Source: Luteibacter rhizovicinus | GTDB lineage: Bacteria > Pseudomonadota > Gammaproteobacteria > Xanthomonadales > Rhodanobacteraceae | Direction: 5' to 3' | Length of the DNA stretch: 64,000 bases | Assembly (NCBI RefSeq): GCF_004342265.1 | Contig: NZ_SMCS01000002.1 | Location: 620,001 to 684,000 of the forward strand | Program-made: the position numbers and the translations under genes | Notes under the pieces: generated by a model | Seen by the model: the letters and a program-made list of their open reading frames with translations, nothing else | Database searches by the model: none | What the model was told of the DNA's origin: nothing | Shown here: one piece after another, positions 1-64,000 of the stretch | Numbering within the stretch: position 1 is the stretch's first letter | How the letters are laid out: each line of letters opens with the position of its first letter

Positions 1-62
1 ATAGCGACGGTGAGGGCGGCGAGTACCAGCGGGCGGGTACGGCTGAGGAAAGTGGTCTGCAT
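1..62 (-). CDS. 5' end of an exported protein (partial)
   Basis: Only the first 20 codons lie in the window; the gene runs off the left edge. The start at 62 is preceded on the minus strand by a clear AAGGAG Shine-Dalgarno, nine bases upstream. The visible N-terminus (MQTTFLSRTRPLVLAALTVA) has a short basic segment followed by a hydrophobic run, which looks like a signal peptide. The mature protein cannot be seen, so no function is offered. It is divergent from ycgL. Confidence 0.6.
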   Translation of the reverse strand, partial: MQTTFLSRTRPLVLAALTVA

Positions 63-288
63 GCGGTATGGCTCCTTGCGTGCTCTTCGGGCTTGGCGTG
101 ACGACGCAGCGAAAAGATCACCGCATTCATACGCGCGTTTAACATCTTGGGGTGGAACTCTGATGGCATTGACATAAATTTTGCAAGTGCTGGTGCAACA
201 AACCCCAAATATCGGTGTCGAACGCACACACATGCGCGCGGACCCGCTGGTAGCATGGAATGCCGAGCCGTCCGCGAGACCGAAGCCC

Positions 289-591
289 ATGCATTGTTTC
301 GTCTACGCCAGTCAGCGCAAACCCGGCACGTACGTATGGCTCTCGCGTCGCGAGGGCTACGACCTGCTGCCCGAACCGCTCGCCCTGCTTTTGGGGGACC
401 TTCGCTTCGTGCTGGAGGTCGAACTCACGCCCAATCGAAAGCTGCCGAACGAGGACACCGACCGCGTGCTCGACGCCCTCGGCAGGGACGGCTGGCATCT
501 GCAGTCGCCGCCCAACGAAATGCTCAGCGTCGGCAACCAGCAGAACCACAATCGCGAGCTGAACATCGATGAGGACGTTGCCCGCGTTTAA
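289..591 (+). CDS. YcgL domain-containing protein
   Basis: A 100-residue cytosolic protein of the YcgL family (formerly UPF0745), whose molecular role is unknown. The N-terminus MHCFVYASQRKPGTYVWL and the later segments LLGDLRFVLEVELTP and DGWHLQSPP match the family pattern. The reading frame is open from 181, which would add 36 residues, but family members begin at the MxCFVYxSxRK motif, so I chose the ATG at 289. The ribosome site there is weak. It stands alone between the divergent exported-protein gene and the ankyrin gene. Family assignment is firm; function is unknown. Confidence 0.85.
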   Translation: MHCFVYASQRKPGTYVWLSRREGYDLLPEPLALLLGDLRFVLEVELTPNRKLPNEDTDRVLDALGRDGWHLQSPPNEMLSVGNQQNHNRELNIDEDVARV

Positions 592-677
592 TCGCCGGCC
601 GTTCATGTCGCCGATGTGCAACGGCGGTTAACACGACGTTACCGCGAAGGCCCCATACGCTACGTATACTGCGGCGC

Positions 678-3600
678 ATGGCCAATCCCAAACGTCGTCG
701 CCCGCCGCTGCACAAAGCGCTGCTCTGGTTCCTGCCCGCCCTCGCCGCCGTGGCGTGTGCCGGATTTTCCGCGCATCCGCTAGCGCTGATTCCGCTCTTG
801 CTGGCCAATGCGCTGGCGATGGGCGCGATATGCCATGCCATAGGCTTCGACCCCGAAACGAGTTTCATCAGGACGATGCTGCGACGCGGCTCCGCCCATG
901 TCGTGATGTTCACGGCGTATACGTTCGTGGTCTTCGTGCTGGTCGCATGGCCTTTGCTGAAACTCACGCAGGCACCCAGCCTTGGCGCCGCGTTGCTGCT
1001 GGCTGCCACGCTGGTGGTCGCGCTCGCTTCGTTGTGGCGGGTATGGCCCGCGTTCGGGCTGCTGTTCCTCTGGGACGACGCCTATCCGGAACACAGTGGC
1101 GAAGGCTCCTGGATCTTCACGGCCATCGCGCGCAGCGTCGCGTTCGGGCGACACCTTTCGGCGGAAGAGCGCTTCTTCTCGCACTTCATTCCCGCCGCGC
1201 TCGGCTTGCTGGTACTTGCCTTCTGCGCCGTCGCGCTCAGCGGACTCTACGGCGTACTCCCTTCGGAGATGCGCATCGCCGCGCTGGCGATTTACGGCGT
1301 TGTCCTGTTGCCGCTGGCCTGCATGGTCATTGCCAATCGCACCCTGCGCGCCCTGCTCTGCGATCGTCGCGGCCATATCCGCGGGCATGCCGCCACCGAT
1401 AAACCACCGGCTTCCAAACCGGCACCGATCGCCGAACGCCCGCCTCTCGTACTGACGGCGGAAGAGATCCAGCCGGGCCAGCGCGAAGCGGAGCTGCTGG
1501 CCGCCGTGCGCGCCGGCGATATCGAACGCGCTATCGCACTCGTCGAAGCGGGCTCCGATCCGGATACCGCAGCGGAACCCGGCGATCGGGACCAGCGGCC
1601 GGTCCTTACGCTAGCCGCGCTGCTGCCCGATCCTCGCCTGCTGCGCTCGCTGATCGCGCGCGGGGCAGACGTCAATCGCGCGCAAGGTGGCGTCACGCCA
1701 CTGCTCGCCGCGACGCGGGACAGCTGGCACGGTCGTCCGGACTCGGTGCTGACCCTGCTTGCGAATGGCGCGAATGCCGCCGGGACGGATGCCGAAGGCA
1801 ATACGGCGCTGCATGGCGCGGTCCTCAGCGCGGAGCCTATCGTGGCAGCGATGCTGCTGGACGCGGGCGCTCCGGTGAGTGCGGTCAACGCCGCCGGTGC
1901 GACGCCGCTCGTGATCGCGTGTCGCGCGGCGAACTGGACGATCGCACGCTTCCTTCTCGAACACGGTGCACGTCCGGCTGTCGCCGATGCGGAGCCGGCC
2001 CTCGTCGCGGCCGCGGGTATCGCCGACGACGACGCGGAAGGCGTGAAGCTGCTGCTTCGGCACAAAGCGCCGGTGAATGCGACGGGCGCGCAGGGTCGCA
2101 CCGCTTTGCTGGTCGCCGCGGGAGAAGGTCACGAACAGATCGTGCGCGCGCTATGCCTGGCCAACGCCGATCCGAATATCGCCGATCGCAACGGCACCAC
2201 GCCGCTGATGGAAGCCGCGCGCGCCGGTGCGCACGGTATCGTCCAGTTGCTGGCCGAGGCGCAGGCGAATGCCCGTGCGCGGGACAGCCACGGACGCGAT
2301 GCGCTCACGCTGGCCTGCCAGTCGTCGCGTGCGCAAGCGGCAACCATTCGCGCGCTTCTCGCCCTTGGCGCACAGCCGAAGGAAGCCGGCGGCGATGGAC
2401 GCAGCGCACTGGACCATGCCGCCTCGACCGGCCGCTGGGACCTGGTCGCGCTACTGGACCCGGATACGCCGCTGCCGACATCTCTTAGCGAAGCGGTCAT
2501 GCCCGAGGCGGGCGCCGATTCGCCGACCCATCTCCTCGATGCACTGCGTTTCGGTCACTGGGCCGTGGCGTCGACGTTCTCCGCACGCGTTCGCGAATGG
2601 CCGCAGGACGAACTCGCGGGACTGTATGTCGACCTCAGCGGCACGGGCCTGGATGCGGCGCGACGCTGGCTGCTGGACCACGGCCTGTCGGCCGAAGCGC
2701 GGCTGGCGCCGACCAGCCTGGACGACGACACGGCGCCGCAACTCGGTCGTCGCCTCTTCGATGCGCTGCTGACGCAGCTTCCCAATGCGGCCGACGCGCT
2801 GTTCCAGCTGATGCGCGCGGGCGCGACGCCAGCCGGTACGGGCCTGTTGGGACACGCCATCTGCCGGATGGAAGGCAACGACGACCGGCTGACGATGGCC
2901 ATGCTCGAAGCGGGCGCCGATCCCTTCGGTGCGGACAGCCGCGGCCGCACGCCGGTGCATATGGCCGCCGCCACCGGCCGGGCCACTCTGCTGGGCGCGC
3001 TGCTCGCCCGCGGCACGAATCCGAATGCGCGCGATACCGGCGGCCGCACGCCGTTGCATGCCGCGCTCGAACAGGGCGACGACAGTCTTCCGCTGGTGCG
3101 GCTGCTGGTTTCCCACGGTGCCGATCCGGAAGCGACCGACGTCAATGGCGAGACGCCCTTTGGGCTCGGCATCGGCCACGGCGACGTCGAGCGCTGGCTG
3201 ACCTGGCCGCAATGGCCGCTGCCGCGTCGCGCGCTGCGCGCCGACGATCTTCCGGTCGCCGCGGCGGCTGGCGATACCCACGCCATCGACCGGTTGCTGG
3301 AACTCGGATTCGCCGTCGACACGCGCGATCCCCAGGGCGCGACCGCGTTGTTGCGCGCCTGCGGCGCCGGTCAGCGCGACGTCGCCGCTCACCTGCTTGC
3401 CGCGGGTGCCGATGCCACGACCACCGCCGGCAGTGGCGTGACGCCGCTCGCCGCCGCGGTCAACGCGCGTCGCGACGGCATCGTCGATCTGCTGATCGAG
3501 CACAAGGTACCGGTGGACCAGCGCCTGCCCGGCGAGGCCACGGCACTGATGATCGCCGCCACGCTCGGCTATCCCGAGATCGTGGAGACACTGCTGGCCG

Positions 3601-4115
3601 CGGGCGCGGACAGCAATGCGGAAGATGCGCACGGACACACTGCGCTGCATGCCGCCGCACAGTATTGCTTCGGCGGCACGGACAGTCTGCGCGCGCGCCG
3701 GCTGCTGGACCTGCTGATCCGTCACGGCTCCGACGTGAATAAAGTCGACCGCGAAGGGAAGACGCCCCTGCTCCTGCTGCTGGGCGCACACATGCGGCCC
3801 GGCAGCGCGGCCGACGCCACGCATCTGGGCGCCTTGCTTCCGGCGATGCTGGATGCCGGTGCGCGCATCGAACATGCGGACCAGCGCGGCGTAAGCGCAT
3901 TGCACGCGTGCGCCATGCATGCGCTGCTACCGCCTGCGCGCGTCCTGATGACGCGCGGTGCCGATCGCGGTGCGGCCGACGCCTTCGGACGGACGGCGGC
4001 CGATGTCGCGCGGCATCTTGGTTTCGTGGATATCGCGCACGAACTCGGCGCGCGTAACAACGCGATCCCCAGCGTGCGGCAGACGCTGCGCCAACCGGCG
4101 CAGCCTTCGGAGTAG
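678..4115 (+). CDS. Large ankyrin-repeat protein with N-terminal membrane domain
   Basis: A 1145-residue protein. The first about 220 residues hold roughly six hydrophobic segments (about 14-32, 35-54, 74-94, 101-120, 170-190, 199-219), so it should sit in the inner membrane. A proline-rich linker near 238-255 leads to a C-terminal array from about 270 to 1130 of about 20 ankyrin-type units, recognisable by recurring 'G.TPLH.A...G...V..LL..GAD.N..D' patterns. Some units between about 600 and 720 are degenerate. Ankyrin arrays bind proteins, so this is probably a membrane-tethered interaction scaffold; the partner is unknown. A TATACT hexamer at 665-670 lies only seven bases before the ATG, and no Shine-Dalgarno is visible, so the message may be leaderless. 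Confidence 0.88.
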   Translation: MANPKRRRPPLHKALLWFLPALAAVACAGFSAHPLALIPLLLANALAMGAICHAIGFDPETSFIRTMLRRGSAHVVMFTAYTFVVFVLVAWPLLKLTQAPSLGAALLLAATLVVALASLWRVWPAFGLLFLWDDAYPEHSGEGSWIFTAIARSVAFGRHLSAEERFFSHFIPAALGLLVLAFCAVALSGLYGVLPSEMRIAALAIYGVVLLPLACMVIANRTLRALLCDRRGHIRGHAATDKPPASKPAPIAERPPLVLTAEEIQPGQREAELLAAVRAGDIERAIALVEAGSDPDTAAEPGDRDQRPVLTLAALLPDPRLLRSLIARGADVNRAQGGVTPLLAATRDSWHGRPDSVLTLLANGANAAGTDAEGNTALHGAVLSAEPIVAAMLLDAGAPVSAVNAAGATPLVIACRAANWTIARFLLEHGARPAVADAEPALVAAAGIADDDAEGVKLLLRHKAPVNATGAQGRTALLVAAGEGHEQIVRALCLANADPNIADRNGTTPLMEAARAGAHGIVQLLAEAQANARARDSHGRDALTLACQSSRAQAATIRALLALGAQPKEAGGDGRSALDHAASTGRWDLVALLDPDTPLPTSLSEAVMPEAGADSPTHLLDALRFGHWAVASTFSARVREWPQDELAGLYVDLSGTGLDAARRWLLDHGLSAEARLAPTSLDDDTAPQLGRRLFDALLTQLPNAADALFQLMRAGATPAGTGLLGHAICRMEGNDDRLTMAMLEAGADPFGADSRGRTPVHMAAATGRATLLGALLARGTNPNARDTGGRTPLHAALEQGDDSLPLVRLLVSHGADPEATDVNGETPFGLGIGHGDVERWLTWPQWPLPRRALRADDLPVAAAAGDTHAIDRLLELGFAVDTRDPQGATALLRACGAGQRDVAAHLLAAGADATTTAGSGVTPLAAAVNARRDGIVDLLIEHKVPVDQRLPGEATALMIAATLGYPEIVETLLAAGADSNAEDAHGHTALHAAAQYCFGGTDSLRARRLLDLLIRHGSDVNKVDREGKTPLLLLLGAHMRPGSAADATHLGALLPAMLDAGARIEHADQRGVSALHACAMHALLPPARVLMTRGADRGAADAFGRTAADVARHLGFVDIAHELGARNNAIPSVRQTLRQPAQPSE

Positions 4116-4140
4116 TCGCTCACCTAAAAGGAAGCGCGCG

Positions 4141-5949
4141 TCAGGCTTTCCGTTCGCGCTCGCGCTCTTCCGCCGAGTCGGCCTCGAACAATTGCTGGAG
4201 GTCGACCAGGGCGTCCCTCGACGACTGAATCAACGCCGCTTCGTCGTCGTAGACGAGGTATTGCGAGCGCAGCAGCTGTTCGTCCTGCTTCTTGAAACGG
4301 TCGATGCGGTCCTGCGCGATCGACTCCGAAAAACCCAGTGACACGAGTACGTTCCGAGTCATCTTCAGGCTCGAATAGAAGGTCTCGCGCACCGGATCGT
4401 CGACGCCGATGTCCATCAGACGAAACGCGTGCTGACGGTTACGGGCGCGGGCCACAATCTTCAGGTGCGGGTACTGGCGCCGGACGAGACGCGCGGTACG
4501 GATGTTCGCCTCGGGGTCGTCGGTGGCGATGACGAAGACCTTGGCCTTGTCCGCCTGCGCGGCGCGCAACATTTCGGGACGGGCGGGATCGCCGAAGAAC
4601 AGGGACGTGCCGCCGAAGCGCCGCGAGGTATCCACCTGTTCGACCGAACTCTCCAGCGCCACGAACTGGATGCCCTGCGCGCGCAGCAGACGGGCGACGA
4701 TCTGACCCATGCGGCCGAAACCCGCAATGATGACCTGGGGGGTGTCGGCCTGGATTTCGTCGAACTCCCGGTCGGGTTTTTTCGCCTTCTCGTGAACCAG
4801 TTTCGACGCCGCGATCACCAGCACGGGCGTCAACGCCATCGACAGCGAAATCGCCATCACCATCAGGCCGCGCTGGCTATCGTTGATCAACCGGTTCTGC
4901 TGAGCCAGGTTCAGGATGACGAACGCGAATTCGCCGCCGCTGGCGAGAATGGCCGCGAGCCGGAGCGAGTCGCCGTTCGTAAGCGAGCCGACGATGCGGC
5001 CGAGCGGCCAGATCAGGATGGCCTTCACCGCCAGCAGCAGTCCCACCATGCCGAGGACCAGCAACGGTTTGGATGCCAGCAGCGCCAGATCGACGGACAT
5101 GCCCACGCTGACGAAGAACAGGCCCAGCAGCAACCCCTTGAACGGCTCGATGTTCGATTCGAGTTCGTGGCGGTATTCGGAATCGGCCAGGAGCAGACCG
5201 GCGAGGAAAGCGCCGAGTGTCGTGGAGACCCCTGCAACCTCCATCAGCCACGCCGTACCCATGACGACGAGCAGCGCCGTAGCGGTGAACACCTCGGTGC
5301 TCTTGGCGCGCGCCACGAAGCGGAAGACATGACGCAACACCAGCCGGCCGCCGACGATCACGGCGACGATCACGCCCACGACCTTCAGCACGTTCATGAT
5401 GTCCGGCCCGTGGGCATCGCGGGCGACGGCGCCCCCGAGCAGCGGCACGGCGGCGATAAGCGGGATAGCCGCCAGGTCCTGGAACAGCAGGATCGCGAAC
5501 GCCTGACGGCCATAGGCGGAACCGGCCTCCTTGCGCTCGGCAAGGATCTGCAGGCCGAAGGCCGTCGACGAAAGAGCCAGACTGCCGCCGACGATAACCG
5601 CGGCCTTCCAGGTCAGGCCGAACAGGAGGTAGCCCATCGTGCCCAGCGCGATGGCGCAGACCGCGACCTGGAGCAGGCCGCTGCCGAATACGGCGCGCCG
5701 CATGACCCACAGGCGCGATGGCGAGAGTTCGAGGCCGATGACGAACAGCATCAGCACGACGCCGAAATCGGAGATCTCGGCAACGCCCGCCGTATCGCTG
5801 ACCAGACCAAGCGCCGACGGTCCGATGACGACGCCGGCGAGCAGATACCCCAGCACCGCACCGAGCCGGAAGCGTTTGGTGAGCGGCACGGCGATGACCG
5901 TCGCGAGAAGGAAGACGACAGCGGTCTTCAAGAAATCATGGTTTTCCAT
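4141..5949 (-). CDS. Monovalent cation:proton antiporter, CPA2 family (KefB/KefC-like)
   Basis: A 602-residue inner-membrane antiporter, close to the length of E. coli KefB/KefC (about 600-620). The first about 385 residues form the multi-helix Na+/H+ exchanger domain with the early sequence TVIAVPLTKRFRLGAVLGYL typical of CPA2 proteins. From about residue 400 there is an RCK/TrkA-N domain with a Rossmann motif (IAGFGRMGQIVARLL), followed by a charged tail. The family exchanges K+ or Na+ for protons and KefB/C are gated by glutathione adducts. No kefG/kefF-type ancillary oxidoreductase gene is adjacent, so glutathione gating is not shown here. The gene is monocistronic by spacing. Confidence 0.88.
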   Translation of the reverse strand: MENHDFLKTAVVFLLATVIAVPLTKRFRLGAVLGYLLAGVVIGPSALGLVSDTAGVAEISDFGVVLMLFVIGLELSPSRLWVMRRAVFGSGLLQVAVCAIALGTMGYLLFGLTWKAAVIVGGSLALSSTAFGLQILAERKEAGSAYGRQAFAILLFQDLAAIPLIAAVPLLGGAVARDAHGPDIMNVLKVVGVIVAVIVGGRLVLRHVFRFVARAKSTEVFTATALLVVMGTAWLMEVAGVSTTLGAFLAGLLLADSEYRHELESNIEPFKGLLLGLFFVSVGMSVDLALLASKPLLVLGMVGLLLAVKAILIWPLGRIVGSLTNGDSLRLAAILASGGEFAFVILNLAQQNRLINDSQRGLMVMAISLSMALTPVLVIAASKLVHEKAKKPDREFDEIQADTPQVIIAGFGRMGQIVARLLRAQGIQFVALESSVEQVDTSRRFGGTSLFFGDPARPEMLRAAQADKAKVFVIATDDPEANIRTARLVRRQYPHLKIVARARNRQHAFRLMDIGVDDPVRETFYSSLKMTRNVLVSLGFSESIAQDRIDRFKKQDEQLLRSQYLVYDDEAALIQSSRDALVDLQQLFEADSAEERERERKA

Positions 5950-6047
5950 GCACGCACTCCCTGACGATCGCCCGGGATTATGTCATGCAGGGATGGGTGG
6001 CGTTTTGCGAAAAACAGCTCTTTGACGCGGATGTTCAGCCGAAGCCG

Positions 6048-6077
6048 TGTAAGAGCGCGCTCAAGCGCGCTCTTACA
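6048..6077. repeat. REP-type palindrome / hairpin
   Basis: A perfect 14-bp inverted repeat (TGTAAGAGCGCGCT and its complement) around a two-base loop, between the antiporter start and the hemB stop. It belongs to the same sequence class as the other TGTA(G/A)GAGCGCGC repeats in this window. It could also act as a 3' stabilising hairpin for hemB transcripts. Confidence 0.75.
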
Positions 6078-6087
6078 AACAGGACAG

Positions 6088-7947
<1,860 letters not shown>

Positions 7948-7951
<4 letters not shown>

Positions 7952-8997
7952 TGCACACCCTCGCCGACGCGATTGCGCAGCAGAAGCCAGAAAAAGAACG
8001 GACCGCCGACGATGGCCGTCAGCACACCGATCGGCAATTCGGCGGGAGCGACCACCGATCGCGCCAGCGTGTCCGCCGCCACCAGCAACGCTGCACCGCC
8101 GATCGCGGAGGCGGGAAGCAGCAGGCGATGATCGGGGCCCCAGACCATGCGCAGAAGATGCGGTACGACCAGCCCGACGAAGCCGACGACACCCGTCATG
8201 GCGACGGACGCACCCACCGCGAGAGCGACCAGCAGAATCAGCACGGGCTGAAGACGCTCTGGCCGGAAGCCGAGAAGCGATGCCTCGTTTTCGCCAAGCA
8301 ACATGGCGTTCAATGCCCGCGCCACACGCGGAAGCAGAACCAGTGGAACGACGATCCATGGCGCGACCACGCCAAGCCGCATCCAGTCGGCACCGCCCAG
8401 GCTACCCAGCGACCAGAACGTCAGATCGCGTAGCTGGTTCTCGTTGGCGAGAAACGTGAGCAGTCCCACGCCGGCCATCGCGATGGCATTGATGGCGACA
8501 CCCGCGAGCAGCAGGTTGGCGACACCCGGGCGCCTGCGCCCGATGCCATAGACGATACCGGTCGTGACGAGGCCGCCGACGAAGGCGCACGCCGCGATGA
8601 CGAAACTGCTCGCACCGCTGTGCCCCGACCCGCCGAGCACGATGGCGGCGACGGCGCCCAGCGCCGCGCCGGCGGAAACACCGATCAATCCGGGGTCGGC
8701 GAGCGGATTGCGGAACAGGCCCTGCATGGTCGCGCCGCTGCTAGCCAGCGACGCACCCACGATGACGCCAAGCAACAGACGAGGCAGGCGCAGCATGAGA
8801 ACAACGCGGTCGTCCCCGATAGCATCCGCGCCCGCGAACCAGCGGCCAATGGCACCGGCGACTTCGCGCGCCGGCACGTCCATGGCGCCCGTCGTCAGAC
8901 TCCACAACGCCGTTCCCGAAAGCAGCAGGCCCAGCAGCGGCAGACTCCAGCGACGGCTTCCGTGCCGCGTAGCCCTCGGCAACGGAATCGCGTTCAT
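7948..8997 (-). CDS. hmuU: Heme ABC transporter permease (FecCD family)
   Basis: A 349-residue inner-membrane permease of the FecCD/BtuC family with about ten hydrophobic segments. Family hallmarks are visible: LRLPRLLLGVIVGASLASSG near the N-terminus, MQGLFRNPLADPGLIGVSAG after it, and the C-terminal GPDHRLLLPASAIGGA. It works with HmuT and HmuV to bring heme across the inner membrane. Both ends overlap neighbours by four bases (ATGA with hmuT at 8994-8997, ATGA with hmuV at 7948-7951), so the three transporter genes are tightly coupled. Confidence 0.93.
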
Positions 8998-9839
8998 GGC
9001 TTATATGCCGCCCATTGCGCCTGCAATGCCTGCGCCGTTTCTGCCGTGCGCGGACCGAAGCCGAGCAACGCCTGCCCGTCGACGAAAACGATGCGCCGCG
9101 CGCGGCCCGCGGGCGTCTGCGCGATGCCTGGCATCGCCAGCACACCGTCGACACCACCCACGTCTTCTTCGCGTTCGTGCATGAGCACGATGACGTCCGG
9201 CGCCAGTGCAACCATTGCTTCGGGCGACACCGCCTTGTAACCGGCGAACGAATCGATAGCGTTATGCCCACCCGCCAGCGCCAGTGCGCGATCCGCCGCG
9301 GTATCGCGACCGGCCGCCATCGGACTGCCGCTTCCCGTCGACATCAGGAAGATCGCGCGCGGATGACGCGGCATCGCCGCAACGGATTTCGCCAGCGCGG
9401 CGAAGCGCACATCCACATCGCGCGCCAGCGCGGCGGCTTCTGTCTCGCGACCGAGCACTTTGCCGATCGCGAGGATCTTCGCGGTGACGTCGGCCGGTGT
9501 CCGCGAGACCGGCAACAGCTCCATCCGCACGCCGGCATCGCGCAGCTGGGCGACCGCGGTCGCCGGACCGGCATCGTGCGTGGCAAGGATCAACTGCGGA
9601 TGCAGGGAGAGCACACCCTCGGCACTCAGCTGACGCAAATAGCCGACTTTCGGCAGACGCGCCGCGGCATCCGGCCACTGGCTCGTCGTATCCGTCGCCA
9701 GGAGTCCGTCCTCGGCGTGCAACGCGTAGACGGTTTCGGTGATATCGCCACCCAGCGAGACGAAACGCGTCGCCGCCGACACCGTCGTTGCGGCCATCGA
9801 CGCAACGACGAGACATGCCGCCAGCCACCGCCGGCTCAC
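8994..9839 (-). CDS. hmuT: Heme ABC transporter substrate-binding protein
   Basis: A 281-residue periplasmic binding protein of the BtuF/HmuT class. I place the start at GTG 9839, where GTGA overlaps the hmuS stop; this gives a clean signal peptide (VSRRWLAACLVVASMAATTV) before the mature start near ATRFVSLGGDITETVYAL. The longer frame to 9998 lies inside hmuS and has no signal. The family segments PKVGYLRQLSAEGVLSL and YKAVSPEAMVALAPDVI are present. It should deliver heme to HmuU. Confidence 0.92.
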   Translation of the reverse strand: MSRRWLAACLVVASMAATTVSAATRFVSLGGDITETVYALHAEDGLLATDTTSQWPDAAARLPKVGYLRQLSAEGVLSLHPQLILATHDAGPATAVAQLRDAGVRMELLPVSRTPADVTAKILAIGKVLGRETEAAALARDVDVRFAALAKSVAAMPRHPRAIFLMSTGSGSPMAAGRDTAADRALALAGGHNAIDSFAGYKAVSPEAMVALAPDVIVLMHEREEDVGGVDGVLAMPGIAQTPAGRARRIVFVDGQALLGFGPRTAETAQALQAQWAAYKP

Positions 9840-10909
9840 GACACACGCTCCAGACCGGCGAGCAGCGCGCGCCAGTCGTCGCGTTCTGGAACGCCGGGCT
9901 TGCGCTTGCCGAAGACCTGCGCGATCTGCGTACCGTCTTCCGCGTAAAGTTCCAGCGACGTAACGACGCCTTCGGGCACCGGCTTGCGCACCACCCACGA
10001 TTCGACGATGCGCCCCTCGCGCAGATGCAGGTTGAAGCCTTCGTCCAGCACATTCAACCAGGGATCGGCGACCTTGATGTTCTTCACCGGCCCCGTGTGG
10101 ATCTGCACGACACCCGGCGATCCGACGAAAATCATCAGCGGTACTTCGGTAGCCGCCGCGCCCTCGAGCATGCTCCGCATCGAGCCATTGTCGACGCGCT
10201 GCGCGAACTCGTCGCCGACCAGTCGCAGGGCTTGCGTGCGCGTGGTCTGGTGACGTTTCAGCAGAGCGAAGAAATCGTGGGGATCGCGCAGTGCACGCCA
10301 GCCGTCGCGCAGCGAGTCGACATTCACTTCGGCATCGGGCCGGCGCGAAGGCAGCGGATCGGCCACGTCGACCAGCTCAAGCAACGGCGACTGCACCGCC
10401 GCCGTATAACGATGCACCAACGCACGCCATGCCGAACGGTCGGTGCCTTCGGTGAGATAGACCTTGTGCACGGCACGCCCGTCGCCATCGAAGAACTGCA
10501 GACTTTCCAGTTCGCGACCGCGCGAGGTTTCGCGAACGGCGAAACCGAAGTGCCAGTGACGGAAGAACAACCGCAAGTCGATATCCTCCGCGAGCACGAT
10601 ACCCATACTGCCGCTGGCATCGACGTTGTCGTACTGCCCTTTCTTTTCGTGCACGCAGTAATCGTTGCGTGTGAGCACCATCACGCGGCCGAGCGACGGC
10701 AGGTCGCGGATCAGATCGGCGAACGTGCCCTCCAACCGGATGACGCCGTCGCCGCAGCGACTGGCGACAAGTTCGCCTTCGCTCACGCCCAGACGGGCGG
10801 CAACATCGCGGGCACGCAGCAGCGGCTCATCCTGGCGAAGGCGCAGCCAGCCCGTACGCAGACTGGGAATATCGACCGGAGTGGGTATGGCATTCGTGTT
10901 CTCGAGCAT
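9836..10909 (-). CDS. hmuS: Hemin-degrading factor / heme chaperone
   Basis: A 357-residue cytosolic protein of the HemS/HmuS/ChuS family, which accepts imported heme and in some members degrades it anaerobically or oxidatively. Two related halves are visible (about 35-165 and 200-340), as expected for the duplicated HemS domain; examples are VMVLTRNDYCVHEKKGQYDN in the first and IFVGSPGVVQIHTGPVKNIK in the second. The ATG at 10909 has a strong GAGGAG site. It lies 11 bp after the receptor gene and overlaps hmuT by four bases. Its presence is the main reason the operon is read as heme rather than siderophore uptake. Confidence 0.93.
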   Translation of the reverse strand: MLENTNAIPTPVDIPSLRTGWLRLRQDEPLLRARDVAARLGVSEGELVASRCGDGVIRLEGTFADLIRDLPSLGRVMVLTRNDYCVHEKKGQYDNVDASGSMGIVLAEDIDLRLFFRHWHFGFAVRETSRGRELESLQFFDGDGRAVHKVYLTEGTDRSAWRALVHRYTAAVQSPLLELVDVADPLPSRRPDAEVNVDSLRDGWRALRDPHDFFALLKRHQTTRTQALRLVGDEFAQRVDNGSMRSMLEGAAATEVPLMIFVGSPGVVQIHTGPVKNIKVADPWLNVLDEGFNLHLREGRIVESWVVRKPVPEGVVTSLELYAEDGTQIAQVFGKRKPGVPERDDWRALLAGLERVS

Positions 10910-10920
10910 GGTTCGTCTCC

Positions 10921-13230
10921 TCAGAAGCTGTAACGGGCGGACACGTTGAACGACCGGCCCGGCATGGTCAGGCGCTCGATCTGGGCCGTGCGCTGCTGCG
11001 TATCGTCGACACCGCCACCGCTGGCAACGTTGGCGAGCACACCGCCGTGCAGGGCGCCCCAGTCCCAGTAGCGCCGGTCGGCGATGTTGCTGACGCCCGC
11101 GGCCAGTTCCACCGAGCCGATCGGCGTCCAGTGCGCGTAGAGATCGATCGTCGCGTAGCCCGGCGCCGAGAACAGCGACGTCGCGTCCAGACGATCTTTC
11201 CGGCGCACCGCCTTACCAATCAGTTCGACGCCCCACGCTTTTGCGTCATAGGAAATACCGAGCACGGCCGATGCCGGATCGACGCTGTTGAGCGGCGATG
11301 TGCCGGTCTGGCCGATGACCGTCTTGTCGCCGCGCGCGGCACTGAGGCTGCCTTCGAGTTTCCAGCCGGCAAGCGAGCTATTGAGCGCACCCAGGTTGAG
11401 TCCCGCCGTCGCTTCCGCGCCCTTGATCGTCGCCTTGGGGAAGTTGACCGCCTGCATCACGATCAACAGGTTCTGATCGAGGGCCCATTGCGGCCACTGC
11501 GAACGATCGAGCGTGTAACCGCCGAAGATGAAGTTCTTGTACCGGTTGTAATAGACGTTGGCGGTGAAGTAACCGAGTTCGCCCGTACCGCGCACACCCA
11601 GTTCGATGCCCTTGCTGGTTTCGGGTTTCAGACCGGGATTCGGGATGATGCCGTACGCACGCGGCGTACCCCACGCGACAGCCAGCTCGCTGTACAGCGG
11701 CGGCCGGAATCCCTGCGAATACTGCGCGTACGCACTGATCGCATCCGTCACGGCATACTCGACGCCAAGCTTGGGCGACACACGACTCTTCTTTACGTCG
11801 GTCAGGCCGCTCTGCACGAACGAGCTCTTGTAGTAGCTGTCGTTCTCGTCCGGCTTGAAGGAGTAGCGATCGACGCGCACGCCCGGCGTCACGCGCAGGC
11901 GTCCGTTGAGGAACGACATCTCGTCCTGAGCGAACACGGCATAACGGTCCGTGTCGTTCTTCGGGAAGAAACGCAGCGGATAGTTTTCCGGCATGTACGG
12001 CGTATTGCTGGAAACGACGCCCGTACGCGTATCGCGTCCCTGACCACCCAGCTGGCCCGTGGGGGTCGTACGCGACACTTCGATACCGTAGGCGATGCGA
12101 TGTTCGACGGCATCGCCGGTCACCGACTTGAACAGCGTGGCCTTGCCGCCGAAGAGACGCTCGTCGAGGTTGCTCAGATACAGGCGATCGTAGGTCGCTC
12201 CGCGCGACGGCACGTTTGCCAGCGTATGGGTGGTCGACTCGGTTTCGGTCTTTTGCCAGTACACATTCCATTCGATGCGATCGACCAGCGTCGTATCGAG
12301 ATTGGCGTAGCGCTGTTCGAACGAACCGCGGATACGCGACGACGTGTCTTCGGCGCGGTCGTCCAGCAGGCGAGTAGTGCCGGTCGCCTGATTCATCGCG
12401 CTGTAGATATGCGTGTTCACCTTATTACGGAACACATCGACCGTGACGCGATCTTCGCGACCCGAGTCGGCGGTATGCACGTACTTTCCAAGCACGCTGT
12501 TCGTCGTCGACGACATCGGATCGGGCCGCGTGCGCAGATAATTCGTCGTGTCTACGTCGCCTTTGTTGTTCGTCGCACTGGCTTCGCGATGGTTTGCGAC
12601 GAAGACGATACCGTTGCGCTTATCGCCGCCGGCCAGCGTAAGCGACGTGCCCAGGCCGCGATCCGCGCTGCTGTACTGCTCTTTCACCGAAACATAAGTA
12701 TCGCGTCCGTCGCGCAGGTAATCGGCGGGATCGCGTGTCACGTAACGAACGGTGCCACCCAACGCATCGGAAGGATCGAGAGCGGAGGCCGGACCACGCG
12801 CTATCTCGACGCTTTTCACCGAATCGAGATCGATGAAGTCGCGGCCCGCACGCATACCGGTGGTGGAGAAGCCGAACGAATTCGCCGTGGCGACGCCGTC
12901 GGTCTGGATGTTGACGCGATTGCCGTCCAGACCGCGGATGCTGAAGCTGTCCAGGCCCCATCGTCCCGCGGCACCGATAGCCGACACGCCCGGCTCGTAA
13001 CGCACCAGGTCGCGGATATCGACCACCAGATGGCGATCCATCGTTTCCCGGTCGATAACCGATACCGTGGCGGGCACGTCGAAACGGAACGCCGAACCGA
13101 TGGCGGTGACCGTGATGCGCGGCAACTGCTGCGTATCGTCGGTGGAAGGCGCCGTATCCGCGGCGTACGCGGACGGGGAGCCGCCGAGCACCGCGCACAC
13201 AAGCGCGGCCAGTGTGGTTTTCTGGAGCAC
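10921..13230 (-). CDS. hmuR: TonB-dependent heme/hemoglobin receptor
   Basis: An outer-membrane TonB-dependent receptor, about 769 residues. I chose GTG 13230: it has a GAAGGA six bases upstream and starts directly at the signal peptide (VLQKTTLAALVCAVLGGSPS). The GTG at 13260 would add ten polar residues. A TonB box-like ITVTAIG, a plug domain (VSVIDRETMDRHLVVDIRDL) and a beta-barrel ending in aromatic F (VSARYSF) are visible. The heme-receptor boxes occur as FRPPLYSEL (about residue 506) and NPGLKPE (about 530). The histidine usually found between these boxes is missing here; tyrosines are present instead. First gene of the hmu operon. Confidence 0.9.
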   Translation of the reverse strand: MLQKTTLAALVCAVLGGSPSAYAADTAPSTDDTQQLPRITVTAIGSAFRFDVPATVSVIDRETMDRHLVVDIRDLVRYEPGVSAIGAAGRWGLDSFSIRGLDGNRVNIQTDGVATANSFGFSTTGMRAGRDFIDLDSVKSVEIARGPASALDPSDALGGTVRYVTRDPADYLRDGRDTYVSVKEQYSSADRGLGTSLTLAGGDKRNGIVFVANHREASATNNKGDVDTTNYLRTRPDPMSSTTNSVLGKYVHTADSGREDRVTVDVFRNKVNTHIYSAMNQATGTTRLLDDRAEDTSSRIRGSFEQRYANLDTTLVDRIEWNVYWQKTETESTTHTLANVPSRGATYDRLYLSNLDERLFGGKATLFKSVTGDAVEHRIAYGIEVSRTTPTGQLGGQGRDTRTGVVSSNTPYMPENYPLRFFPKNDTDRYAVFAQDEMSFLNGRLRVTPGVRVDRYSFKPDENDSYYKSSFVQSGLTDVKKSRVSPKLGVEYAVTDAISAYAQYSQGFRPPLYSELAVAWGTPRAYGIIPNPGLKPETSKGIELGVRGTGELGYFTANVYYNRYKNFIFGGYTLDRSQWPQWALDQNLLIVMQAVNFPKATIKGAEATAGLNLGALNSSLAGWKLEGSLSAARGDKTVIGQTGTSPLNSVDPASAVLGISYDAKAWGVELIGKAVRRKDRLDATSLFSAPGYATIDLYAHWTPIGSVELAAGVSNIADRRYWDWGALHGGVLANVASGGGVDDTQQRTAQIERLTMPGRSFNVSARYSF

Positions 13231-13354
13231 AGGAAGTCCTTCGCAATCGTGCCTTTGCACGAATCGGGGGGCTTGCGAAGGAGGCCTGGCCTCCGGCTGG
13301 CGACCGGGGTTGATGGGTAGGAAAGAAGATCGCAGAAAGGCGTCTTCTTCACAT

Positions 13355-13373
13355 GGTATTGAGAATCATTCCT
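13355..13373. promoter_or_regulatory. Fur box upstream of heme operon
   Basis: The 19 bases starting GGTATTGAGAATCATTCC match the classical 19-bp Fur consensus at 13 positions, including the core GAnAATCATT. It lies about 125 bp upstream of the hmuR start, in the AT-richer gap before the MalK-type ATPase gene. It predicts repression of the heme operon when iron is plentiful. Confidence 0.75.
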
Positions 13374-13400
13374 ATTTACAACACATGGCGCCCATGTTTC

Positions 13401-14492
13401 TCAAATGTCGATGCGACACGTTGTTTCGGGATCGAAGAAATGCAGCCGCTCGGCGGCGAAGCCCAGCGCCACATCGGTACCCGGCTGCACGACGGAATGC
13501 GGCGGCGCGCGCGACACGATTTCGCCACCGGCGTAACGCATGTTGAGGAAGATTTCGTTGCCGACGGGCTCGACGACTTCCAGGTGCGCGTGCAGTCGCG
13601 TTGCCACGCCGTTCGCTTCGGCAAGTTGCAGATCTTCCGGACGCACGCCGACGATGACCGGCTTGTCGACGTACGCGGCAAGCGCGTCGGACGTCACGCC
13701 CAGCGACACCGTGCCTTCGGCCATCTGCAAACTCAGGCCATCGGCACGACGAAGCGTGCCGTGGAAAAGATTCATCGCGGGACTGCCGAGGAAGCCCGCA
13801 ACGAAAAGATTCACCGGCTTGTTGTAGAGATTCATCGGTGTGTCGAGCTGCTGGATCACGCCGCCATTGAGCACCACGATGCGCTGACCGAGCGTCATCG
13901 CTTCGATCTGGTCGTGCGTGACGTAGATCATGGTGGCGCCGACACGACGATGGATGCGCGCGATTTCGACGCGCGTCGAAAGACGCAGCTTCGCGTCCAG
14001 GTTGGAAAGCGGCTCGTCCAGCAGGAAAACCGCCGGATCGCGCACCATGGCACGCCCCAGCGCCACGCGCTGACGCTGTCCGCCCGACAGCGCGGCGGGC
14101 TTGGAAGACAGGCGTTCGTTGAGACCGAGCATGTCGGACGCTTCGGCGACGCGACGATCGATTTCTTCTTTCGGCTGGCCACGCAGACGCAGACCGAAGC
14201 CGAGGTTTTCCTGCACCGTCATGTGCGGATACAGGGCGTAATTCTGGAACACCATCGCGATGTCGCGATCCTTCGGTGCCACGTCGTTGACGACGCGGTC
14301 CCCGATCCACAGTTCGCCGCCCGAAATGGATTCCAGGCCGGCGATCATGCGCAGCAACGTCGTCTTGCCGCAGCCGGAAGGACCGACGAGGACCAGCAAC
14401 TCGCCATCGGCGATGTCGAAACTGGCTTCGGCGACGGCAACGTGCCCGTTCGGGTAAACCTTGCGTACCTTATCGAGCCGAACACCAGCCAT
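13401..14492 (-). CDS. ugpC: MalK/UgpC-type sugar ABC transporter ATP-binding protein
   Basis: A 363-residue cytosolic ATPase of the MalK/UgpC/MsmX class, which powers carbohydrate or glycerol-phosphate importers. Walker A (GPSGCGKTT), Q-loop (FQNYALYPHMTV), signature (LSGGQRQRVALGRAMV), Walker B (VFLLDEPLSNLDAKL) and H-loop (YVTHDQIEAMTLGQR) are complete, followed by the C-terminal OB-fold regulatory domain (GVRPEDLQL). ATG 14492 is used, with GGAG six bases upstream; the frame remains open far beyond by chance. No permease or binding-protein gene is nearby, so it is an orphan ATPase that probably serves distant importers. It is divergent from glk, which suggests shared sugar control. Confidence 0.9.
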   Translation of the reverse strand: MAGVRLDKVRKVYPNGHVAVAEASFDIADGELLVLVGPSGCGKTTLLRMIAGLESISGGELWIGDRVVNDVAPKDRDIAMVFQNYALYPHMTVQENLGFGLRLRGQPKEEIDRRVAEASDMLGLNERLSSKPAALSGGQRQRVALGRAMVRDPAVFLLDEPLSNLDAKLRLSTRVEIARIHRRVGATMIYVTHDQIEAMTLGQRIVVLNGGVIQQLDTPMNLYNKPVNLFVAGFLGSPAMNLFHGTLRRADGLSLQMAEGTVSLGVTSDALAAYVDKPVIVGVRPEDLQLAEANGVATRLHAHLEVVEPVGNEIFLNMRYAGGEIVSRAPPHSVVQPGTDVALGFAAERLHFFDPETTCRIDI

Positions 14493-14601
14493 CTTCTTCT
14501 CCGTAGACGCCCGCACCGCGTAACGCCGCATCATCGTAAAACCCGTAACCGGCGCGGCATGGGAGCCTGCACTTTGTCGGGACAATCCGGTATTCTGCCG
14601 A

Positions 14602-14615
14602 TGTAATCGTTTACG
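14602..14615. promoter_or_regulatory. LacI-family-like operator between ugpC and glk
   Basis: The imperfect palindrome TGTAATCGTTTACG (GTAA-n-CG-n-TTAC) has the central CG and half-sites typical of LacI/GalR-family operators. It lies in the 258-bp gap between two divergent sugar-related genes, 149 bp before glk and 110 bp before ugpC. No regulator gene is adjacent. A HexR-type site is an alternative reading of the same TGTAAT start. Confidence 0.5.
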
Positions 14616-14750
14616 TCCAAGTGTAGGCTCCAGCGATGGGACTCGAAGCGGTCCACCGACCGTCCAGGGCGCGCCACCGGAATTGTCACTAGACGTCAGG
14701 CCCCGCCCAAGGCACCCTTGCGGGCTCAGTGACATGACAGGTTCTCGATA

Positions 14751-15767
14751 ATGGTCAACGGTAGCGCTTCGGCGAAGACCCTGCTCGCCGATCTCGGCGG
14801 CACCAATGTTCGCTTCGGCATAGCGGACCCATCCCTTGAGCAGCCCCTGCTCCTGGATACCGTCAAGCGTTACCGCGTGAAGGATTACGAGTCGCTTACC
14901 CACGCGGCACGTGAATATTTCAAGGAAACCGGCCATAACGCCGATCGCGCGATCATCGCTGCGGCCGGTCGTATCGACGATGGCGAGACCGTGAAGGTCA
15001 CGAACAACCCCTGGGCGATTTCGGCGAAGAAAACCGCCGCCGAGCTCGATCTCGAGTGGGTACATCTGGTCAACGACTTCGCGGCGCAGAGCATGGCCGT
15101 GATGCTGCTTAAGGGCAACGACCTGGTTCAGGTCGGCGCGCCGCCCCTGCCGAAAATTGGCAGCGACGAGGAACAGACGTTCGTCGTGGTGGGCCCGGGT
15201 ACGGGTCTCGGCGTCGGCGGCCTGCTGATCCGCGGCGAAAAAGTCAGCGTGCTGCAGACCGAAGGCGGTCATGCCGGTTTCGCCGCGCATACGGCCGAGG
15301 ACATCGAAATCCTCAAGGTGCTGAATCTGCGCTACGGCCGCGTGTCGAACGAGCGCCTGATCTGCGGCGCCGGACTCGTCAACCTGTACAGCGCGATCTG
15401 CGAAATCGCGGGCCAGAAGGCCGAAGATCTGACGCCTGAAGACGTCACCGACCGCGCCAAGGCCGACACCTGTCCGATGTGCGTACGCGCCGTCGAAACG
15501 TTCGCCGGTATCTTCGGCAGCGTCGCCGGCGATCTGGTGCTGACTCTCGGTGCGTGGAACGGCGTTTATCTCACCGGCGGCATGATCCCGATCCTGCTGC
15601 CGTGGCTGGAACGCGGTCACTTCCGCGAACGCTTCGAAGCCAAGGGCCGCTTCCGCGACACCATGGAAAAAGTACCCACCCAGGCCATCATGAATCCGGA
15701 ACCGGGCCTCGTCGGCGGCGCCGCGCTCGCGGTCGTCGAATCGGGGCGTTCGCTGCTTAAGCGCTGA
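14751..15767 (+). CDS. glk: Glucokinase
   Basis: Phosphorylates glucose to glucose 6-phosphate using ATP in the cytosol, the entry step to Entner-Doudoroff/glycolysis. At 338 residues it fits the bacterial Glk family (not ROK). The N-terminal phosphate loop LLADLGGTNVRFG, the sugar-site region HLVNDFAAQSMAV, the GPGTGLGVGGLL nucleotide motif and EGGHAGFA are all visible. The ATG at 14751 has only a weak CAGG upstream. Divergent from the MalK-type ATPase, with a probable LacI-type operator between them. Confidence 0.93.
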   Translation: MVNGSASAKTLLADLGGTNVRFGIADPSLEQPLLLDTVKRYRVKDYESLTHAAREYFKETGHNADRAIIAAAGRIDDGETVKVTNNPWAISAKKTAAELDLEWVHLVNDFAAQSMAVMLLKGNDLVQVGAPPLPKIGSDEEQTFVVVGPGTGLGVGGLLIRGEKVSVLQTEGGHAGFAAHTAEDIEILKVLNLRYGRVSNERLICGAGLVNLYSAICEIAGQKAEDLTPEDVTDRAKADTCPMCVRAVETFAGIFGSVAGDLVLTLGAWNGVYLTGGMIPILLPWLERGHFRERFEAKGRFRDTMEKVPTQAIMNPEPGLVGGAALAVVESGRSLLKR

Positions 15768-15792
15768 TGGCCGGGCTTTCCGCGACGCTCTC

Positions 15793-15931
15793 TGTGGGAG
15801 CGCGCCTGCGCGCGAAAGCCAACAGGGCAAGGAAGCCGGATACCCACATCCGCAAGCTCGATCTTCGGGCTGCGGATGCAACCTTCATCCTTACCGCTCC
15901 GTAGGCTTTCGCGCGCAGGCGCGCTCCCACA
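15793..15931. repeat. REPIN-like inverted REP pair
   Basis: A perfect 28-bp inverted repeat (left 15793-15820, right 15904-15931) beginning TGTGGGAGCGCGCCTGCGCG, separated by 83 bases, in the gap between glk and the helicase gene. Each arm is itself palindromic in its core (GCGCGCCTGCGCGC). This is the layout of a REPIN: two REP units in inverted orientation that replicate as a unit with a REP-associated transposase (RAYT) elsewhere. Confidence 0.8.
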
Positions 15932-15964
15932 GTGTCACGGTCGCGGCAGAACTGGTGGTAGCTA

Positions 15965-18900
15965 TTACTGCGCCGGCGCCAGCAGCGCGTCCAGGTCGCT
16001 TTCGTCGAAGCTGAGCCTCTCGCGACTGCCGCCGCCTTCGAGGACGGCTTCCGCCAGCTCCGCCTTACGCGCTTTCAGTTCTTCGATGCGCTCTTCCACC
16101 GTACCCGCCGTAATAAGGCGATACACGAAGACCGGCTTGTCCTGGCCGATGCGATGCGCGCGGTCGCTGGCCTGCGCTTCGGCCGCCGGATTCCACCACG
16201 GGTCGTAGTGAATAACCGTGTCCGCCGCGGTGAGATTGAGACCCACGCCGCCTGCCTTCAGCGACAGCAGGAACATCGGAACCTCCCCGTTCTGGAACCG
16301 CTCCACGGGTTCGGCGCGATCGCGCGTTTCGCCGGTGAGCATCACGTAACTCAGGCGACGGCGATCGAGCTCGACCGCGATCAGCTTCAGCATTTCCGTG
16401 AACTGACTGAAGAGCAATACACGTCGCCCCTCGGCGAGCAGCGCGGGCAGCATGTCCATCAGCAATTCGAACTTCGCCGATTCGCGCACGCCACGCGCCG
16501 CTTCCAGTTTCACGAGTCGCGGATCGCAGCACACCTGACGGAGCTTCAGCAGCGCATCGAGTACGACAATGCCGCTGTGCGCGATGCCGCGTTGCGCGAT
16601 GACTTCGCGCAGTTCTTCGGCCAGCGAAAGACGCAGGCTTTCGTAAAGATCGCGCTGACGCGGCTCCATCACGACGCGTCTCGTGATTTCCGTTTTCGCC
16701 GGCAACTCGGAGGCCACCTGACCCTTCGTGCGGCGGAGGATGAAGGGCGCGATGCGCCGGTTCAGCCGCTCCTGGCAGTCGACATCCTGTTGCCGCTCGA
16801 TAGGCACGCGGTAGTGGCGCCGGAATGCGCCCTCGTCGCCCAGCAGACCCGGTACGGCGAGATCGACCTGCGACCATAGTTCGCCGAGATGATTTTCAAG
16901 CGGCGTGCCGGTAAGGCACAGACAGCGCGGCGCCTGCAGCGCGAGCAACGCGCGACGCGCCTGCGTGCGCGGGTTTTTTACCTGCTGCGCTTCGTCCAGC
17001 ACGACCAGCGCGAACGATTGTTTCTTGAGTGCGTCGACATCGCGCGGAAGCAACGCATACGTCGTGAGAATGACGTCGTGCTCCGCGATACGCGTGAAGG
17101 TTTCGGCGCGCTGCGGTCCGTGCAGCGCCAGCAGACGGAGGTCGGGCGCGAACCGCGCAACTTCGGCCACCCAGTTGGGAACGAGACTTGTCGGCACCAC
17201 TACCAGTGCCGGCGAATTCAGCGAACCGCTTTCCTTCAGCGCGAGCAGATGCGTGATGAGCTGCAACGTCTTGCCCAGGCCCATGTCGTCGGCGAGGACG
17301 CCACCGGTACCAGCTTCGGCAAGCGCGTTCATCCAGCGCAGGCCGTCGCGTTGATACGGGCGAAGCTCCGCGCGCAGACCCGCGGGCACCGCATCGCTGG
17401 CGCGCTCGGCCGCTTCGCGCAGACGGCGCGTGAAACCGCGCAATCGCTCGGGCGCTTCGAAGGAACCGCCGGACGGCAGCGCCTGAACCAGTTCTTCCAG
17501 ACGCCCCGCCTGCACGCGCGGCAAATGCAGCTGCTGACGCGGGCGCTCGAGATATTCCGCCAGCGGCGCGAGCAGGCCGCGCAGCTCCTTCAGCCGGACG
17601 GGCACGCGACGTCGTTCGTCGACCGGGGCGTACCACACCGAGTCCTCGGCCTCGTTCGGCGCGGGGCTCAGGCTGAGCTGATTTTCGGCCAGCGCCTGGG
17701 CCACGGCGGGAAGCAGGTTGACGCGCTGCCCTTCGACCTCGATACCGATTTCCAGATCGAAGGCCTGGTCTTTATCGTCTTCGGCGGCGCGGCCATACCA
17801 GCGCACGGGGCCTTCGAGCACTTCGAACGGGAAACTCGGCGCGTACTCCAGCACGAAGCCGTCGGCTTCCAGCTTCGGCCGCAGCGCGAGCCATCGCGCC
17901 GGCGTGTTGACCTCCAACGCGCCCGCGTAGCCCTTACCCGGAAAGAGCCACGCATCGTCGGGCAACGTGTCGGCCATGTCCCAGGGCAGGCCTTCCGTAT
18001 CCACGGCGGGATTAAGGCCGGCGGTCTCCAGATGCTCCATGGAGGCGAGCTCTTCCGCGCGGCGGCGCGTGATTTCGAGCAATGTTCCGTTCCGTATACG
18101 CCGCACCAGCGGCTCGCCGCCACGACCGGGCAGGCGCTCGCCCGCATAGTCGAAGGCGAGACGACCGTATGCCAGCGGCGGCGTACCGGCCGCCAGGCGC
18201 GCGTGACGGGTGAGCGCATGCAGCACGAGGACCGGCCGCGGCGAAAGCTCGGCGCGCCGCATGTCTTCGAATACCTGGGGGGCCGGCATGCGCGCGGCGA
18301 GCGGCGTGCTCGCCAGGGTGCTGCGGAAAATGCCGCTGTTTTCGGGCGGCAGCGGCGGCAGGTCGAGCCACTCGCTTTCCTCCCTGGCACCTTCCAGCTG
18401 ACCGACTTCGGCGTGCTCGGCGTCGAGGAACCATAGCGCCCCCACGCGGAGCAGGCGCTGGCTGTGCGGGACGACGGGCAGCAGCTTCTGACTGCCGTCG
18501 TTCTCCAGATGCCAGCGCCAGCTCAGCGGATGCGACTTGCCGCGCGACAGGTGCAGCCCGGCCACGCCGCCGAAGAAGCATGGCGCCGTGTCGAGGATTT
18601 CGGTAAGCAGGGAATCGCCCAGCGACCCGGCGAACCGGGCATAGCTACGACTCTTGCGCAGGGTTTGCGGCAGCCCCAGCACCGTGGCGGCAAGACGCTG
18701 CTCGGAAGCGCTGAGCGATGCGTGCAGCAAGTGCTTGCTGTCCAGCGGCGTCGGCCGCGTATAGCGACCTTCCGCGCTGACGGTAAGCAGGACCGGAGCG
18801 ACGTCCAGATGGGCCGACGGCTCGTGGGCGTCGTTGACGGCCTCGAGGAAGAAGCCCAGGACGACCCGATCGGACGAACGCACCTGTGCCGACGCGTCCA

Positions 18901-18985
18901 GCGCCCGGCGCCATGCCACAGGTAGCGATTCCGCCTGTCCGGCCGAAGCCTCGAAGCGACTCCGTTTGTCGTCCGGCTGGTGCAT
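15965..18985 (-). CDS. SNF2-family DEAD/DEAH-box helicase
   Basis: A 1006-residue ATP-dependent nucleic-acid translocase of the SNF2/HepA superfamily. The N-terminal about 530 residues are a less-conserved region without catalytic motifs. The helicase core starts near LRPYQRDGLRWMNAL; motif I DDMGLGKT is near residue 565, motif II is DEAQ (VVLDEAQQVKNP, near 660), motif III LTGTPLEN, and the C-terminal lobe has LLFSQFTEML, GGVGLNLT and QASDRAHRIGQ, which contains the SNF2 arginine finger. It is longer than typical and is not RapA, which has a different N-terminus. It stands alone, so its partner (RNA polymerase, DNA repair or defence) is not indicated. Confidence 0.88.
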   Translation of the reverse strand: MHQPDDKRSRFEASAGQAESLPVAWRRALDASAQVRSSDRVVLGFFLEAVNDAHEPSAHLDVAPVLLTVSAEGRYTRPTPLDSKHLLHASLSASEQRLAATVLGLPQTLRKSRSYARFAGSLGDSLLTEILDTAPCFFGGVAGLHLSRGKSHPLSWRWHLENDGSQKLLPVVPHSQRLLRVGALWFLDAEHAEVGQLEGAREESEWLDLPPLPPENSGIFRSTLASTPLAARMPAPQVFEDMRRAELSPRPVLVLHALTRHARLAAGTPPLAYGRLAFDYAGERLPGRGGEPLVRRIRNGTLLEITRRRAEELASMEHLETAGLNPAVDTEGLPWDMADTLPDDAWLFPGKGYAGALEVNTPARWLALRPKLEADGFVLEYAPSFPFEVLEGPVRWYGRAAEDDKDQAFDLEIGIEVEGQRVNLLPAVAQALAENQLSLSPAPNEAEDSVWYAPVDERRRVPVRLKELRGLLAPLAEYLERPRQQLHLPRVQAGRLEELVQALPSGGSFEAPERLRGFTRRLREAAERASDAVPAGLRAELRPYQRDGLRWMNALAEAGTGGVLADDMGLGKTLQLITHLLALKESGSLNSPALVVVPTSLVPNWVAEVARFAPDLRLLALHGPQRAETFTRIAEHDVILTTYALLPRDVDALKKQSFALVVLDEAQQVKNPRTQARRALLALQAPRCLCLTGTPLENHLGELWSQVDLAVPGLLGDEGAFRRHYRVPIERQQDVDCQERLNRRIAPFILRRTKGQVASELPAKTEITRRVVMEPRQRDLYESLRLSLAEELREVIAQRGIAHSGIVVLDALLKLRQVCCDPRLVKLEAARGVRESAKFELLMDMLPALLAEGRRVLLFSQFTEMLKLIAVELDRRRLSYVMLTGETRDRAEPVERFQNGEVPMFLLSLKAGGVGLNLTAADTVIHYDPWWNPAAEAQASDRAHRIGQDKPVFVYRLITAGTVEERIEELKARKAELAEAVLEGGGSRERLSFDESDLDALLAPAQ

Positions 18986-19126
18986 CCGTTTCGATCCGCC
19001 TGCGCGACCAAAACAAGAAGCTTAGCAGGGGCGGACGTCAAGCCTTGTAGGACTATTTCCTGTTTTGGCACATCCGGACCGGCACGGTTCAGCGACGCGG
19101 GCAAGCCCTGCGTCGCCAACGGACGA

Positions 19127-20164
19127 TCAGGCCGGCGAGGCGCCGAACAGATTGGCCGGATATTCCGGTTTGCGCTCGCGGGCCATCAAGGCGCGCAGCC
19201 CTTCTACCGGCGTGACCTCGCCATGCAGCACGGCCCGGACCCCCGCCGCGATGGGCAGGTCGAGCTGGTGCTTGGCGGCGAGACGGGCCACTTCGTCGGC
19301 GGTGACCACGCTTTCGACCACCTGGCCGATCTCGCGGACAGCCTGGTCCAGCGGAATGCCCCGCCCAAGAGCGAGACCGAGCCGGCGATTGCGGGACAGA
19401 TCGCCCGTACAGGTCAGGACGAGGTCACCCAGACCGGCCAGACCCATGAGGGTTTCCGCCCGGGCACCGAGGGCCACACCGAGGCGCAGCATCTCGTTCA
19501 TGCCGCGCGTGATGAGGCCGGCGCGGGCATTGAGGCCAAGTTCCATGCCGTCCGCGACACCCGTCGCGACGGCCAGCACGTTTTTCATGGCGCCACCGAG
19601 CTCCGCACCCAGGATGTCGCTACCGGTGTAGGCGCGAAAATTCGGTGCGTGGAGCATCGTGGCGAGCAACTGCGCGAAGTCCGCGTCGTCCGAATGGACG
19701 GTAACCGCGCTGGGCAGGCCCGCCGCCACTTCACGGGCGAACGACGGCCCGGTCACCACGGCCGCCGCACGGCCCGGGAGCTTTTCCTGCACTACTTCAT
19801 GCAGGAAGCGGCCGGTTCCCGTCTCGAAACCCTTGGTTGCCCACGAGATCGATGCACCGTCGTCCAGCAGTGGCTTGATCTCGTCGAGCATCGACGCGAA
19901 GGCGTGACTGGGAACGACGATAAGCACGACGCCGGCACCGCGAAGCACGGTGGCCAGATCGGGCTCGTAGGTCAGCTCGGCCGGCAGGTCCAGGTCCGGC
20001 AGATAGCGGGCATTCCGCCCGGTTTCCGCCATGGCGGCGAGGGCAACGGCATCGCGCCCCCACAGCCGAGTGGGCACGTCGTTACGCGCCAGCAGCGCGG
20101 CAAGCGCCGTGCCCCAGGAGCCGGCGCCGAGAACGGCGACGACCGGATGATCGGGCGTTGTCAT
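19127..20164 (-). CDS. gpsA: NAD(P)H-dependent glycerol-3-phosphate dehydrogenase
   Basis: Reduces dihydroxyacetone phosphate to sn-glycerol 3-phosphate, the backbone for phospholipids, and so feeds PlsB encoded at 38.5 kb. The 345-residue product has the N-terminal Rossmann motif [24 protein letters not shown], and the catalytic-lysine segment [25 protein letters not shown] follows. It lies three bases after the secB stop on the same strand, an arrangement known from enterobacteria too, so the two are co-transcribed. Confidence 0.95.
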
Positions 20165-20167
20165 CGA

Positions 20168-20659
20168 TCAGCTATTGAGCGTGCGGGTCTCTTCGGCGCC
20201 GGTACCGCCATTCTGCTGGGCGGCGTAGAGCGCATCGAAGTTGATCGGCTGCAGGAGGAACGGCGGGAAGCCACCTTCCTGAATCATCGACGACACCATC
20301 TGACGGGCGTACGGGAACAGCAGGTTCGGGCAGTAGCTGCCGAGGATGCCGTCGCGATCTTCGTCGGTGAAACCACCGATGCCGAAGATACCGGCCTGGT
20401 GCACTTCGGCCAGATACGCGGTGCGCTCGCCGAGGTTGCAGGTAAGCGTCAGGCTGAGGACCACTTCGAACGTGTCGTTGCCGAGGTCGACGGCCTTATG
20501 GCCCAGATTCAGCTGGACCTGAGGCTGCTGCTCGTTCTCGCCCATTTCCTGGAAGACCTGGGGCGCGTTCGGTGCCTCGAACGACGCGTCCTTTACGTAG
20601 ATCTTCTGCAGCACGAGCTGCGGCTGGCCTGCCTGGCCGTTTGCGTTGATCTCTGCCAT
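20168..20659 (-). CDS. secB: Protein-export chaperone SecB
   Basis: A 163-residue cytosolic tetrameric chaperone that keeps precursors unfolded and passes them to SecA. The family sequence is evident: LQKIYVKDASFEAPNAPQ near the start, EVVLSLTLTCNLGERTAYL in the middle, and LLFPYARQMVSSMIQEGGFP near the C-terminus. It is the first gene of a secB-gpsA unit, with a 295-bp upstream gap shared with rpmB in the opposite direction. Confidence 0.96.
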   Translation of the reverse strand: MAEINANGQAGQPQLVLQKIYVKDASFEAPNAPQVFQEMGENEQQPQVQLNLGHKAVDLGNDTFEVVLSLTLTCNLGERTAYLAEVHQAGIFGIGGFTDEDRDGILGSYCPNLLFPYARQMVSSMIQEGGFPPFLLQPINFDALYAAQQNGGTGAEETRTLNS

Positions 20660-20911
20660 GCGCTTACCCCTTAAGAATGGAAGCTTTTATGAATGAAAGA
20701 CGGATATACGAAAGACGTCGATTGTTTCATAGAACCCTTGCTGCCGCACAGCCCCGGGTTGCGTCCGGACGTCGGATTCTGCGAGAATGCCCGGCTCCCC
20801 TATGCCGACCCGATCCCTCGGGCAAGTCCGCCACGCGATGCGGGCCTTACGGCGAGGACGCTTTACCCCCTCCAGCCATCGCGTGGCGACCTGTTCGCCG
20901 CTGGGCCGATG

Positions 20912-20931
20912 CCACCCTGGCCAAAGGGTGG
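20912..20931 (+). other. Hairpin in the rpmB leader
   Basis: A perfect 7-bp stem (CCACCCT/AGGGTGG) with a six-base loop ends 23 bases before the rpmB start. It could be a structured leader element near the ribosome site. The rest of the 295-bp secB-rpmB gap shows no other gene; short open frames there have no ribosome sites and look like chance. Confidence 0.4.
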
Positions 20932-20954
20932 TCAAACGAATTACGGAGGTCATC

Positions 20955-21191
20955 ATGGCCCGTAGATGCCAAGTAACGAACAAGGGTGTGCAGACCGGTA
21001 ACAACGTCTCGCACGCTAACAACAGGACCCGTCGCCGCTGGTTGCCGAACCTGCACGAGCGCCGCTTCTGGGTTGCCAGCGAAAACCGCTGGATCAAGCT
21101 GCGCGTTTCCAATCACGCGCTGCGCACGATCGACAAGAAGGGCATCGAGGCCGTGATCGCCGACCTCCGCGCCCGTGGCGAGAAAATCTGA
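20955..21191 (+). CDS. rpmB: 50S ribosomal protein L28
   Basis: Structural protein of the large ribosomal subunit, 78 residues, the normal length. The sequence [20 protein letters not shown] with later [18 protein letters not shown] is the L28 pattern. A strong GGAGGT lies seven bases before the ATG, which fixes the start against longer open frames. The gene is followed after 12 bp by rpmG, the usual L28-L33 operon, and ends with a shared terminator. Confidence 0.97.
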
Positions 21192-21203
21192 GGAGCATGA
21201 GAC

Positions 21204-21368
21204 ATGGCTGGTAAGCGTGATAAGCATCGCCTGATTTCTTCCGCGGGTACGGGTCACTTCTACACCACGGATAAGAACAAGAAGAACATGCCGGAAAAGA
21301 TGGAATTCATGAAATATGATCCCGTCGTCCGGAAACACGTGCTGTACAAGGAAGGCAAGATCAAGTAA
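21204..21368 (+). CDS. rpmG: 50S ribosomal protein L33
   Basis: A 54-residue large-subunit ribosomal protein beginning [20 protein letters not shown] and ending YKEGKIK. It has no CxxC pairs, so it is the zinc-free (C-minus) form. AGGAG precedes the ATG by eight bases. It is co-transcribed with rpmB and followed 22 bp later by a strong intrinsic terminator. Confidence 0.96.
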
Positions 21369-21390
21369 TCGCCCGGCGATTCGATCTTCG

Positions 21391-21418
21391 AAAAACCCGC
21401 CCTCGTGGCGGGTTTTTT
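21391..21418 (+). terminator. Intrinsic terminator of rpmB-rpmG
   Basis: Six-bp GC stem CCCGCC/GGCGGG with a five-base loop, extended by A5/T5 pairing and followed by TTTTTT. It lies just after the rpmG stop. Confidence 0.9.
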
Positions 21419-21465
21419 GTGCCGATGCGGGACCATCGGGGTCTGCGCATCAGGGACAGCCTTAC

Positions 21466-22008
21466 ATGTCACCCGGCCTTTTCCAGTCACTCATAGGCGA
21501 CGAAATCTGGGCCACGCTGCCCGCGCCGGTTCGCGATTTCCATGGCGACGACCGCGACCTGAGTGCGCGCGGCGACAGCATCGTCGATGGCTCGACGAAG
21601 CGCCTGGCGGCACTGGTAAGACGCGTTTCAGGCCTGCCCGCGCCAGGCTCGTCCGCTGCCCTCGATTTCCAGCTGCATCGCGAACATCTTCTAGAGCACT
21701 GGACCCGCCGCTTCGCCACCCGCACCATGCGCTCGATCATCGACCGCTCGTCGCGTCACGACGGTTGCCTGCGCGAACGCCTGGGGCCCGCCACGCTGCA
21801 TTTCGAACTGGTCGTCGAAAATCGGGCGATCGTCTGGCGACTGCGCTCAATGCAGGTACTTGGCATCGGACTTCCGCCCTCGTGGTTGCGCGGCATCAAC
21901 GCCCGCAGCTCGGCGGAAGGCGAACGCTACCGCTTCGAAACCCACGCAACCCTGCCACTGATCGGCCTGCTCGTCGCCTACCGCGGATGGCTGGAACGCC
22001 ATGACTGA
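21466..22008 (+). CDS. DUF4166 domain-containing protein
   Basis: A 180-residue protein of the DUF4166 family, whose function is unknown. The segments FQSLIGDEIWATLPAPVRDF, RTMRSIIDRSSRHDGCLRER and HFELVVENRAIVWRL fit that family. The ATG at 21466 is the likeliest start; the frame is open upstream into the rpmG terminator region, which should not be coding. Its last eight bases overlap the DCC protein gene, so the two are probably translated together. No signal peptide or membrane segment is evident. Confidence 0.75.
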   Translation: MSPGLFQSLIGDEIWATLPAPVRDFHGDDRDLSARGDSIVDGSTKRLAALVRRVSGLPAPGSSAALDFQLHREHLLEHWTRRFATRTMRSIIDRSSRHDGCLRERLGPATLHFELVVENRAIVWRLRSMQVLGIGLPPSWLRGINARSSAEGERYRFETHATLPLIGLLVAYRGWLERHD

Positions 22009-22408
22009 CCAGCACATTATCGTCTTCGACGGCGTATGCCTGCTCTGTAGCCGATGGGTACGCTTCATTCTGAAGCACGACCATCATGCGCACTTCCGCC
22101 TGGCAGCCATGCAGACGGCGACCGGCAAACGACTGCTCGAAGAACACGGGTTGGATCCGGCCGATCCCGCATCGTTCCTGCTACTGGAAAGCGGTCGTGG
22201 CTATACCGACACGGACGCGTTGGCGCGCATTCTCGTGCAACTCGGCGCGCGTCGCTGGAAAGTGGCCGGATGGCTGATCGCCGTAACACCACGATTCGCA
22301 CGTGACCTCGCGTATCGATTCGTCGCGCGTCACCGCTACCGAATCTTCGGCAAGAGCGACACGTGCCTGCTTCCGGCCGCCGACGACGCTTACCGTTTCC
22401 TGGACTGA
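22001..22408 (+). CDS. DCC-family thiol-disulfide oxidoreductase-like protein (DUF393)
   Basis: A 135-residue protein of the DCC family (DUF393), predicted to have a thioredoxin-like fold. The defining motif near the N-terminus is FDGVCLLCSRWVRF, with the Cys-x-x-Cys pair in place of the strict DxxCxxC spacing's core; the C-terminal YRIFGKSDTCLLP also matches. The family is presumed redox-active, but no substrate is known. It overlaps the DUF4166 gene by eight bases, and the pairing of these two families suggests a shared role. Confidence 0.82.
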   Translation: MTDQHIIVFDGVCLLCSRWVRFILKHDHHAHFRLAAMQTATGKRLLEEHGLDPADPASFLLLESGRGYTDTDALARILVQLGARRWKVAGWLIAVTPRFARDLAYRFVARHRYRIFGKSDTCLLPAADDAYRFLD

Positions 22409-22465
22409 TATCAACGCGTGCGCTTTTTTTGTTTTTTGTAGGAGCGCGCTCCGGCATGTCCAGGG

Positions 22466-22496
22466 TAAAAAAAAGCCCGCCACGAAGGCGGGCTTT
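22466..22496 (-). terminator. Intrinsic terminator of the desaturase gene
   Basis: On the minus strand AAAGCCCGCC/GGCGGGCTTT forms a 10-bp stem with a five-base loop followed by a run of eight T. It lies 22 bp after the desaturase stop. A TGTAGGAGCGCGC half-REP sits next to it at 22437-22450. Confidence 0.9.
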
Positions 22497-22518
22497 CGAT
22501 CTTCCGGAGGAAGGCGCT

Positions 22519-23712
22519 TTACGCGCCGACCGCCGAGTACCCCTTCAGGCGCTGCGCGAACTGCTGAAGCGAACGGATGCCGCTCTGCTCCGCTTCGACG
22601 ATCCACTGCTGGAGCGCCTTCAGTGCGTTGTCCGCACCGCGCTGCTCCATCAACGCCACCAGACGGGCGCGGAATTCGCAGACGGTGGTCAGCGTCGGAC
22701 GCTTGGCCATGACGGCCTGCAGGCGCTCGCGACCTTCGTGATCCAGCCAGCGGCCACCATCGGCCAGTGCGCGACGCATGCGACGCGGGACTGCCTTCAT
22801 GTTCTCGCCAGCGTGGCCGACTTCCTCGCGCATCGTCGGAAGAATGACGTCGCGGTAGTAGTCGGTCGTAGCCTGGAAGCGAAGCGCAAGCACGCCCTTC
22901 AGCGTCTCGGCATCCGGCAGGTGCACGTTCGGACGGATGTTCAGCGTCGGCGCGACACGCAGTACCTTCGCCAGACCAACCGCACGCAGCGTGCAGATCG
23001 CAGCCCAGCCAATGTCGAATTCCCACTTGCGCAGGGCGAACTTCGCCGAACTCGGGAACGCGTGGTGATTGTTGTGCAGTTCTTCGCCGCCGATCCAGAA
23101 ACCCCACGGCGAAATGTTCGTCGCGGTGTCGGAGCTTTCGAAGTTGCGGTAACCCCACCAGTGACCGATGCCGTTGACGAAGCCGGCGGCCCAGAACGGG
23201 ATCCAGATCATCTGGATGGCCCAGATCGCCAGACCCGCCGCACCGAAGAGCGCGAGGTCGATGAATGCCATCAGCGTCGGACCCCAGTACGGATGACCGC
23301 CGAGCAGCTTGCGCTCGATCCAGTCGCCCGGGGTGCCGCGGCCGTACTTCTCCATGTCGGCCTTGTTGTAGCTGGCTTCGCGGTACAGCGAGACGCCGTC
23401 CCAGAACACCTTCTTGATGCCGTAGACCTGCGGGCTATGCGGATCTTCCTCGGTCTCGACCTTGGCGTGGTGCTTGCGGTGAATCGCAACCCATTCGCGC
23501 ACGACCATGCCCGTCGTCAGCCAGCCCCAGAAACGGAAGAAACCGTTGAGGGTCCAGTGGAAGTCGACGCCGCGATGGGTCTGGCTGCGGTGGTAGTAGA
23601 GCGTCACGGTAAAGATCGTGAGCTGCGTCACCACGAGCAGGTAGACCAGCATGCTTACCCAGCTTGCGCGGGTGAGCCCATTGGCCAGAAAGTCGAGCAG
23701 GGAATCGAGCAT
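22519..23712 (-). CDS. Fatty acid desaturase (delta-9 type)
   Basis: A 397-residue integral membrane di-iron desaturase that introduces a cis double bond in acyl chains and adjusts membrane fluidity. The three histidine boxes are intact: HRSQTH, HRKHH and HNNHH, and hydrophobic segments flank them. The start is taken at ATG 23712 (MLDSLLDFLANGL), the usual N-terminus; the frame is open to 23958 but that stretch overlaps the leader of the divergent ABC cluster. Its tail (about 300-397) is longer than the core desaturase fold and is helix-rich. It ends at its own terminator. Confidence 0.9.
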   Translation of the reverse strand: MLDSLLDFLANGLTRASWVSMLVYLLVVTQLTIFTVTLYYHRSQTHRGVDFHWTLNGFFRFWGWLTTGMVVREWVAIHRKHHAKVETEEDPHSPQVYGIKKVFWDGVSLYREASYNKADMEKYGRGTPGDWIERKLLGGHPYWGPTLMAFIDLALFGAAGLAIWAIQMIWIPFWAAGFVNGIGHWWGYRNFESSDTATNISPWGFWIGGEELHNNHHAFPSSAKFALRKWEFDIGWAAICTLRAVGLAKVLRVAPTLNIRPNVHLPDAETLKGVLALRFQATTDYYRDVILPTMREEVGHAGENMKAVPRRMRRALADGGRWLDHEGRERLQAVMAKRPTLTTVCEFRARLVALMEQRGADNALKALQQWIVEAEQSGIRSLQQFAQRLKGYSAVGA

Positions 23713-23948
23713 GTAGGCGATAACCACGCGAGTAAGAAAAGGAATCGTGCTCACGCAGTCTACACGGGCCGCTTCCATACCCACCAGCACGGTCTGCGGC
23801 CAAATGTGAAGAGGTCGGTTGTATGAAAACGGGGCGGCCGCGACAATCGCCGGATGACCCGAAACCCGCACGTTCATATTGCCGTCGCCGGCTATCCCGA
23901 TAAGGGACCGATGCACGCACGTTGCCCGCTGTTCGGCGACGAACGCGC

Positions 23949-24683
23949 ATGACGGCAACCAGCTTGCTGAACATCTCGGGGGTTTCGAGGCAACGGGCGG
24001 GTCGGGCCGCCGTTTCCGACCTCTCCCTGATTCTGAATCGCGGCCAAGTACTCGGTCTTCTCGGAGTCAATGGCGCGGGCAAATCGACGACCCTGGCGAT
24101 GCTTGCCGGGGCCCTCAGGCCGGATCGGGGTTCCATCCTGCTCGACGGCCAGGACTTCGTGGCCTCTCCGGAACTGGCTCGCCAGACGATCGGCTGGCTG
24201 CCGGAAGCCGCGCCGCTATGGCCAGAACTGTCGGTGGACGAACATCTGATGGGCTTCGCCACGCTGCGCGGCATGACCCGGCGCGATGCACGGCGCGCCA
24301 CGGATGCCATCGTCGAACGGCTTCAGCTCGGCGAATTGCGCCGACGCCTGGCAGGCGTACTGTCCCAAGGGCAGCGCCAGCGGCTCGGACTGGCCTGCGC
24401 ACTGGTTCACGACCCGGCGCTGCTTATCCTCGACGAACCGGCCAACGCGCTCGATCCCGTACAGGTCGGCGAGTTGCGCAAGCTGGTGCGCGAACGCGCG
24501 GCCGCAGGCTGCGGCGTGATCCTGTCGACCCACGTACTGGGCGAAGTGACGGCGGTCTGCGATCGCGTCGCCATCCTCCACGAAGGCCGTCTGCGCCACG
24601 ACGCCGCGCTGCGCGACGACGCGGACGGCCACATACTGGAATCTACCTTCTTCGCTATCGCGACGGGAGCCTCCGCCGCATGA
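23949..24683 (+). CDS. ABC transporter ATP-binding protein (Gld/ABC-2 type)
   Basis: A 244-residue ATPase; first gene of a four-gene cluster. Walker A (GVNGAGKST), signature (LSQGQRQRLGLACAL), Walker B (LLILDEPANALD) and H-loop (STHVLGE) are intact. The start is ATG 23949 (MTATSLLNISGV). Its stop overlaps the permease start as ATGA at 24680-24683. With the permease and the GldG-like protein it matches the GldA/GldF/GldG-type exporter layout found in many bacteria that do not glide. The substrate is unknown. Confidence 0.88.
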   Translation: MTATSLLNISGVSRQRAGRAAVSDLSLILNRGQVLGLLGVNGAGKSTTLAMLAGALRPDRGSILLDGQDFVASPELARQTIGWLPEAAPLWPELSVDEHLMGFATLRGMTRRDARRATDAIVERLQLGELRRRLAGVLSQGQRQRLGLACALVHDPALLILDEPANALDPVQVGELRKLVRERAAAGCGVILSTHVLGEVTAVCDRVAILHEGRLRHDAALRDDADGHILESTFFAIATGASAA

Positions 24684-25435
24684 GCATCCGTGCCGTTACC
24701 CGCCTCGAACTCCGGCGACTTCTCGTACGTCCGATGGCATGGGCGCTCGCCGCGCTCGCCATCGCCTGGCTAGCCTGGACCTACGTGCTGTCGCTGGGCA
24801 ATTTTCTCAACGTGCAGGTAAAGCTCGCCGCACTGGCCGATGCACCGGGCTTCACCGATCTGGTGTCGGTGCCGCTGCTGGCCGAGCTCATCAAGCTGGC
24901 GTTCCTCGTCGTACCGTTGCTGACGATGTCGCTGCTGGCCGGCGAACGCCGTGCCGGCACCTTGCCGTTGCTGGCCTCGACGGGCATTGCGCCGTGGAAG
25001 CTGATCGTCGGCAAATATCTCGCCGTACTCGCATGGCTTGCCGTGTGGCTGATCGCGACGCTCGCCATGCCGCTGGTACTCGCCGGATCCACCTCGCCCG
25101 ACTGGGGCAAGCTGGCCGCCGCGACGCTGGGTACCGCCCTGACCCTGGCCACGCTTGCCGCGATCGGCATCGCCTGTTCGGCGGCCACCGGCTATCCCGC
25201 GATCGCCGCGGCGCTGGCGCTGATCGTCACCTTGCTGCTGTGGACCGTCGATCGCGGTGCGCAGGCCGCCGGCGTGAGTGGCGGATTCCTGGAATGGCTG
25301 ACGATGAGCACGCACCTGCAGAACCTGCTGCGCGGCCTGGTGACCAGCCCCGACCTGATCTGGTTCGCGCTCGCGATCGCCCTTCCGCTGATCCTCGCCG
25401 CGCGACGCCTGTCGGCCGACCGGGAGCGTCACTGA
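24680..25435 (+). CDS. ABC-2 type permease (GldF-like)
   Basis: A 251-residue inner-membrane protein with six hydrophobic segments, beginning MSIRAVTRLELRRLLVRPMA. The phrase MSLLAGERRAGTLPLLASTG is the typical ABC-2 permease cytosolic motif (E-R-G-T-L). It overlaps the ATPase gene by four bases and the GldG-like gene by one (TGATG at 25433-25437). The family exports or organises envelope components; the cargo here is not known. Confidence 0.87.
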   Translation: MSIRAVTRLELRRLLVRPMAWALAALAIAWLAWTYVLSLGNFLNVQVKLAALADAPGFTDLVSVPLLAELIKLAFLVVPLLTMSLLAGERRAGTLPLLASTGIAPWKLIVGKYLAVLAWLAVWLIATLAMPLVLAGSTSPDWGKLAAATLGTALTLATLAAIGIACSAATGYPAIAAALALIVTLLLWTVDRGAQAAGVSGGFLEWLTMSTHLQNLLRGLVTSPDLIWFALAIALPLILAARRLSADRERH

Positions 25436-26781
25436 TGCGTCGTTTCGATCGCTGGTTCGTGCTTCTCGCCCTGATTGCCGCCACCGGCTGCATCGGTTAT
25501 CTCAGCACCCGGCACGTATGGGTGGCGGACTGGACGCGCGGCGCACGCGCGAGCCTTGCGCCGGAAAGCGTCGCGGTGCTGAAAAAACTCGACGGCCCGG
25601 TCGATGTCGTGGGGTATCTCTCGTCGGCGGGCGATCTGCGGGAACAACTCGCCGCCATCGTCGAGCGCTATACGCGCGAGAAAGGCGACCTGACCCTCCG
25701 GTTCGTCGATCCGGACATCGATCCGGCCGCCTCGCGGCAGCTCGGCATCACCGGCGACGGCGCCTTGCTGCTACGTCACGCCGGACGCGAAGAACGCGTG
25801 GAAAGCCCGGTCAACGAACGCAGCTTCAGCAACGCGCTGGAACGTCTCGCGCGGGGCGGGGAACGCGTCGTGGCATTCGTTTCCGGCGATGGCGAACGCC
25901 AGGCCGACGGCAAGGCGAACGCCGACCTCGGCATGTTCATGCTGCAACTGGAACGTCGCGGCGTGCGTGCGGTGCCGCTCAATTTCACCCAGGTCATGGG
26001 CGTACCCGAGCACACGGACCTCGTGGTGCTCGCCAGCCCAAGCGCGCCCCTGCCCGATGGGGCCGTGCGCGCACTGGTCGACTATGTTCGCGGTGGCGGC
26101 AATATCCTCTGGCTGACGGAGCCCGGCGAAGACAACCTGGGCACGGGACCGCTTGCCGACGTGCTTGGGGTCCGCGTTCTGCCGGGCGTTCTGGTGGATG
26201 GTCAGGGTTCCGCGCTGGGCCTTCAGGACCCGCGCCTGATTACGTTGGGCGATTACCCGTTCCATGCTGTCACTCATGGCTTCCGCCTGACCACGCTCTT
26301 CCCGCAGGTGGCGGCGCTGGCCCAGGTATCCGACCACGACTGGGCCGTCGTGCCCTTCCTCCGGTCGGGCGATCGCAGCTGGACGGCCTTCCACGGCATC
26401 GACAACGACAAACCCTCGACGATCCGTTTCGATCCCGCCGCCGGCGAACTCAAGGGACCGCTGGATTTCGGCTTCGCGCTGAACCGGCTATCGCCGCGCC
26501 CCGACCGTAGCGAACAACGCGCGATGATTGTCGGCGACGGCGACTTTCTTTCGAACACGTTCGTCGGCAACGGCGGAAACCGCGCACTGGGCGAGCGCAT
26601 GTTCGACTGGCTACTCGGCGACGACGTACTCGTCGACCTGCCGTCGCGTGGTGCACCGGACCGCGTGATCCGTCTGTCGCAGGACGCGCTGAATATGCTC
26701 ACGCTGGGCTTCCTGATCGCGCTGCCCATGCTGCTGCTTGGCGCCGGGGCGTTCATCGCCTGGCGACGCCGGAGGCGCTGA
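25435..26781 (+). CDS. GldG-family ABC transporter auxiliary protein
   Basis: A 448-residue protein with one N-terminal membrane segment (about 8-24) and one C-terminal segment (about 420-441), leaving a large periplasmic part. That part carries the GldG/DUF4350-like fold: DLREQLAAIVERYTREKGDL, AFVSGDGERQADG and LVDYVRGGGNILWLTEP match the ABC-type uncharacterised transport system family. It starts at ATG 25435, overlapping the permease stop. It probably gates or assembles the exporter on the periplasmic side. Confidence 0.82.
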   Translation: MRRFDRWFVLLALIAATGCIGYLSTRHVWVADWTRGARASLAPESVAVLKKLDGPVDVVGYLSSAGDLREQLAAIVERYTREKGDLTLRFVDPDIDPAASRQLGITGDGALLLRHAGREERVESPVNERSFSNALERLARGGERVVAFVSGDGERQADGKANADLGMFMLQLERRGVRAVPLNFTQVMGVPEHTDLVVLASPSAPLPDGAVRALVDYVRGGGNILWLTEPGEDNLGTGPLADVLGVRVLPGVLVDGQGSALGLQDPRLITLGDYPFHAVTHGFRLTTLFPQVAALAQVSDHDWAVVPFLRSGDRSWTAFHGIDNDKPSTIRFDPAAGELKGPLDFGFALNRLSPRPDRSEQRAMIVGDGDFLSNTFVGNGGNRALGERMFDWLLGDDVLVDLPSRGAPDRVIRLSQDALNMLTLGFLIALPMLLLGAGAFIAWRRRRR

Positions 26782-27270
26782 GTGAATCGCGAACTGCGCC
26801 TCCGTCTGATCGGTGCGCTGGGCCTGTTCGGCCTGCTGGCCGCCGTGGCCTGGCAATGGCGCGCCGACGAAAGGGATATTCGCGAACACACGCTGCTTTC
26901 CATCGATCCGGCGACCGTCGACCGCGTGGACGTGGCGATCAAGGGACTTCCGCCACAACACTTCGAGCGTCACGATGGCCGCTGGAGCAGCGATGCGGCG
27001 CTTCACGACGACGTCGGTCGCATCGAAGAACTGGCCTCCCTCGCCGCCGCGCCTGTCACGACATGGAAGGCCGCGAGCGATTTCGTCCCCGCAAAGATCG
27101 GCCTTTCCCCACCCATCGCCGTCCTGACGCTCAACGACCAGCGCATCGAGTTCGGCGAAATGACCGCACTGGGCAAGCAGCGCTACGCGAAGGTGGGCGA
27201 CCGCATCGCGTTCGTCCCCGCCCAGGCCCTGCCAAGGGCGCCCCGCAGCGCGTCGCTGCCGGCGCAATAG
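26782..27270 (+). CDS. DUF4340-like membrane-anchored protein of the Gld-type cluster
   Basis: A 162-residue protein starting at GTG directly after the upstream stop (TGA-GTG at 26779-26784). An N-terminal membrane segment (about 8-25) is followed by a periplasmic region with [20 protein letters not shown] and GRWSS, which resembles DUF4340 proteins that often accompany GldG-type genes. It is shorter than most DUF4340 proteins, so it may be a reduced form. It is probably the last gene of the operon. Confidence 0.65.
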
Positions 27271-27328
27271 CCCGCTCCTACACAAAAACGATATTGCGCC
27301 ACGGGGTTACAGGCTCCATCTTGCGCAT

Positions 27329-28141
27329 ATGCCCGAGCTCCCCGAAGTCGAAACTACGCGTCGCGGTATCGCGCCGCACATCGAAGGCCGTCGCGTCAGC
27401 GGCGTCGTGCTGCGCCGGCCCGATCTGCGCTGGCCGATTCCCGAAGAAATCGTCACCCTGCTTCCCGGGCAGATCGTCGAAGCCGTGGAACGACGGGCGA
27501 AATACCTCCTGCTGCGCACCGCCATCGGTAGCGCCATGGTGCATCTGGGCATGTCCGGCGTGCTGCGCGTGCTGCCTTCGGATGTACCCCCCGGCAAACA
27601 CGATCATGTCGACATTGCATTCGACTCGGGCCAGCTCCTGCGCTTTACCGACCCGCGCCGTTTCGGCTCGCTGCTCTGGCAGCCCACCGGCGAAACCCAC
27701 GAACTGCTTGCCGCACTCGGCCCCGAACCGCTCACGGAAGCTTTCGACGGCGATGTGCTCTGGCATCTGTCTCGCGGACGCGTCGCCGCTGTGAAGACAT
27801 TCCTGATGGATAACGCCGTCGTGGTGGGCGTGGGAAACATCTACGCGAGCGAGGCGCTGTTCGCCGCGGGCATCGACCCGCGACGCGCAGCGGGCAAAGT
27901 GTCCAGAGAGCGCTACGCCCGCCTTGCCATCGAAGTCAAACGTATTCTCGCTCATGCGATCACGCGCGGCGGTACGACATTACGCGACTTCCTGAGTCCC
28001 GACGGGGCGCCGGGCTACTTCTATCAGGAACTGTTCGTCTATGGGCGTGCAGGCGAACCGTGCAAGGTCTGCGGCAGCACGATCCGCTCCGTCGTGCTCG
28101 GGCAACGGGCGTCCTTTTTCTGTCCCGCGTGTCAGCGATGA
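27329..28141 (+). CDS. mutM: Formamidopyrimidine-DNA glycosylase
   Basis: Bifunctional base-excision repair enzyme that removes 8-oxoguanine and formamidopyrimidines and nicks the abasic site. The 270-residue product starts [14 protein letters not shown], with catalytic Pro2 and Glu3, and ends in the zinc finger (CKVCG...CPAC). The segments MHLGMSG-like [22 protein letters not shown] and [14 protein letters not shown] are typical. Only the 3' end of this gene was also copied downstream (see 28781-28854). Confidence 0.96.
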
Positions 28142-28220
28142 CCGACACACATACCCGGCAACACCCTGGTCAATGACACGTCTTTCGCCGGGAGAGTCGT
28201 AAGTCACCACCTCATAACCT

Positions 28221-28760
28221 ATGGCGATCCATCGAAAGGATCGTCATGCGAGAAAGAAAGGAATCGCTCTGCTGCTTGCCCTGGCAAGCCTCCACGCCAG
28301 CGCCGGAGATCGCCCCTATGTCCATGATCTCGATCGCCGCTTCGATCAGTACACCTGGGTAACTACCCACAATTCGTTCAACACCCGGCTCTCTCCCGTA
28401 CCGAACCAGAGCAGGGACATCTCCCAACAGCTCATCGATGGCGTGCGCGGCCTGTCGCTGGACCTGCACGAATTCGGCTTGCCGGCCGGCACGACATTCA
28501 CTTTATTCGACTCACCTAACGGGAAACGATCCGACGATTACACGACGATTCGCGTCCTCGGGGATATCACGAACCGATCGGTCGTTATCCCTTCGTTTCA
28601 TACCTCGTACAACGACGGTAACGTGTCGGTCGATGCACGATACCGAAATGGCCTGGATGGAAAAATCTCCCGCGTGGAGCTCACGCCGGCAACCTCTCAG
28701 CCCACTCCTCCAATCATCAGGCTACCGCCTCCCGGTTCGCGGGTGGAGCCGGGCAAATGA
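28221..28760 (+). CDS. PI-PLC-like truncated mosaic protein 1 (start region shifted)
   Basis: A 179-residue exported-looking protein. Residues about 33-84 match the N-terminal part of the PI-PLC-like gene at 29485: DLDRRFDQYTWVTTHNSFN, then DGVRGLSLDLHE. The remaining barrel, with the second catalytic histidine, is absent. Residues about 86-153 (FTLFDSP, IPSF, YRNGLDGKISRVEL) match the C-terminal domain of the next gene. The ancestral ATG and AAGGA (28246 and 28236-28240) align with gene 2, but two extra bases in the AGAAAG run put that ATG out of frame. The in-frame ATG 28221 lacks a ribosome site. Expression is doubtful, and it may be a pseudogene. Composition is less GC-rich than nearby housekeeping genes. 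Confidence 0.55.
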   Translation: MAIHRKDRHARKKGIALLLALASLHASAGDRPYVHDLDRRFDQYTWVTTHNSFNTRLSPVPNQSRDISQQLIDGVRGLSLDLHEFGLPAGTTFTLFDSPNGKRSDDYTTIRVLGDITNRSVVIPSFHTSYNDGNVSVDARYRNGLDGKISRVELTPATSQPTPPIIRLPPPGSRVEPGK

Positions 28761-28780
28761 AACAACGCACCGGCATGCAC

Positions 28781-28854
28781 CTATCGGGAGCTGTTCGTTC
28801 ATGAGAATGCCGTACTCGGCGTAGCGCGTCATTTTTCTGCGCGCCATGTCAGCG
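28781..28854 (+). pseudogene. Remnant of the mutM 3' end
   Basis: This 74-base stretch aligns with the end of mutM (28021-28136): CTATCGGGAGCTGTTCGT against CTATCAGGAACTGTTCGT, then, after an internal gap of about 40 bases, CTCGG...GCGTC-TTTTTCTG...TGTCAGCG. The following bases (CCCGGCAACACCCT, then CATAACCT and CGAAAGGAT) also repeat the region upstream of gene 1. It is therefore the left part of an old tandem duplication covering the mutM tail and the PLC-like gene. Confidence 0.75.
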
Positions 28855-28964
28855 CTCACCCACAAAACAACCCGGCAACACCCTAGTCTCTGAGCAGGCA
28901 AGCGCTTAGACGAAATTCCTGCGCGCCGACATAACCTAAAGGCCCGACCGAAAGGATGCCTGTC

Positions 28965-29459
28965 ATGAAGACGAAAGGATTCGTCGCCCTTCTTGCGCTG
29001 ACCTGCGCCACGCCGACGCTGGCCAGCCCTCCCTATGTCCACGATCTGGACAGGCCTTTCAACGAATACACATGGGTGACCACACACAATGCGTTCGCCA
29101 CGAGAGCGTTTCTCTTTCCTCCACCGAATGGCGGCATCGTCTGCGGCATTCCCGGGCGCGAGAAGACAACCGTGGACCTCAAGGCGCGGGACAATCTTGG
29201 CTGCGAAAACGACGATGCCTCATCGGCCACTCTCACGGGGCTTCGTGCCGGCACCCAGCTCAACGTATTCGATTCGCCAGACTCGGACATCAAGGACGAC
29301 TACGCGCTCATCGTCGTCCGGCGCGACATTGTCGGCCGGGAAGTCACCATTCCATCCTTTGAGCGATCGTATAGCGACGACGATGGGGTTGTGCAGTCGC
29401 ACTACCGCAATGGCCTGGACGGATACGTATCGCGCCTTAGCCTGGACCCTGGGCAATGA
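28965..29459 (+). CDS. PI-PLC-like truncated mosaic protein 2
   Basis: A 164-residue secreted protein with a clear signal peptide (MKTKGFVALLALTCATPTLA). It shares YVHDLDRPFNEYTWVTTHNA with the PI-PLC-like N-terminus, including the first catalytic histidine (His41), but lacks the rest of the phospholipase barrel. Its C-terminal half (about 85-160: GLRAGTQLNVFDSP, DDYALIVVRRDI, IPSFERSYSDD, YRNGLDGYVSRL) matches gene 1. ATG 28965 has AAGGA eight bases upstream and is preferred over ATG 28956. It is unlikely to be a phospholipase; the role of the C-terminal domain is unknown. Confidence 0.7.
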   Translation: MKTKGFVALLALTCATPTLASPPYVHDLDRPFNEYTWVTTHNAFATRAFLFPPPNGGIVCGIPGREKTTVDLKARDNLGCENDDASSATLTGLRAGTQLNVFDSPDSDIKDDYALIVVRRDIVGREVTIPSFERSYSDDDGVVQSHYRNGLDGYVSRLSLDPGQ

Positions 29460-29484
29460 CGGCCAATGATCGCAAGGACGCATC

Positions 29485-30402
29485 ATGAAACGGCTACTAC
29501 TCCTGCTCGCACTCGGCTTCGCAACGGCTACGCAGACGATGGCGACCGAAATACAAGACCTCGACCGGCGCTATGACCAGTACACGTGGCTGACCACGCA
29601 CAACGCGTTCAACGTGGGATTCGGCGGCAACCAGAATCGATCGATCCCCGAGCAACTCGGCGACGGCGTACGCGGCCTGATGATCGACATACACGATGAC
29701 AATGGGCGCGCCATCGTCTGCCATAGCTGTTACACGGGAGGCCCGTATTTCGCCGATGTCCTCGGCAAGCAAATCGTGCCGTTCCTCCATGCCAATCCGG
29801 AAGCCGTCGTCATGATTCACCTCGACGACTTCGCCTCGCGCGAAACATTGCATCGGGAGTTCGACAACGTTCCCGGTCTTGCCCCACTGACATTCAATCC
29901 CGATACGTGGAAAACGGATCAATGGCCTACGTTGCGGCAAATGATCGCTACGGGACAACGACTACTGATCTTCGATATTCCGAAGAACACACAGACCAAC
30001 ACGGGGGATTACGAGACACCCGATGGCAATGTGCACGTGATGGCGGGCGACGAAGCAACCGTGGAGAATTACTGGAGTCTTGGCCTCACGCAGTGGATGC
30101 ACGACTTCAGTTGCTACAGCCGATGGAAGCCACGCATACCTCTCACCACGGGAACGGTTGCATGGGAAGACAAATCATGGAACCGGCTCTTCGTCATGAA
30201 CCAGTTCCATGGCGTGGCCTTCACGGCCGATGCGAAATTCGACAACAGCATGGAGGCCCTGATGGACCGCTTCGAGAACTACTGCTTCCCGGCGGCGGGA
30301 CGAAAACCCAACTACGTCGCCATCGACCGGTACGACATTGGCGATGGCAAGGCATTCGTCAAGGCGTTGAACGAAGGAACGATCGGGCCACGCGAGCACT
30401 GA
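29485..30402 (+). CDS. PI-PLC X-domain-like secreted phosphodiesterase
   Basis: A 305-residue exported protein of the PLC-like phosphodiesterase superfamily. A signal peptide covers about residues 1-20. The catalytic pattern is complete as far as can be seen: TTHNAF (His39), DGVRGLMIDIHD (Asp68) and IVCHS (His80), then FLHANPEAVVMIHLDDF. These are the conserved histidines and acidic residues of PI-PLC-type barrels. It should cleave a glycerophospho- or phosphatidylinositol-type head group outside the cytosol; the true substrate is unproven. AAGGA lies seven bases before the ATG. Third of three tandem homologues, and the only intact one. Confidence 0.82.
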   Translation: MKRLLLLLALGFATATQTMATEIQDLDRRYDQYTWLTTHNAFNVGFGGNQNRSIPEQLGDGVRGLMIDIHDDNGRAIVCHSCYTGGPYFADVLGKQIVPFLHANPEAVVMIHLDDFASRETLHREFDNVPGLAPLTFNPDTWKTDQWPTLRQMIATGQRLLIFDIPKNTQTNTGDYETPDGNVHVMAGDEATVENYWSLGLTQWMHDFSCYSRWKPRIPLTTGTVAWEDKSWNRLFVMNQFHGVAFTADAKFDNSMEALMDRFENYCFPAAGRKPNYVAIDRYDIGDGKAFVKALNEGTIGPREH

Positions 30403-30426
30403 ACACTCAAGCGCAGCCCGACACCC

Positions 30427-31197
30427 TCAGTCGGGCCAGCGCATATCCGCATGGGTGTTGTTGAAACGCGGATCGCTTTCGTCGCCGCCGAGCTTCACGG
30501 TAAGGCCATTCGCGATACCGTCGACCTCCATGACCTGGCCATCGCTGAAACGGGCACCGAAAGCCTGCAATTCGACGAGGTTTTCAGCGAGGGCGCCGGC
30601 GCGGTCGATCTCGCGATCGGGCACGTTCGTCAGACTGATATCCGGACGGCCAAACTTGCGCATGCCGCGCGTACGAATCCATGAGCGACCGCGAATTTCC
30701 TCGGGGCTGCACAGGATCAGCACGTGATGGCGCGGCGGCGCGCCGCCCTGCACGAGGTAATGGTCGCGCCAGCTCTGGGCATCGAACAACGTGAGAATCT
30801 GCGGATCGATAACGACCTTGCCGCCGATGTCGGTCAATGCGGCGACGACGCCCAGCGTGTCGCGCAAGTAATCCAGACCGGGCCTGTCGGGAAAACGACC
30901 GCGAATGGCGATCACATGCGGCGCGGCCTTCGCGGCGGCGAACGCCTCGGGGTTGTCTTCCTTCAGCACCTCGCCGAGCGCGCCCGAGAGGGGATAGCCC
31001 TCCCAGCGGGACAGCACGGTGTTCTGGAAGCGCTGGAGTTCCACGCCTTCGGGCAAGCCGGGACTACCGTACTTCGCGGCCGGAATCACCAGATCCTCGG
31101 GGAACGCGCCGAAGACGAAAAACAGCAGCAAGCCTTGTTCGTCGCTTTCCTGCCAGTAAGGGCGGGGCCAGTTTGGGGTATTGGTCTCGTCGGTCAC
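30427..31197 (-). CDS. Uncharacterised conserved protein
   Basis: A 256-residue soluble protein without signal peptide or membrane segment. I do not recognise the family with confidence. Recurrent features are an acidic start (MTDETNTPNW), the phrase HHVLILCSPEEIRGRSWIRT, and a glycine-rich stretch before GMRKFGRPDISLTNVPDR, with some likeness to DUF4261-type proteins. It follows thymidine kinase by nine bases on the same strand, so it is probably in the same transcript. No function is proposed. Confidence 0.7.
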   Translation of the reverse strand: MTDETNTPNWPRPYWQESDEQGLLLFFVFGAFPEDLVIPAAKYGSPGLPEGVELQRFQNTVLSRWEGYPLSGALGEVLKEDNPEAFAAAKAAPHVIAIRGRFPDRPGLDYLRDTLGVVAALTDIGGKVVIDPQILTLFDAQSWRDHYLVQGGAPPRHHVLILCSPEEIRGRSWIRTRGMRKFGRPDISLTNVPDREIDRAGALAENLVELQAFGARFSDGQVMEVDGIANGLTVKLGGDESDPRFNNTHADMRWPD

Positions 31198-31206
31198 AGT
31201 GGTTCC

Positions 31207-31836
31207 TTAGCCTTCGCCAAGCGGCAGTACGGACTGCTGCAATTCGATACGTCCATCGCCAGCGGTGATGGTCTTGAACTCCGCCCGGCTCACGGAGACA
31301 TAGCGGTCGTTGCCGCCGATCTCAACCTGCGGCCCCTGGGTGACGGCGCGGCCCTGTTCATCCACGCGCACGACCATCGTCGCCTTCCGGCCGCTATGGC
31401 AGATGGTCTTGATCTCGTCCAGGTTGTCGGCCCAGGCCAGCAGGTACTGGCTACCCTCGAACAGTTCGCCCCGGAAATCCGTGCGCAGGCCGTAGGCCAG
31501 CACCGGGATATTCAGCCGGTCGACCACGTCGGTCAGCTGCCAGACCTGGGCCTTGCTCAGGAACTGGGCCTCGTCGACCAGCACGCAGTGCAGCTGGCCG
31601 CGCGAGGCGATATCGGCCTCGACGGTGGCAAAGATATTTTCGTCGGCGGCAAAACGCATCGCCCGCGCCTGCAGGCCGATCCGCGAGGCAACCACGCCTT
31701 CGCCGTAACGATTGTCCAGTGCCGGCGTGAGAATCAGCGTGCGCATGCCGCGCTCGTGATAATTGTGCGCACTCTGCAGCAGCGTGGTCGTCTTGCCGGC
31801 GTTCATCGCCGAATAATAGAAATACAGCTTGGCCAT
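31207..31836 (-). CDS. tdk: Thymidine kinase
   Basis: Phosphorylates thymidine to dTMP in the salvage pathway. The 209-residue product has the type II P-loop ([13 protein letters not shown]), the Mg-site LVDEAQFL, and the substrate lid region [15 protein letters not shown] 31836 gives the normal [16 protein letters not shown] start. The zinc-site residues are unusual: E. coli has Cys-His-Cys followed by a Cys/His pair, while here CHSG and SVSRAEF retain just one of the four ligands. Divergent from rep, with 157 bp between. Confidence 0.93.
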
Positions 31837-31993
31837 GGTTGCGCCCCGAACGTGACCGCACATGGTAACGCGAGCCGTGCGCCGGGGCACCGGCACCCGG
31901 CGGAGCGAGCTGTCCCAAGGCTCTCCGGCCAGCAGGGCTGGCTCTGCTAACATCCCCTCGCCCGATCCTCTAGCGCCAACGGCCCCCGACTCC

Positions 31994-33985
31994 ATGCTCA
32001 ATCCGCAACAACACGCGGCGGTCGAATACTGCGACGGCCCGCTCCTCGTGCTGGCCGGCGCCGGCTCCGGCAAGACGCGCGTCATCACCGAGAAAATCTC
32101 GCACCTGATCTCGCGCCGGCACCTGGCGCCCGAGAAGATCGCGGCCATTACGTTCACTAACAAAGCCGCGAAGGAAATGCGCGAGCGCGTGAGCAAGCTC
32201 ATCTCCGACGACGCCTCTAAGGCGCTGACGGTGTGCACGTTCCACGCCCTGGGCCTGAAGTTCCTGCAGATCGAGCATGACCGCGCCCAGCTGCGCCGCG
32301 GCTTCTCGGTGCTGGACGCCGACGACAGCGGCAACATGATCAAGGAGCTGTCGCCGAAGGGCATCAAGCCGGACGTGCTCAATGGCATCCGCAATCTCGT
32401 CGGCCGGGCCAAGAACGCGGGACTGACGCCCGACGAGGCGATGGCGGCAGCGCGCAGCCCACGCGAGCTGGAGGCGGCCCAGATCTACGACATGTACCAG
32501 ACGCGCTTGGCCGCGTTCAACGCGGTCGACTTCGACGATCTGATCCGTCTTCCGCTGCGCATCCTCGAAGCCGACGACGAAGCCCGCGCCATCTGGCAGG
32601 AACGCCTGCGCTACCTGCTCGTCGACGAATATCAGGATACCAACGACGCCCAGTACCGCCTGTTGCGCACGCTGACCGGGACGAAGGGCCGCTTCACCTG
32701 CGTGGGCGACGACGACCAGAGCATCTATGCCTGGCGCGGCGCCAATCCGGAAAACATCGACCAGCTCGGCAAGGACTTCCCGCAGCTTCGCGTGATCAAG
32801 CTCGAACAGAACTATCGCTGCGCCAAACGCATCCTGCGCGCCGCGAACCATCTGATCGCCAATAATCCGCACGTGCACGAAAAGAAACTCTGGAGCGATC
32901 ACGCGGAAGGGCCGCCGATCCGCGTACTGGAATGCAAGGACAACGAACACGAAGCCGAGCGCGTCGCATCGATCGCCGCCAGCTTGCACGAAAAGTACAA
33001 GGACAAGGTTCGCTGGAGCGATTTCACCATCCTCTACCGCGGCAACTTCCAGGCTCGCGCGCTGGAAAAAGCGCTGCGTCTGGCTCGCGTTCCGTACCAT
33101 CTGAGCGGCGCTCTTTCCTTCCTCGATCGCGCCGAGGTCAAGGACATCCTTTGCTATCTGCGTCTGCTGACCAATCCGACCGACGACGCCGCGTTCCTGC
33201 GCGTGGTCAACGTACCCAAACGCGAAATCGGCGCCACGACGCTGGAGAAGCTCGGCACGATGGCGCAGACGCGTAACGCATCGCTGCTGGAAGCCTCGCG
33301 CAGCGATGCGGTACTGAAGACCATCGCGCCGCGCTCGGCGTCGGCGCTGGCATCCTTCTCGCGCCTCATCGACGAATTGCGCAGTTCATCGATTCACCAG
33401 AGCGCCGCCGATCTGGTCGAAACGGTGCTGGATCGCACCGGTTATGCCGCACAAATCGCATCGACCATCGCCGATCCGACCCTGCGCGAGCGCAAGCTCG
33501 GCAACCTGCGCGAACTGGCCGACTGGTTCCGCGCCATGGGCAAGGACGGCGGCCGTACGGGCGATCTCACGGCGCAGCTTGCTCTGCTGAGCCATGCCGA
33601 TCGCGACGATCCGGGCAACGCACTGCGCATGATGACGCTGCACTCGGCCAAGGGCCTGGAGTTCCGTTTCGTCTTCATCGTGGGCTGCGAAGACGGCACA
33701 CTGCCGCACGAAGGCGCCATCGACGAAGGGCGTCTCGACGAAGAGCGTCGCCTGATGTACGTAGGCATCACGCGTGCGAAGGAACTGCTCACGCTGTCTT
33801 TCTCGGCGCGCTCGAGGAAGTACGGCGAAGTGCTGTCGAACGATCCCAGCCGCTTCCTGCAGGAATTACCGCAGGACGATCTGCATTGGGATGGCAAAGA
33901 CCCCGACGCCGATGCCGAGGTCACACGCGAAACAGCGGCGACGCACATGGCCAGGATCAAGGCGATGCTGGCGGGCGGGGTCTGA
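31994..33985 (+). CDS. rep: ATP-dependent DNA helicase Rep
   Basis: A 663-residue superfamily 1A 3'-5' helicase that helps replication forks pass protein barriers; E. coli Rep has 673 residues. Motifs are in order: Walker [10 protein letters not shown], Walker [10 protein letters not shown], motif [16 protein letters not shown], motif [12 protein letters not shown], and motif [15 protein letters not shown] 31994 ([15 protein letters not shown]) is the usual start; an extended -10 (TGCTAACAT) lies about 45 bases upstream. UvrD is an alternative name for this family, but the MLNPQQ start and length fit Rep. Confidence 0.93.
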
Positions 33986-34005
33986 ACCGACCGCTCGCCC
34001 CACCA

Positions 34006-34040
34006 TTTTTGTAGAGCGCGCCTGCGCGCGCCTACAAAAA
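34006..34040. repeat. REP-type palindrome between convergent genes
   Basis: The sequence TTTTTGTAG(A)GCGCGC-CT-GCGCGCGCCTACAAAAA is an almost perfect inverted repeat of the window's REP class. It lies between the convergent rep and AI-2E genes and, with flanking T and A runs, could terminate transcription in both directions. Confidence 0.75.
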
Positions 34041-34053
34041 GAGCGGCGGGGTG

Positions 34054-35073
34054 TCAGATCAGCCGCTCCGCTTCCAACTCGCTCTTCAGATACGCGTAGT
34101 AAATCGGCGCGGCCACCAGTCCAGCCAGTCCGAACGCGGCTTCGAATACCAGCATCGCCACCAGCAGTTCCCAGGTGCGCGCGCGGATCTGTCCGCCGAC
34201 GATGCGCGCGTTGAGGAAGTATTCGAGCTTGTGCACGACGATAAGAAAACCCAGCGCCGCAATGCCCACCCACAGCGACACGGATAGTCCGGCGATGGTG
34301 ATCAACGTGTTCGAGATGAGATTGCCGACAACCGGCAACAACCCGACCACGAACGTGACGATAACGAGCGTCTTGGCCAGCGGCACATTGATACCGAACA
34401 GCGGCAGTCCGATCAGCAGGAACAGAGCGGCCAGGGTCGTGTTGATCGCCGATATCTTCAGCTGGGCGAAGATGATGTTGTGGAATGCCTCGGCGAGACG
34501 CTTCGTACGCGTCGCCAGCTCGAACGCTAGCGGGTGCGCCGGACGACCACCCGCACCATGACTCAGCGCCACGATGCCGCCCAGCACCAGACCGATGACG
34601 ATGTGGGCAAAGACCCGTGCGGCGGTCGTACCGACCAGTTGCAGATCGACCGCGTGCTTCTTTGCCAGCGTCATGCCCTGCTCCCTGAGATCGCCGAGGC
34701 TATCGGGGAGATTCGAGGTAAGAAAGGCAGGCAATTGCTCGTGCGCCTTGGTCAGCAACGGCAACAGCTTCGTATTCCATAGTTCGTCCGGGCTACCCAG
34801 ATCGCGCCGGTAGAAGCCAAGTCCGCCGGCCACGATGAGGATAATGGCGCCGACGACGACCACGGTGACAAAGCCCACCGCGATCAGACGCTGCCGCTCG
34901 CCCGGCAGGAAGCGGCGCAGGACGGGAGTCAGCGTTTCGACCACTTCGTAGACCAGCAGGCCGGCGAGCAGCGCGGAGACGAGGTGCAGCATGAGTACGC
35001 CCCACAACGCGACGGCGGCCAGCACATAGCTGGCGATGCGTATATTACGGGTGTTGGCGGGGGTGTCGATCAT
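34054..35073 (-). CDS. AI-2E family transporter (copy 1)
   Basis: A 339-residue integral membrane protein of the AI-2E/PerM family. About eight hydrophobic segments are visible, ending with the family signature region AAPIYYAYLKSELEAERLI. ATG 35073 (MIDTPANTRN) makes the protein exactly as long as its neighbour and aligns the two N-termini (..IRIASY). The family includes TqsA, but members vary in substrate (autoinducer export, or Na+/H+ antiport in some). The adjacent copy is about half-identical along its length by eye, so this is a tandem duplication. Confidence 0.87.
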   Translation of the reverse strand: MIDTPANTRNIRIASYVLAAVALWGVLMLHLVSALLAGLLVYEVVETLTPVLRRFLPGERQRLIAVGFVTVVVVGAIILIVAGGLGFYRRDLGSPDELWNTKLLPLLTKAHEQLPAFLTSNLPDSLGDLREQGMTLAKKHAVDLQLVGTTAARVFAHIVIGLVLGGIVALSHGAGGRPAHPLAFELATRTKRLAEAFHNIIFAQLKISAINTTLAALFLLIGLPLFGINVPLAKTLVIVTFVVGLLPVVGNLISNTLITIAGLSVSLWVGIAALGFLIVVHKLEYFLNARIVGGQIRARTWELLVAMLVFEAAFGLAGLVAAPIYYAYLKSELEAERLI

Positions 35074-35140
35074 GCGCTCCATCCATTGACGAACGCCCGG
35101 CGGGCGTCGGTGCGGCATTGCATCAGTGCCGACATGAAAC

Positions 35141-36160
35141 CTAGATCAACCGCTCCGCTTCCAGCTCGCTCTTCAGGTAAGCGTAGTAAATCGGTGCGGC
35201 GACCAGTCCAGGGAGCCCGAACGCCGCTTCCAGCAGCAGCATGGCGACCAGCAGCTCCCACGCGCGGGCACGGATCTGGGTGCCGACGATGCGCGCGTTC
35301 AGAAAATATTCGAGCTTGTGGATCAGGATCAGGAAGCCGAGCGCCGCGACGCCGACGGACAGCGAGACGGACAGACCGGCGATCGTGATGGCCGTGTTCG
35401 ACAGAAGGTTTCCTATCACCGGAAGCAGACCGACGATGAAGGTGATGACGATCAGCGTCTTGGTCAGCGGCAGGTGCACGCCGAACATCGGAAGCACCAC
35501 CAGCAGGAAGATCGCGGTGAACGTGGTGTTGACCAGGGATATCTTGATCTGCGCGAACACGATGTTGTGGAACGCGTCGGCGAGCCGTGCCGCGCGCAGG
35601 CTGAGTTCGGCGGCCAGCGGGCCGACCTGGTGCGCGGGGCGTGCGCGGCTCAGCGCAACGATCGCACCGAGTACCAGTCCGATGATGATGTGCACGAAGA
35701 CGCGCGCGGCCTCTTTACCCGCAAGCTGCAGGGTAACGGCATGGGAACGCGTCCATTCCATCGCCGTGATACGCAGGTCGTCCACGCTGTCCGGAAGACG
35801 CTCGACGATGGACTGCGGCAACTGCGAACGCGCGCGCTCGACCAGCGGCATGAGTTTGTTCTGCCAGAGGTCCTGTGGATTGCCGACCTCGTTCCTGAAG
35901 AAGCTGATAGCGCCAAGGATCAACAGGATCAGCAGGCCGACCACGACGATGCCGATCAGCGCCACGGCCAGTACGCGCGCACGGTCGCCGGCCAGCCGGC
36001 GTCCCATCAGCGGCGCGACGGACACCACCACTTCGTATACGAGCAGTCCCGCCAGCAGGGCCGGCAGCAGGCGAAGATAGAGAACGAAAAAGAGACCGGC
36101 GGCGGCTCCGACGTAACTGGCGATGCGTATAGCGTGCGACGGCTTCTTTTCGACACCCAT
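35141..36160 (-). CDS. AI-2E family transporter (copy 2)
   Basis: A 339-residue paralogue of the gene just downstream, with the same C-terminal sequence AAPIYYAYLKSELEAERLI and matching internal segments such as LLPVIGNLLSNTAITIAGL against LLPVVGNLISNTLITIAGL. ATG 36160 (MGVEKKPSHAIRIASY) is chosen because the two proteins then align from end to end; the frame is open far upstream but lacks homology. It lies 67 bp before copy 1 in the same direction. Two copies in tandem may have split function, for example in substrate or expression. Confidence 0.87.
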   Translation of the reverse strand: MGVEKKPSHAIRIASYVGAAAGLFFVLYLRLLPALLAGLLVYEVVVSVAPLMGRRLAGDRARVLAVALIGIVVVGLLILLILGAISFFRNEVGNPQDLWQNKLMPLVERARSQLPQSIVERLPDSVDDLRITAMEWTRSHAVTLQLAGKEAARVFVHIIIGLVLGAIVALSRARPAHQVGPLAAELSLRAARLADAFHNIVFAQIKISLVNTTFTAIFLLVVLPMFGVHLPLTKTLIVITFIVGLLPVIGNLLSNTAITIAGLSVSLSVGVAALGFLILIHKLEYFLNARIVGTQIRARAWELLVAMLLLEAAFGLPGLVAAPIYYAYLKSELEAERLI

Positions 36161-36290
36161 GAGACATACCGGACGACAGGAGGCCCGAGTCTGGCAGGTG
36201 GACGGGTTGCGGGCCAGTGGTTCCGGTGTCTCCTGCCTGTCGTAAACTTGCCCGACTATCTCGACGTTCCATCCAGGGGATTTCCGCTCC

Positions 36291-37205
36291 ATGTCTTTCA
36301 AGCTCCTTCCGGTCGCGCTGGCGTCCGTTCTCGTTCTCGCCGGCTGCGCGTCCGGTCCCGCTACGGCTCCGAAGCATGTCGACACGTCGACGATGGCGAA
36401 AGAAGAGGCCGCCGCGCCCAAGGGACGCGCCGCGGACGACAACCTCAACGCCGTCGCCTGGTCGCAGCATGCGGTAGAGCACGACCTGATCTACACCGAG
36501 GTCTTCCGCAACGCGCGGGAGAAACTGCTCGCGGCAAAGAAAGACCCGAAGTGGGATGCGCTGGCGCATGACGACCGCGCGGCGCACAAGGACCTCAAGG
36601 GTCTGAAACCCGCCATCGTTCTCGACATCGACGAAACCGTTCTCGACAACTCGCCCTATCAGGCACGTCTGGTGCGCTCCGGCGGCGAATTCAACGAGGC
36701 CGACTGGGCCGCGTGGTGCAAGGAAGCCATCGCGCGTCCGTTGCCGGGCGCGCTGGAACTGACGAAGTTCGCCGCCGACCACGGCATCGCGGTTATCTAC
36801 ATCTCCAATCGCGCCAAGGATCTGGATACCGCCACGCTTTCGAACCTGCGTACGGCCGGTTTCCCGGTGGCGGGGCCCGATTCGTTCCTGGGCCTGGGTA
36901 CGTTTGTCGAAGACTGCGAACAGGTCGGGACGGAGAAGGGTTGCCGACGTCAGCGCGTTGCCAGCCAGTACCGCGTACTGATGCAGTTCGGCGATCAGAT
37001 CGGCGACTTCGTCAACGTACTCGGCAATAACGCCGAAGGCCGCGCGAAGGCCATCGCGCCCTATGGCGACTGGTTCGGACAGCGCTGGTTCGTGCTCCCC
37101 AATCCGACGTACGGCTCGTGGGAACCGGCCCTGTTCGACAACGACTACACGGCTCCCCGCGAGGAACGCCGCCAGAAGAAAATCGACTCGCTGCGCATTA
37201 ACTAA
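36291..37205 (+). CDS. Lipoprotein e(P4)-type acid phosphatase (5'-nucleotidase)
   Basis: A 304-residue HAD-superfamily class C acid phosphatase anchored in the outer membrane. The lipobox VLAGC places lipidation at Cys19. The catalytic motif I is LDIDETVLDN with its two aspartates, followed by SNRAKDLDTATLSNL and a C-terminal GDQIGDFV acidic motif. Homologues such as Haemophilus e(P4) dephosphorylate nicotinamide mononucleotide and 5'-nucleotides, so a role in nucleotide or NAD scavenging is likely. It is followed by the candidate small RNA. Confidence 0.9.
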   Translation: MSFKLLPVALASVLVLAGCASGPATAPKHVDTSTMAKEEAAAPKGRAADDNLNAVAWSQHAVEHDLIYTEVFRNAREKLLAAKKDPKWDALAHDDRAAHKDLKGLKPAIVLDIDETVLDNSPYQARLVRSGGEFNEADWAAWCKEAIARPLPGALELTKFAADHGIAVIYISNRAKDLDTATLSNLRTAGFPVAGPDSFLGLGTFVEDCEQVGTEKGCRRQRVASQYRVLMQFGDQIGDFVNVLGNNAEGRAKAIAPYGDWFGQRWFVLPNPTYGSWEPALFDNDYTAPREERRQKKIDSLRIN

Positions 37206-37240
37206 TAAAAACAATAAGTTAAACACTAACATCTAACGTA

Positions 37241-37269
37241 TTGCTTTAACTTTGTCGCACAACTATCAT
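37241..37269 (+). promoter_or_regulatory. Sigma-70 promoter of candidate small RNA
   Basis: TTGCTT (-35, 37241-37246) and TATCAT (-10, 37264-37269) are 17 bases apart, the ideal spacing. An A/T-rich stretch (37202-37240) just upstream resembles an UP element. Transcription should start near 37276, within the intergenic gap. Confidence 0.7.
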
Positions 37270-37275
37270 CGCACT

Positions 37276-37380
37276 CGCCAAAACCGCTGAACCAAAAGCC
37301 AAGCGGACGAGGCCATTTCCCTTACCGGCTTCGGGCCGGATAGCCCCGTGAGGCCTTGCGCCTCCGGGGTTTTTCTTTTT
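37276..37380 (+). ncRNA. Candidate small RNA (or leader) of about 105 nt
   Basis: No open frame fits this stretch, but it begins at a predicted strong promoter and ends at a strong terminator. Three hairpins are predicted: CCGCT/AGCGG (37284-37306), CCGGC with a five-base TTCGG loop (37325-37339), and the terminator. Two GGA triplets are present, too few to call it a Rsm-type RNA. It is 78 bases before the downstream lipoprotein ATG, so a transcription attenuator of that gene is an alternative. I recognise no Rfam family. Confidence 0.55.
37344..37380 (+). terminator. Strong intrinsic terminator
   Basis: CCCCG-T-GAGGC pairs with GCCTC-CGGGG around a five-base loop, with one bulged T, followed by TTTTTCTTTTT. 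It ends the candidate small RNA and may also terminate read-through from the acid phosphatase gene. Confidence 0.88.
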
Positions 37381-37457
37381 ACGGTTGTGGGCCGACCCTT
37401 CGCCCGCGTACGCTGACCGACCCCATGCGTCACGCGATGCGTGTCGAGAGTCCTCCC

Positions 37458-38435
37458 ATGCGCCGCCTCCTGCTCCGCTCCCTGTGGTTCGCACCGCTGC
37501 TGGTCATCGCACTGGCGGCTGGCTGCGGCAAGAAAGAAACGCCCGCCACACCGGAAACCAGCTCACCGGAAGAAACCGTTCGCGCATCGCTGGTCCTGTT
37601 GCGCGACGGACAGTTCGACGCCTTCTGGCAACACGCGCTGCCGCCTGCCGATTACCGCGACCTCAAAGCCGACTGGCCGAAGCGCGATGCGGCGAACGAA
37701 CCGCTTACCGCCGATGACCGCGAACGATTCGCTACCGGCGTAAAGCGACTCACCGAAGCGGACGCCGAGAAAAAACTCTTCGCCAGCCTGAAGCCGACGC
37801 TGATCCAGTACGACCGCGAATACAAAGACCAGATGATCCTGACCCTGGGTATCTTCCAGTCGATGGCCATCACCGCCATCGATCAGGCGAAGGACCTGAC
37901 CTTGTCCCAGAAGCGCCAGTTACGCGACGCGCTGGTCATCCTCAATCCCTGGGCCCAGACGGTGCCCTGGGGAGACCAGGCCAAGGCGAAGGAGGCGATC
38001 GCGATCGTTACCGACACGGCCCGCAAGCTGAACCTGTCGACGCCCGAAGACATGCGCACGATGGATTTCGACACCAGCATGAAACGTTACGCGATCGTCT
38101 GGAGCGGCCTGAAGCGCACGCTGGACGTTTACGGTCTGTCGCTGGACAAAAGCTTCGATTCGGTCGCGGTGGACACGCTGGAGAACGGCGGCGGCTCCGC
38201 CCACGTCAAGATCCGCTACACCTTGCTGGACAAGCCGATGGAGACCGAGGCCACCCTCGTACAGCTCGATGGCCGCTGGTACGACAGCGACATGCTTCAG
38301 AGCGTTCGCGAACAGCACGCCCGCCTGATGCCCCCCGCGACGCCCGCGCCCACAACCAGCGCGCCGCTGCCGGCACCCGCCAGTTCCGTACCCTCCACTG
38401 CCGGTGCGCCGGTAGCGGACGCACCCCGCCATTGA
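37458..38435 (+). CDS. Putative lipoprotein, unknown function
   Basis: A 325-residue protein with an N-terminal signal and lipobox (IALAAGC, Cys23), so it is probably anchored to the envelope. The middle part (about 35-290) shows no family I recognise; it is acidic and helix-rich. The last about 35 residues are proline/alanine/threonine-rich and probably disordered. ATG 37458 gives a clean signal peptide. It is separated from plsB by 26 bases in the same direction and could be co-transcribed. Confidence 0.72.
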   Translation: MRRLLLRSLWFAPLLVIALAAGCGKKETPATPETSSPEETVRASLVLLRDGQFDAFWQHALPPADYRDLKADWPKRDAANEPLTADDRERFATGVKRLTEADAEKKLFASLKPTLIQYDREYKDQMILTLGIFQSMAITAIDQAKDLTLSQKRQLRDALVILNPWAQTVPWGDQAKAKEAIAIVTDTARKLNLSTPEDMRTMDFDTSMKRYAIVWSGLKRTLDVYGLSLDKSFDSVAVDTLENGGGSAHVKIRYTLLDKPMETEATLVQLDGRWYDSDMLQSVREQHARLMPPATPAPTTSAPLPAPASSVPSTAGAPVADAPRH

Positions 38436-38461
38436 GGCCTTACAATGCAAGGATGCCTGAC

Positions 38462-41056
38462 ATGTCTATGACTTCGGACCCGCACGTCCCGCGCGCGCGA
38501 TCCCCCTGGTGGTTCAACCTGCTGGGGCGCCTCCTCGAACCCTGGGTCCGCATCAAGCGGGAACCTTCGGAACCCGCGAGCCTGCTCAATAGCCAGACCG
38601 CCGTCTGCTACGCCATCGAACGCGACGGCGTGTCCGATGCGCTGATCCTGGAGCGCGCCTGCCGCGAGGCTGGCATGCCCAGCCCCATGCAGATACTGAA
38701 TCTGCCCGGCCGCCGCCGTCGTTCGGTGTTTTCGCTGAGCCGCCGCCAGGGCTGGCTGTTCGGGCGTACTGACTCGCGCGGACCCAAGGAACCCATCGGA
38801 CAGCTCATCCAGGCTCTGGAAGATGCACCCGAGCGCGATATCCAGGTCGTACCCGTCTCGATTTACGTCGGCCGCGCGCCCAACCGCGAGAGCGGCTGGT
38901 TCAGCGTGCTGTTCGCGGAAAACTGGATCGTCGTCGGCCGCTTCCGGCGCATGCTCGCGCTGCTGTTGAACGGTCGCGACACCGTCGTGCATTTCTCCCC
39001 GCCCGTCTCGCTGCGCAGCGTGCTCGGCGAATCGCATGGCCTGACGCCCGAGCGGCTCACGCGCAAGATCGCCCGCGTATTGCGCACGCACTTTCGCCGT
39101 ATCCGCGCCGCGGTAATCGGACCGGACCTGTCGCATAAGCGCACCGTGGTCGATTCCGTCCTGAATGCCGAACCGGTACGCGCGGCGATCGCAGCCACCG
39201 CCGCCAGGGAAAATATCCCGCTGACGAAAGCGGCGCGGCGCGCTCGCGACTTCGCGCTGGAAATCGCGGCGGATTATTCGCATCCGGTCGTACGATCCAC
39301 GTCATTCCTGTTATCGAATTTCTGGAACAAGCTTTACGACGGCATCGCCATGCATCACTTCGACAAGGCGCGCGCCGCGGCGCCCGGCCATGAAGTGGTC
39401 TACGTACCCTGCCATCGCAGCCATGCCGACTATCTGCTGCTGTCTTACCAGTTGCATCAGTCCGGTGTGGTACCGCCGCATATCGCCGCGGGCGTGAATC
39501 TGAACCTGCCCGTCATCGGCCCCATCCTCCGTCGCGGCGGCGCGTTCTTCCTGCGCCGCAGCTTCAAGGGCAACGCGATGTACTCGGTGGTGTTCAACGA
39601 ATACCTCGCGCAGCTGGTCGATCGCGGCGTACCGCTCGAATACTTCATCGAAGGCGGACGTTCGCGCACGGGTCGCCTGCTGGCGCCGCGGGCCGGCATG
39701 CTGGTGATGACGGTCCGAGCGTTCCTTCGCGCACCGCGTCGCCCGGTCCTGTTCCAGCCCGTATACATCGGCTACGAGAAGCTGATGGAAGGCAAATCGT
39801 ACGCTGGCGAACTGTCCGGCAAGCCCAAGGAAAAGGAATCGCTGCTGGGGCTGGTTCGCGGCCTGAAGGTGCTGCGTCAGCGCTATGGCCATGTCACGCT
39901 GAATTTCGGCGAACCTATCGAACTGAACCCGCTGCTGGATGCCGCCGCACCGGACTGGCGTGGCGTCGGCGGCGATCCGGACGCCAAGCCCGAGTGGCTG
40001 AACTCCGTGGTCGACGATCTGGCCGAGCGCATCCTGATCAACATCAACCGCGCGGCGGACGTCAATCCGATCAACCTGCTCGCACTGGCCCTGCTGGCCA
40101 CGCCCAAGCACGCCATGGCCGAGAACGACCTGCTCGCGCAGCTCGACCTCATGAAAGCCATGATGGTCGAGCTGCCCTATTCCGACCGGGTCACGGTCAC
40201 GCCGATGAATCCGGCCGGCATCATCGCCTATGGCGAACAGATGGGCTGGATCCGGCGCGTACGCCATCCCCTGGGCGACGTACTGGTCGCTGAAGGCGAA
40301 CAGGCCACGCTGCTTTCGTACTTCCGCAACAACGTCCTGCACCTAAATGCCAGCGCGGCATGGGTCGCAACCTGCTTCCTCAACAATCGGCGCATGTCGC
40401 GTTCGTCGGTGTTGCGCCTGGGCCGCATCATCTATCCGTTTATCCAGGGCGAGCTGTTCCTCCCGTGGAACGACGAAGGCTTCGGCCAGCAGCTTCACGA
40501 AACCATCGATTTCTTCGTACGTCGCGGCATCCTGGAATCCAACGGCGAGGGACGTCTGCTCGAACGCGGCCCCGGTCAGGACGATGGCGCCTACCAGCTA
40601 CGCGTGATTGCCCGAAGCATGTTGCAGGCATTCGAGCGCTATTACATCGCGATTGCTGCGCTGGTGAAAAACGGTCCGCATACGCTCACGGCGGCCGAGC
40701 TGGAAAACGCGTGCACGCTCACGGCGCAGCGGCTCAGCCTGCTCAACGAGCTATCGGCACCTGAGTTCTTCGACAAGGCACTCTTCCGCGGCTTCATCCA
40801 GAAGTTGCGCGAAGCGCGTATCGTCTGGACCGACGACGACGGTAAGCTCGATTTCGACGCGGTCCTGGAAGACATGGTGCGCGACGCGCGAGTGATCCTC
40901 GCACGCGAGATACGTCATTCCATCCTGAAGATCACGCCGGGCGGCGAAAACGATCGCGATCTGGATGCGCGGCCGCCGACCGATCCGGGCGCGACCAGTA
41001 CCAGCGACTCACTGCACGAAAGACACGTGGCGGCCGAGCGGGAACGGCATTCGTGA
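38462..41056 (+). CDS. plsB: Glycerol-3-phosphate 1-O-acyltransferase
   Basis: Acylates sn-glycerol 3-phosphate at position 1, the first step of phospholipid synthesis, at the inner membrane; GpsA makes its substrate. The 864-residue product has the PlsB-type long N-terminus, the HX4D active site (CHRSHADYLL, about residue 318), GAFFLRRSFKGN, the FIEGGRSRTGR block and VYIGYEKLMEG. Three ATGs lie at the 5' end (38453, 38462 and 38468); 38462 has AAGGA eight bases upstream, so it is chosen. A TACAAT hexamer lies at about 38441. Confidence 0.94.
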   Translation: MSMTSDPHVPRARSPWWFNLLGRLLEPWVRIKREPSEPASLLNSQTAVCYAIERDGVSDALILERACREAGMPSPMQILNLPGRRRRSVFSLSRRQGWLFGRTDSRGPKEPIGQLIQALEDAPERDIQVVPVSIYVGRAPNRESGWFSVLFAENWIVVGRFRRMLALLLNGRDTVVHFSPPVSLRSVLGESHGLTPERLTRKIARVLRTHFRRIRAAVIGPDLSHKRTVVDSVLNAEPVRAAIAATAARENIPLTKAARRARDFALEIAADYSHPVVRSTSFLLSNFWNKLYDGIAMHHFDKARAAAPGHEVVYVPCHRSHADYLLLSYQLHQSGVVPPHIAAGVNLNLPVIGPILRRGGAFFLRRSFKGNAMYSVVFNEYLAQLVDRGVPLEYFIEGGRSRTGRLLAPRAGMLVMTVRAFLRAPRRPVLFQPVYIGYEKLMEGKSYAGELSGKPKEKESLLGLVRGLKVLRQRYGHVTLNFGEPIELNPLLDAAAPDWRGVGGDPDAKPEWLNSVVDDLAERILININRAADVNPINLLALALLATPKHAMAENDLLAQLDLMKAMMVELPYSDRVTVTPMNPAGIIAYGEQMGWIRRVRHPLGDVLVAEGEQATLLSYFRNNVLHLNASAAWVATCFLNNRRMSRSSVLRLGRIIYPFIQGELFLPWNDEGFGQQLHETIDFFVRRGILESNGEGRLLERGPGQDDGAYQLRVIARSMLQAFERYYIAIAALVKNGPHTLTAAELENACTLTAQRLSLLNELSAPEFFDKALFRGFIQKLREARIVWTDDDGKLDFDAVLEDMVRDARVILAREIRHSILKITPGGENDRDLDARPPTDPGATSTSDSLHERHVAAERERHS

Positions 41057-41086
41057 TGGGTTTTCGCGTCACCGCTTCGTTGGCTA

Positions 41087-41109
41087 TCGCGCTCGAGAGC
41101 GCTCCTACA
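41087..41109. repeat. Single REP-like sequence
   Basis: The sequence TCGCGCTCGAGAGCGCTCCTACA lies between plsB and ubiE and is one more member of the TGTAGGAGCGC class, here in the reverse orientation. Confidence 0.6.
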
Positions 41110-41130
41110 TTCACTTATTGAAGTCCGACC

Positions 41131-41889
41131 ATGACCGACGACAAGAACACCGGCACAACCCATTTCGGCTTTCGCGACGTGCCCGTCGACGACAAGCAGA
41201 AGCTCGTCGGCCAGGTCTTCACCTCGGTCGCGCGCAACTACGATCTGATGAACGACCTGATGTCGTTCGGCATTCATCGCCTGTGGAAGCGTCACTTCGT
41301 GGCGGTCAGCGGTGTGCGGCGCGGCGATCGCGTACTCGATCTGGCCGGCGGCACGGGCGACATCGCCGCGCTGTTGAAGCCGGTGGTCGGCGCGGAAGGC
41401 GAGGTCGTTGTCGGCGATATCAACGCCGCGATGCTGGGTGTGGGTCGCGACCGCCTCACGGATCGCGGGCTCGTTTCCGGCCTGCGTTGGGCCCAGATGA
41501 ACGCCGAGGCGCTGCCCTTTCCGGATGCGAGTTTCGACGCCGTGACCATCGCCTTCGGCCTGCGCAACGTTACGGATAAGGACAAAGCGCTGGCCGACAT
41601 GTGTCGCATCCTGAAACCCGGCGGCCGCGCACTTGTGCTGGAATTCTCGAAAGTGAAGAGCCCGCTCTTCAGCAAGCTCTACGACGTGCACTCGTTCAAG
41701 ATCCTGCCGAAGCTCGGCAGCCTGTTCGCAGGCGACGCTAACAGCTACCAGTACCTCGCCGAATCCATCCGCAAGCATCCGGATCAGGAAACGTTGAAGG
41801 GCATGATGCTGCGCGCGGGCTTCGGGCATGTGGAGGTGCGCAACCTGACGAATGGCATCGTGGCGATTCATCGGGCTTATAAGCTCTAA
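41131..41889 (+). CDS. ubiE: Ubiquinone/menaquinone biosynthesis C-methyltransferase
   Basis: SAM-dependent C-methyltransferase of quinone synthesis, acting on 2-polyprenyl-6-methoxy-benzoquinol (and on demethylmenaquinone where present). The 252-residue product has the UbiE start region [20 protein letters not shown] and the motif [15 protein letters not shown], plus [15 protein letters not shown] and [11 protein letters not shown]. The ATG at 41131 is well placed. The gene is followed by a 354-bp gap that has only repeats. Confidence 0.95.
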
Positions 41890-41920
41890 ATCACCACGAA
41901 GCCGACGTATCGCCCGCTCC

Positions 41921-42066
41921 CCCTCATCGTCATTCCCGCGCACACGGGAATCCGCAGCGTCATGGCCCAGATGAGCGACGACACCACACTGCAAGATCAC
42001 GCGAAGTAACCGCCAGCCACACGTGGCCGCTGCGGATCCCGGCGTGCGCGGGAATGACGGTGAGGG
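41921..42066. repeat. Dispersed inverted repeat (CGTCATTCCCGCG class)
   Basis: A left arm (41921-41957) and right arm (42030-42066), about 37 bases each, are inverted copies with a few mismatches: CGTCATTCCCGCGCACACGGG...CCGCAG and its complement. Elements starting CGTCATTCCCGCG are common intergenic repeats in proteobacteria. The gap from 41890 to 42243 has no gene that I can support; the rest shows nothing notable except a possible promoter region before the peptidase. Confidence 0.75.
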
Positions 42067-42243
42067 TACGCAAACGTCGTTTGAACCCGTGACGGGAAGG
42101 TATGCGAGCGCCGCGCGAGGCGCGAGCAGGGATCGAACTGGTGCAGGTGCTGCACAGGGCGTGTCCCAGAGGCAACGACCGGCACACGTCCCTCTCGGCA
42201 TGCAGTGGCATACTTGGACCTTTCCACCATCGGATCGCCCTCG

Positions 42244-44100
42244 ATGCGCCTGCTTCCCCTCTTCGCACTGACCCTGGTCTTCCCGGCCGTGGCCCTCGCC
42301 GCCGACCCGCACAGCTACGCCCAGCCGGCGAAGGTGCGGGTGACGCATCTCGACCTCGACCTCAAGGTCGATTTCGCCCAGCGCCAGCTCGACGGCGGCG
42401 CGACACTGAAGCTCGACTGGAAGGACGCGAAAGCGAAGGACCTCGTCCTCGACACCCGCGACCTGAAGATCGCGAGCGTGGAAGCCGTCGGCACCGATGG
42501 CAAGACGCAGCCGCTGAAGTTCGCGCTGGCACCGCGCGACAAGGAACTGGGCAGCAAGCTCACGATTCAGGCACCGCAGCACCCCGCGCAGGTACGCATC
42601 GTCTACACGACGGTGCCCGAGGCTTCCGGCCTGCAGTGGCTACCGCCCGAGCAGACCGCGGACAAGAAGCTGCCCTTCATGTTCTCGCAGTCCGAATCGA
42701 TCCACGCGCGCTCGTGGGTGCCGTTGCAGGATTCGCCGGCCATCCGCTTCACCTATAACGCGCATGTCACCGCGCCCAAGGACGTGCGCGTCGTCATGAG
42801 CGCGCTCAACGATGCGAAGCATCCGCTGGACGGCGACTTCACGTTCGCGCAGCCGCATCCGATTCCGTCCTATCTGCTCGCGATCGCCGCCGGCGGTATC
42901 GACGTGCGCGAAACCGGTCCGCGCAGCGCCGTCTACGCCGAACCCAGCGTGGTGGCGAAAGCCGCGCACGAATTCGAGGACACCGAAAAGCTCATTGCCA
43001 CGACCGAAAAGCTCTACGGTCCGTATGCATGGGGCCGCTACGACATTCTCGTGCTGCCACCGTCGTTCCCGTACGGCGGCATGGAAAATCCGAACATGAC
43101 GTTCGCGACACCGACCGTGCTGGTCGGCGACAAGAGCCTCGTATCGCTGGTATCGCACGAACTCGCGCATTCCTGGTCGGGCAACCTGGTGACAAGCGCC
43201 GCATGGCGCGACATCTGGCTCAACGAAGGCTTCACCACCTACGTTCAGGGCCGTATCACCGAAGCCGTCTATGGCAAGACGCTCGCCGACGAAGAAGCAT
43301 TGCTATCGGCGCGCGCGCTGCAGAAGTCCATTGGCGAAATGTCCGCGAATTCGCAGAAATTGACGCCCGATCCGCGCGGCGTCGGCGCCGACGATTCGCT
43401 TTCGTCCGTCGCGTACGACAAGGGCTCGTGGTTCCTGCGCACGCTGGAGCAGCGCTTCGGTCGCGAAACCTTCGATGCTTACCTGCGCGGCTACTTCGAT
43501 CATTTCGCGTTCCAGAGCATCGACACCGACACGATGTTCGCGTACCTGAAAACCAATCTACTCGACAAATATCCGGGCAAGATGAGCGAGGCCGAAGCGC
43601 GTGCATGGATCTGGCAGCCGGGCATCCCGAAGGACGCGCCGCTTCCTACGTCGCCGCGCTTCGACGGTATCGACAAGCAGCGCACCGACTTCCTTGCCGG
43701 CAAGCTCGCCGCCGACAAACTGGATGCAAAGACATGGAATACCCAGGAATGGATGTTCTTCCTCGATCGCCTGCCCGACGTAACGCCGCTGGAAAAGATC
43801 AAGGAAATCGACGCGGCATGGCATCTCACCGGTACGCCTAACGCCGAAATCGGTATGCGCTGGTACGTGCACGCCATCGCGGCGGGCGACAAGGATGTCT
43901 GGACGGCCGCCGGCGAACACATGGCCCGTATCGGACGCCTGTACCTGACGACGCCGGTCTACAGGGCATTCGCGAAGACGCCGGAAGGCCTGGCATTCGC
44001 CGAAGGCATCTACGCCAAAGCGAAGTCCGGCTACCACCCGATGACGCAGGGCGCGGTGGAAGGCATCTTCGCCAAGGCGAAGAAAGCGCAAGCAAAGTAA
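42244..44100 (+). CDS. M1 family aminopeptidase (leukotriene A4 hydrolase-like)
   Basis: A 618-residue exported zinc aminopeptidase. A signal peptide (MRLLPLFALTLVFPAVALA) is followed by an N-terminal beta-domain. The substrate motif is GGMENPN (about residue 277, in place of GxMEN), the zinc motif is HELAHSW (about 304) with the third ligand in NEGFTTY (about 326). The C-terminal about 150 residues match the LTA4H-type helical domain, ending with KAKSGYHPMTQGAVEGI. Its likely role is peptide digestion in the periplasm; E. coli PepN-type enzymes differ in length. ATG 42244 gives the signal peptide. Confidence 0.9.
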   Translation: MRLLPLFALTLVFPAVALAADPHSYAQPAKVRVTHLDLDLKVDFAQRQLDGGATLKLDWKDAKAKDLVLDTRDLKIASVEAVGTDGKTQPLKFALAPRDKELGSKLTIQAPQHPAQVRIVYTTVPEASGLQWLPPEQTADKKLPFMFSQSESIHARSWVPLQDSPAIRFTYNAHVTAPKDVRVVMSALNDAKHPLDGDFTFAQPHPIPSYLLAIAAGGIDVRETGPRSAVYAEPSVVAKAAHEFEDTEKLIATTEKLYGPYAWGRYDILVLPPSFPYGGMENPNMTFATPTVLVGDKSLVSLVSHELAHSWSGNLVTSAAWRDIWLNEGFTTYVQGRITEAVYGKTLADEEALLSARALQKSIGEMSANSQKLTPDPRGVGADDSLSSVAYDKGSWFLRTLEQRFGRETFDAYLRGYFDHFAFQSIDTDTMFAYLKTNLLDKYPGKMSEAEARAWIWQPGIPKDAPLPTSPRFDGIDKQRTDFLAGKLAADKLDAKTWNTQEWMFFLDRLPDVTPLEKIKEIDAAWHLTGTPNAEIGMRWYVHAIAAGDKDVWTAAGEHMARIGRLYLTTPVYRAFAKTPEGLAFAEGIYAKAKSGYHPMTQGAVEGIFAKAKKAQAK

Positions 44101-44111
44101 GTAAGGCAGAC

Positions 44112-44136
44112 GGGCGGCGCCTTGATTGCGCCGCCC
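44112..44136 (+). other. GC-rich hairpin between peptidase and hydrolase genes
   Basis: A perfect 9-bp inverted repeat (GGGCGGCGC/GCGCCGCCC) around a seven-base loop. There is no T-run after it, so it may stabilise the upstream message rather than terminate transcription. Confidence 0.5.
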
Positions 44137-44179
44137 TCCTCCCGCATCTCGCGGGACATCCATCAAGAAAGACCGACTC

Positions 44180-45178
44180 ATGGCAAAGCCACTTCCCGTC
44201 GTCAAAACCGATTCACGGCCGCTCTGGAAGCGGCTGCTGCTGCGTCGGCTGAAATTCCTCGTCGTGGTGGCCGCCGTACTTGGCGTGGGCTTCGGCGGCG
44301 TCTACCTGTTCGCACCCCAGCTATTGGTGAAGGCCGACTACGCCCGCCTGGCGATGGCGGCGCATCTGGAAAAGCACTCGGTGCAGGCGGGCGATACCAA
44401 CTGGACGTACTACGAGGGCGGTCAGGGTCCGACGATCGTACTGCTTCACGGTTTCGCGGCGCGCAAGGAAGTCTGGCTGGAATCCGCGAAGGAGATGACC
44501 AACCACTTCCACGTCATCATTCCCGACCTGCCCGGCTGGGGTGAGTCGTCGCGCCTGACGGATGGCAATTACAACATCGACGCCCAGGCGGCCCGACTCG
44601 ATGCCTTCTTCAGCACGCTCAATATGAAGGGCTTCATGCTGGTCGGCCATTCGATGGGCGGTGCCATCGCGGGCGTCTACGCCGCGGAGCATCCCGAGCG
44701 CATCGCCAGCCTCGTGCTGATGGATTCGCTGGGCCTGACGTTCAAGGAAAACGACTTCGCGCGCGAGGCGCTGGCGGGCAAGGATCCCTTTATCTTCGAC
44801 GACCGTGCAAGCTTCGAAAAAGCCAACGAACTCGCCTTCCTGCATCCGCAAAATGTCCCCGGTCGCGTGGCCGATGTGTTCATCAAGGAAAACCAGAACG
44901 ACCGCGCGTTCATCGAGCGCACGTTCAATCAGCTCAGGGACAAGTCCCAGTCGCTCGCACTGGACCCGCTGATCGGCAAGCTGACGATGCCGGTACTCGG
45001 CGTGTGGTGCCACGACGACAAGATCATCGACGTTTCCGCGCTGGAAACCCTGCGCAACGGACTCAAGTCGTCGCCGTCGATCTCCGCGACCGTGCTCAAC
45101 GGCTGCAACCATATGCCGATGATGGAACGTCCGACGGAGACCGCGCAGATTCTTACGGGATTTGCGATCGCGCATTAA
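44180..45178 (+). CDS. Alpha/beta-fold hydrolase, membrane-anchored
   Basis: A 332-residue hydrolase with one N-terminal membrane segment (about 25-46), so the catalytic domain probably sits at the outer face of the inner membrane. The nucleophile elbow is GHSMGG (Ser near residue 160), the acid is probably the Asp in WCHDDKIID and the base is His in NHMPMME. The oxyanion region LLHGFAARKEVW is typical. The substrate class (lipid, ester or haloalkane) cannot be read from the sequence. ATG 44180 begins MAKPLPVVKTD. Confidence 0.86.
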   Translation: MAKPLPVVKTDSRPLWKRLLLRRLKFLVVVAAVLGVGFGGVYLFAPQLLVKADYARLAMAAHLEKHSVQAGDTNWTYYEGGQGPTIVLLHGFAARKEVWLESAKEMTNHFHVIIPDLPGWGESSRLTDGNYNIDAQAARLDAFFSTLNMKGFMLVGHSMGGAIAGVYAAEHPERIASLVLMDSLGLTFKENDFAREALAGKDPFIFDDRASFEKANELAFLHPQNVPGRVADVFIKENQNDRAFIERTFNQLRDKSQSLALDPLIGKLTMPVLGVWCHDDKIIDVSALETLRNGLKSSPSISATVLNGCNHMPMMERPTETAQILTGFAIAH

Positions 45179-45194
45179 GTCGCGAACACCCAAC

Positions 45195-45243
45195 GCGCTC
45201 GAAAGCGCTCCTACAACGGCGTATTGCTGTGTGTAGGAGCGCT
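45195..45243. repeat. REP pair overlapping the end of the metallopeptidase gene
   Basis: AGCGCTCCTACA (45204-45215) and TGTAGGAGCGCT (45232-45243) are inverted copies separated by 16 bases, with a GCGCTCGA extension on the left. The right copy reaches the stop codon of the gene at 45243, so the repeat meets coding sequence there. Confidence 0.7.
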
Positions 45244-46010
45244 CAGTCGGCAACGTCCGCAATCAAACGGTCCAGCTGCGCCTTCATCCCGCTGCCGTTT
45301 ACCCGCAGCCAGTCCCGCTGTTCTTTGTAATCGGGAAGGATGCTCGCGACCCAGTTCCAGAAACGCGGCGAATGGTTGCGCACTTTCAGATGGCACAACT
45401 CATGGACCAGTACGTAGCGCAGGGCGGCCGGCGGAGCGAGCGCCAGGGCAAGGTCCAGGTTGATGCGGTCGCGGGTGTCCAGACTGCCCCACAGGCTCTT
45501 CAGGGGTCGTATGCGCAACGCGGTGGGCGCCGCATTGATCAGCGGCACGTACACCGGCAACCAGCGCGCCACATCGCGCCGGATCTGCATTTCGAAGAAT
45601 GTAGCCAGCAGTCCCCGCGCGAGCATCAATCCGCGCGTATGCGGACGCGGCAACACCAGCGTCAGGTTCTCGCCGTGATGTTCGACTTTCGGATAAGAGC
45701 CTTCGGCCCAATCCAGATCGATCGTTTCGCCGCGTAACGGAAACGACGTGGCATGGCCGACCTTCAGCGCAGGTAACGGCTCGGAGTCGAGGTTGAACTC
45801 GCCGAGCTTCCGCTCCAGCCAGTCGGCGTGATGGCGAAGAAACGCCGTCATCTGTGCCGTATGCGTACCGTTGGGATAGGTAAGTCGCGCGCCTTTGGGC
45901 GTCACCGTCAGGCGCAGGCGACGCGCGCGCGGATGCGCCGCCTTCAGCACGCGAATAGTGCCTCCGGTCGGCGTCGCCAGTTCCAGCCAGTCGCCTTGGT
46001 CGTATGTCAT
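45243..46010 (-). CDS. YgjP-like M48-type metallopeptidase
   Basis: A 255-residue protein of the YgjP/SprT-like family (DUF45). The zinc motif HELCHLK is near residue 206, followed by NHSPRFWNWVASILPDYKE, which is the usual third-ligand region. Members are predicted cytosolic metallopeptidases; their targets are unknown. ATG 46010 (MTYDQGDWLELATP) is used; the frame extends to 46067 without homology. It lies 75 bp after rdgC on the same strand. Confidence 0.85.
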   Translation of the reverse strand: MTYDQGDWLELATPTGGTIRVLKAAHPRARRLRLTVTPKGARLTYPNGTHTAQMTAFLRHHADWLERKLGEFNLDSEPLPALKVGHATSFPLRGETIDLDWAEGSYPKVEHHGENLTLVLPRPHTRGLMLARGLLATFFEMQIRRDVARWLPVYVPLINAAPTALRIRPLKSLWGSLDTRDRINLDLALALAPPAALRYVLVHELCHLKVRNHSPRFWNWVASILPDYKEQRDWLRVNGSGMKAQLDRLIADVAD

Positions 46011-46085
46011 GCCGCCCGTCTCGTGATTATCCGACGACGTCCATACCGTCACATATACACCAACCACCGCGGCACGCCGGAGGAT

Positions 46086-46994
46086 TTACTCCGGGCGCGG
46101 TAGCTTGAACCACTCTTCCAGCTTGCCGAGCAGCCTGTCGAATTCCAGAGCCATCAGGGCGAAGTTGGCATCCATTTCCGCCGCCTGCGATTCGTGGCTG
46201 TCGCCCTGCTCGTCGAGAACCACATCCGTGAATCGGATTTTACGCAGGATCAGGTCTTCGCCGAGCGTGAAAGTGATGCGGTCGTCGAAAATCAGCCCCA
46301 GCTGGAAAACCTGTTTTCCGTTGCGCAAATGCTCCCGAATCTCATCGGTATCGAGATCCTGGCGACGGCAACGGGCAATGGCGCCCGCGGCGGTCGCCGG
46401 ATCGCGCAGTTCGCACTCGTCCCCCAGCGCCAGGCCGGCGGGCAGGTCGCCCGAGGACACCCAATCGGTCATCAGGACGCGGGGCGATTCCTCCGGGGCC
46501 AACGGCACTGCCGGGAAGCTGCCCAGTGCCTCGCGGATCTGGGTAAGCGCGTTCTCAGCGGACTTGCGACTGGAAGTATCGAGCACCAGCCACCCGTGCT
46601 TCTTATCGGCATAGGCGGACATGCGCGAGCTGCGCACGAACGCACGCGGCAGGAGCTCGTTCATCACGTCGTCCTTCATGCGCTTGCGCTCGCGGCCGCT
46701 GATCTTGCGCCCTTCTTCCTCCGCGATTTTCTGCACACGGCGTGACAGTTCATCGTTCACCACGGCGGCCGGGAGGAGTTTGTCCTCGCCGCCGACCGTC
46801 ACCATCGTGTTGTGGCTGACGTTGTGGGTCAGGGCTTCCTCGTTGCGTCCCAGGGGCGAGATGAAGCCCCTGGTGGACATTTCGAGGGGGCCGACGGGAC
46901 GCAGACGATGTTCCGGAAGCGCTTCTTCGAGGCGTTCCAGATCGGCGGCGACGGGGGCGGAAAAGCGAAAGAGCGTCAGATTACGGAAGAACAT
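46086..46994 (-). CDS. rdgC: Recombination-associated protein RdgC
   Basis: A 302-residue ring-forming DNA-binding protein that blocks RecA loading. The start at ATG 46994 (MFFRNLTLFRFSAP) matches the family N-terminus; the open frame continues another 15 codons without homology. Typical segments are ISPLGRNEEALTH, RRVQKIAEEEGRKISGRERK and LLPRAFVRSSRMSAY. It is downstream of the aminotransferase gene by 95 bp on the same strand. Confidence 0.95.
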   Translation of the reverse strand: MFFRNLTLFRFSAPVAADLERLEEALPEHRLRPVGPLEMSTRGFISPLGRNEEALTHNVSHNTMVTVGGEDKLLPAAVVNDELSRRVQKIAEEEGRKISGRERKRMKDDVMNELLPRAFVRSSRMSAYADKKHGWLVLDTSSRKSAENALTQIREALGSFPAVPLAPEESPRVLMTDWVSSGDLPAGLALGDECELRDPATAAGAIARCRRQDLDTDEIREHLRNGKQVFQLGLIFDDRITFTLGEDLILRKIRFTDVVLDEQGDSHESQAAEMDANFALMALEFDRLLGKLEEWFKLPRPE

Positions 46995-47088
46995 GCGTGG
47001 ACGGATCTCGTTCGAATAGGTGACCGGAACGGACGGCATGCGCCCGTTCGCGGATGGACCCCCTCAAGGAAGGGGATCGGCTCTGGAT

Positions 47089-48285
47089 TCAGCTGACCTG
47101 GGCGATCGCCTCGGCGACGCGGTCAAGATTGCCGTCGTTGAGCGCGGCGACGCAGATGCGTCCCGTGCCGACGGCGTAAATACCGAACTCCGTGCGCAGG
47201 CGTTCGACCTGTGCGGCACTGAGTCCGGAATAAGAGAACATGCCGCGCTGGGCTTCGATGAATCCGTAATCGCCCTTCGCGCCATGCGCCGCCAGACGCT
47301 GGACGAGACCGCGACGCATCTCCCGGATGCGATCGCGCATTTCGCCGAGCTCCACTTCCCAGGTGGCGCGCAGTTCCGCGTGATTGAGCACGGCGGAAAC
47401 CACGGCGGCGCCATGCGTCGGCGGATTGGAATAATTGGTGCGAATGACGCGCTTGATCTGCGACTGCACGCGCACGGCTTCGTCGTGGCTTGCCGTGACG
47501 ATGGACAGAGCGCCCACGCGTTCGCCGTAAAGCGAGAACGACTTGGAGAACGAACTGGCGACGAAGAACGGCAGCCCCGAGTCGGCGAACAGACGTACGG
47601 CGACGGCGTCGGCATCGATACCGTCGCCGAAGCCCTGGTACGCGATATCGAGGAAGGGCACGAGCGCATGCTTGCGCACGGTGTCGATGACGCGCTTCCA
47701 GTCGCCGGCGCCGAGGTCGACACCGGTCGGGTTATGGCAGCACGCGTGCAGTACGACGACCGCGCCCTTGGGCAACGCCTCGAGGCCCGCGATCATGCCG
47801 TCGACATCGACGCCGTGCGTTGGCGCGTTGTAATACGGATAGTTCACGACCTTGAAGCCCGCAGCCTCGAACAGCGCGCGATGGTTTTCCCAGCTGGGGT
47901 CGCTGATGGCGACCGGCGCGTTCGGATTCAGGTGACGCAGGAAATCGGCACCGACCTTGAGCGCGCCCGTGCCACCCAACGCCTGCGCGGTAACGACGCG
48001 ACGATCGGCGAGCAACGGCGAGGATGCGCCGAACAGCAGACGCTGCACGGCCTGGTCGTAAAGCGCGATACCGTCGATGGGCAGGTAACCGCGCGGCAGC
48101 ATCGCCTCGACGCGCGCTTTCTCGGCTTCGCGCACGGCGCGCAGCAGCGGAACATGCCCGTTTGCATCGTAGTAAACGCCAACGCCGAGATTGACCTTGT
48201 CCGCGCGCGTATCGGCGCCGAAGGCTTCGTTCAGGCCGAGGATCGGGTCGCGCGGAGCGAGTTCGACGGAAGAGAAGAGTGTCAT
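47089..48285 (-). CDS. tyrB: Aromatic amino acid aminotransferase
   Basis: A 398-residue PLP enzyme of the class I aminotransferase family. The PLP lysine lies in SSFSKSFSLYGERVG (about residue 247). MTLFSSVELAPRDPILGLNE and GGTGALKVGADFL match AspC/TyrB proteins. It probably converts phenylpyruvate and 4-hydroxyphenylpyruvate to Phe and Tyr; AspC (aspartate) is the main alternative and cannot be excluded without tests. The gene ends just before rdgC and starts 14 bases after ttcA on the same strand. Confidence 0.92.
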   Translation of the reverse strand: MTLFSSVELAPRDPILGLNEAFGADTRADKVNLGVGVYYDANGHVPLLRAVREAEKARVEAMLPRGYLPIDGIALYDQAVQRLLFGASSPLLADRRVVTAQALGGTGALKVGADFLRHLNPNAPVAISDPSWENHRALFEAAGFKVVNYPYYNAPTHGVDVDGMIAGLEALPKGAVVVLHACCHNPTGVDLGAGDWKRVIDTVRKHALVPFLDIAYQGFGDGIDADAVAVRLFADSGLPFFVASSFSKSFSLYGERVGALSIVTASHDEAVRVQSQIKRVIRTNYSNPPTHGAAVVSAVLNHAELRATWEVELGEMRDRIREMRRGLVQRLAAHGAKGDYGFIEAQRGMFSYSGLSAAQVERLRTEFGIYAVGTGRICVAALNDGNLDRVAEAIAQVS

Positions 48286-48299
48286 GGTCGATTTGCCGG

Positions 48300-49181
48300 T
48301 TACGGTACGGAAGAAGTGTCGTCGCTGGTGTCGCCACCGGCGAGCCAGGCATGCGCGTCGGGCCGGACCGCGCCTTCGCGCGCACCCAGCGATGCGAAGT
48401 CGAACAGATTGCGGTCGACGAGCTGCGAAGGCGCGATGTTACCCATCGCGCGGAAGATGGTTTCGCTACGGCCGGGATGCAGTTTTTCCCAGTCCTCGAG
48501 CATACGTTTGACGACCTTGCGCTGCATGTTCTCCTGCGAGCCGCACAGGTTGCAGGGAATGATCGGGAACGCCTGCGCCTCAGCGTAGGCGGCGATATCG
48601 TCTTCGCGGCAGTAAGCCAGCGGACGGATCACGACATGCCGGCCATCGTCCGACCGGAGCTTGGGCGGCATCGCCTTCAGGCTGCCCTGGTAGAACATGT
48701 TCAGGAAGAACGTACCGAGGATATCGTCGCGATGATGACCAAGCGCGATCTTCGTGATGCCATTGTCGGCCGCCCACTGGTACAGCGCGCCGCGCCGCAT
48801 GCGCGAGCACAGGCTGCACATCGTCTTGCCCTGCGGAATCACACGGGTAACGACGCTGTAGGTGTCCTGCTCGATGATATGGAACGGTATGCCGCGCGCC
48901 GTGAGGTATCCGGGCAGCACGTGCTCGGGGAAATCGGGCTGCTTCTGGTCGAGATTGACCGCGATCAGCTCGAATCGCACCGGCGCTTTCGCCTGCAGCG
49001 AAAGCAGCATGTCGAGCAGGGTGTAGGAATCCTTGCCGCCGGACAGGCAGACCATGATCCGGTCGCCGTCCTCGATCATGCCGAAATCGGCGATGGCCTG
49101 ACCGACCTGATGGCGCAACCGCTTGGCCAGTTTGCTGGCTTCGTAGGTCTGTTTGCGATGGATTTCGGGACGGGCGGACAT
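48300..49181 (-). CDS. ttcA: tRNA 2-thiocytidine(32) synthetase
   Basis: Adds sulfur to cytidine 32 of certain tRNAs in an ATP- and iron-sulfur-dependent reaction. The 293-residue product has the PP-loop CLSGGKDSY (47-53), the cluster cysteines CSLC and CNLCG, and the conserved [15 protein letters not shown]. The longer frame beginning at 49247 has no support; ATG 49181 ([17 protein letters not shown]) is used. It is the first gene of a possible ttcA-tyrB unit. Confidence 0.95.
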
Positions 49182-49279
49182 GGGCGTACGACGGAAAGGC
49201 GGACCCCTATTGTAGCCGCTGCCGGGGACGGCGCCGGAGAGGTACACTCTGGGTCTTCCCTTCCGTGCCGGCCACCGCC

Positions 49280-49486
49280 ATGCAGGTCCAGGATCCGACC
49301 CAGCTCGCCCACCGTCTTGCCGAACTCAAGGTCGAACATCGCGACCTGGATTCGGCCATCGACCAGCTGGCCGCCAGCATCGGGCGGGACGAGCTCCAGC
49401 TGACCCGCCTGAAGAAGCGCAAGCTGCTGCTGAAAGACACCATCGCCCGAATCGAAAGCCGGCTCATTCCCGATCTGGACGCCTGA
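49280..49486 (+). CDS. YdcH family protein (DUF465)
   Basis: A 68-residue helical protein of the small DUF465/YdcH family, function unknown. The pattern [20 protein letters not shown] followed by [19 protein letters not shown] fits the family's coiled-coil pair of helices. ATG 49280 is chosen as the start over GTG 49265; no clear ribosome site is visible. It lies nine bases before the acetyltransferase gene in the same direction. Confidence 0.85.
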
Positions 49487-49494
49487 TACCGCCC

Positions 49495-50076
49495 ATGACC
49501 TCGCTGGAAAACGCTCATGTCACGCTGGAACCCCTCAGCCCCTCGCATGTTCCGGAGCTGGAACGGGCCGCGGCCGATGGCGACCTGTGGAATCTGTGGT
49601 TTACGTCGGTACCCGCCCCGGGCGGCATGGCCGACTACGTCGACAAGGCCCTGCTCGGCCGGGATGCCGGGCTGATGCGGCCGTTCGCCATCCGCGAGAA
49701 GACCACCGGCCAGATCGCCGGCACCACGCGTTATTACGACATCGTCCCCGACCCGGCCCGCGCCGCGATCGGCTACACGTGGTACGCGAAGCGCTGGCAG
49801 AAAAGCCATCTGAACACGGCTTGCAAGCATCTGTTGCTGGAGAACGCGTTCGGGAACCTCGGACTGGTCGCGGTGGAGTTCCACACCGACTCGTACAACT
49901 TCGACTCGCAGCGGGCGATCGAGCGGCTGGGAGCGAAGCGCGAGGGCGTACTCCGGGCCCATAAACGCCGCCCCGACGGCAGCCTGCGCGATACGGTCTG
50001 CTACAGCGTGCTGGCCAGCGAATGGCCGGACGTGGATCGCTGGCTGCGGATGCGGCTTCAGCGGCTGACCGCCTGA
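49495..50076 (+). CDS. GNAT family N-acetyltransferase (RimJ/RimL-like)
   Basis: A 193-residue cytosolic acetyl-CoA-dependent transferase. The RimJ/RimL pattern is visible: VTLEPLSPSHVPELERAAAD, then IGYTWYAKRWQKSHLNTACK (the acetyl-CoA site) and FHTDSYNFDSQRAIERLGAK. The substrate may be a protein N-terminus or a small molecule; the sequence does not tell. It follows the YdcH gene closely and convergently faces the efflux operon. Confidence 0.86.
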   Translation: MTSLENAHVTLEPLSPSHVPELERAAADGDLWNLWFTSVPAPGGMADYVDKALLGRDAGLMRPFAIREKTTGQIAGTTRYYDIVPDPARAAIGYTWYAKRWQKSHLNTACKHLLLENAFGNLGLVAVEFHTDSYNFDSQRAIERLGAKREGVLRAHKRRPDGSLRDTVCYSVLASEWPDVDRWLRMRLQRLTA

Positions 50077-50130
50077 CCCGAGCTGTATCGCTCTCGCTCC
50101 CGCAGTAAAGATCAAAGCGCTTTACAAGCC

Positions 50131-51147
50131 TCAGCGGTGCTGGGTACCGTCCCCACTCGGATGCACCACCAGCGTCGCCGTCATGCCGGCGGCCAGCACC
50201 GTGTCCTTGGGCATGTTCTCCGGATCGATCTTCACGCGCACCGGTACGCGTTGCGCGAGACGCACCCAGTTGAATGTCGGATTGACGTCGGCCAGCAGAT
50301 CCGAGCCGGTCGGGTTGTCGGCATCGGTGATGCCGCGAGCGATGCTGTCGATCGTGCCCTTCAGATGCACGCCACCGCTCATCAGGCGGATATCGACGGC
50401 ATCCCCGATACGCAGGCTGGGCAGCTTCGTCTCCTCGAAGTAGCCGTAAATCCAGTACGAGTGGCTGTCGATGAGGGCCATGCGCGCACCGCCCGCACTG
50501 GCGTAATCGCCGACGCGGATATCCAGGTTGGTCACATAGCCGTCCACGGGCGCACGGACTTCCGTGCGATCCAGATTCAGCTCGGCGGATGCCAGCGCGA
50601 CCTGTGCCTGGGCGACGGCGGCCAGTGCCTGTTCCTGCGATGCGCTGGCCTGCTTCTGGCTGGCCTGAGCCTGCTGCCAGCCCGCGCGAGCCGCGTTGGC
50701 GACGGCGACGGCATTCGCCTTGTCTTCTGCCGAAATCACATTGTTGATGAGCTTCTGACGACGATCGGACTGCGCCTGATACATTTCGAAATTCGTGCGG
50801 CTCTGCGCGATGCCCGCCTGTGCGGCGTTGATCGTAGCGCCCGCCGCACGTGCGGCGGCCTCGGAAGCGTTGAGGTTCGCCTGTGCCTGCGCCACCGCGT
50901 TCTGATAACGCGCCTGATCGACGACGAAGAGCAGATCGCCCCTCTTCACCACCTGGTTGTCCTTCACGCGGACGTCGGTCACCAGTCCGGAAACGTCGGG
51001 CGCGATGCGGACGATTTCGGCACGCACGCGACCGTCGCGCGTCCATGGCGAGTACATGTAGTGCTTCCACAGTGCGTGCGCGATAAACGCCGCGACGATG
51101 ACGACGATAGCGGTAACGGCGAAACGGATAAGGGTCGGGAGCTTCAT
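50131..51147 (-). CDS. HlyD-type membrane fusion protein (AaeA-like)
   Basis: A 338-residue periplasmic adaptor anchored by an N-terminal membrane segment (about 8-27). The lipoyl/barrel-sandwich parts (IAPDVSGLVTDVRVKDNQVV and LDRTEVRAPVDGYVTNLDIR) flank a long alpha-hairpin rich in Ala and Gln (about 95-195). It should link the FUSC pump to an outer-membrane channel. It is the last gene of a MarR-FUSC-DUF1656-HlyD operon, the order seen in AaeXAB-type aromatic-acid efflux systems; the substrate here is inferred only from that order. Confidence 0.9.
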   Translation of the reverse strand: MKLPTLIRFAVTAIVVIVAAFIAHALWKHYMYSPWTRDGRVRAEIVRIAPDVSGLVTDVRVKDNQVVKRGDLLFVVDQARYQNAVAQAQANLNASEAAARAAGATINAAQAGIAQSRTNFEMYQAQSDRRQKLINNVISAEDKANAVAVANAARAGWQQAQASQKQASASQEQALAAVAQAQVALASAELNLDRTEVRAPVDGYVTNLDIRVGDYASAGGARMALIDSHSYWIYGYFEETKLPSLRIGDAVDIRLMSGGVHLKGTIDSIARGITDADNPTGSDLLADVNPTFNWVRLAQRVPVRVKIDPENMPKDTVLAAGMTATLVVHPSGDGTQHR

Positions 51148-51155
51148 GGAATGAC

Positions 51156-51353
51156 TCAGAACAAGGTGAGCGCAAGGGCGCCGAACACGCAGACAAACAG
51201 CGCGAGCCGGAACAAGGGCGGATGCCAGACGAGACGGTAGATGCCGAAACGCCCCGCCGCCCAGTCGAGCAGCCAGAGCAACGCCAGCGACACGACGAAG
51301 AGAACGAACAGGCCCGGAACCAGCGCGTCGCCAATAGCAATTTCACGGGGCAT
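51156..51353 (-). CDS. DUF1656 domain-containing small membrane protein (AaeX-like)
   Basis: A 65-residue inner-membrane protein with two hydrophobic segments (about 12-30 and 45-64). The start MPREIAIGDALVPGLFVLF is typical of DUF1656/AaeX. It begins inside the last codons of the FUSC gene (11-base overlap) and is followed by the HlyD gene after eight bases. The role of DUF1656 proteins in these efflux systems is not known. Confidence 0.88.
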   Translation of the reverse strand: MPREIAIGDALVPGLFVLFVVSLALLWLLDWAAGRFGIYRLVWHPPLFRLALFVCVFGALALTLF

Positions 51354-53469
51354 TGGAAATCTCCTGCGCAAGAGGGGCCGAAGGCATGTACGCGGCGAGG
51401 ACCGATTCGCCATCGAGCAAAGCCATCCGGATCAGATGGAGGTGTTCCAGCAAGCCATGCGAGGCATCTTTCTCGCTGACTGCCGCAATCGCTGTCGCGA
51501 CGGCATCGCGCGCCAGCAGGTACTTCGCTGCATCGGGCGCTTCGTAGAAGCGCGCCAGCGAGGCCAGCGCCGTGTCGATGTATCCGCGCACTCCGCCGGG
51601 TGCGGTGCCGCGATCGAGGTCGTGTCGAAGCTCGATCAGCGCACGCCCCGTTTCGTGCACGGCCAGTGCCCAGGCCAGCAACGCGCGGGAGTCGGCACTG
51701 CCGGGCTCGGTCTGCGACACCACCTGGCTCACCAGATCGTGATTGATGCTTTCGAAACGATGCCGCAGGCCCGGCAACGGTGCTTCGGCGGCCAACGCCA
51801 CCTGACCGCGCAACCGCGCGAGTTGCCGCTGGCGCAACCAGCGACTGCCGATCACCGTGGGCACGAATACGAAAGCGATCGCGGCCGCCGACAGACCGAC
51901 TACCTGGGCGATGGCATCGTTGATGAAATGCACGGGGTCGTAAACCATCGGGTTCTTGATGGCCAGGATGTACGCGAAGCCCATCGAGTAACCAAGGCCG
52001 ATGCTGCCGAGCGTCGCACTCGTCATCATGACCAGGCCGATCATCAGGAAAGGCGCGATGCTCGCGACCATCAGCGGATAGCCATCCACCTGGGTCAGCA
52101 CGGCGAACTCGCATACGAAGCCGATTATCATGCCGATGAGATAGCCGAACATGACCTGGCCGGTCACGCGCGTGGGGTTCGGCGCGGCGGCGAACAGTCC
52201 CGCGAAGATCGTCGCGAGCAGCATGGCGCTGGAACCCATCGGCCATGCGCTCAGAATCCAGAACACACCGAGCGCGAGCATGGTGATCGTCGTACGGAAC
52301 GTGGCCAGTATCGCGCCGGCGTAGTCATTGCCCCGCGCGAAACGGACGCGCTCCGCCGAGCCGGCAATGATGCGCGGCGCCTGCAGCGTGGCGGCCGTGT
52401 CCACGTATGCGTACAGCTCATCCGTGAAACGTCTGAGCAGCGCGGCGCCCGTATCGAAATCGCGCACGTCCTGCGTGTCGGTCATACCTTCGCGCAAAAG
52501 AGGCGCTTTCGCCGCCATCTCATCGCGCGCGCCAATAAGCCGCGGCAGCAACACGCGCGCCGCGGCGCCCGCTTCTATCGGAGCGTCGAGTGCCGCACCC
52601 AGCGGTGCGTAAAGCGCGATCAATGCCTCACCGGTCGTGTCGCGATGCGCGCGTTTTAACCGGTTGATCAGGTGGTGCAGCGACTGGAAGCTGGTCGACG
52701 CGGCCATGAAGCGCTGATTGAACTCCTGCAGATGGCCGCTACGCGCGCGGGCTTCCGCATCTTCGAAGATGACCGAACTGCGCAGGTCTTCCAGCGTCAC
52801 CGCATCGCGCACGAAACGAAGATGGGCGCGCTCCATGGTCGAACGCGCGATGGTGCCGCCCGTGCTTGCGCGCACGAAACCGACGAAGTGCGCGAACTGT
52901 TCGCGCGCCGTGCGGCGAAGCACGTCGCGCATGCGGCTGGGAAAGACGGTGTCGTTGATGACGCCGCTGACCAGAAGGCCAAGCAACACTTCGCTGATGC
53001 GCGCCGTGGCCGAATCGAAGACACCCGGTGGGTTGTCGATCACGGGAAGGGCAATGATCGCCGCGGTATAGCCGCCAAGAACGAACGCGTACGACTTGAA
53101 GTTCCGGTATAGCGTCGCGCCGCCGGAACAGATGCCCAGCCACAGGGATAGCGCCACCAGGAACAAGTCGCGCTGCTGCGGGAAGGCCGCCACGATGAGG
53201 AAGGCGACAACGGCGCCACCCAGCGTGCCGATGGCGCGATAGAAACTTTTCGCCAGGACCATGCCCGACTGGCGGTTGGCCACGATGATCGTCGTGAGCA
53301 TCGCGGTCGACGGCGCCGGCAGCGACAGCCGCATGGCGATCCAGCCGGTAAGGAAAAACGCCAGCATCGTTTTGAAGACAAACAGCCAGATCGACACCTG
53401 CTCGCGCAGTGTGTCGACGACGATCTGACGCGTCGCGGGGGCCTGTTTTTCGATGTCGATGGCGGACAT
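51343..53469 (-). CDS. FUSC-family efflux pump subunit (AaeB-like)
   Basis: A 708-residue inner-membrane protein of the fusaric-acid resistance (FUSC) family. Two clusters of about five to six membrane segments (about 28-165 and 390-540) are separated by cytosolic helical regions. Motifs such as MRLSLPAPSTAMLTTIIVAN and GVFWILSAWPMGSSAMLLAT are family features. Together with the HlyD and DUF1656 genes it forms an aromatic-acid efflux pump. It lies 14 bp after the MarR gene in the same direction. Confidence 0.9.
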   Translation of the reverse strand: MSAIDIEKQAPATRQIVVDTLREQVSIWLFVFKTMLAFFLTGWIAMRLSLPAPSTAMLTTIIVANRQSGMVLAKSFYRAIGTLGGAVVAFLIVAAFPQQRDLFLVALSLWLGICSGGATLYRNFKSYAFVLGGYTAAIIALPVIDNPPGVFDSATARISEVLLGLLVSGVINDTVFPSRMRDVLRRTAREQFAHFVGFVRASTGGTIARSTMERAHLRFVRDAVTLEDLRSSVIFEDAEARARSGHLQEFNQRFMAASTSFQSLHHLINRLKRAHRDTTGEALIALYAPLGAALDAPIEAGAAARVLLPRLIGARDEMAAKAPLLREGMTDTQDVRDFDTGAALLRRFTDELYAYVDTAATLQAPRIIAGSAERVRFARGNDYAGAILATFRTTITMLALGVFWILSAWPMGSSAMLLATIFAGLFAAAPNPTRVTGQVMFGYLIGMIIGFVCEFAVLTQVDGYPLMVASIAPFLMIGLVMMTSATLGSIGLGYSMGFAYILAIKNPMVYDPVHFINDAIAQVVGLSAAAIAFVFVPTVIGSRWLRQRQLARLRGQVALAAEAPLPGLRHRFESINHDLVSQVVSQTEPGSADSRALLAWALAVHETGRALIELRHDLDRGTAPGGVRGYIDTALASLARFYEAPDAAKYLLARDAVATAIAAVSEKDASHGLLEHLHLIRMALLDGESVLAAYMPSAPLAQEISNAP

Positions 53470-53483
53470 GACGGACCCCTGCC

Positions 53484-53975
53484 TCAGGCGGGAAAACCTT
53501 CCAGCATCTTCTTGAGCAACTTTTCCAGCTGGCCCTGTTCGTCTGTCGTCAGGTTGCCGGTCTGCTGGAGCAGAAGCATCGAAATTCCGGGCAGAAAGCT
53601 CTCGATCAACGCCGTGCCCTCATCGGTAAGGGTGAGCGTGACTTTGCGGCGGTCGTCTTCGCTGGCCGTACGGGCGATGAGTCCCTTGTCGCACAACTGG
53701 TTGGTCAGCCGCGTGACGTTCGCCGACTTCTCGCCGGCCGCATCGCTGAGCTGGGACGGGTTCATCGCGTTGTCCGGCGTGCCGTACATCATCATCAGGA
53801 TGTTGTACTCGGGATGGTTGAGCCCGTAAGGCCGCAGGATCGCATTGGCTTCGTCGTGAATCTGTTTGTACAGATGCTTGACCAGGCGGACCAGAACGGC
53901 CGGCTGGCGGGGAAATTCGCGGTACTTGCCCAGGGTGACGTCAAGGCGCTGCTCGGTCGGGGCGAAGCTGGACAT
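53484..53975 (-). CDS. MarR family transcriptional regulator
   Basis: A 163-residue winged-helix regulator; the DNA-binding region is about residues 60-125 (NPSQLSDAAGEKSANVTRLT, then KGLIARTASEDDRRKVTLTL). It is the first gene of the efflux operon and probably represses it until an aromatic or phenolic ligand binds. An A/T-rich inverted repeat just upstream (54010-54029) is the likely operator, so the regulator would also control itself. Confidence 0.92.
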   Translation of the reverse strand: MSSFAPTEQRLDVTLGKYREFPRQPAVLVRLVKHLYKQIHDEANAILRPYGLNHPEYNILMMMYGTPDNAMNPSQLSDAAGEKSANVTRLTNQLCDKGLIARTASEDDRRKVTLTLTDEGTALIESFLPGISMLLLQQTGNLTTDEQGQLEKLLKKMLEGFPA

Positions 53976-54009
53976 GGTCGCGAATCTCGTTGGGTTACCT
54001 CAGTAGTAT

Positions 54010-54029
54010 ATAGTTCATAACTGAATTAT
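54010..54029. promoter_or_regulatory. Probable MarR operator
   Basis: ATAGTTCA-TAAC-TGAATTAT is an inverted repeat (seven of eight positions) in the 107-bp gap between the MarR operon and the peptidase gene, 35 bases upstream of the MarR start. The gap is much richer in A+T than its surroundings. Autoregulation is inferred. Confidence 0.6.
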
Positions 54030-54082
54030 CAATATATGGATAAGTTCATGGCGCCCAAGCTGGCGCGCCATGAAGGCCCTGG

Positions 54083-55936
54083 TTATTGTTTTTGCTCGAT
54101 TTTCTTATAGAGAATCGCAAGTTCCGCCGTCTTTCGCCTGATGACCTCCATGTCGGCAGCCACCAGTTCGCCGGGCGGCAGGTCCCGGCCAAAGAAACGT
54201 CGCAGGATGTCGTCCGGCTTCGCGGCGAACCCCTCGGCGAGCAATCGCGCGTAGCGCTTCTGGAAATCCGCCGGGTCGCGAGTGGCCATGTCGAACATTT
54301 TCGTCGCGAGCAAACCGGCGTACAGATAGTTCACCAGGTAGAGCGGGTCCTGGTACATGAGGCGCTTGGTCATCCACGCATGCGCAAGCTGCGGGTCGCG
54401 GGCGGGCCATATCTCGAAGCGACTTATCGTCGACAGCGTCAGGGCATCCAGGTCGGCGGCGTTCTTGATCGTTCCCCCCACGGTACCGTCGTAGATCGCC
54501 TGCTCGAGCTCTCCCTCTTCGGCCGAGGTGAATATCTCGAAGGTCATCTCGTCCAGTTGCGATTGCAGGTAGAACGCGCGGGTCGCGGGATCCTTGCTGT
54601 TCCGGTACAGGTCTTCGTAGAACAGCATCTCGTTGAGGATGGCGATGCCTTCGTGCATCCAGCTTGGACCGTGATTGAAGAACGGCGACACGCCATGTTC
54701 GTTCATCAGCTGCGCATGGATGGCATGCCCACCTTCGTGCGCGACCACGCTCGCGTCTTTAACGGCGCCCTCATAAGTCCCGACGAAGAGTCCCGCCGGC
54801 ACGCCAGGCGCGGCGATGGAAAACGCATCGCTCACCCGAGTGCCCTGCTTTTCGGCCAGGTCGGTACGGTTGGCGACGGGATCGAGCAGTGCGGCGAAAT
54901 GCGCGACATAGTCGGGACCAAGCGGACGCAGTGCGCGCAAGACCGAGCTACGCATGTTCTCGTACGTGAATGCCGGCGCCACGAATCCCGGCGGCGGAAG
55001 CGCCATGTCCCACGAATGCACGTCGACGATACCCGTCATCGCGCCTATGTGCTCCGCACGGATCCGCTGATAGTTCTTCAGCGTATCGGCCTGAGCTTCG
55101 ACCGCCTTCGTTGTTTCGTCGACGTTCTTACGATCGAACTGGCGCGAGAAATAGGCCGCGGCGGGGGCATCGTCGAAGTGCTGGAGGCGCGCGGCGCGGT
55201 CGTTGAGACGTACAACGCCCAGAAGAATGCTGGCGTAGATGTCGCCGCGATTCGCGTAGGCGTCCCAGCGCCGCGTCCATGCCTGCTGGCGCACGGACCG
55301 GTCCGGATCGCGCAACAGGGCATCGGCATCCTTGTTTATATCCCGCTCGCCCGAGGCCGTGGCGATCTTGCCAAAATCGGTGCTGCGCTTCGTCTTCTGG
55401 TAGATGTTCCAGTAATCCGACGACGATGCATCGCTGAGCGAATCGAGGATGGACTGCTGCGCGTCGGGAAGTTCGTGCGGCAGGCTGCGCACCGCCCGTT
55501 CCAACAGATAGGCATATGTACCCAATGCGGGCTCGCGTGCAACCGCCTTGTCGAAGCCCTCTTTGCCGAGGCTCCGCAATGTCGTGCGAACTTGCATCAC
55601 GAGTTGTCCGTCCGCACTACCCATGGCGCTCTTGGCGTCGGCGGTTTCGCGATCATCGATGTCCAGCGCGGAACGCAGATGCAGCCAGGCGTTGTGCCTC
55701 TGTGCCCGCGCCAACAACGCCTCGGACCGATGCAGATAGTCGAGCAGCTCGCGCGGCGTGGGCGACGTCGGCGATACGACAGCCGCCATGTCGGCAAGCA
55801 ATGCCTTGCGGTCGGATTGCTCCGCCTCCGGGCTCGCAAAGTAAGCGTGCTGATCGATGCTATGCGTTTCAGCGTTCGCGGTCGCCATCGCGAACGCTAA
55901 AGCCAACCCCACAACCACCATGGTCCGTACACGCAT
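54083..55936 (-). CDS. Exported M3-like oligoendopeptidase
   Basis: A 617-residue zinc peptidase of the M3/oligoendopeptidase F type. A signal peptide (MRVRTMVVVGLALAFAMATANA) indicates export, unlike the cytosolic E. coli OpdA and PepF relatives. The zinc motif is HEGGHAIH (about residue 396) with the third ligand in a later WMHEGIAILNEM. The upstream segment DVHSWDMALPPPGF is also typical. It should trim peptides in the periplasm. It is monocistronic by spacing. Confidence 0.88.
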   Translation of the reverse strand: MRVRTMVVVGLALAFAMATANAETHSIDQHAYFASPEAEQSDRKALLADMAAVVSPTSPTPRELLDYLHRSEALLARAQRHNAWLHLRSALDIDDRETADAKSAMGSADGQLVMQVRTTLRSLGKEGFDKAVAREPALGTYAYLLERAVRSLPHELPDAQQSILDSLSDASSSDYWNIYQKTKRSTDFGKIATASGERDINKDADALLRDPDRSVRQQAWTRRWDAYANRGDIYASILLGVVRLNDRAARLQHFDDAPAAAYFSRQFDRKNVDETTKAVEAQADTLKNYQRIRAEHIGAMTGIVDVHSWDMALPPPGFVAPAFTYENMRSSVLRALRPLGPDYVAHFAALLDPVANRTDLAEKQGTRVSDAFSIAAPGVPAGLFVGTYEGAVKDASVVAHEGGHAIHAQLMNEHGVSPFFNHGPSWMHEGIAILNEMLFYEDLYRNSKDPATRAFYLQSQLDEMTFEIFTSAEEGELEQAIYDGTVGGTIKNAADLDALTLSTISRFEIWPARDPQLAHAWMTKRLMYQDPLYLVNYLYAGLLATKMFDMATRDPADFQKRYARLLAEGFAAKPDDILRRFFGRDLPPGELVAADMEVIRRKTAELAILYKKIEQKQ

Positions 55937-56022
55937 ATCGCCGCCCCACCATCGAAAGATCGCCCACTTTATCGGGCGTTACCGGCTCCGTGCTTTGCGT
56001 TATTTAGCGGACTTGCGTCGCC

Positions 56023-56787
56023 TTAGCGCACAGCCTTGCGGTAACTGGACGGCGTGCTGTCGAACGCCGCCCGAAACGAGCGGGAAAACTGCGCCGCGCC
56101 AGCGAAACCGCACTCGATCGCGATATCGATAAGCGGGCGTCGCGTCGAGCGAAGAAGCACGGCGGCTTTCTCGACGCGTAACCGTCGCACGTAATCGCCC
56201 ACGGGAACGCCGTAGAACGCATGAAAACTTCGGGATACATGCACGGGGTGCCGCCCGGCAACTGCCGCGAGCCGGTCGAGCGAGACATCGGCGGCGGGAT
56301 CGTCATGAAGACAGTCGCGAAGGCGCCGCAACCATAACGGCGGCGATGGGTCGGCGCGGTCGTTGAAACCGCGACCCAGCGCCGCTACCAGTTCCAGCGC
56401 CAGTCCCTGGGCCGACAAACTGGCGAATGGATCGTCGATTTCCAGCTCGGCGGCAAGCCGGTCGCCGATATGGAGAAGCCGTGCCGACCGGCGAACGCTG
56501 GGGGCTTCGTCGAGATGGACGCCATGTTCCCGCAACAACGCCTGCAGGTTCTCGTCGGGGGAAAACAGGAGTTTGCGCGCGCCCGCGGCTCCAAAACGCT
56601 GTTCGTGCACGGCATGCGCCGGGCAATAAAGCAGGTCGCCCGGAAGGTGATCATTCGCTCGCGAGCGAATACGCTCTTCGTATCCTCCCGCCAGCACCAG
56701 ACAGAACCACGCCTCGTCGTGCTGGTGCGCATCCATCATGCCGTGCGGTCGATAGCTGGAGATATGCAGTTCGCTGATCCCGCTCAA
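56023..56787 (-). CDS. AraC family transcriptional regulator
   Basis: A 254-residue regulator with an N-terminal cupin-like sensing part (MMDAHQHDEAWFCLVLAGGY) and a C-terminal AraC DNA-binding domain (about 150-250: DVSLDRLAAVAGRHPVHVSR, and FAGAAQFSRSFRAAFDSTPS). I place the start at TTG 56787, which has GGAGAGAG upstream at a good distance; the frame reaches 56847 through a GTG with no ribosome site. It lies 75 bases after the dehydrogenase gene on the same strand. Its targets are not shown. Confidence 0.85.
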   Translation of the reverse strand: MSGISELHISSYRPHGMMDAHQHDEAWFCLVLAGGYEERIRSRANDHLPGDLLYCPAHAVHEQRFGAAGARKLLFSPDENLQALLREHGVHLDEAPSVRRSARLLHIGDRLAAELEIDDPFASLSAQGLALELVAALGRGFNDRADPSPPLWLRRLRDCLHDDPAADVSLDRLAAVAGRHPVHVSRSFHAFYGVPVGDYVRRLRVEKAAVLLRSTRRPLIDIAIECGFAGAAQFSRSFRAAFDSTPSSYRKAVR

Positions 56788-56821
56788 TGCCGTTCTCTCT
56801 CCGCAGCCCGAAAACCATGAT

Positions 56822-56845
56822 GGGGGCGTGCACCGGCACGCCCCC
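56822..56845 (-). terminator. GC hairpin after the SDR gene
   Basis: GGGGGCGTGC/GCACGCCCCC forms a perfect 10-bp stem with a four-base loop. It lies 17 bases after the SDR stop on the minus strand, but no T-run follows, so it is a terminator-like structure or a mRNA-stabilising element. Confidence 0.5.
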
Positions 56846-56862
56846 AAGATCGTCGTCGGAGA

Positions 56863-57759
56863 TTACACCCGGCGCGGATGCAGCAGATCTTCCAGACCGA
56901 TCCGGCGGAACATCTCGGTCCGTACCCGATCGGCGACGCCGTTCACCACTTCCGCACCGTCCTGGGACGGATCGACATGGACGCGGAACGGACGCTTGCC
57001 ATGCTCCATGTCGACGATTTCGACCATGGCGGTAGCGACCGAGCCGGCATCCGCGTCGGCAGGCTCCAGACCCGACAGTCCTTTGAGGATCGCGTCCGGC
57101 AGACCGGCATAGGGACCGTTGTCGTATTCGGCGGCGCGTGCCTCGTCGGCCGGCTTGCCCGAGTGAGCGAAGTGATTGGTGCCCTTGGTAAAAGCGCCCG
57201 GCACCATGATCGTTGTTTCGATGCCCCAGCGGGCCAGCTCGCCCGCATAGCTGACGGCAAGCGCATCCATCGCGGCCTTGGCGGCGAAATACGGTGCGAG
57301 ATAGGGCGGTGTGCCGCCGCGCGTGCTGCTGCTACCGACCCACAGCACCAGACCTTTGCCCTGCTTGCGAAGCTGGGGAAGCGCCGCGCGGTTTACGCGC
57401 TGGGTACCCAGGACATTGACGTCGTAAAGCTGCGCGTATTGCTCGGCGGTAAAGGACTCCGCCGGACCGAAAACCATATGACCGGCGTTGTGTACCAGGA
57501 CATCCAGATGGCCATCCGTTTCGACAATGTGACGCACGGCGGCGTCGGCGGATGTCTGGGACGTGACGTCGAGTTCGACGGTTCGCAGGTCGATACCGCG
57601 CTCCTTCGCTTCGCGCGCGATGGCTTCGGCCTGCGGCGCGTTGCGGCCGGCGATGTCGCGCATGCTGGCGTAGACGGTGTGGCCGGCGGTGGCCAGGGCG
57701 CGGGCGGTCAGCAGGCCGAAGCCGCTGGATGCGCCGGTGATGAGAATGATCTGTTTCAT
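56863..57759 (-). CDS. SDR family oxidoreductase 1
   Basis: A 298-residue classical short-chain dehydrogenase. The NAD(P)-binding motif is TGASSGFG (8-15), the core has NAGHMV, and the active site is Ser in VGSSSTRGG and YFAAK (YxxxK). The length suggests a retinol-dehydrogenase-like subgroup with an extended C-terminus. Substrate unknown. ATG 57759 is used; the frame continues to 57915 without support. It lies 43 bases after the next SDR gene on the same strand, and both are divergent from the LysR gene, so LysR control is likely. Confidence 0.88.
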   Translation of the reverse strand: MKQIILITGASSGFGLLTARALATAGHTVYASMRDIAGRNAPQAEAIAREAKERGIDLRTVELDVTSQTSADAAVRHIVETDGHLDVLVHNAGHMVFGPAESFTAEQYAQLYDVNVLGTQRVNRAALPQLRKQGKGLVLWVGSSSTRGGTPPYLAPYFAAKAAMDALAVSYAGELARWGIETTIMVPGAFTKGTNHFAHSGKPADEARAAEYDNGPYAGLPDAILKGLSGLEPADADAGSVATAMVEIVDMEHGKRPFRVHVDPSQDGAEVVNGVADRVRTEMFRRIGLEDLLHPRRV

Positions 57760-57802
57760 GGTGACGTACCTCGAATAGATGACGATGCAGGAAGGGGTCG
57801 AA

Positions 57803-58543
57803 TCAGATAATTCCGCCGTTGGCGCGCAGGGTCTGGCCGTTGATCCAGGAGCCGTCCGGGCCAGCAAGGAACGCGACCGCGGCGGCGATGTCTTCCGGCG
57901 TGCCCAGACGCTCAAGCGGTGCGAGTTTCGCGAGACGATCGATCAGCTCGTCGGACTTGCCGGTCAGGAAAAGGTCGGTGGCGGTCGGCCCCGGGGCGAC
58001 GGCGTTGACCGTGATCTGGCGGCCGCGCAGTTCGCGGGCGAGGATGGTCGTCAACGATTCGATGGCCGCCTTCGTCGCGGCATACGGACCGTATGTGGGC
58101 TGCAGCAGCGCGACCACGCTGGACGAGAAGTTCACGATGCGGCCGCCGTTGCGCAAACGCTTCGCGGCTTCGCGCATGGTGTTGAAGCTGCCTTTGAGGT
58201 TGACCGCCAGCAGACGGTCGAACGCGTCGTCGTCCGTCTCGGCGATGCTGGCCAGGTGCATGATGCCGGCGTTGTTCACCAGCACATCCACGCCGCCGAA
58301 CACGCTTTCGGCCTGATCGAAGAGGCGGCGGACATCCGCCGTGTTCGCGACGTCCGCCTGGGCGGAGATGGCCTTGCCGCCCGCCTTTTCGATCTCGCCG
58401 ACCAGCGCCTCGGCGGCGGCCGCGCTACCGGCATAGTTCACGACGACGGTGAAGCCGTCCTTTGCCAGCCGCTTCGCGACGGAAGCGCCGATGCCGCGGG
58501 AAGCGCCCGTGACGATGGCAACCTTGTTCGTAAGCTCGTTCAT
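57803..58543 (-). CDS. SDR family oxidoreductase 2 (3-oxoacyl-ACP reductase-like)
   Basis: A 246-residue classical SDR. The cofactor motif is TGASRGIG (12-19), NNAGIM follows, and the catalytic residues lie in NFSSS and YAATK. The pattern AVAPGPTATDLF near the C-terminus is typical of FabG-like proteins, but a metabolic role other than fatty acid synthesis is equally possible. First gene of the SDR pair, 118 bp from the divergent LysR regulator. Confidence 0.88.
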   Translation of the reverse strand: MNELTNKVAIVTGASRGIGASVAKRLAKDGFTVVVNYAGSAAAAEALVGEIEKAGGKAISAQADVANTADVRRLFDQAESVFGGVDVLVNNAGIMHLASIAETDDDAFDRLLAVNLKGSFNTMREAAKRLRNGGRIVNFSSSVVALLQPTYGPYAATKAAIESLTTILARELRGRQITVNAVAPGPTATDLFLTGKSDELIDRLAKLAPLERLGTPEDIAAAVAFLAGPDGSWINGQTLRANGGII

Positions 58544-58661
58544 GTCTTTCTCCCGATCCGGCGGAATGCCGGTGTGGAGAAAGCTTGCTCGTTTGCGCCG
58601 GAAGGATAATCAGCCTAAATTTGCCAACACTATTCCGTCAGAACGAACAGTTGGGGGTTCG

Positions 58662-59570
58662 GTGGACCGTTTCGACACCATGCGTCTGTTCGTCCGGATT
58701 CTGGAACGGCGAAGCTTCACGTTGGCCGCCCAGGATCTGGAACTGCCTCGCTCCACCGTGACCCAGGCCATCAAGCGGCTGGAAACCCGGCTGGGAGTTC
58801 GTTTGCTCCAGCGAACGACGCGCCACGTCAGTCCCACGCTGGATGGCGAGGCCTATCACCGTCGTTGCCTGGCGATCCTGGCCGACGTGGAAGATGCCGA
58901 AGCCGCGTTCGTGAATGCACGGCCCAGCGGGCTGATCCGCATCGATGTCCACGGCACGCTCGCCCGCGCTTTCGTGTTGCCTGCCCTGCCGGCCTTCCTC
59001 GACGAATACCCGGATATCCGGGTGCATATGGGCGAGGGCGACCGCCTGGTGGACCTGGTGCGCGAAGGCGTCGACTGCGTGCTGCGCGTGGGTGACCTGC
59101 AGGACAGCAGCATGGTGGGAAAGCGCGTCGCGCTACTGCAAGAATCGACCTTCGCCAGCCCGGACTACCTCGACCGCCATGGCCGTCCGGAGACCCCGCG
59201 CGACCTGGAAGGTCATCGCGTCGTCGGATTCGTTTCGTCGGCGACGGGAGCGGTGTTGCCGCTGGAATTCGTCGAAGGAGACAGCGTGACCGAAGTCATC
59301 CTGCCGGCCACCGTAACAGTCAGTGGCGCGGAAACCTGCGTGGCGATGGCCCGGCTGGGCCTTGGCCTGATCCAGGTGCCGGTCTATCACGTAGCGGCCG
59401 ACCTGGCGGCTGGACGGCTGGAACGGGTGCTATCCGATTACCCGCCCACGCCGTCACCCGTATCGTTGCTATATCCGCACAACCGCCAGCTGTCGCCGCG
59501 CGTGCGGGTGTTCGTCGACTGGCTGACGCGGACTTTCGCAGCGCAGTCAGCCGGGGCCGGCGACGTCTAG
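58662..59570 (+). CDS. LysR family transcriptional regulator
   Basis: A 302-residue LysR regulator. The winged-helix domain covers about residues 5-64 (SFTLAAQDLELPRSTVTQAI is the recognition part) and the effector domain the rest (GLIRIDVHGTLARAFVLPAL). GTG 58662 starts the usual VDRFDTMRLFVRILERRSF; upstream codons have no family match. It is divergent from the two SDR genes and probably controls them. Its stop codon shares a CTAG with the next, convergent gene. Confidence 0.9.
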   Translation: MDRFDTMRLFVRILERRSFTLAAQDLELPRSTVTQAIKRLETRLGVRLLQRTTRHVSPTLDGEAYHRRCLAILADVEDAEAAFVNARPSGLIRIDVHGTLARAFVLPALPAFLDEYPDIRVHMGEGDRLVDLVREGVDCVLRVGDLQDSSMVGKRVALLQESTFASPDYLDRHGRPETPRDLEGHRVVGFVSSATGAVLPLEFVEGDSVTEVILPATVTVSGAETCVAMARLGLGLIQVPVYHVAADLAAGRLERVLSDYPPTPSPVSLLYPHNRQLSPRVRVFVDWLTRTFAAQSAGAGDV

Positions 59571-59977
59571 TTCTTCAGCGGAACGGTTTCGAAGCCGCCT
59601 TGCGGCGCGGCGGCAGGGGCAGGCGTCGTCGACGGCGCGACGTTACGTGCGGGCGTCGCACCGCGGGCTCCGCAGGTGTAAGCACCCCAGGGCTGCGAGC
59701 CTTCCGAAGGTTCGCCCAGCGGCTTGATCGTGTCGGCGTGCATCTTGGCCGCTTCATTGCGGGCGAGCACTTCCAGTTCGTCGCGGACCGTAAGGTCGTT
59801 GCGATCCACCGGGCCGACGCGATTCATGACCTGGACGGTGACCTTGCCCAGTTCCTGGCAACTGGAGACATCGCCGTTCCACGCGGTACGCACGTTCTTG
59901 GCCGCGTCGTCGAGTTTGATGCCCCAGGTACACGCGGACAGGGCGAGAGGAACGAGTAGGACGAGAATCTTGCGCAT
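59567..59977 (-). CDS. DUF4156-type lipoprotein
   Basis: A 136-residue lipoprotein with a signal peptide and lipobox ALSAC (Cys16). The core ELGKVTVQVMNRVGPVDR resembles DUF4156 (YjfI-type) lipoproteins; the tail after about residue 105 is Pro/Ala-rich. Function unknown. Its last codon overlaps the stop of the LysR gene by four bases (CTAG), so the genes converge head-on. Confidence 0.78.
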   Translation of the reverse strand: MRKILVLLVPLALSACTWGIKLDDAAKNVRTAWNGDVSSCQELGKVTVQVMNRVGPVDRNDLTVRDELEVLARNEAAKMHADTIKPLGEPSEGSQPWGAYTCGARGATPARNVAPSTTPAPAAAPQGGFETVPLKN

Positions 59978-60054
59978 GCGGAACTCCGTGAACTTGCGGA
60001 CGGGGCTATCGTAGCCGAAGGCGCGGCCCGGAACGGGCCACGCCTTCGAGTCCG

Positions 60055-62886
60055 TTAATGCGCCGGCTTGCCGTCGGCGTCGATGACCTGCACATCGCCG
60101 AGCTTCAGCGCGCGGACCGGCGCCTCGATCTTCTTGAGGTCGCCGACGATGACCCAGGTCAGCGCATCCGGCTTGATGACTTCGGCGATAGCCGCCTCGG
60201 CCGCCTTCTGGTCGACCCCTTCGATGCGCGACTTCAGCGTCTGGACGTAATCGTCCGGACGGTCGTAGATGACGATGCCGCCCATGGACGAAAGCACCGC
60301 GCTGGTCGTTTCGAAACTGCCGGGCAATGCACGGATACGCTGCGAACGGATCTTGCCGATCTCGTCCGCGGTGAGCGGCCGCGCACCGACGACGTCACGC
60401 GTCTCCTTGAGGATTTCCGCAGCGGACTCGGCGGTTTTGTCCGTCTGTACCGGTGCGTAGAACAGCATCGGACGCTGCCCCTTCGCATCGGAGAGCATGC
60501 TGCCCGCACCGTAAGCCCAGCGTTTTTCCTCGCGCAGATTCATGTTCAGCCGCGATGTGAACGTGCCGCCGAACGCCCCGTTGGCAATGCCGAGATCGAG
60601 TGCGTTCTTCGCCTTCGTGGACGGTGCGACGAGACCCGCCAGGATCAGCGACTGCGGTGCGTCGGTACGGTTGATGAGGAAGACGCGCGGCTTCGGTTGC
60701 GCGGCGACCTTGCCGATGTTTTTCTTGGGGATAGCCGAAGCGGGCGCCTTCCAGTCGCCGAACGCGGCATCGAGCTGAGGCAGGATCGCGGCAAGCGTCG
60801 TATCGCCCGCCACGAGAATCCGCACATTGTCCGGACGCAGGTAATCGCGCTGGAAGTTCGTCAGGTCCTGCGCGGCAAGCGAACGGATAGCCTCTTCGTT
60901 ACCGGTACCGGTGAACGGAATGCCATACGCGTGACCGGCGCCGTATAGCAGCGGCGGCAGAGCGCGCAATGCCAGGCTCGTGGGCTCGGTTTTTTCCTGC
61001 GCGATACCGGCCAGCCACAGACGACGGACGCGTTCGATGTCGTCGGCCTTGAAGGCGGGATTGCGCACGATGTCCGCGAACAGGTCGAGCGACGGCTTGA
61101 GGTCGCTGTTCAACGCGCTGAGTCCGGCGGAACAGGTATCGAGCGAGCAACTCGAACCGATCACCGCGCCGAGCCGCTCCTTGCGCCGCGTGACTTCGAC
61201 CGAATCCAGCGTGCGGGTGCTTTCGTCGATCAGCGCGGACGTGAAGCTCGCGGTACCCGACTTGCGTCCTTCGTCGGCGGCGTAGCCCGCATCGAACAGC
61301 AGCTGTATCTGGGTCACGGGGATCGTATGGCGCTCGGCCAGGACGACTTCGATGCCGTTCTTCAGTTTCCCGCGCTGAAGTGTGGGGAAGGACAGCGAGG
61401 GGAAGGTGTCGACGTTCGGCACGCCCTTGCTGCGATCGACCTGACTGGCCGCGACGGTGTACGCGTGCTTTGCGGGCAGCACGGCGACCGGACGTCCCGT
61501 AGCGGTGCCAAGACCGGCAACCGCTTTGTCTTCGGCATCCGGATCGAAGCCCTTACCTGCCGGCAGCACGGTAAGCGTGTAGTCGCCCTTCGTCAGCCAC
61601 GTCTGCGATGCCTTGCGGACGCTTGCGATCGTCGCGTCCTCGGAGCGCTGCAGATCCTTGCGGAAAGCGGCCGGATCGTCGCGATAAACCTGCCCGCTGG
61701 CCAGAAGCGCGGCCTTGCCGCTGACCTTCTCCAGCCCACGGACGAAACCGGCGCGATTGCTGACCTTGGCGCGATCGAGTTCGTCCTGGGTCGGGCCATC
61801 GGCGAGGAACTGCTTCCAGACATCGGCGACGGCGGCTTCCACCTTCGCCGGGTCCACGCCTTCCTTTACATCGACGCTGAGCTGGAACTGGCCGGCAAGC
61901 GCGAACGGCGCGATGGTGACCGACACGTCGTCGGCGAGCTGATCCTTGTAGACCAGACGCTGATAGAGGCGAGAGGTCTTGCCGCCGCCCAGCACGGTCG
62001 AGGCAAGGTCGAGCTGCGTAGCGTCGTCGGTACCAAGCTCCGGCACGACCCAGGTACGCAGGATGCGCGTCTGCGCGACCTGATCGTGCTGCGTGCCACG
62101 GGTGGATTTGGCGACCGGCGTGATCCACGCCTGCTGACGCGGCACGGGCGGACCGGCCGGAATGTCGCCGAAGTATTTCTCGGCCTTGGCTTTCGCCTGC
62201 GCGGCGGTGATGTCGCCGGCGAGGACCAGCGTGGTGTTCGCGGCGCCGTAGTAGTCATGGAACCACTTCTTCACGTCCGCGAGCGATGCCGCGTCCAGAT
62301 CGGTCATCGAACCGATCGTGTCGTGGTGGTACGGATGGTTCGCCGGATAGGTGTTGACGAGGATGTTCTCGTCCACGCGCCCGTAGGGGCGGTTTTCGCC
62401 CTGGCGCTTTTCGTTCTGGACAACGCCGCGCTGGGTATCCAGTTCCTTCTGCCCGATGGCGCCGAGCAGGTGGCCCATGCGATCCGATTCCATCCACAGC
62501 GCCATGTCCAGCGCCGTGGTGGGCACGGTCTCGTAGTAGTTCGTGCGGTCGAACCACGTCGTGCCGTTCATGTCCGTGGCGCCGGCCAGCTCGAACGGCT
62601 GGAAATAGGTGCCCTTGCGGTTTTCCGAACCGGAGAACATCAGGTGCTCGAACAGATGCGCGAAACCCGTTTTGCCGGCCGGTTCGTCGGCCGAGCCGAC
62701 GTGATACCAGATGCCGACGGCCACGACCGGCGCCTTGTGATCCTCGTGAACCACCACGGTCAGGCCGTTGGGCAACGTGAAGCGGGTGAAGGCGATATCC
62801 GGGATGGTGTCCGCCGGATTCGTGGCGGCGGCAGCGCCGACGAACGAAATCAGGCTGGCGGCGAGCAACGCGATCGGTTTCTTCAT
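60055..62886 (-). CDS. M16 family zinc metallopeptidase
   Basis: A 943-residue periplasmic or secreted peptidase of the pitrilysin (M16) family. A signal peptide covers MKKPIALLAASLISFVGAAA. The inverted zinc motif HLFEH is at residues 77-81 of the active N-terminal half; the second half (about 495-935) is the usual inactive partner domain. Two-domain length fits the M16B single-chain type. ATG 62886 has AAGGA seven bases upstream. It probably digests small peptides. Confidence 0.92.
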   Translation of the reverse strand: MKKPIALLAASLISFVGAAAATNPADTIPDIAFTRFTLPNGLTVVVHEDHKAPVVAVGIWYHVGSADEPAGKTGFAHLFEHLMFSGSENRKGTYFQPFELAGATDMNGTTWFDRTNYYETVPTTALDMALWMESDRMGHLLGAIGQKELDTQRGVVQNEKRQGENRPYGRVDENILVNTYPANHPYHHDTIGSMTDLDAASLADVKKWFHDYYGAANTTLVLAGDITAAQAKAKAEKYFGDIPAGPPVPRQQAWITPVAKSTRGTQHDQVAQTRILRTWVVPELGTDDATQLDLASTVLGGGKTSRLYQRLVYKDQLADDVSVTIAPFALAGQFQLSVDVKEGVDPAKVEAAVADVWKQFLADGPTQDELDRAKVSNRAGFVRGLEKVSGKAALLASGQVYRDDPAAFRKDLQRSEDATIASVRKASQTWLTKGDYTLTVLPAGKGFDPDAEDKAVAGLGTATGRPVAVLPAKHAYTVAASQVDRSKGVPNVDTFPSLSFPTLQRGKLKNGIEVVLAERHTIPVTQIQLLFDAGYAADEGRKSGTASFTSALIDESTRTLDSVEVTRRKERLGAVIGSSCSLDTCSAGLSALNSDLKPSLDLFADIVRNPAFKADDIERVRRLWLAGIAQEKTEPTSLALRALPPLLYGAGHAYGIPFTGTGNEEAIRSLAAQDLTNFQRDYLRPDNVRILVAGDTTLAAILPQLDAAFGDWKAPASAIPKKNIGKVAAQPKPRVFLINRTDAPQSLILAGLVAPSTKAKNALDLGIANGAFGGTFTSRLNMNLREEKRWAYGAGSMLSDAKGQRPMLFYAPVQTDKTAESAAEILKETRDVVGARPLTADEIGKIRSQRIRALPGSFETTSAVLSSMGGIVIYDRPDDYVQTLKSRIEGVDQKAAEAAIAEVIKPDALTWVIVGDLKKIEAPVRALKLGDVQVIDADGKPAH

Positions 62887-62999
62887 GCAGGTTTCCTTAC
62901 CGGCCGTCATGGCCGCATCCCATCGAGGCTAGCCCGTCGCCACAGCCGGGCGCAAATGCTCGAAGGAAGGGGTTGTCCGCTGTCCGATTGACCGCGAGC

Positions 63000-63015
63000 G
63001 GTGTCCGCGGACACC
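63000..63015. promoter_or_regulatory. Palindrome upstream of sigma-54 promoter (candidate enhancer site)
   Basis: GGTGTCCGCGGACACC is a perfect 16-bp palindrome, about 97 bases upstream of the predicted sigma-54 start. Two more TGTCCG half-sites lie at 62974-62979 and 62981-62986. This position and pattern fit an enhancer-binding protein. The activator is unknown. Confidence 0.6.
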
Positions 63016-63078
63016 GTCCGGCGCCGGGCCGATATGACAAACCTCATGCAAATCAGGTTATTGCGGGCTCTGACGAAG

Positions 63079-63094
63079 TGGCACGGCGTTTGCG
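63079..63094 (+). promoter_or_regulatory. Sigma-54 (RpoN) promoter
   Basis: TGGCACGGCGTTTGCG matches the sigma-54 -24/-12 consensus, with GG (63080-63081) and GC (63092-63093) separated by exactly ten bases. Transcription should begin near 63105, 47 bases before the small-gene ATG. No other match of this quality was noticed in the window. Confidence 0.8.
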
Positions 63095-63151
63095 TTACTA
63101 GTCATGCCGCAAAGGGCGGCTTCGTCGAAAACACGTCATAAGGACACGGTC

Positions 63152-63355
63152 ATGAAATACGAAATGCTGATGCTTCGCGGTCTCTTCGTTGCCTCGCTGC
63201 TCGTCTCTGGGCTGATCCTCGGCAACATGCTCATTTCCCCCAGCGCCGTCGTGCAGCTGGCCGCCAATGGCAGCACGGGTACGGCCGTCAGCGCCGCCAA
63301 GACCGGCTGCGCCGTTCCGCCGGATGGCCTCATCTGCCCGCGTCTGGATTCATAA
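63152..63355 (+). CDS. Small membrane/secreted protein under sigma-54 control
   Basis: A 67-residue protein with one hydrophobic segment (about residues 10-29: GLFVASLLVSGLILGNML) and a short tail holding two cysteines (TGCAVPP and LICPRLDS). It could be a signal-anchor protein or a secreted peptide with a disulfide. AAGGA lies seven bases before ATG 63152. It is preceded by the sigma-54 promoter and palindrome, and only seven bases separate it from trmL, which may be co-transcribed. I recognise no family. Confidence 0.65.
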   Translation: MKYEMLMLRGLFVASLLVSGLILGNMLISPSAVVQLAANGSTGTAVSAAKTGCAVPPDGLICPRLDS

Positions 63356-63362
63356 TGCGCGA

Positions 63363-63830
63363 ATGCTGAATGTCATCCTGTTCCGACCCGAAATACCGCC
63401 CAACACGGGCAACGTGATTCGCCTCTGCGCAAATACCGGTGCGGCATTGCACCTTGTGCGACCGCTTGGCTTCGAGCTGGACGACAGCCGCCTGCGCCGC
63501 GCCGGTCTGGATTACCACGAATACGCGAGCGTCGCGGTGCACGACGACCTCGAAACCTGTCTCGCCGCGCTGGAACAGCCCCGCGTATTCGCGTTCTCCA
63601 CGCGCGGCCGGACGGCCCATACGGACGCACGCTTTGCTCAGGGCGACGCCCTGCTGTTCGGCTGCGAAACGGCCGGTCTGCCCGACGCGGTGCTCGATGC
63701 GCTCCCCGAGACGCAACGCCTGCGCCTGCCGATGCGGCCGGGTAGCCGCAGCCTCAATCTATCCAACACCGTTGCCATTGCCGTTTTCGAGGCGTGGCGC
63801 CAGTTCGGCTTCGAGGGTGCGGCGGGCTAG
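63363..63830 (+). CDS. trmL: tRNA (cytidine(34)-2'-O)-methyltransferase
   Basis: A 155-residue SPOUT methyltransferase that 2'-O-methylates the wobble base of certain leucine tRNAs. The knot motifs NTGNVIRLCANTG, LFGCETAGLP and SRSLNLSNTVAIAVFEAW are intact. ATG 63363 gives the family start MLNVILFRPEIPPNTGN. The stop TAG is the last base triplet before the MITE at 63831, so the insertion sits exactly at the gene's end. Confidence 0.94.
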   Translation: MLNVILFRPEIPPNTGNVIRLCANTGAALHLVRPLGFELDDSRLRRAGLDYHEYASVAVHDDLETCLAALEQPRVFAFSTRGRTAHTDARFAQGDALLFGCETAGLPDAVLDALPETQRLRLPMRPGSRSLNLSNTVAIAVFEAWRQFGFEGAAG

Positions 63831-63889
63831 GGATGCTCTGAACAAGTTTACGTAGCGGTGACGTCTACGCAAACTTGTTCAGAGCATCC
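63831..63889. mobile_element. IS5-like MITE (59 bp)
   Basis: Perfect 19-bp terminal inverted repeats (GGATGCTCTGAACAAGTTT and complement) enclose a 21-bp core with its own inner repeat (CGTAG/CTACG). It is flanked by CTAG (63827-63830) and CTAA (63890-63893), which both fit the YTAR target of the IS5 group, one base apart from a perfect 4-bp duplication. It has no transposase. It may act as a transcription terminator for trmL. Confidence 0.7.
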
Positions 63890-63928
63890 CTAACCCATCG
63901 GGTACGGCGCCCACGCTACAATCGGGCG

Positions 63929-64000
63929 ATGACTCCTTCCCGTCCCACGGCCGACGCCGGCCCCCATCGGTTTCTACCCCGGCCGTTGCGCGTGCTTGCG
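63929..64000 (+). CDS. 5' end of a gene (partial)
   Basis: Twenty-four codons from ATG 63929 to the right edge, MTPSRPTADAGPHRFLPRPL then RVLA. A TACAAT hexamer lies at 63917-63922, six bases upstream, suggesting a leaderless or nearly leaderless message. The product cannot be identified from this stretch. Confidence 0.45.
   Translation, partial: MTPSRPTADAGPHRFLPRPLRVLA

Follow-up and report, generated by a model that had tools for sequence, protein, structure and literature searches.

The locus described here raises the question of why a protein of 67 residues, belonging to no named family, should be preceded by what looks like a full sigma-54 control region, and which other genes answer to the same control. 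The window, that is, the whole analysed stretch of 64,000 nucleotides from Luteibacter rhizovicinus, had first been annotated from its letters alone. A near-perfect -24/-12 element, a perfect palindrome about 97 bases further upstream with extra TGTCCG half-sites, and trmL seven bases downstream of the 67-residue open reading frame (ORF) were claimed in that initial annotation, and all of them are present.

The predicted sigma-54 promoter is TGGCACGGCGTTTGCG (TGGCACG-GCGT-TTGCG), located at 63079-63094 on the forward strand, with GG and GC present in the TGGCACRN4TTGC context, and an rpoN gene was found in the window's genome. The 16-bp perfect palindrome GGTGTCCGCGGACACC (63000-63015, no strand assigned), with its core TGTCCGCGGACA at 63002-63013, is the candidate upstream activator site; judged by the -12 element, transcription would start about 97 bp downstream of the palindrome's centre. 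Two extra TGTCCG half-sites were read on the forward strand in 62974..62986, starting at 62974 and 62981. Between palindrome and promoter, an IHF-like site AATCAGGTTATTG (63051-63063, forward strand) follows the pattern WATCARNNNNTTR, which we take to be the IHF consensus. The 67-codon ORF occupies 63152-63355 on the forward strand; codons 2-28 (63155..63235) encode a predicted helix that was read by eye as a membrane segment, and codons 53-62 (63308..63337) a C-x4-DG-x2-C motif. The downstream gene, which by eye we take to be trmL (63363..63830, forward strand), begins exactly 7 bases after the ORF, a gap from which the two genes are probably carried on the same transcript. On the other side lies a divergent gene (60055..62886, reverse strand), presumably encoding an M16-type peptidase, a label likewise given by eye.

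Both the exact palindrome and the exact promoter pattern occur once in the window. Neither was in excess in the window when mismatches were allowed, with 7 palindromes against a shuffle mean of 5.65 and 4 promoter patterns against a mean of 5.28. The exact joint pattern of palindrome and promoter was found once in the window and in none of 150 simulated 64-kb windows. The 30 best-matching loci for the 67-aa protein were all read, and in every one of them a palindrome with 11 or 12 of its 12 positions matching is followed by a -24/-12 element (at least 10 of 12 positions), the two starts being 77-81 bp apart. In 25 of the 30, the IHF-like site lies 37-39 bases downstream of the palindrome. At the level of the host family, the exact joint pattern was detected in 110/147 genomes and the reversed control in 0/147. 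These three results, from the 30 loci, the family genomes and the simulated windows, rule out a chance promoter or palindrome, and the proposal that the initial annotation had staked on conservation of the site in relatives has held.

The palindrome is present in the window's genome in 4 exact copies and in 26 copies with at most one mismatch, and a -24/-12 element lies 55-79 bp downstream in 5 of these 26. Here, as in the counts for regulator operons and outlying genera, a promoter was accepted from 9 of 12 positions upwards, GG and GC being required. The five sites precede the 67-aa gene of the window; a second gene of the same small-protein family (C1, 52 aa); an operon (C3) encoding an HlyD-type adaptor, an ABC ATPase, four MacB/FtsX-type permeases, an NtrC-type response regulator and a histidine kinase; a TolC-type channel (C4); and a further MacB/FtsX permease (C6). 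A sixth palindrome (L045) is followed, 96 bp downstream, by only a weak promoter element (9 of 12). Pfam recognised the C6 permease and all but one of the four in the operon, the last being identified by eye; among the subfamily models, RND_mfp recognises the adaptor and the TolC-family model the channel. Adaptor, MacB_PCD/FtsX permease, ABC ATPase and TolC-family channel, all behind one kind of site, make up a MacAB-TolC-type set. Since the same switch precedes the pump and its sensor system, the small protein is read as a helper or regulator of the pump and not as a stand-alone product. The earlier idea of an enhancer-binding-protein regulon with a small envelope peptide as its output therefore survives in part: the site behaves as that of a regulon, but the peptide is not its sole output, because copies of the site also stand before the TolC-type channel, the C6 permease and the MacB-type exporter operon with its two regulators.

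The same pattern of targets was obtained beyond this genome, where the family-wide search suggested at the outset returned the 110 genomes given above; among the sites sampled there, the downstream genes mostly encode exporter components or small proteins. Eighty fetched sites led to the HlyD operon (25), permease pairs (17), small proteins (22), a TolC gene (7, of which 6 lie about 0.9 kb downstream) and other genes (9); these proportions are non-random, as the sites were hand-picked among those listed, came mostly from multi-site genomes and left out most of the trmL-linked sites already read. The 24 genomes examined from outlying genera, selected because they contained a site, gave 28 sites: 22 stand before HlyD, in one case on a 27-residue match alone, and the other 6 before genes with no evident tie to the pump. 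Several palindrome-promoter units stand before ORFs of other kinds. By eye, these resemble alpha/beta-hydrolases (L090, L114, L152) and NTF2-like proteins (L097, L151), which are possible further regulon members. Four genomes of genus g14 (L287, L290, L293, L296) have such a unit before a predicted lipoprotein of about 490 aa, one copy of which is shortened, and this protein had no match in the reference set. At L107 (G068:C1:1743200-1746400), what lies downstream of palindrome and promoter is an ORF resembling, by eye, a transposase gene, together with a fragment of a kinase; genome G068 lacks the response regulator at threshold and retains the small protein, and the locus looks like a decayed system.

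A search for a sigma-54 activator with matching conserved sites had been suggested in the initial annotation, and the NtrC-type response regulator of the exporter operon is the likely candidate. Its domains (PF00072, PF00158 and PF02954 in Pfam; receiver, AAA+ and Fis-type HTH) form the NtrC-family architecture. It was detected in 139/147 host-family genomes at E<=1e-100, where, among the matches listed, orthologs are 65-100% identical and the next ones about 50% or less; at E<=1e-130 it was found in 53/121 genomes of the order, 35 of these outside the family. The start of its operon could be read in 25 of 101 loci, the 76 without a usable HlyD start having been left out, and 13 of the 25 are from Luteibacter or near it, the window's genome included. 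A sigma-54-like promoter and TGTCCG half-sites precede the operon in 25/25 of these loci and the perfect palindrome in 19/25. The six loci of genera g5, g34 and g44 have the regulator, and the promoter before HlyD, with half-sites only and no perfect palindrome; the HTH segment GLSRQALYRR is common to the 21 loci listed, these six included. Four regulator loci (L246, L253, L258 and L259, from genera g42, g9 and g12) contain about four tandem permease pairs each. The regulator is not NtrC itself (344.2 against the TIGR01818 cut-off of 558.6), and assignment to a PEP-CTERM/PrsR regulon was also rejected (340.4 against the TIGR02915 cut-off of 502.6). Because the same site recurs before the exporter operon that contains it, this response regulator is with high confidence the predicted activator that binds the TGTCCGCGGACA palindrome. 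The histidine kinase encoded beside it carries HAMP and PAS domains (Pfam), so its signal may be cytoplasmic; its periplasmic loop, judged by eye, is short, at about 26 residues.

The exporter was compared with named systems using the best 25 NCBIfam matches per protein. MacAB proper was rejected, the adaptor scoring 53.4 against the MacA cut-off of 342 and the permeases 48.6, 49.2, 59.7 and 42.3 against 966 for MacB. The darobactin exporter DarBCD was rejected as well, with 258.7 against 375 for the ATPase DarD, 82 against 450 for the adaptor DarC and 34.2 against 700 for DarB. Against the ADOP model the permeases reached 152.6-187.9, below the cut-off of 622.3. The present system resembles MacAB-TolC, ADOP and DarBCD in its HlyD-type adaptor, separate ATPase, MacB_PCD plus FtsX permeases and TolC-family channel, and differs from them in that a single ATPase is accompanied by several permeases, the operon itself encodes a two-component system working with sigma-54, and microproteins belong to the set.

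The 67-aa protein matched 0 families in Pfam and 0 in NCBIfam. Matches to it were found in 33/61 genomes at E<=0.01, a count that includes the window's own genome and G048, a genome outside the family whose weak match (E 0.004) covers only the tail. Its profile was detected in 1/369 genomes of the class at E<=0.001, namely the window's own, in a sample that held one other genome of the family. Within the 147 host-family genomes the small protein is present in 83, many species having several matches per genome and one genome of the window's genus (G003) having nine. When these genomes were scored for the small protein and for the regulator subtype (at least 77% identity), 81 had both, 2 the small protein only, 2 the regulator only and 62 neither, a co-occurrence that is confounded by phylogeny. 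One genome (G085) has the small protein and the regulator and no exact site.

The 67-aa gene is, by its substitution pattern, under purifying selection at the protein level. Across the 30 orthologs, dN/dS was 0.30 for codons 1-28 (helix), 0.88 for codons 29-50 (linker) and 0.48 for codons 51-67 (C-terminus), values by which the linker is near-neutral. Residues E4, L8, L11, A14, A37, C53, D58 and C62 are identical in 30/30. AlphaFold placed a helix at residues 2-28 and gave an unreliable remainder (mean pLDDT 65, pTM 0.37). The initial description of a small membrane or secreted protein with two cysteines is thus borne out as a predicted membrane protein with an invariant cysteine pair, and retention of the microproteins in the inner membrane is probable. 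A lipoprotein was rejected, since the positions at which relatives have lipobox-like cysteines fall within the helix and carry serine in the window protein. Paralogs share a conserved N-terminus and have varying tails, and the cysteine pair, invariant in the trmL-linked copies, is absent from the 11 short paralogs aligned (46-58 aa). A tandem 27-aa ORF consisting of the helix alone precedes the long copy in 17/30 loci, all of them among the 22 loci from the window's genus, and the window's own genome lacks it; these ORFs (pN 0.157, pS 0.297) are under milder constraint than the helix of the long copies. The helix is taken as the common part of the family, because the 27-aa copies are helix alone and the short paralogs lack the cysteine pair.

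The genomic neighbourhood of the small gene is conserved as well. trmL follows it in 30/30 loci, with a gap of 7 bases in 23/30, and the M16-type peptidase gene lies on the other side in 30/30, with no sign of regulon membership in the sequence comparison of the 30 loci. The link to trmL had been thought perhaps incidental; as it is retained in every locus, the adjacency may not be incidental, which does not imply a functional link. At the very end of trmL (63830-63890) there is an inverted repeat whose arms are identical over 20 bases and, judged by eye, extend to about 26 with a single mismatch around a loop of some 9 bases; it could be a terminator, a REP-like sequence or a miniature element; no further copy was found in the window at up to 3 mismatches.

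From these observations we propose a mechanism in which the histidine kinase would respond to a signal from the envelope, which might reach it by way of the membrane or of the exporter, and phosphorylate the NtrC-type response regulator. The phosphorylated regulator would bind TGTCCGCGGACA, IHF would bend the DNA, and sigma-54 polymerase would start at the -24/-12 element. The output would be a MacA/MacB/TolC-like exporter comprising an HlyD-type adaptor, an ATPase, several MacB/FtsX permeases and a TolC-type channel, with both regulators also among the targets and hence autoregulated. One to several single-helix microproteins of 27-73 aa would be made alongside the exporter and sit in the inner membrane with the N-terminus inside, where the conserved helix would bind a permease or the kinase and so tune export or close a feedback loop. 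In the longer copies the periplasmic C-x4-DG-x2-C loop would serve as a second contact, perhaps redox- or ligand-sensitive. Overall, we lean towards the reading that clade-specific membrane microproteins tune a sigma-54-controlled MacB-type exporter or its kinase; that they act on pump or kinase at all is judged slightly better than an even chance. Constraint on the helix is also compatible with a targeting function.

The role of modulators of the permeases or the kinase is proposed by analogy with VraH and MgrB. For the window protein, AlphaFold predicts a helix, and the palindrome before its gene is shared with exporter genes; embedding in the membrane and a co-regulated target would complete the likeness. 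AcrZ, the helper of AcrB, is likewise a small inner-membrane protein. MgrB, an inner-membrane peptide of 47 aa encoded in the PhoP regulon, is described as a repressor of PhoP-regulated transcription, and two-hybrid analysis suggests that it contacts PhoQ (PMC2789325). The microproteins resemble MgrB and AcrZ as small inner-membrane proteins tied to the system that they modulate, their membrane location being predicted here, and differ in having several paralogs, a helix-only 27-aa form, sigma-54 control and no family match. According to published reports, Bce-type transporters operate with two-component systems (BceS-BceB) and VraH joins VraDE (PMC5985334, PMC5786555). BceRS-BceAB and BraRS-VraDEH thus share with the present system a MacB-superfamily transporter coupled to a two-component system, and in BraRS-VraDEH a small membrane protein belongs to the VraDEH complex. 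Unlike them, the present system is Gram-negative, with an adaptor, a TolC-type channel and an NtrC-type regulator working with sigma-54.

A narrower form of this reading, whose probability overlaps with that of the whole, would have the small proteins act in feedback on the histidine kinase alone, in the way MgrB acts on PhoQ, with the pump as no more than a co-regulated neighbour. The MgrB precedent just cited, the short periplasmic loop of the kinase and the presence of the regulator subtype in 81/83 genomes with the small protein agree with it, but several matches per genome in many species are more than one loop would need, and the response regulator is still found in 57 of the 64 family genomes in which no small protein was detected; this form is judged fairly unlikely. 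Only a little more tentatively, the microproteins could be interchangeable transmembrane subunits, each helix pairing either with the kinase or with one given MacB-type permease; a single regulon would then assemble several pump variants of a shared-ATPase exporter, and the 27-aa copies would be among the shortest dedicated pump or kinase subunits.

The small proteins might instead be the cargo of the exporter, the helix acting as a signal to the periplasm, where the cysteine pair would be oxidised and the peptide expelled by the MacB-type pump. MacB-type pumps are described as drawing substrates from the periplasm, and the enterotoxin STII is a peptide reported to be exported by MacAB-TolC (PMC8277102). 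Invariance of C53 and C62 in the orthologs, variable paralog tails behind a conserved N-terminus and membership of the same regulon as the pump would all suit a cargo. Against this, the helix is the most constrained part of the protein, unlike ordinary signal peptides, which are not so constrained, and no clear signal-peptidase site was seen by eye near its end. The helix-only tandem copies, which have no tail to export, argue against both a signal peptide and a cargo, and the 11 short paralogs have no cysteine pair to oxidise. We consider the cargo explanation unlikely, and prefer the modulator reading.

It is highly improbable that some other enhancer-binding protein binds the palindrome and the exporter-operon regulator is merely its target. 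The window's genome does hold seven strong matches to the sigma-54 activator domain, six of them besides this regulator, but one of the six passes the NtrC cut-off, one is closest to NorR on partial sequence, and two further ones are presumably FleQ- and PilR-like; moreover, palindrome or half-sites stand before the regulator's own operon in all 25 readable loci, and most sampled sites lead to the same kind of transporter. Least probable of all is that the unit mainly drives trmL under stress with the small ORF as a leader peptide, for constant as the trmL neighbourhood is, the same site and small-protein family recur at C1:107878 in the window's genome with no trmL, and protein-level selection on the small ORF is clear.

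A 2025 promoter-matrix survey found sigma-54 promoters enriched for ABC antimicrobial-peptide permeases (COG0577, FtsX-like) in gamma-Proteobacteria, Opitutia and Bacteroidia (PMC12316311), so a predicted link between sigma-54 and FtsX-like peptide-transport permeases is already known. The terms 'Luteibacter', 'Rhodanobacter' and 'small protein' do not occur in the main text of that survey, and the activator, palindrome and small protein of this system are absent from the part available (PMC12316311). In a Luteibacter co-culture transcriptome, 5/15 efflux genes and one kinase were up (PMC9040847); HlyD and TolC do not occur in the part of that article available, and this system is not identified there. 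Among the open-licence papers listed in our search there was none on this system, and the palindrome string returned only an unrelated human-gene paper. What is new, as predicted from comparative sequence data, is an exporter regulon under a two-component system that works with sigma-54, together with a family of membrane microproteins peculiar to it.

What began as one promoter sighting is now a regulon traced across the family, for which a site is defined and an activator proposed, and which includes unnamed membrane microproteins as short as 27 aa. Should this hold, the link predicted between sigma-54 and antimicrobial-peptide permeases (PMC12316311) would acquire a specific regulator and operator. 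Microproteins that did tune a MacB-type exporter, or the kinase, would stand as a Gram-negative counterpart to VraH and MgrB.
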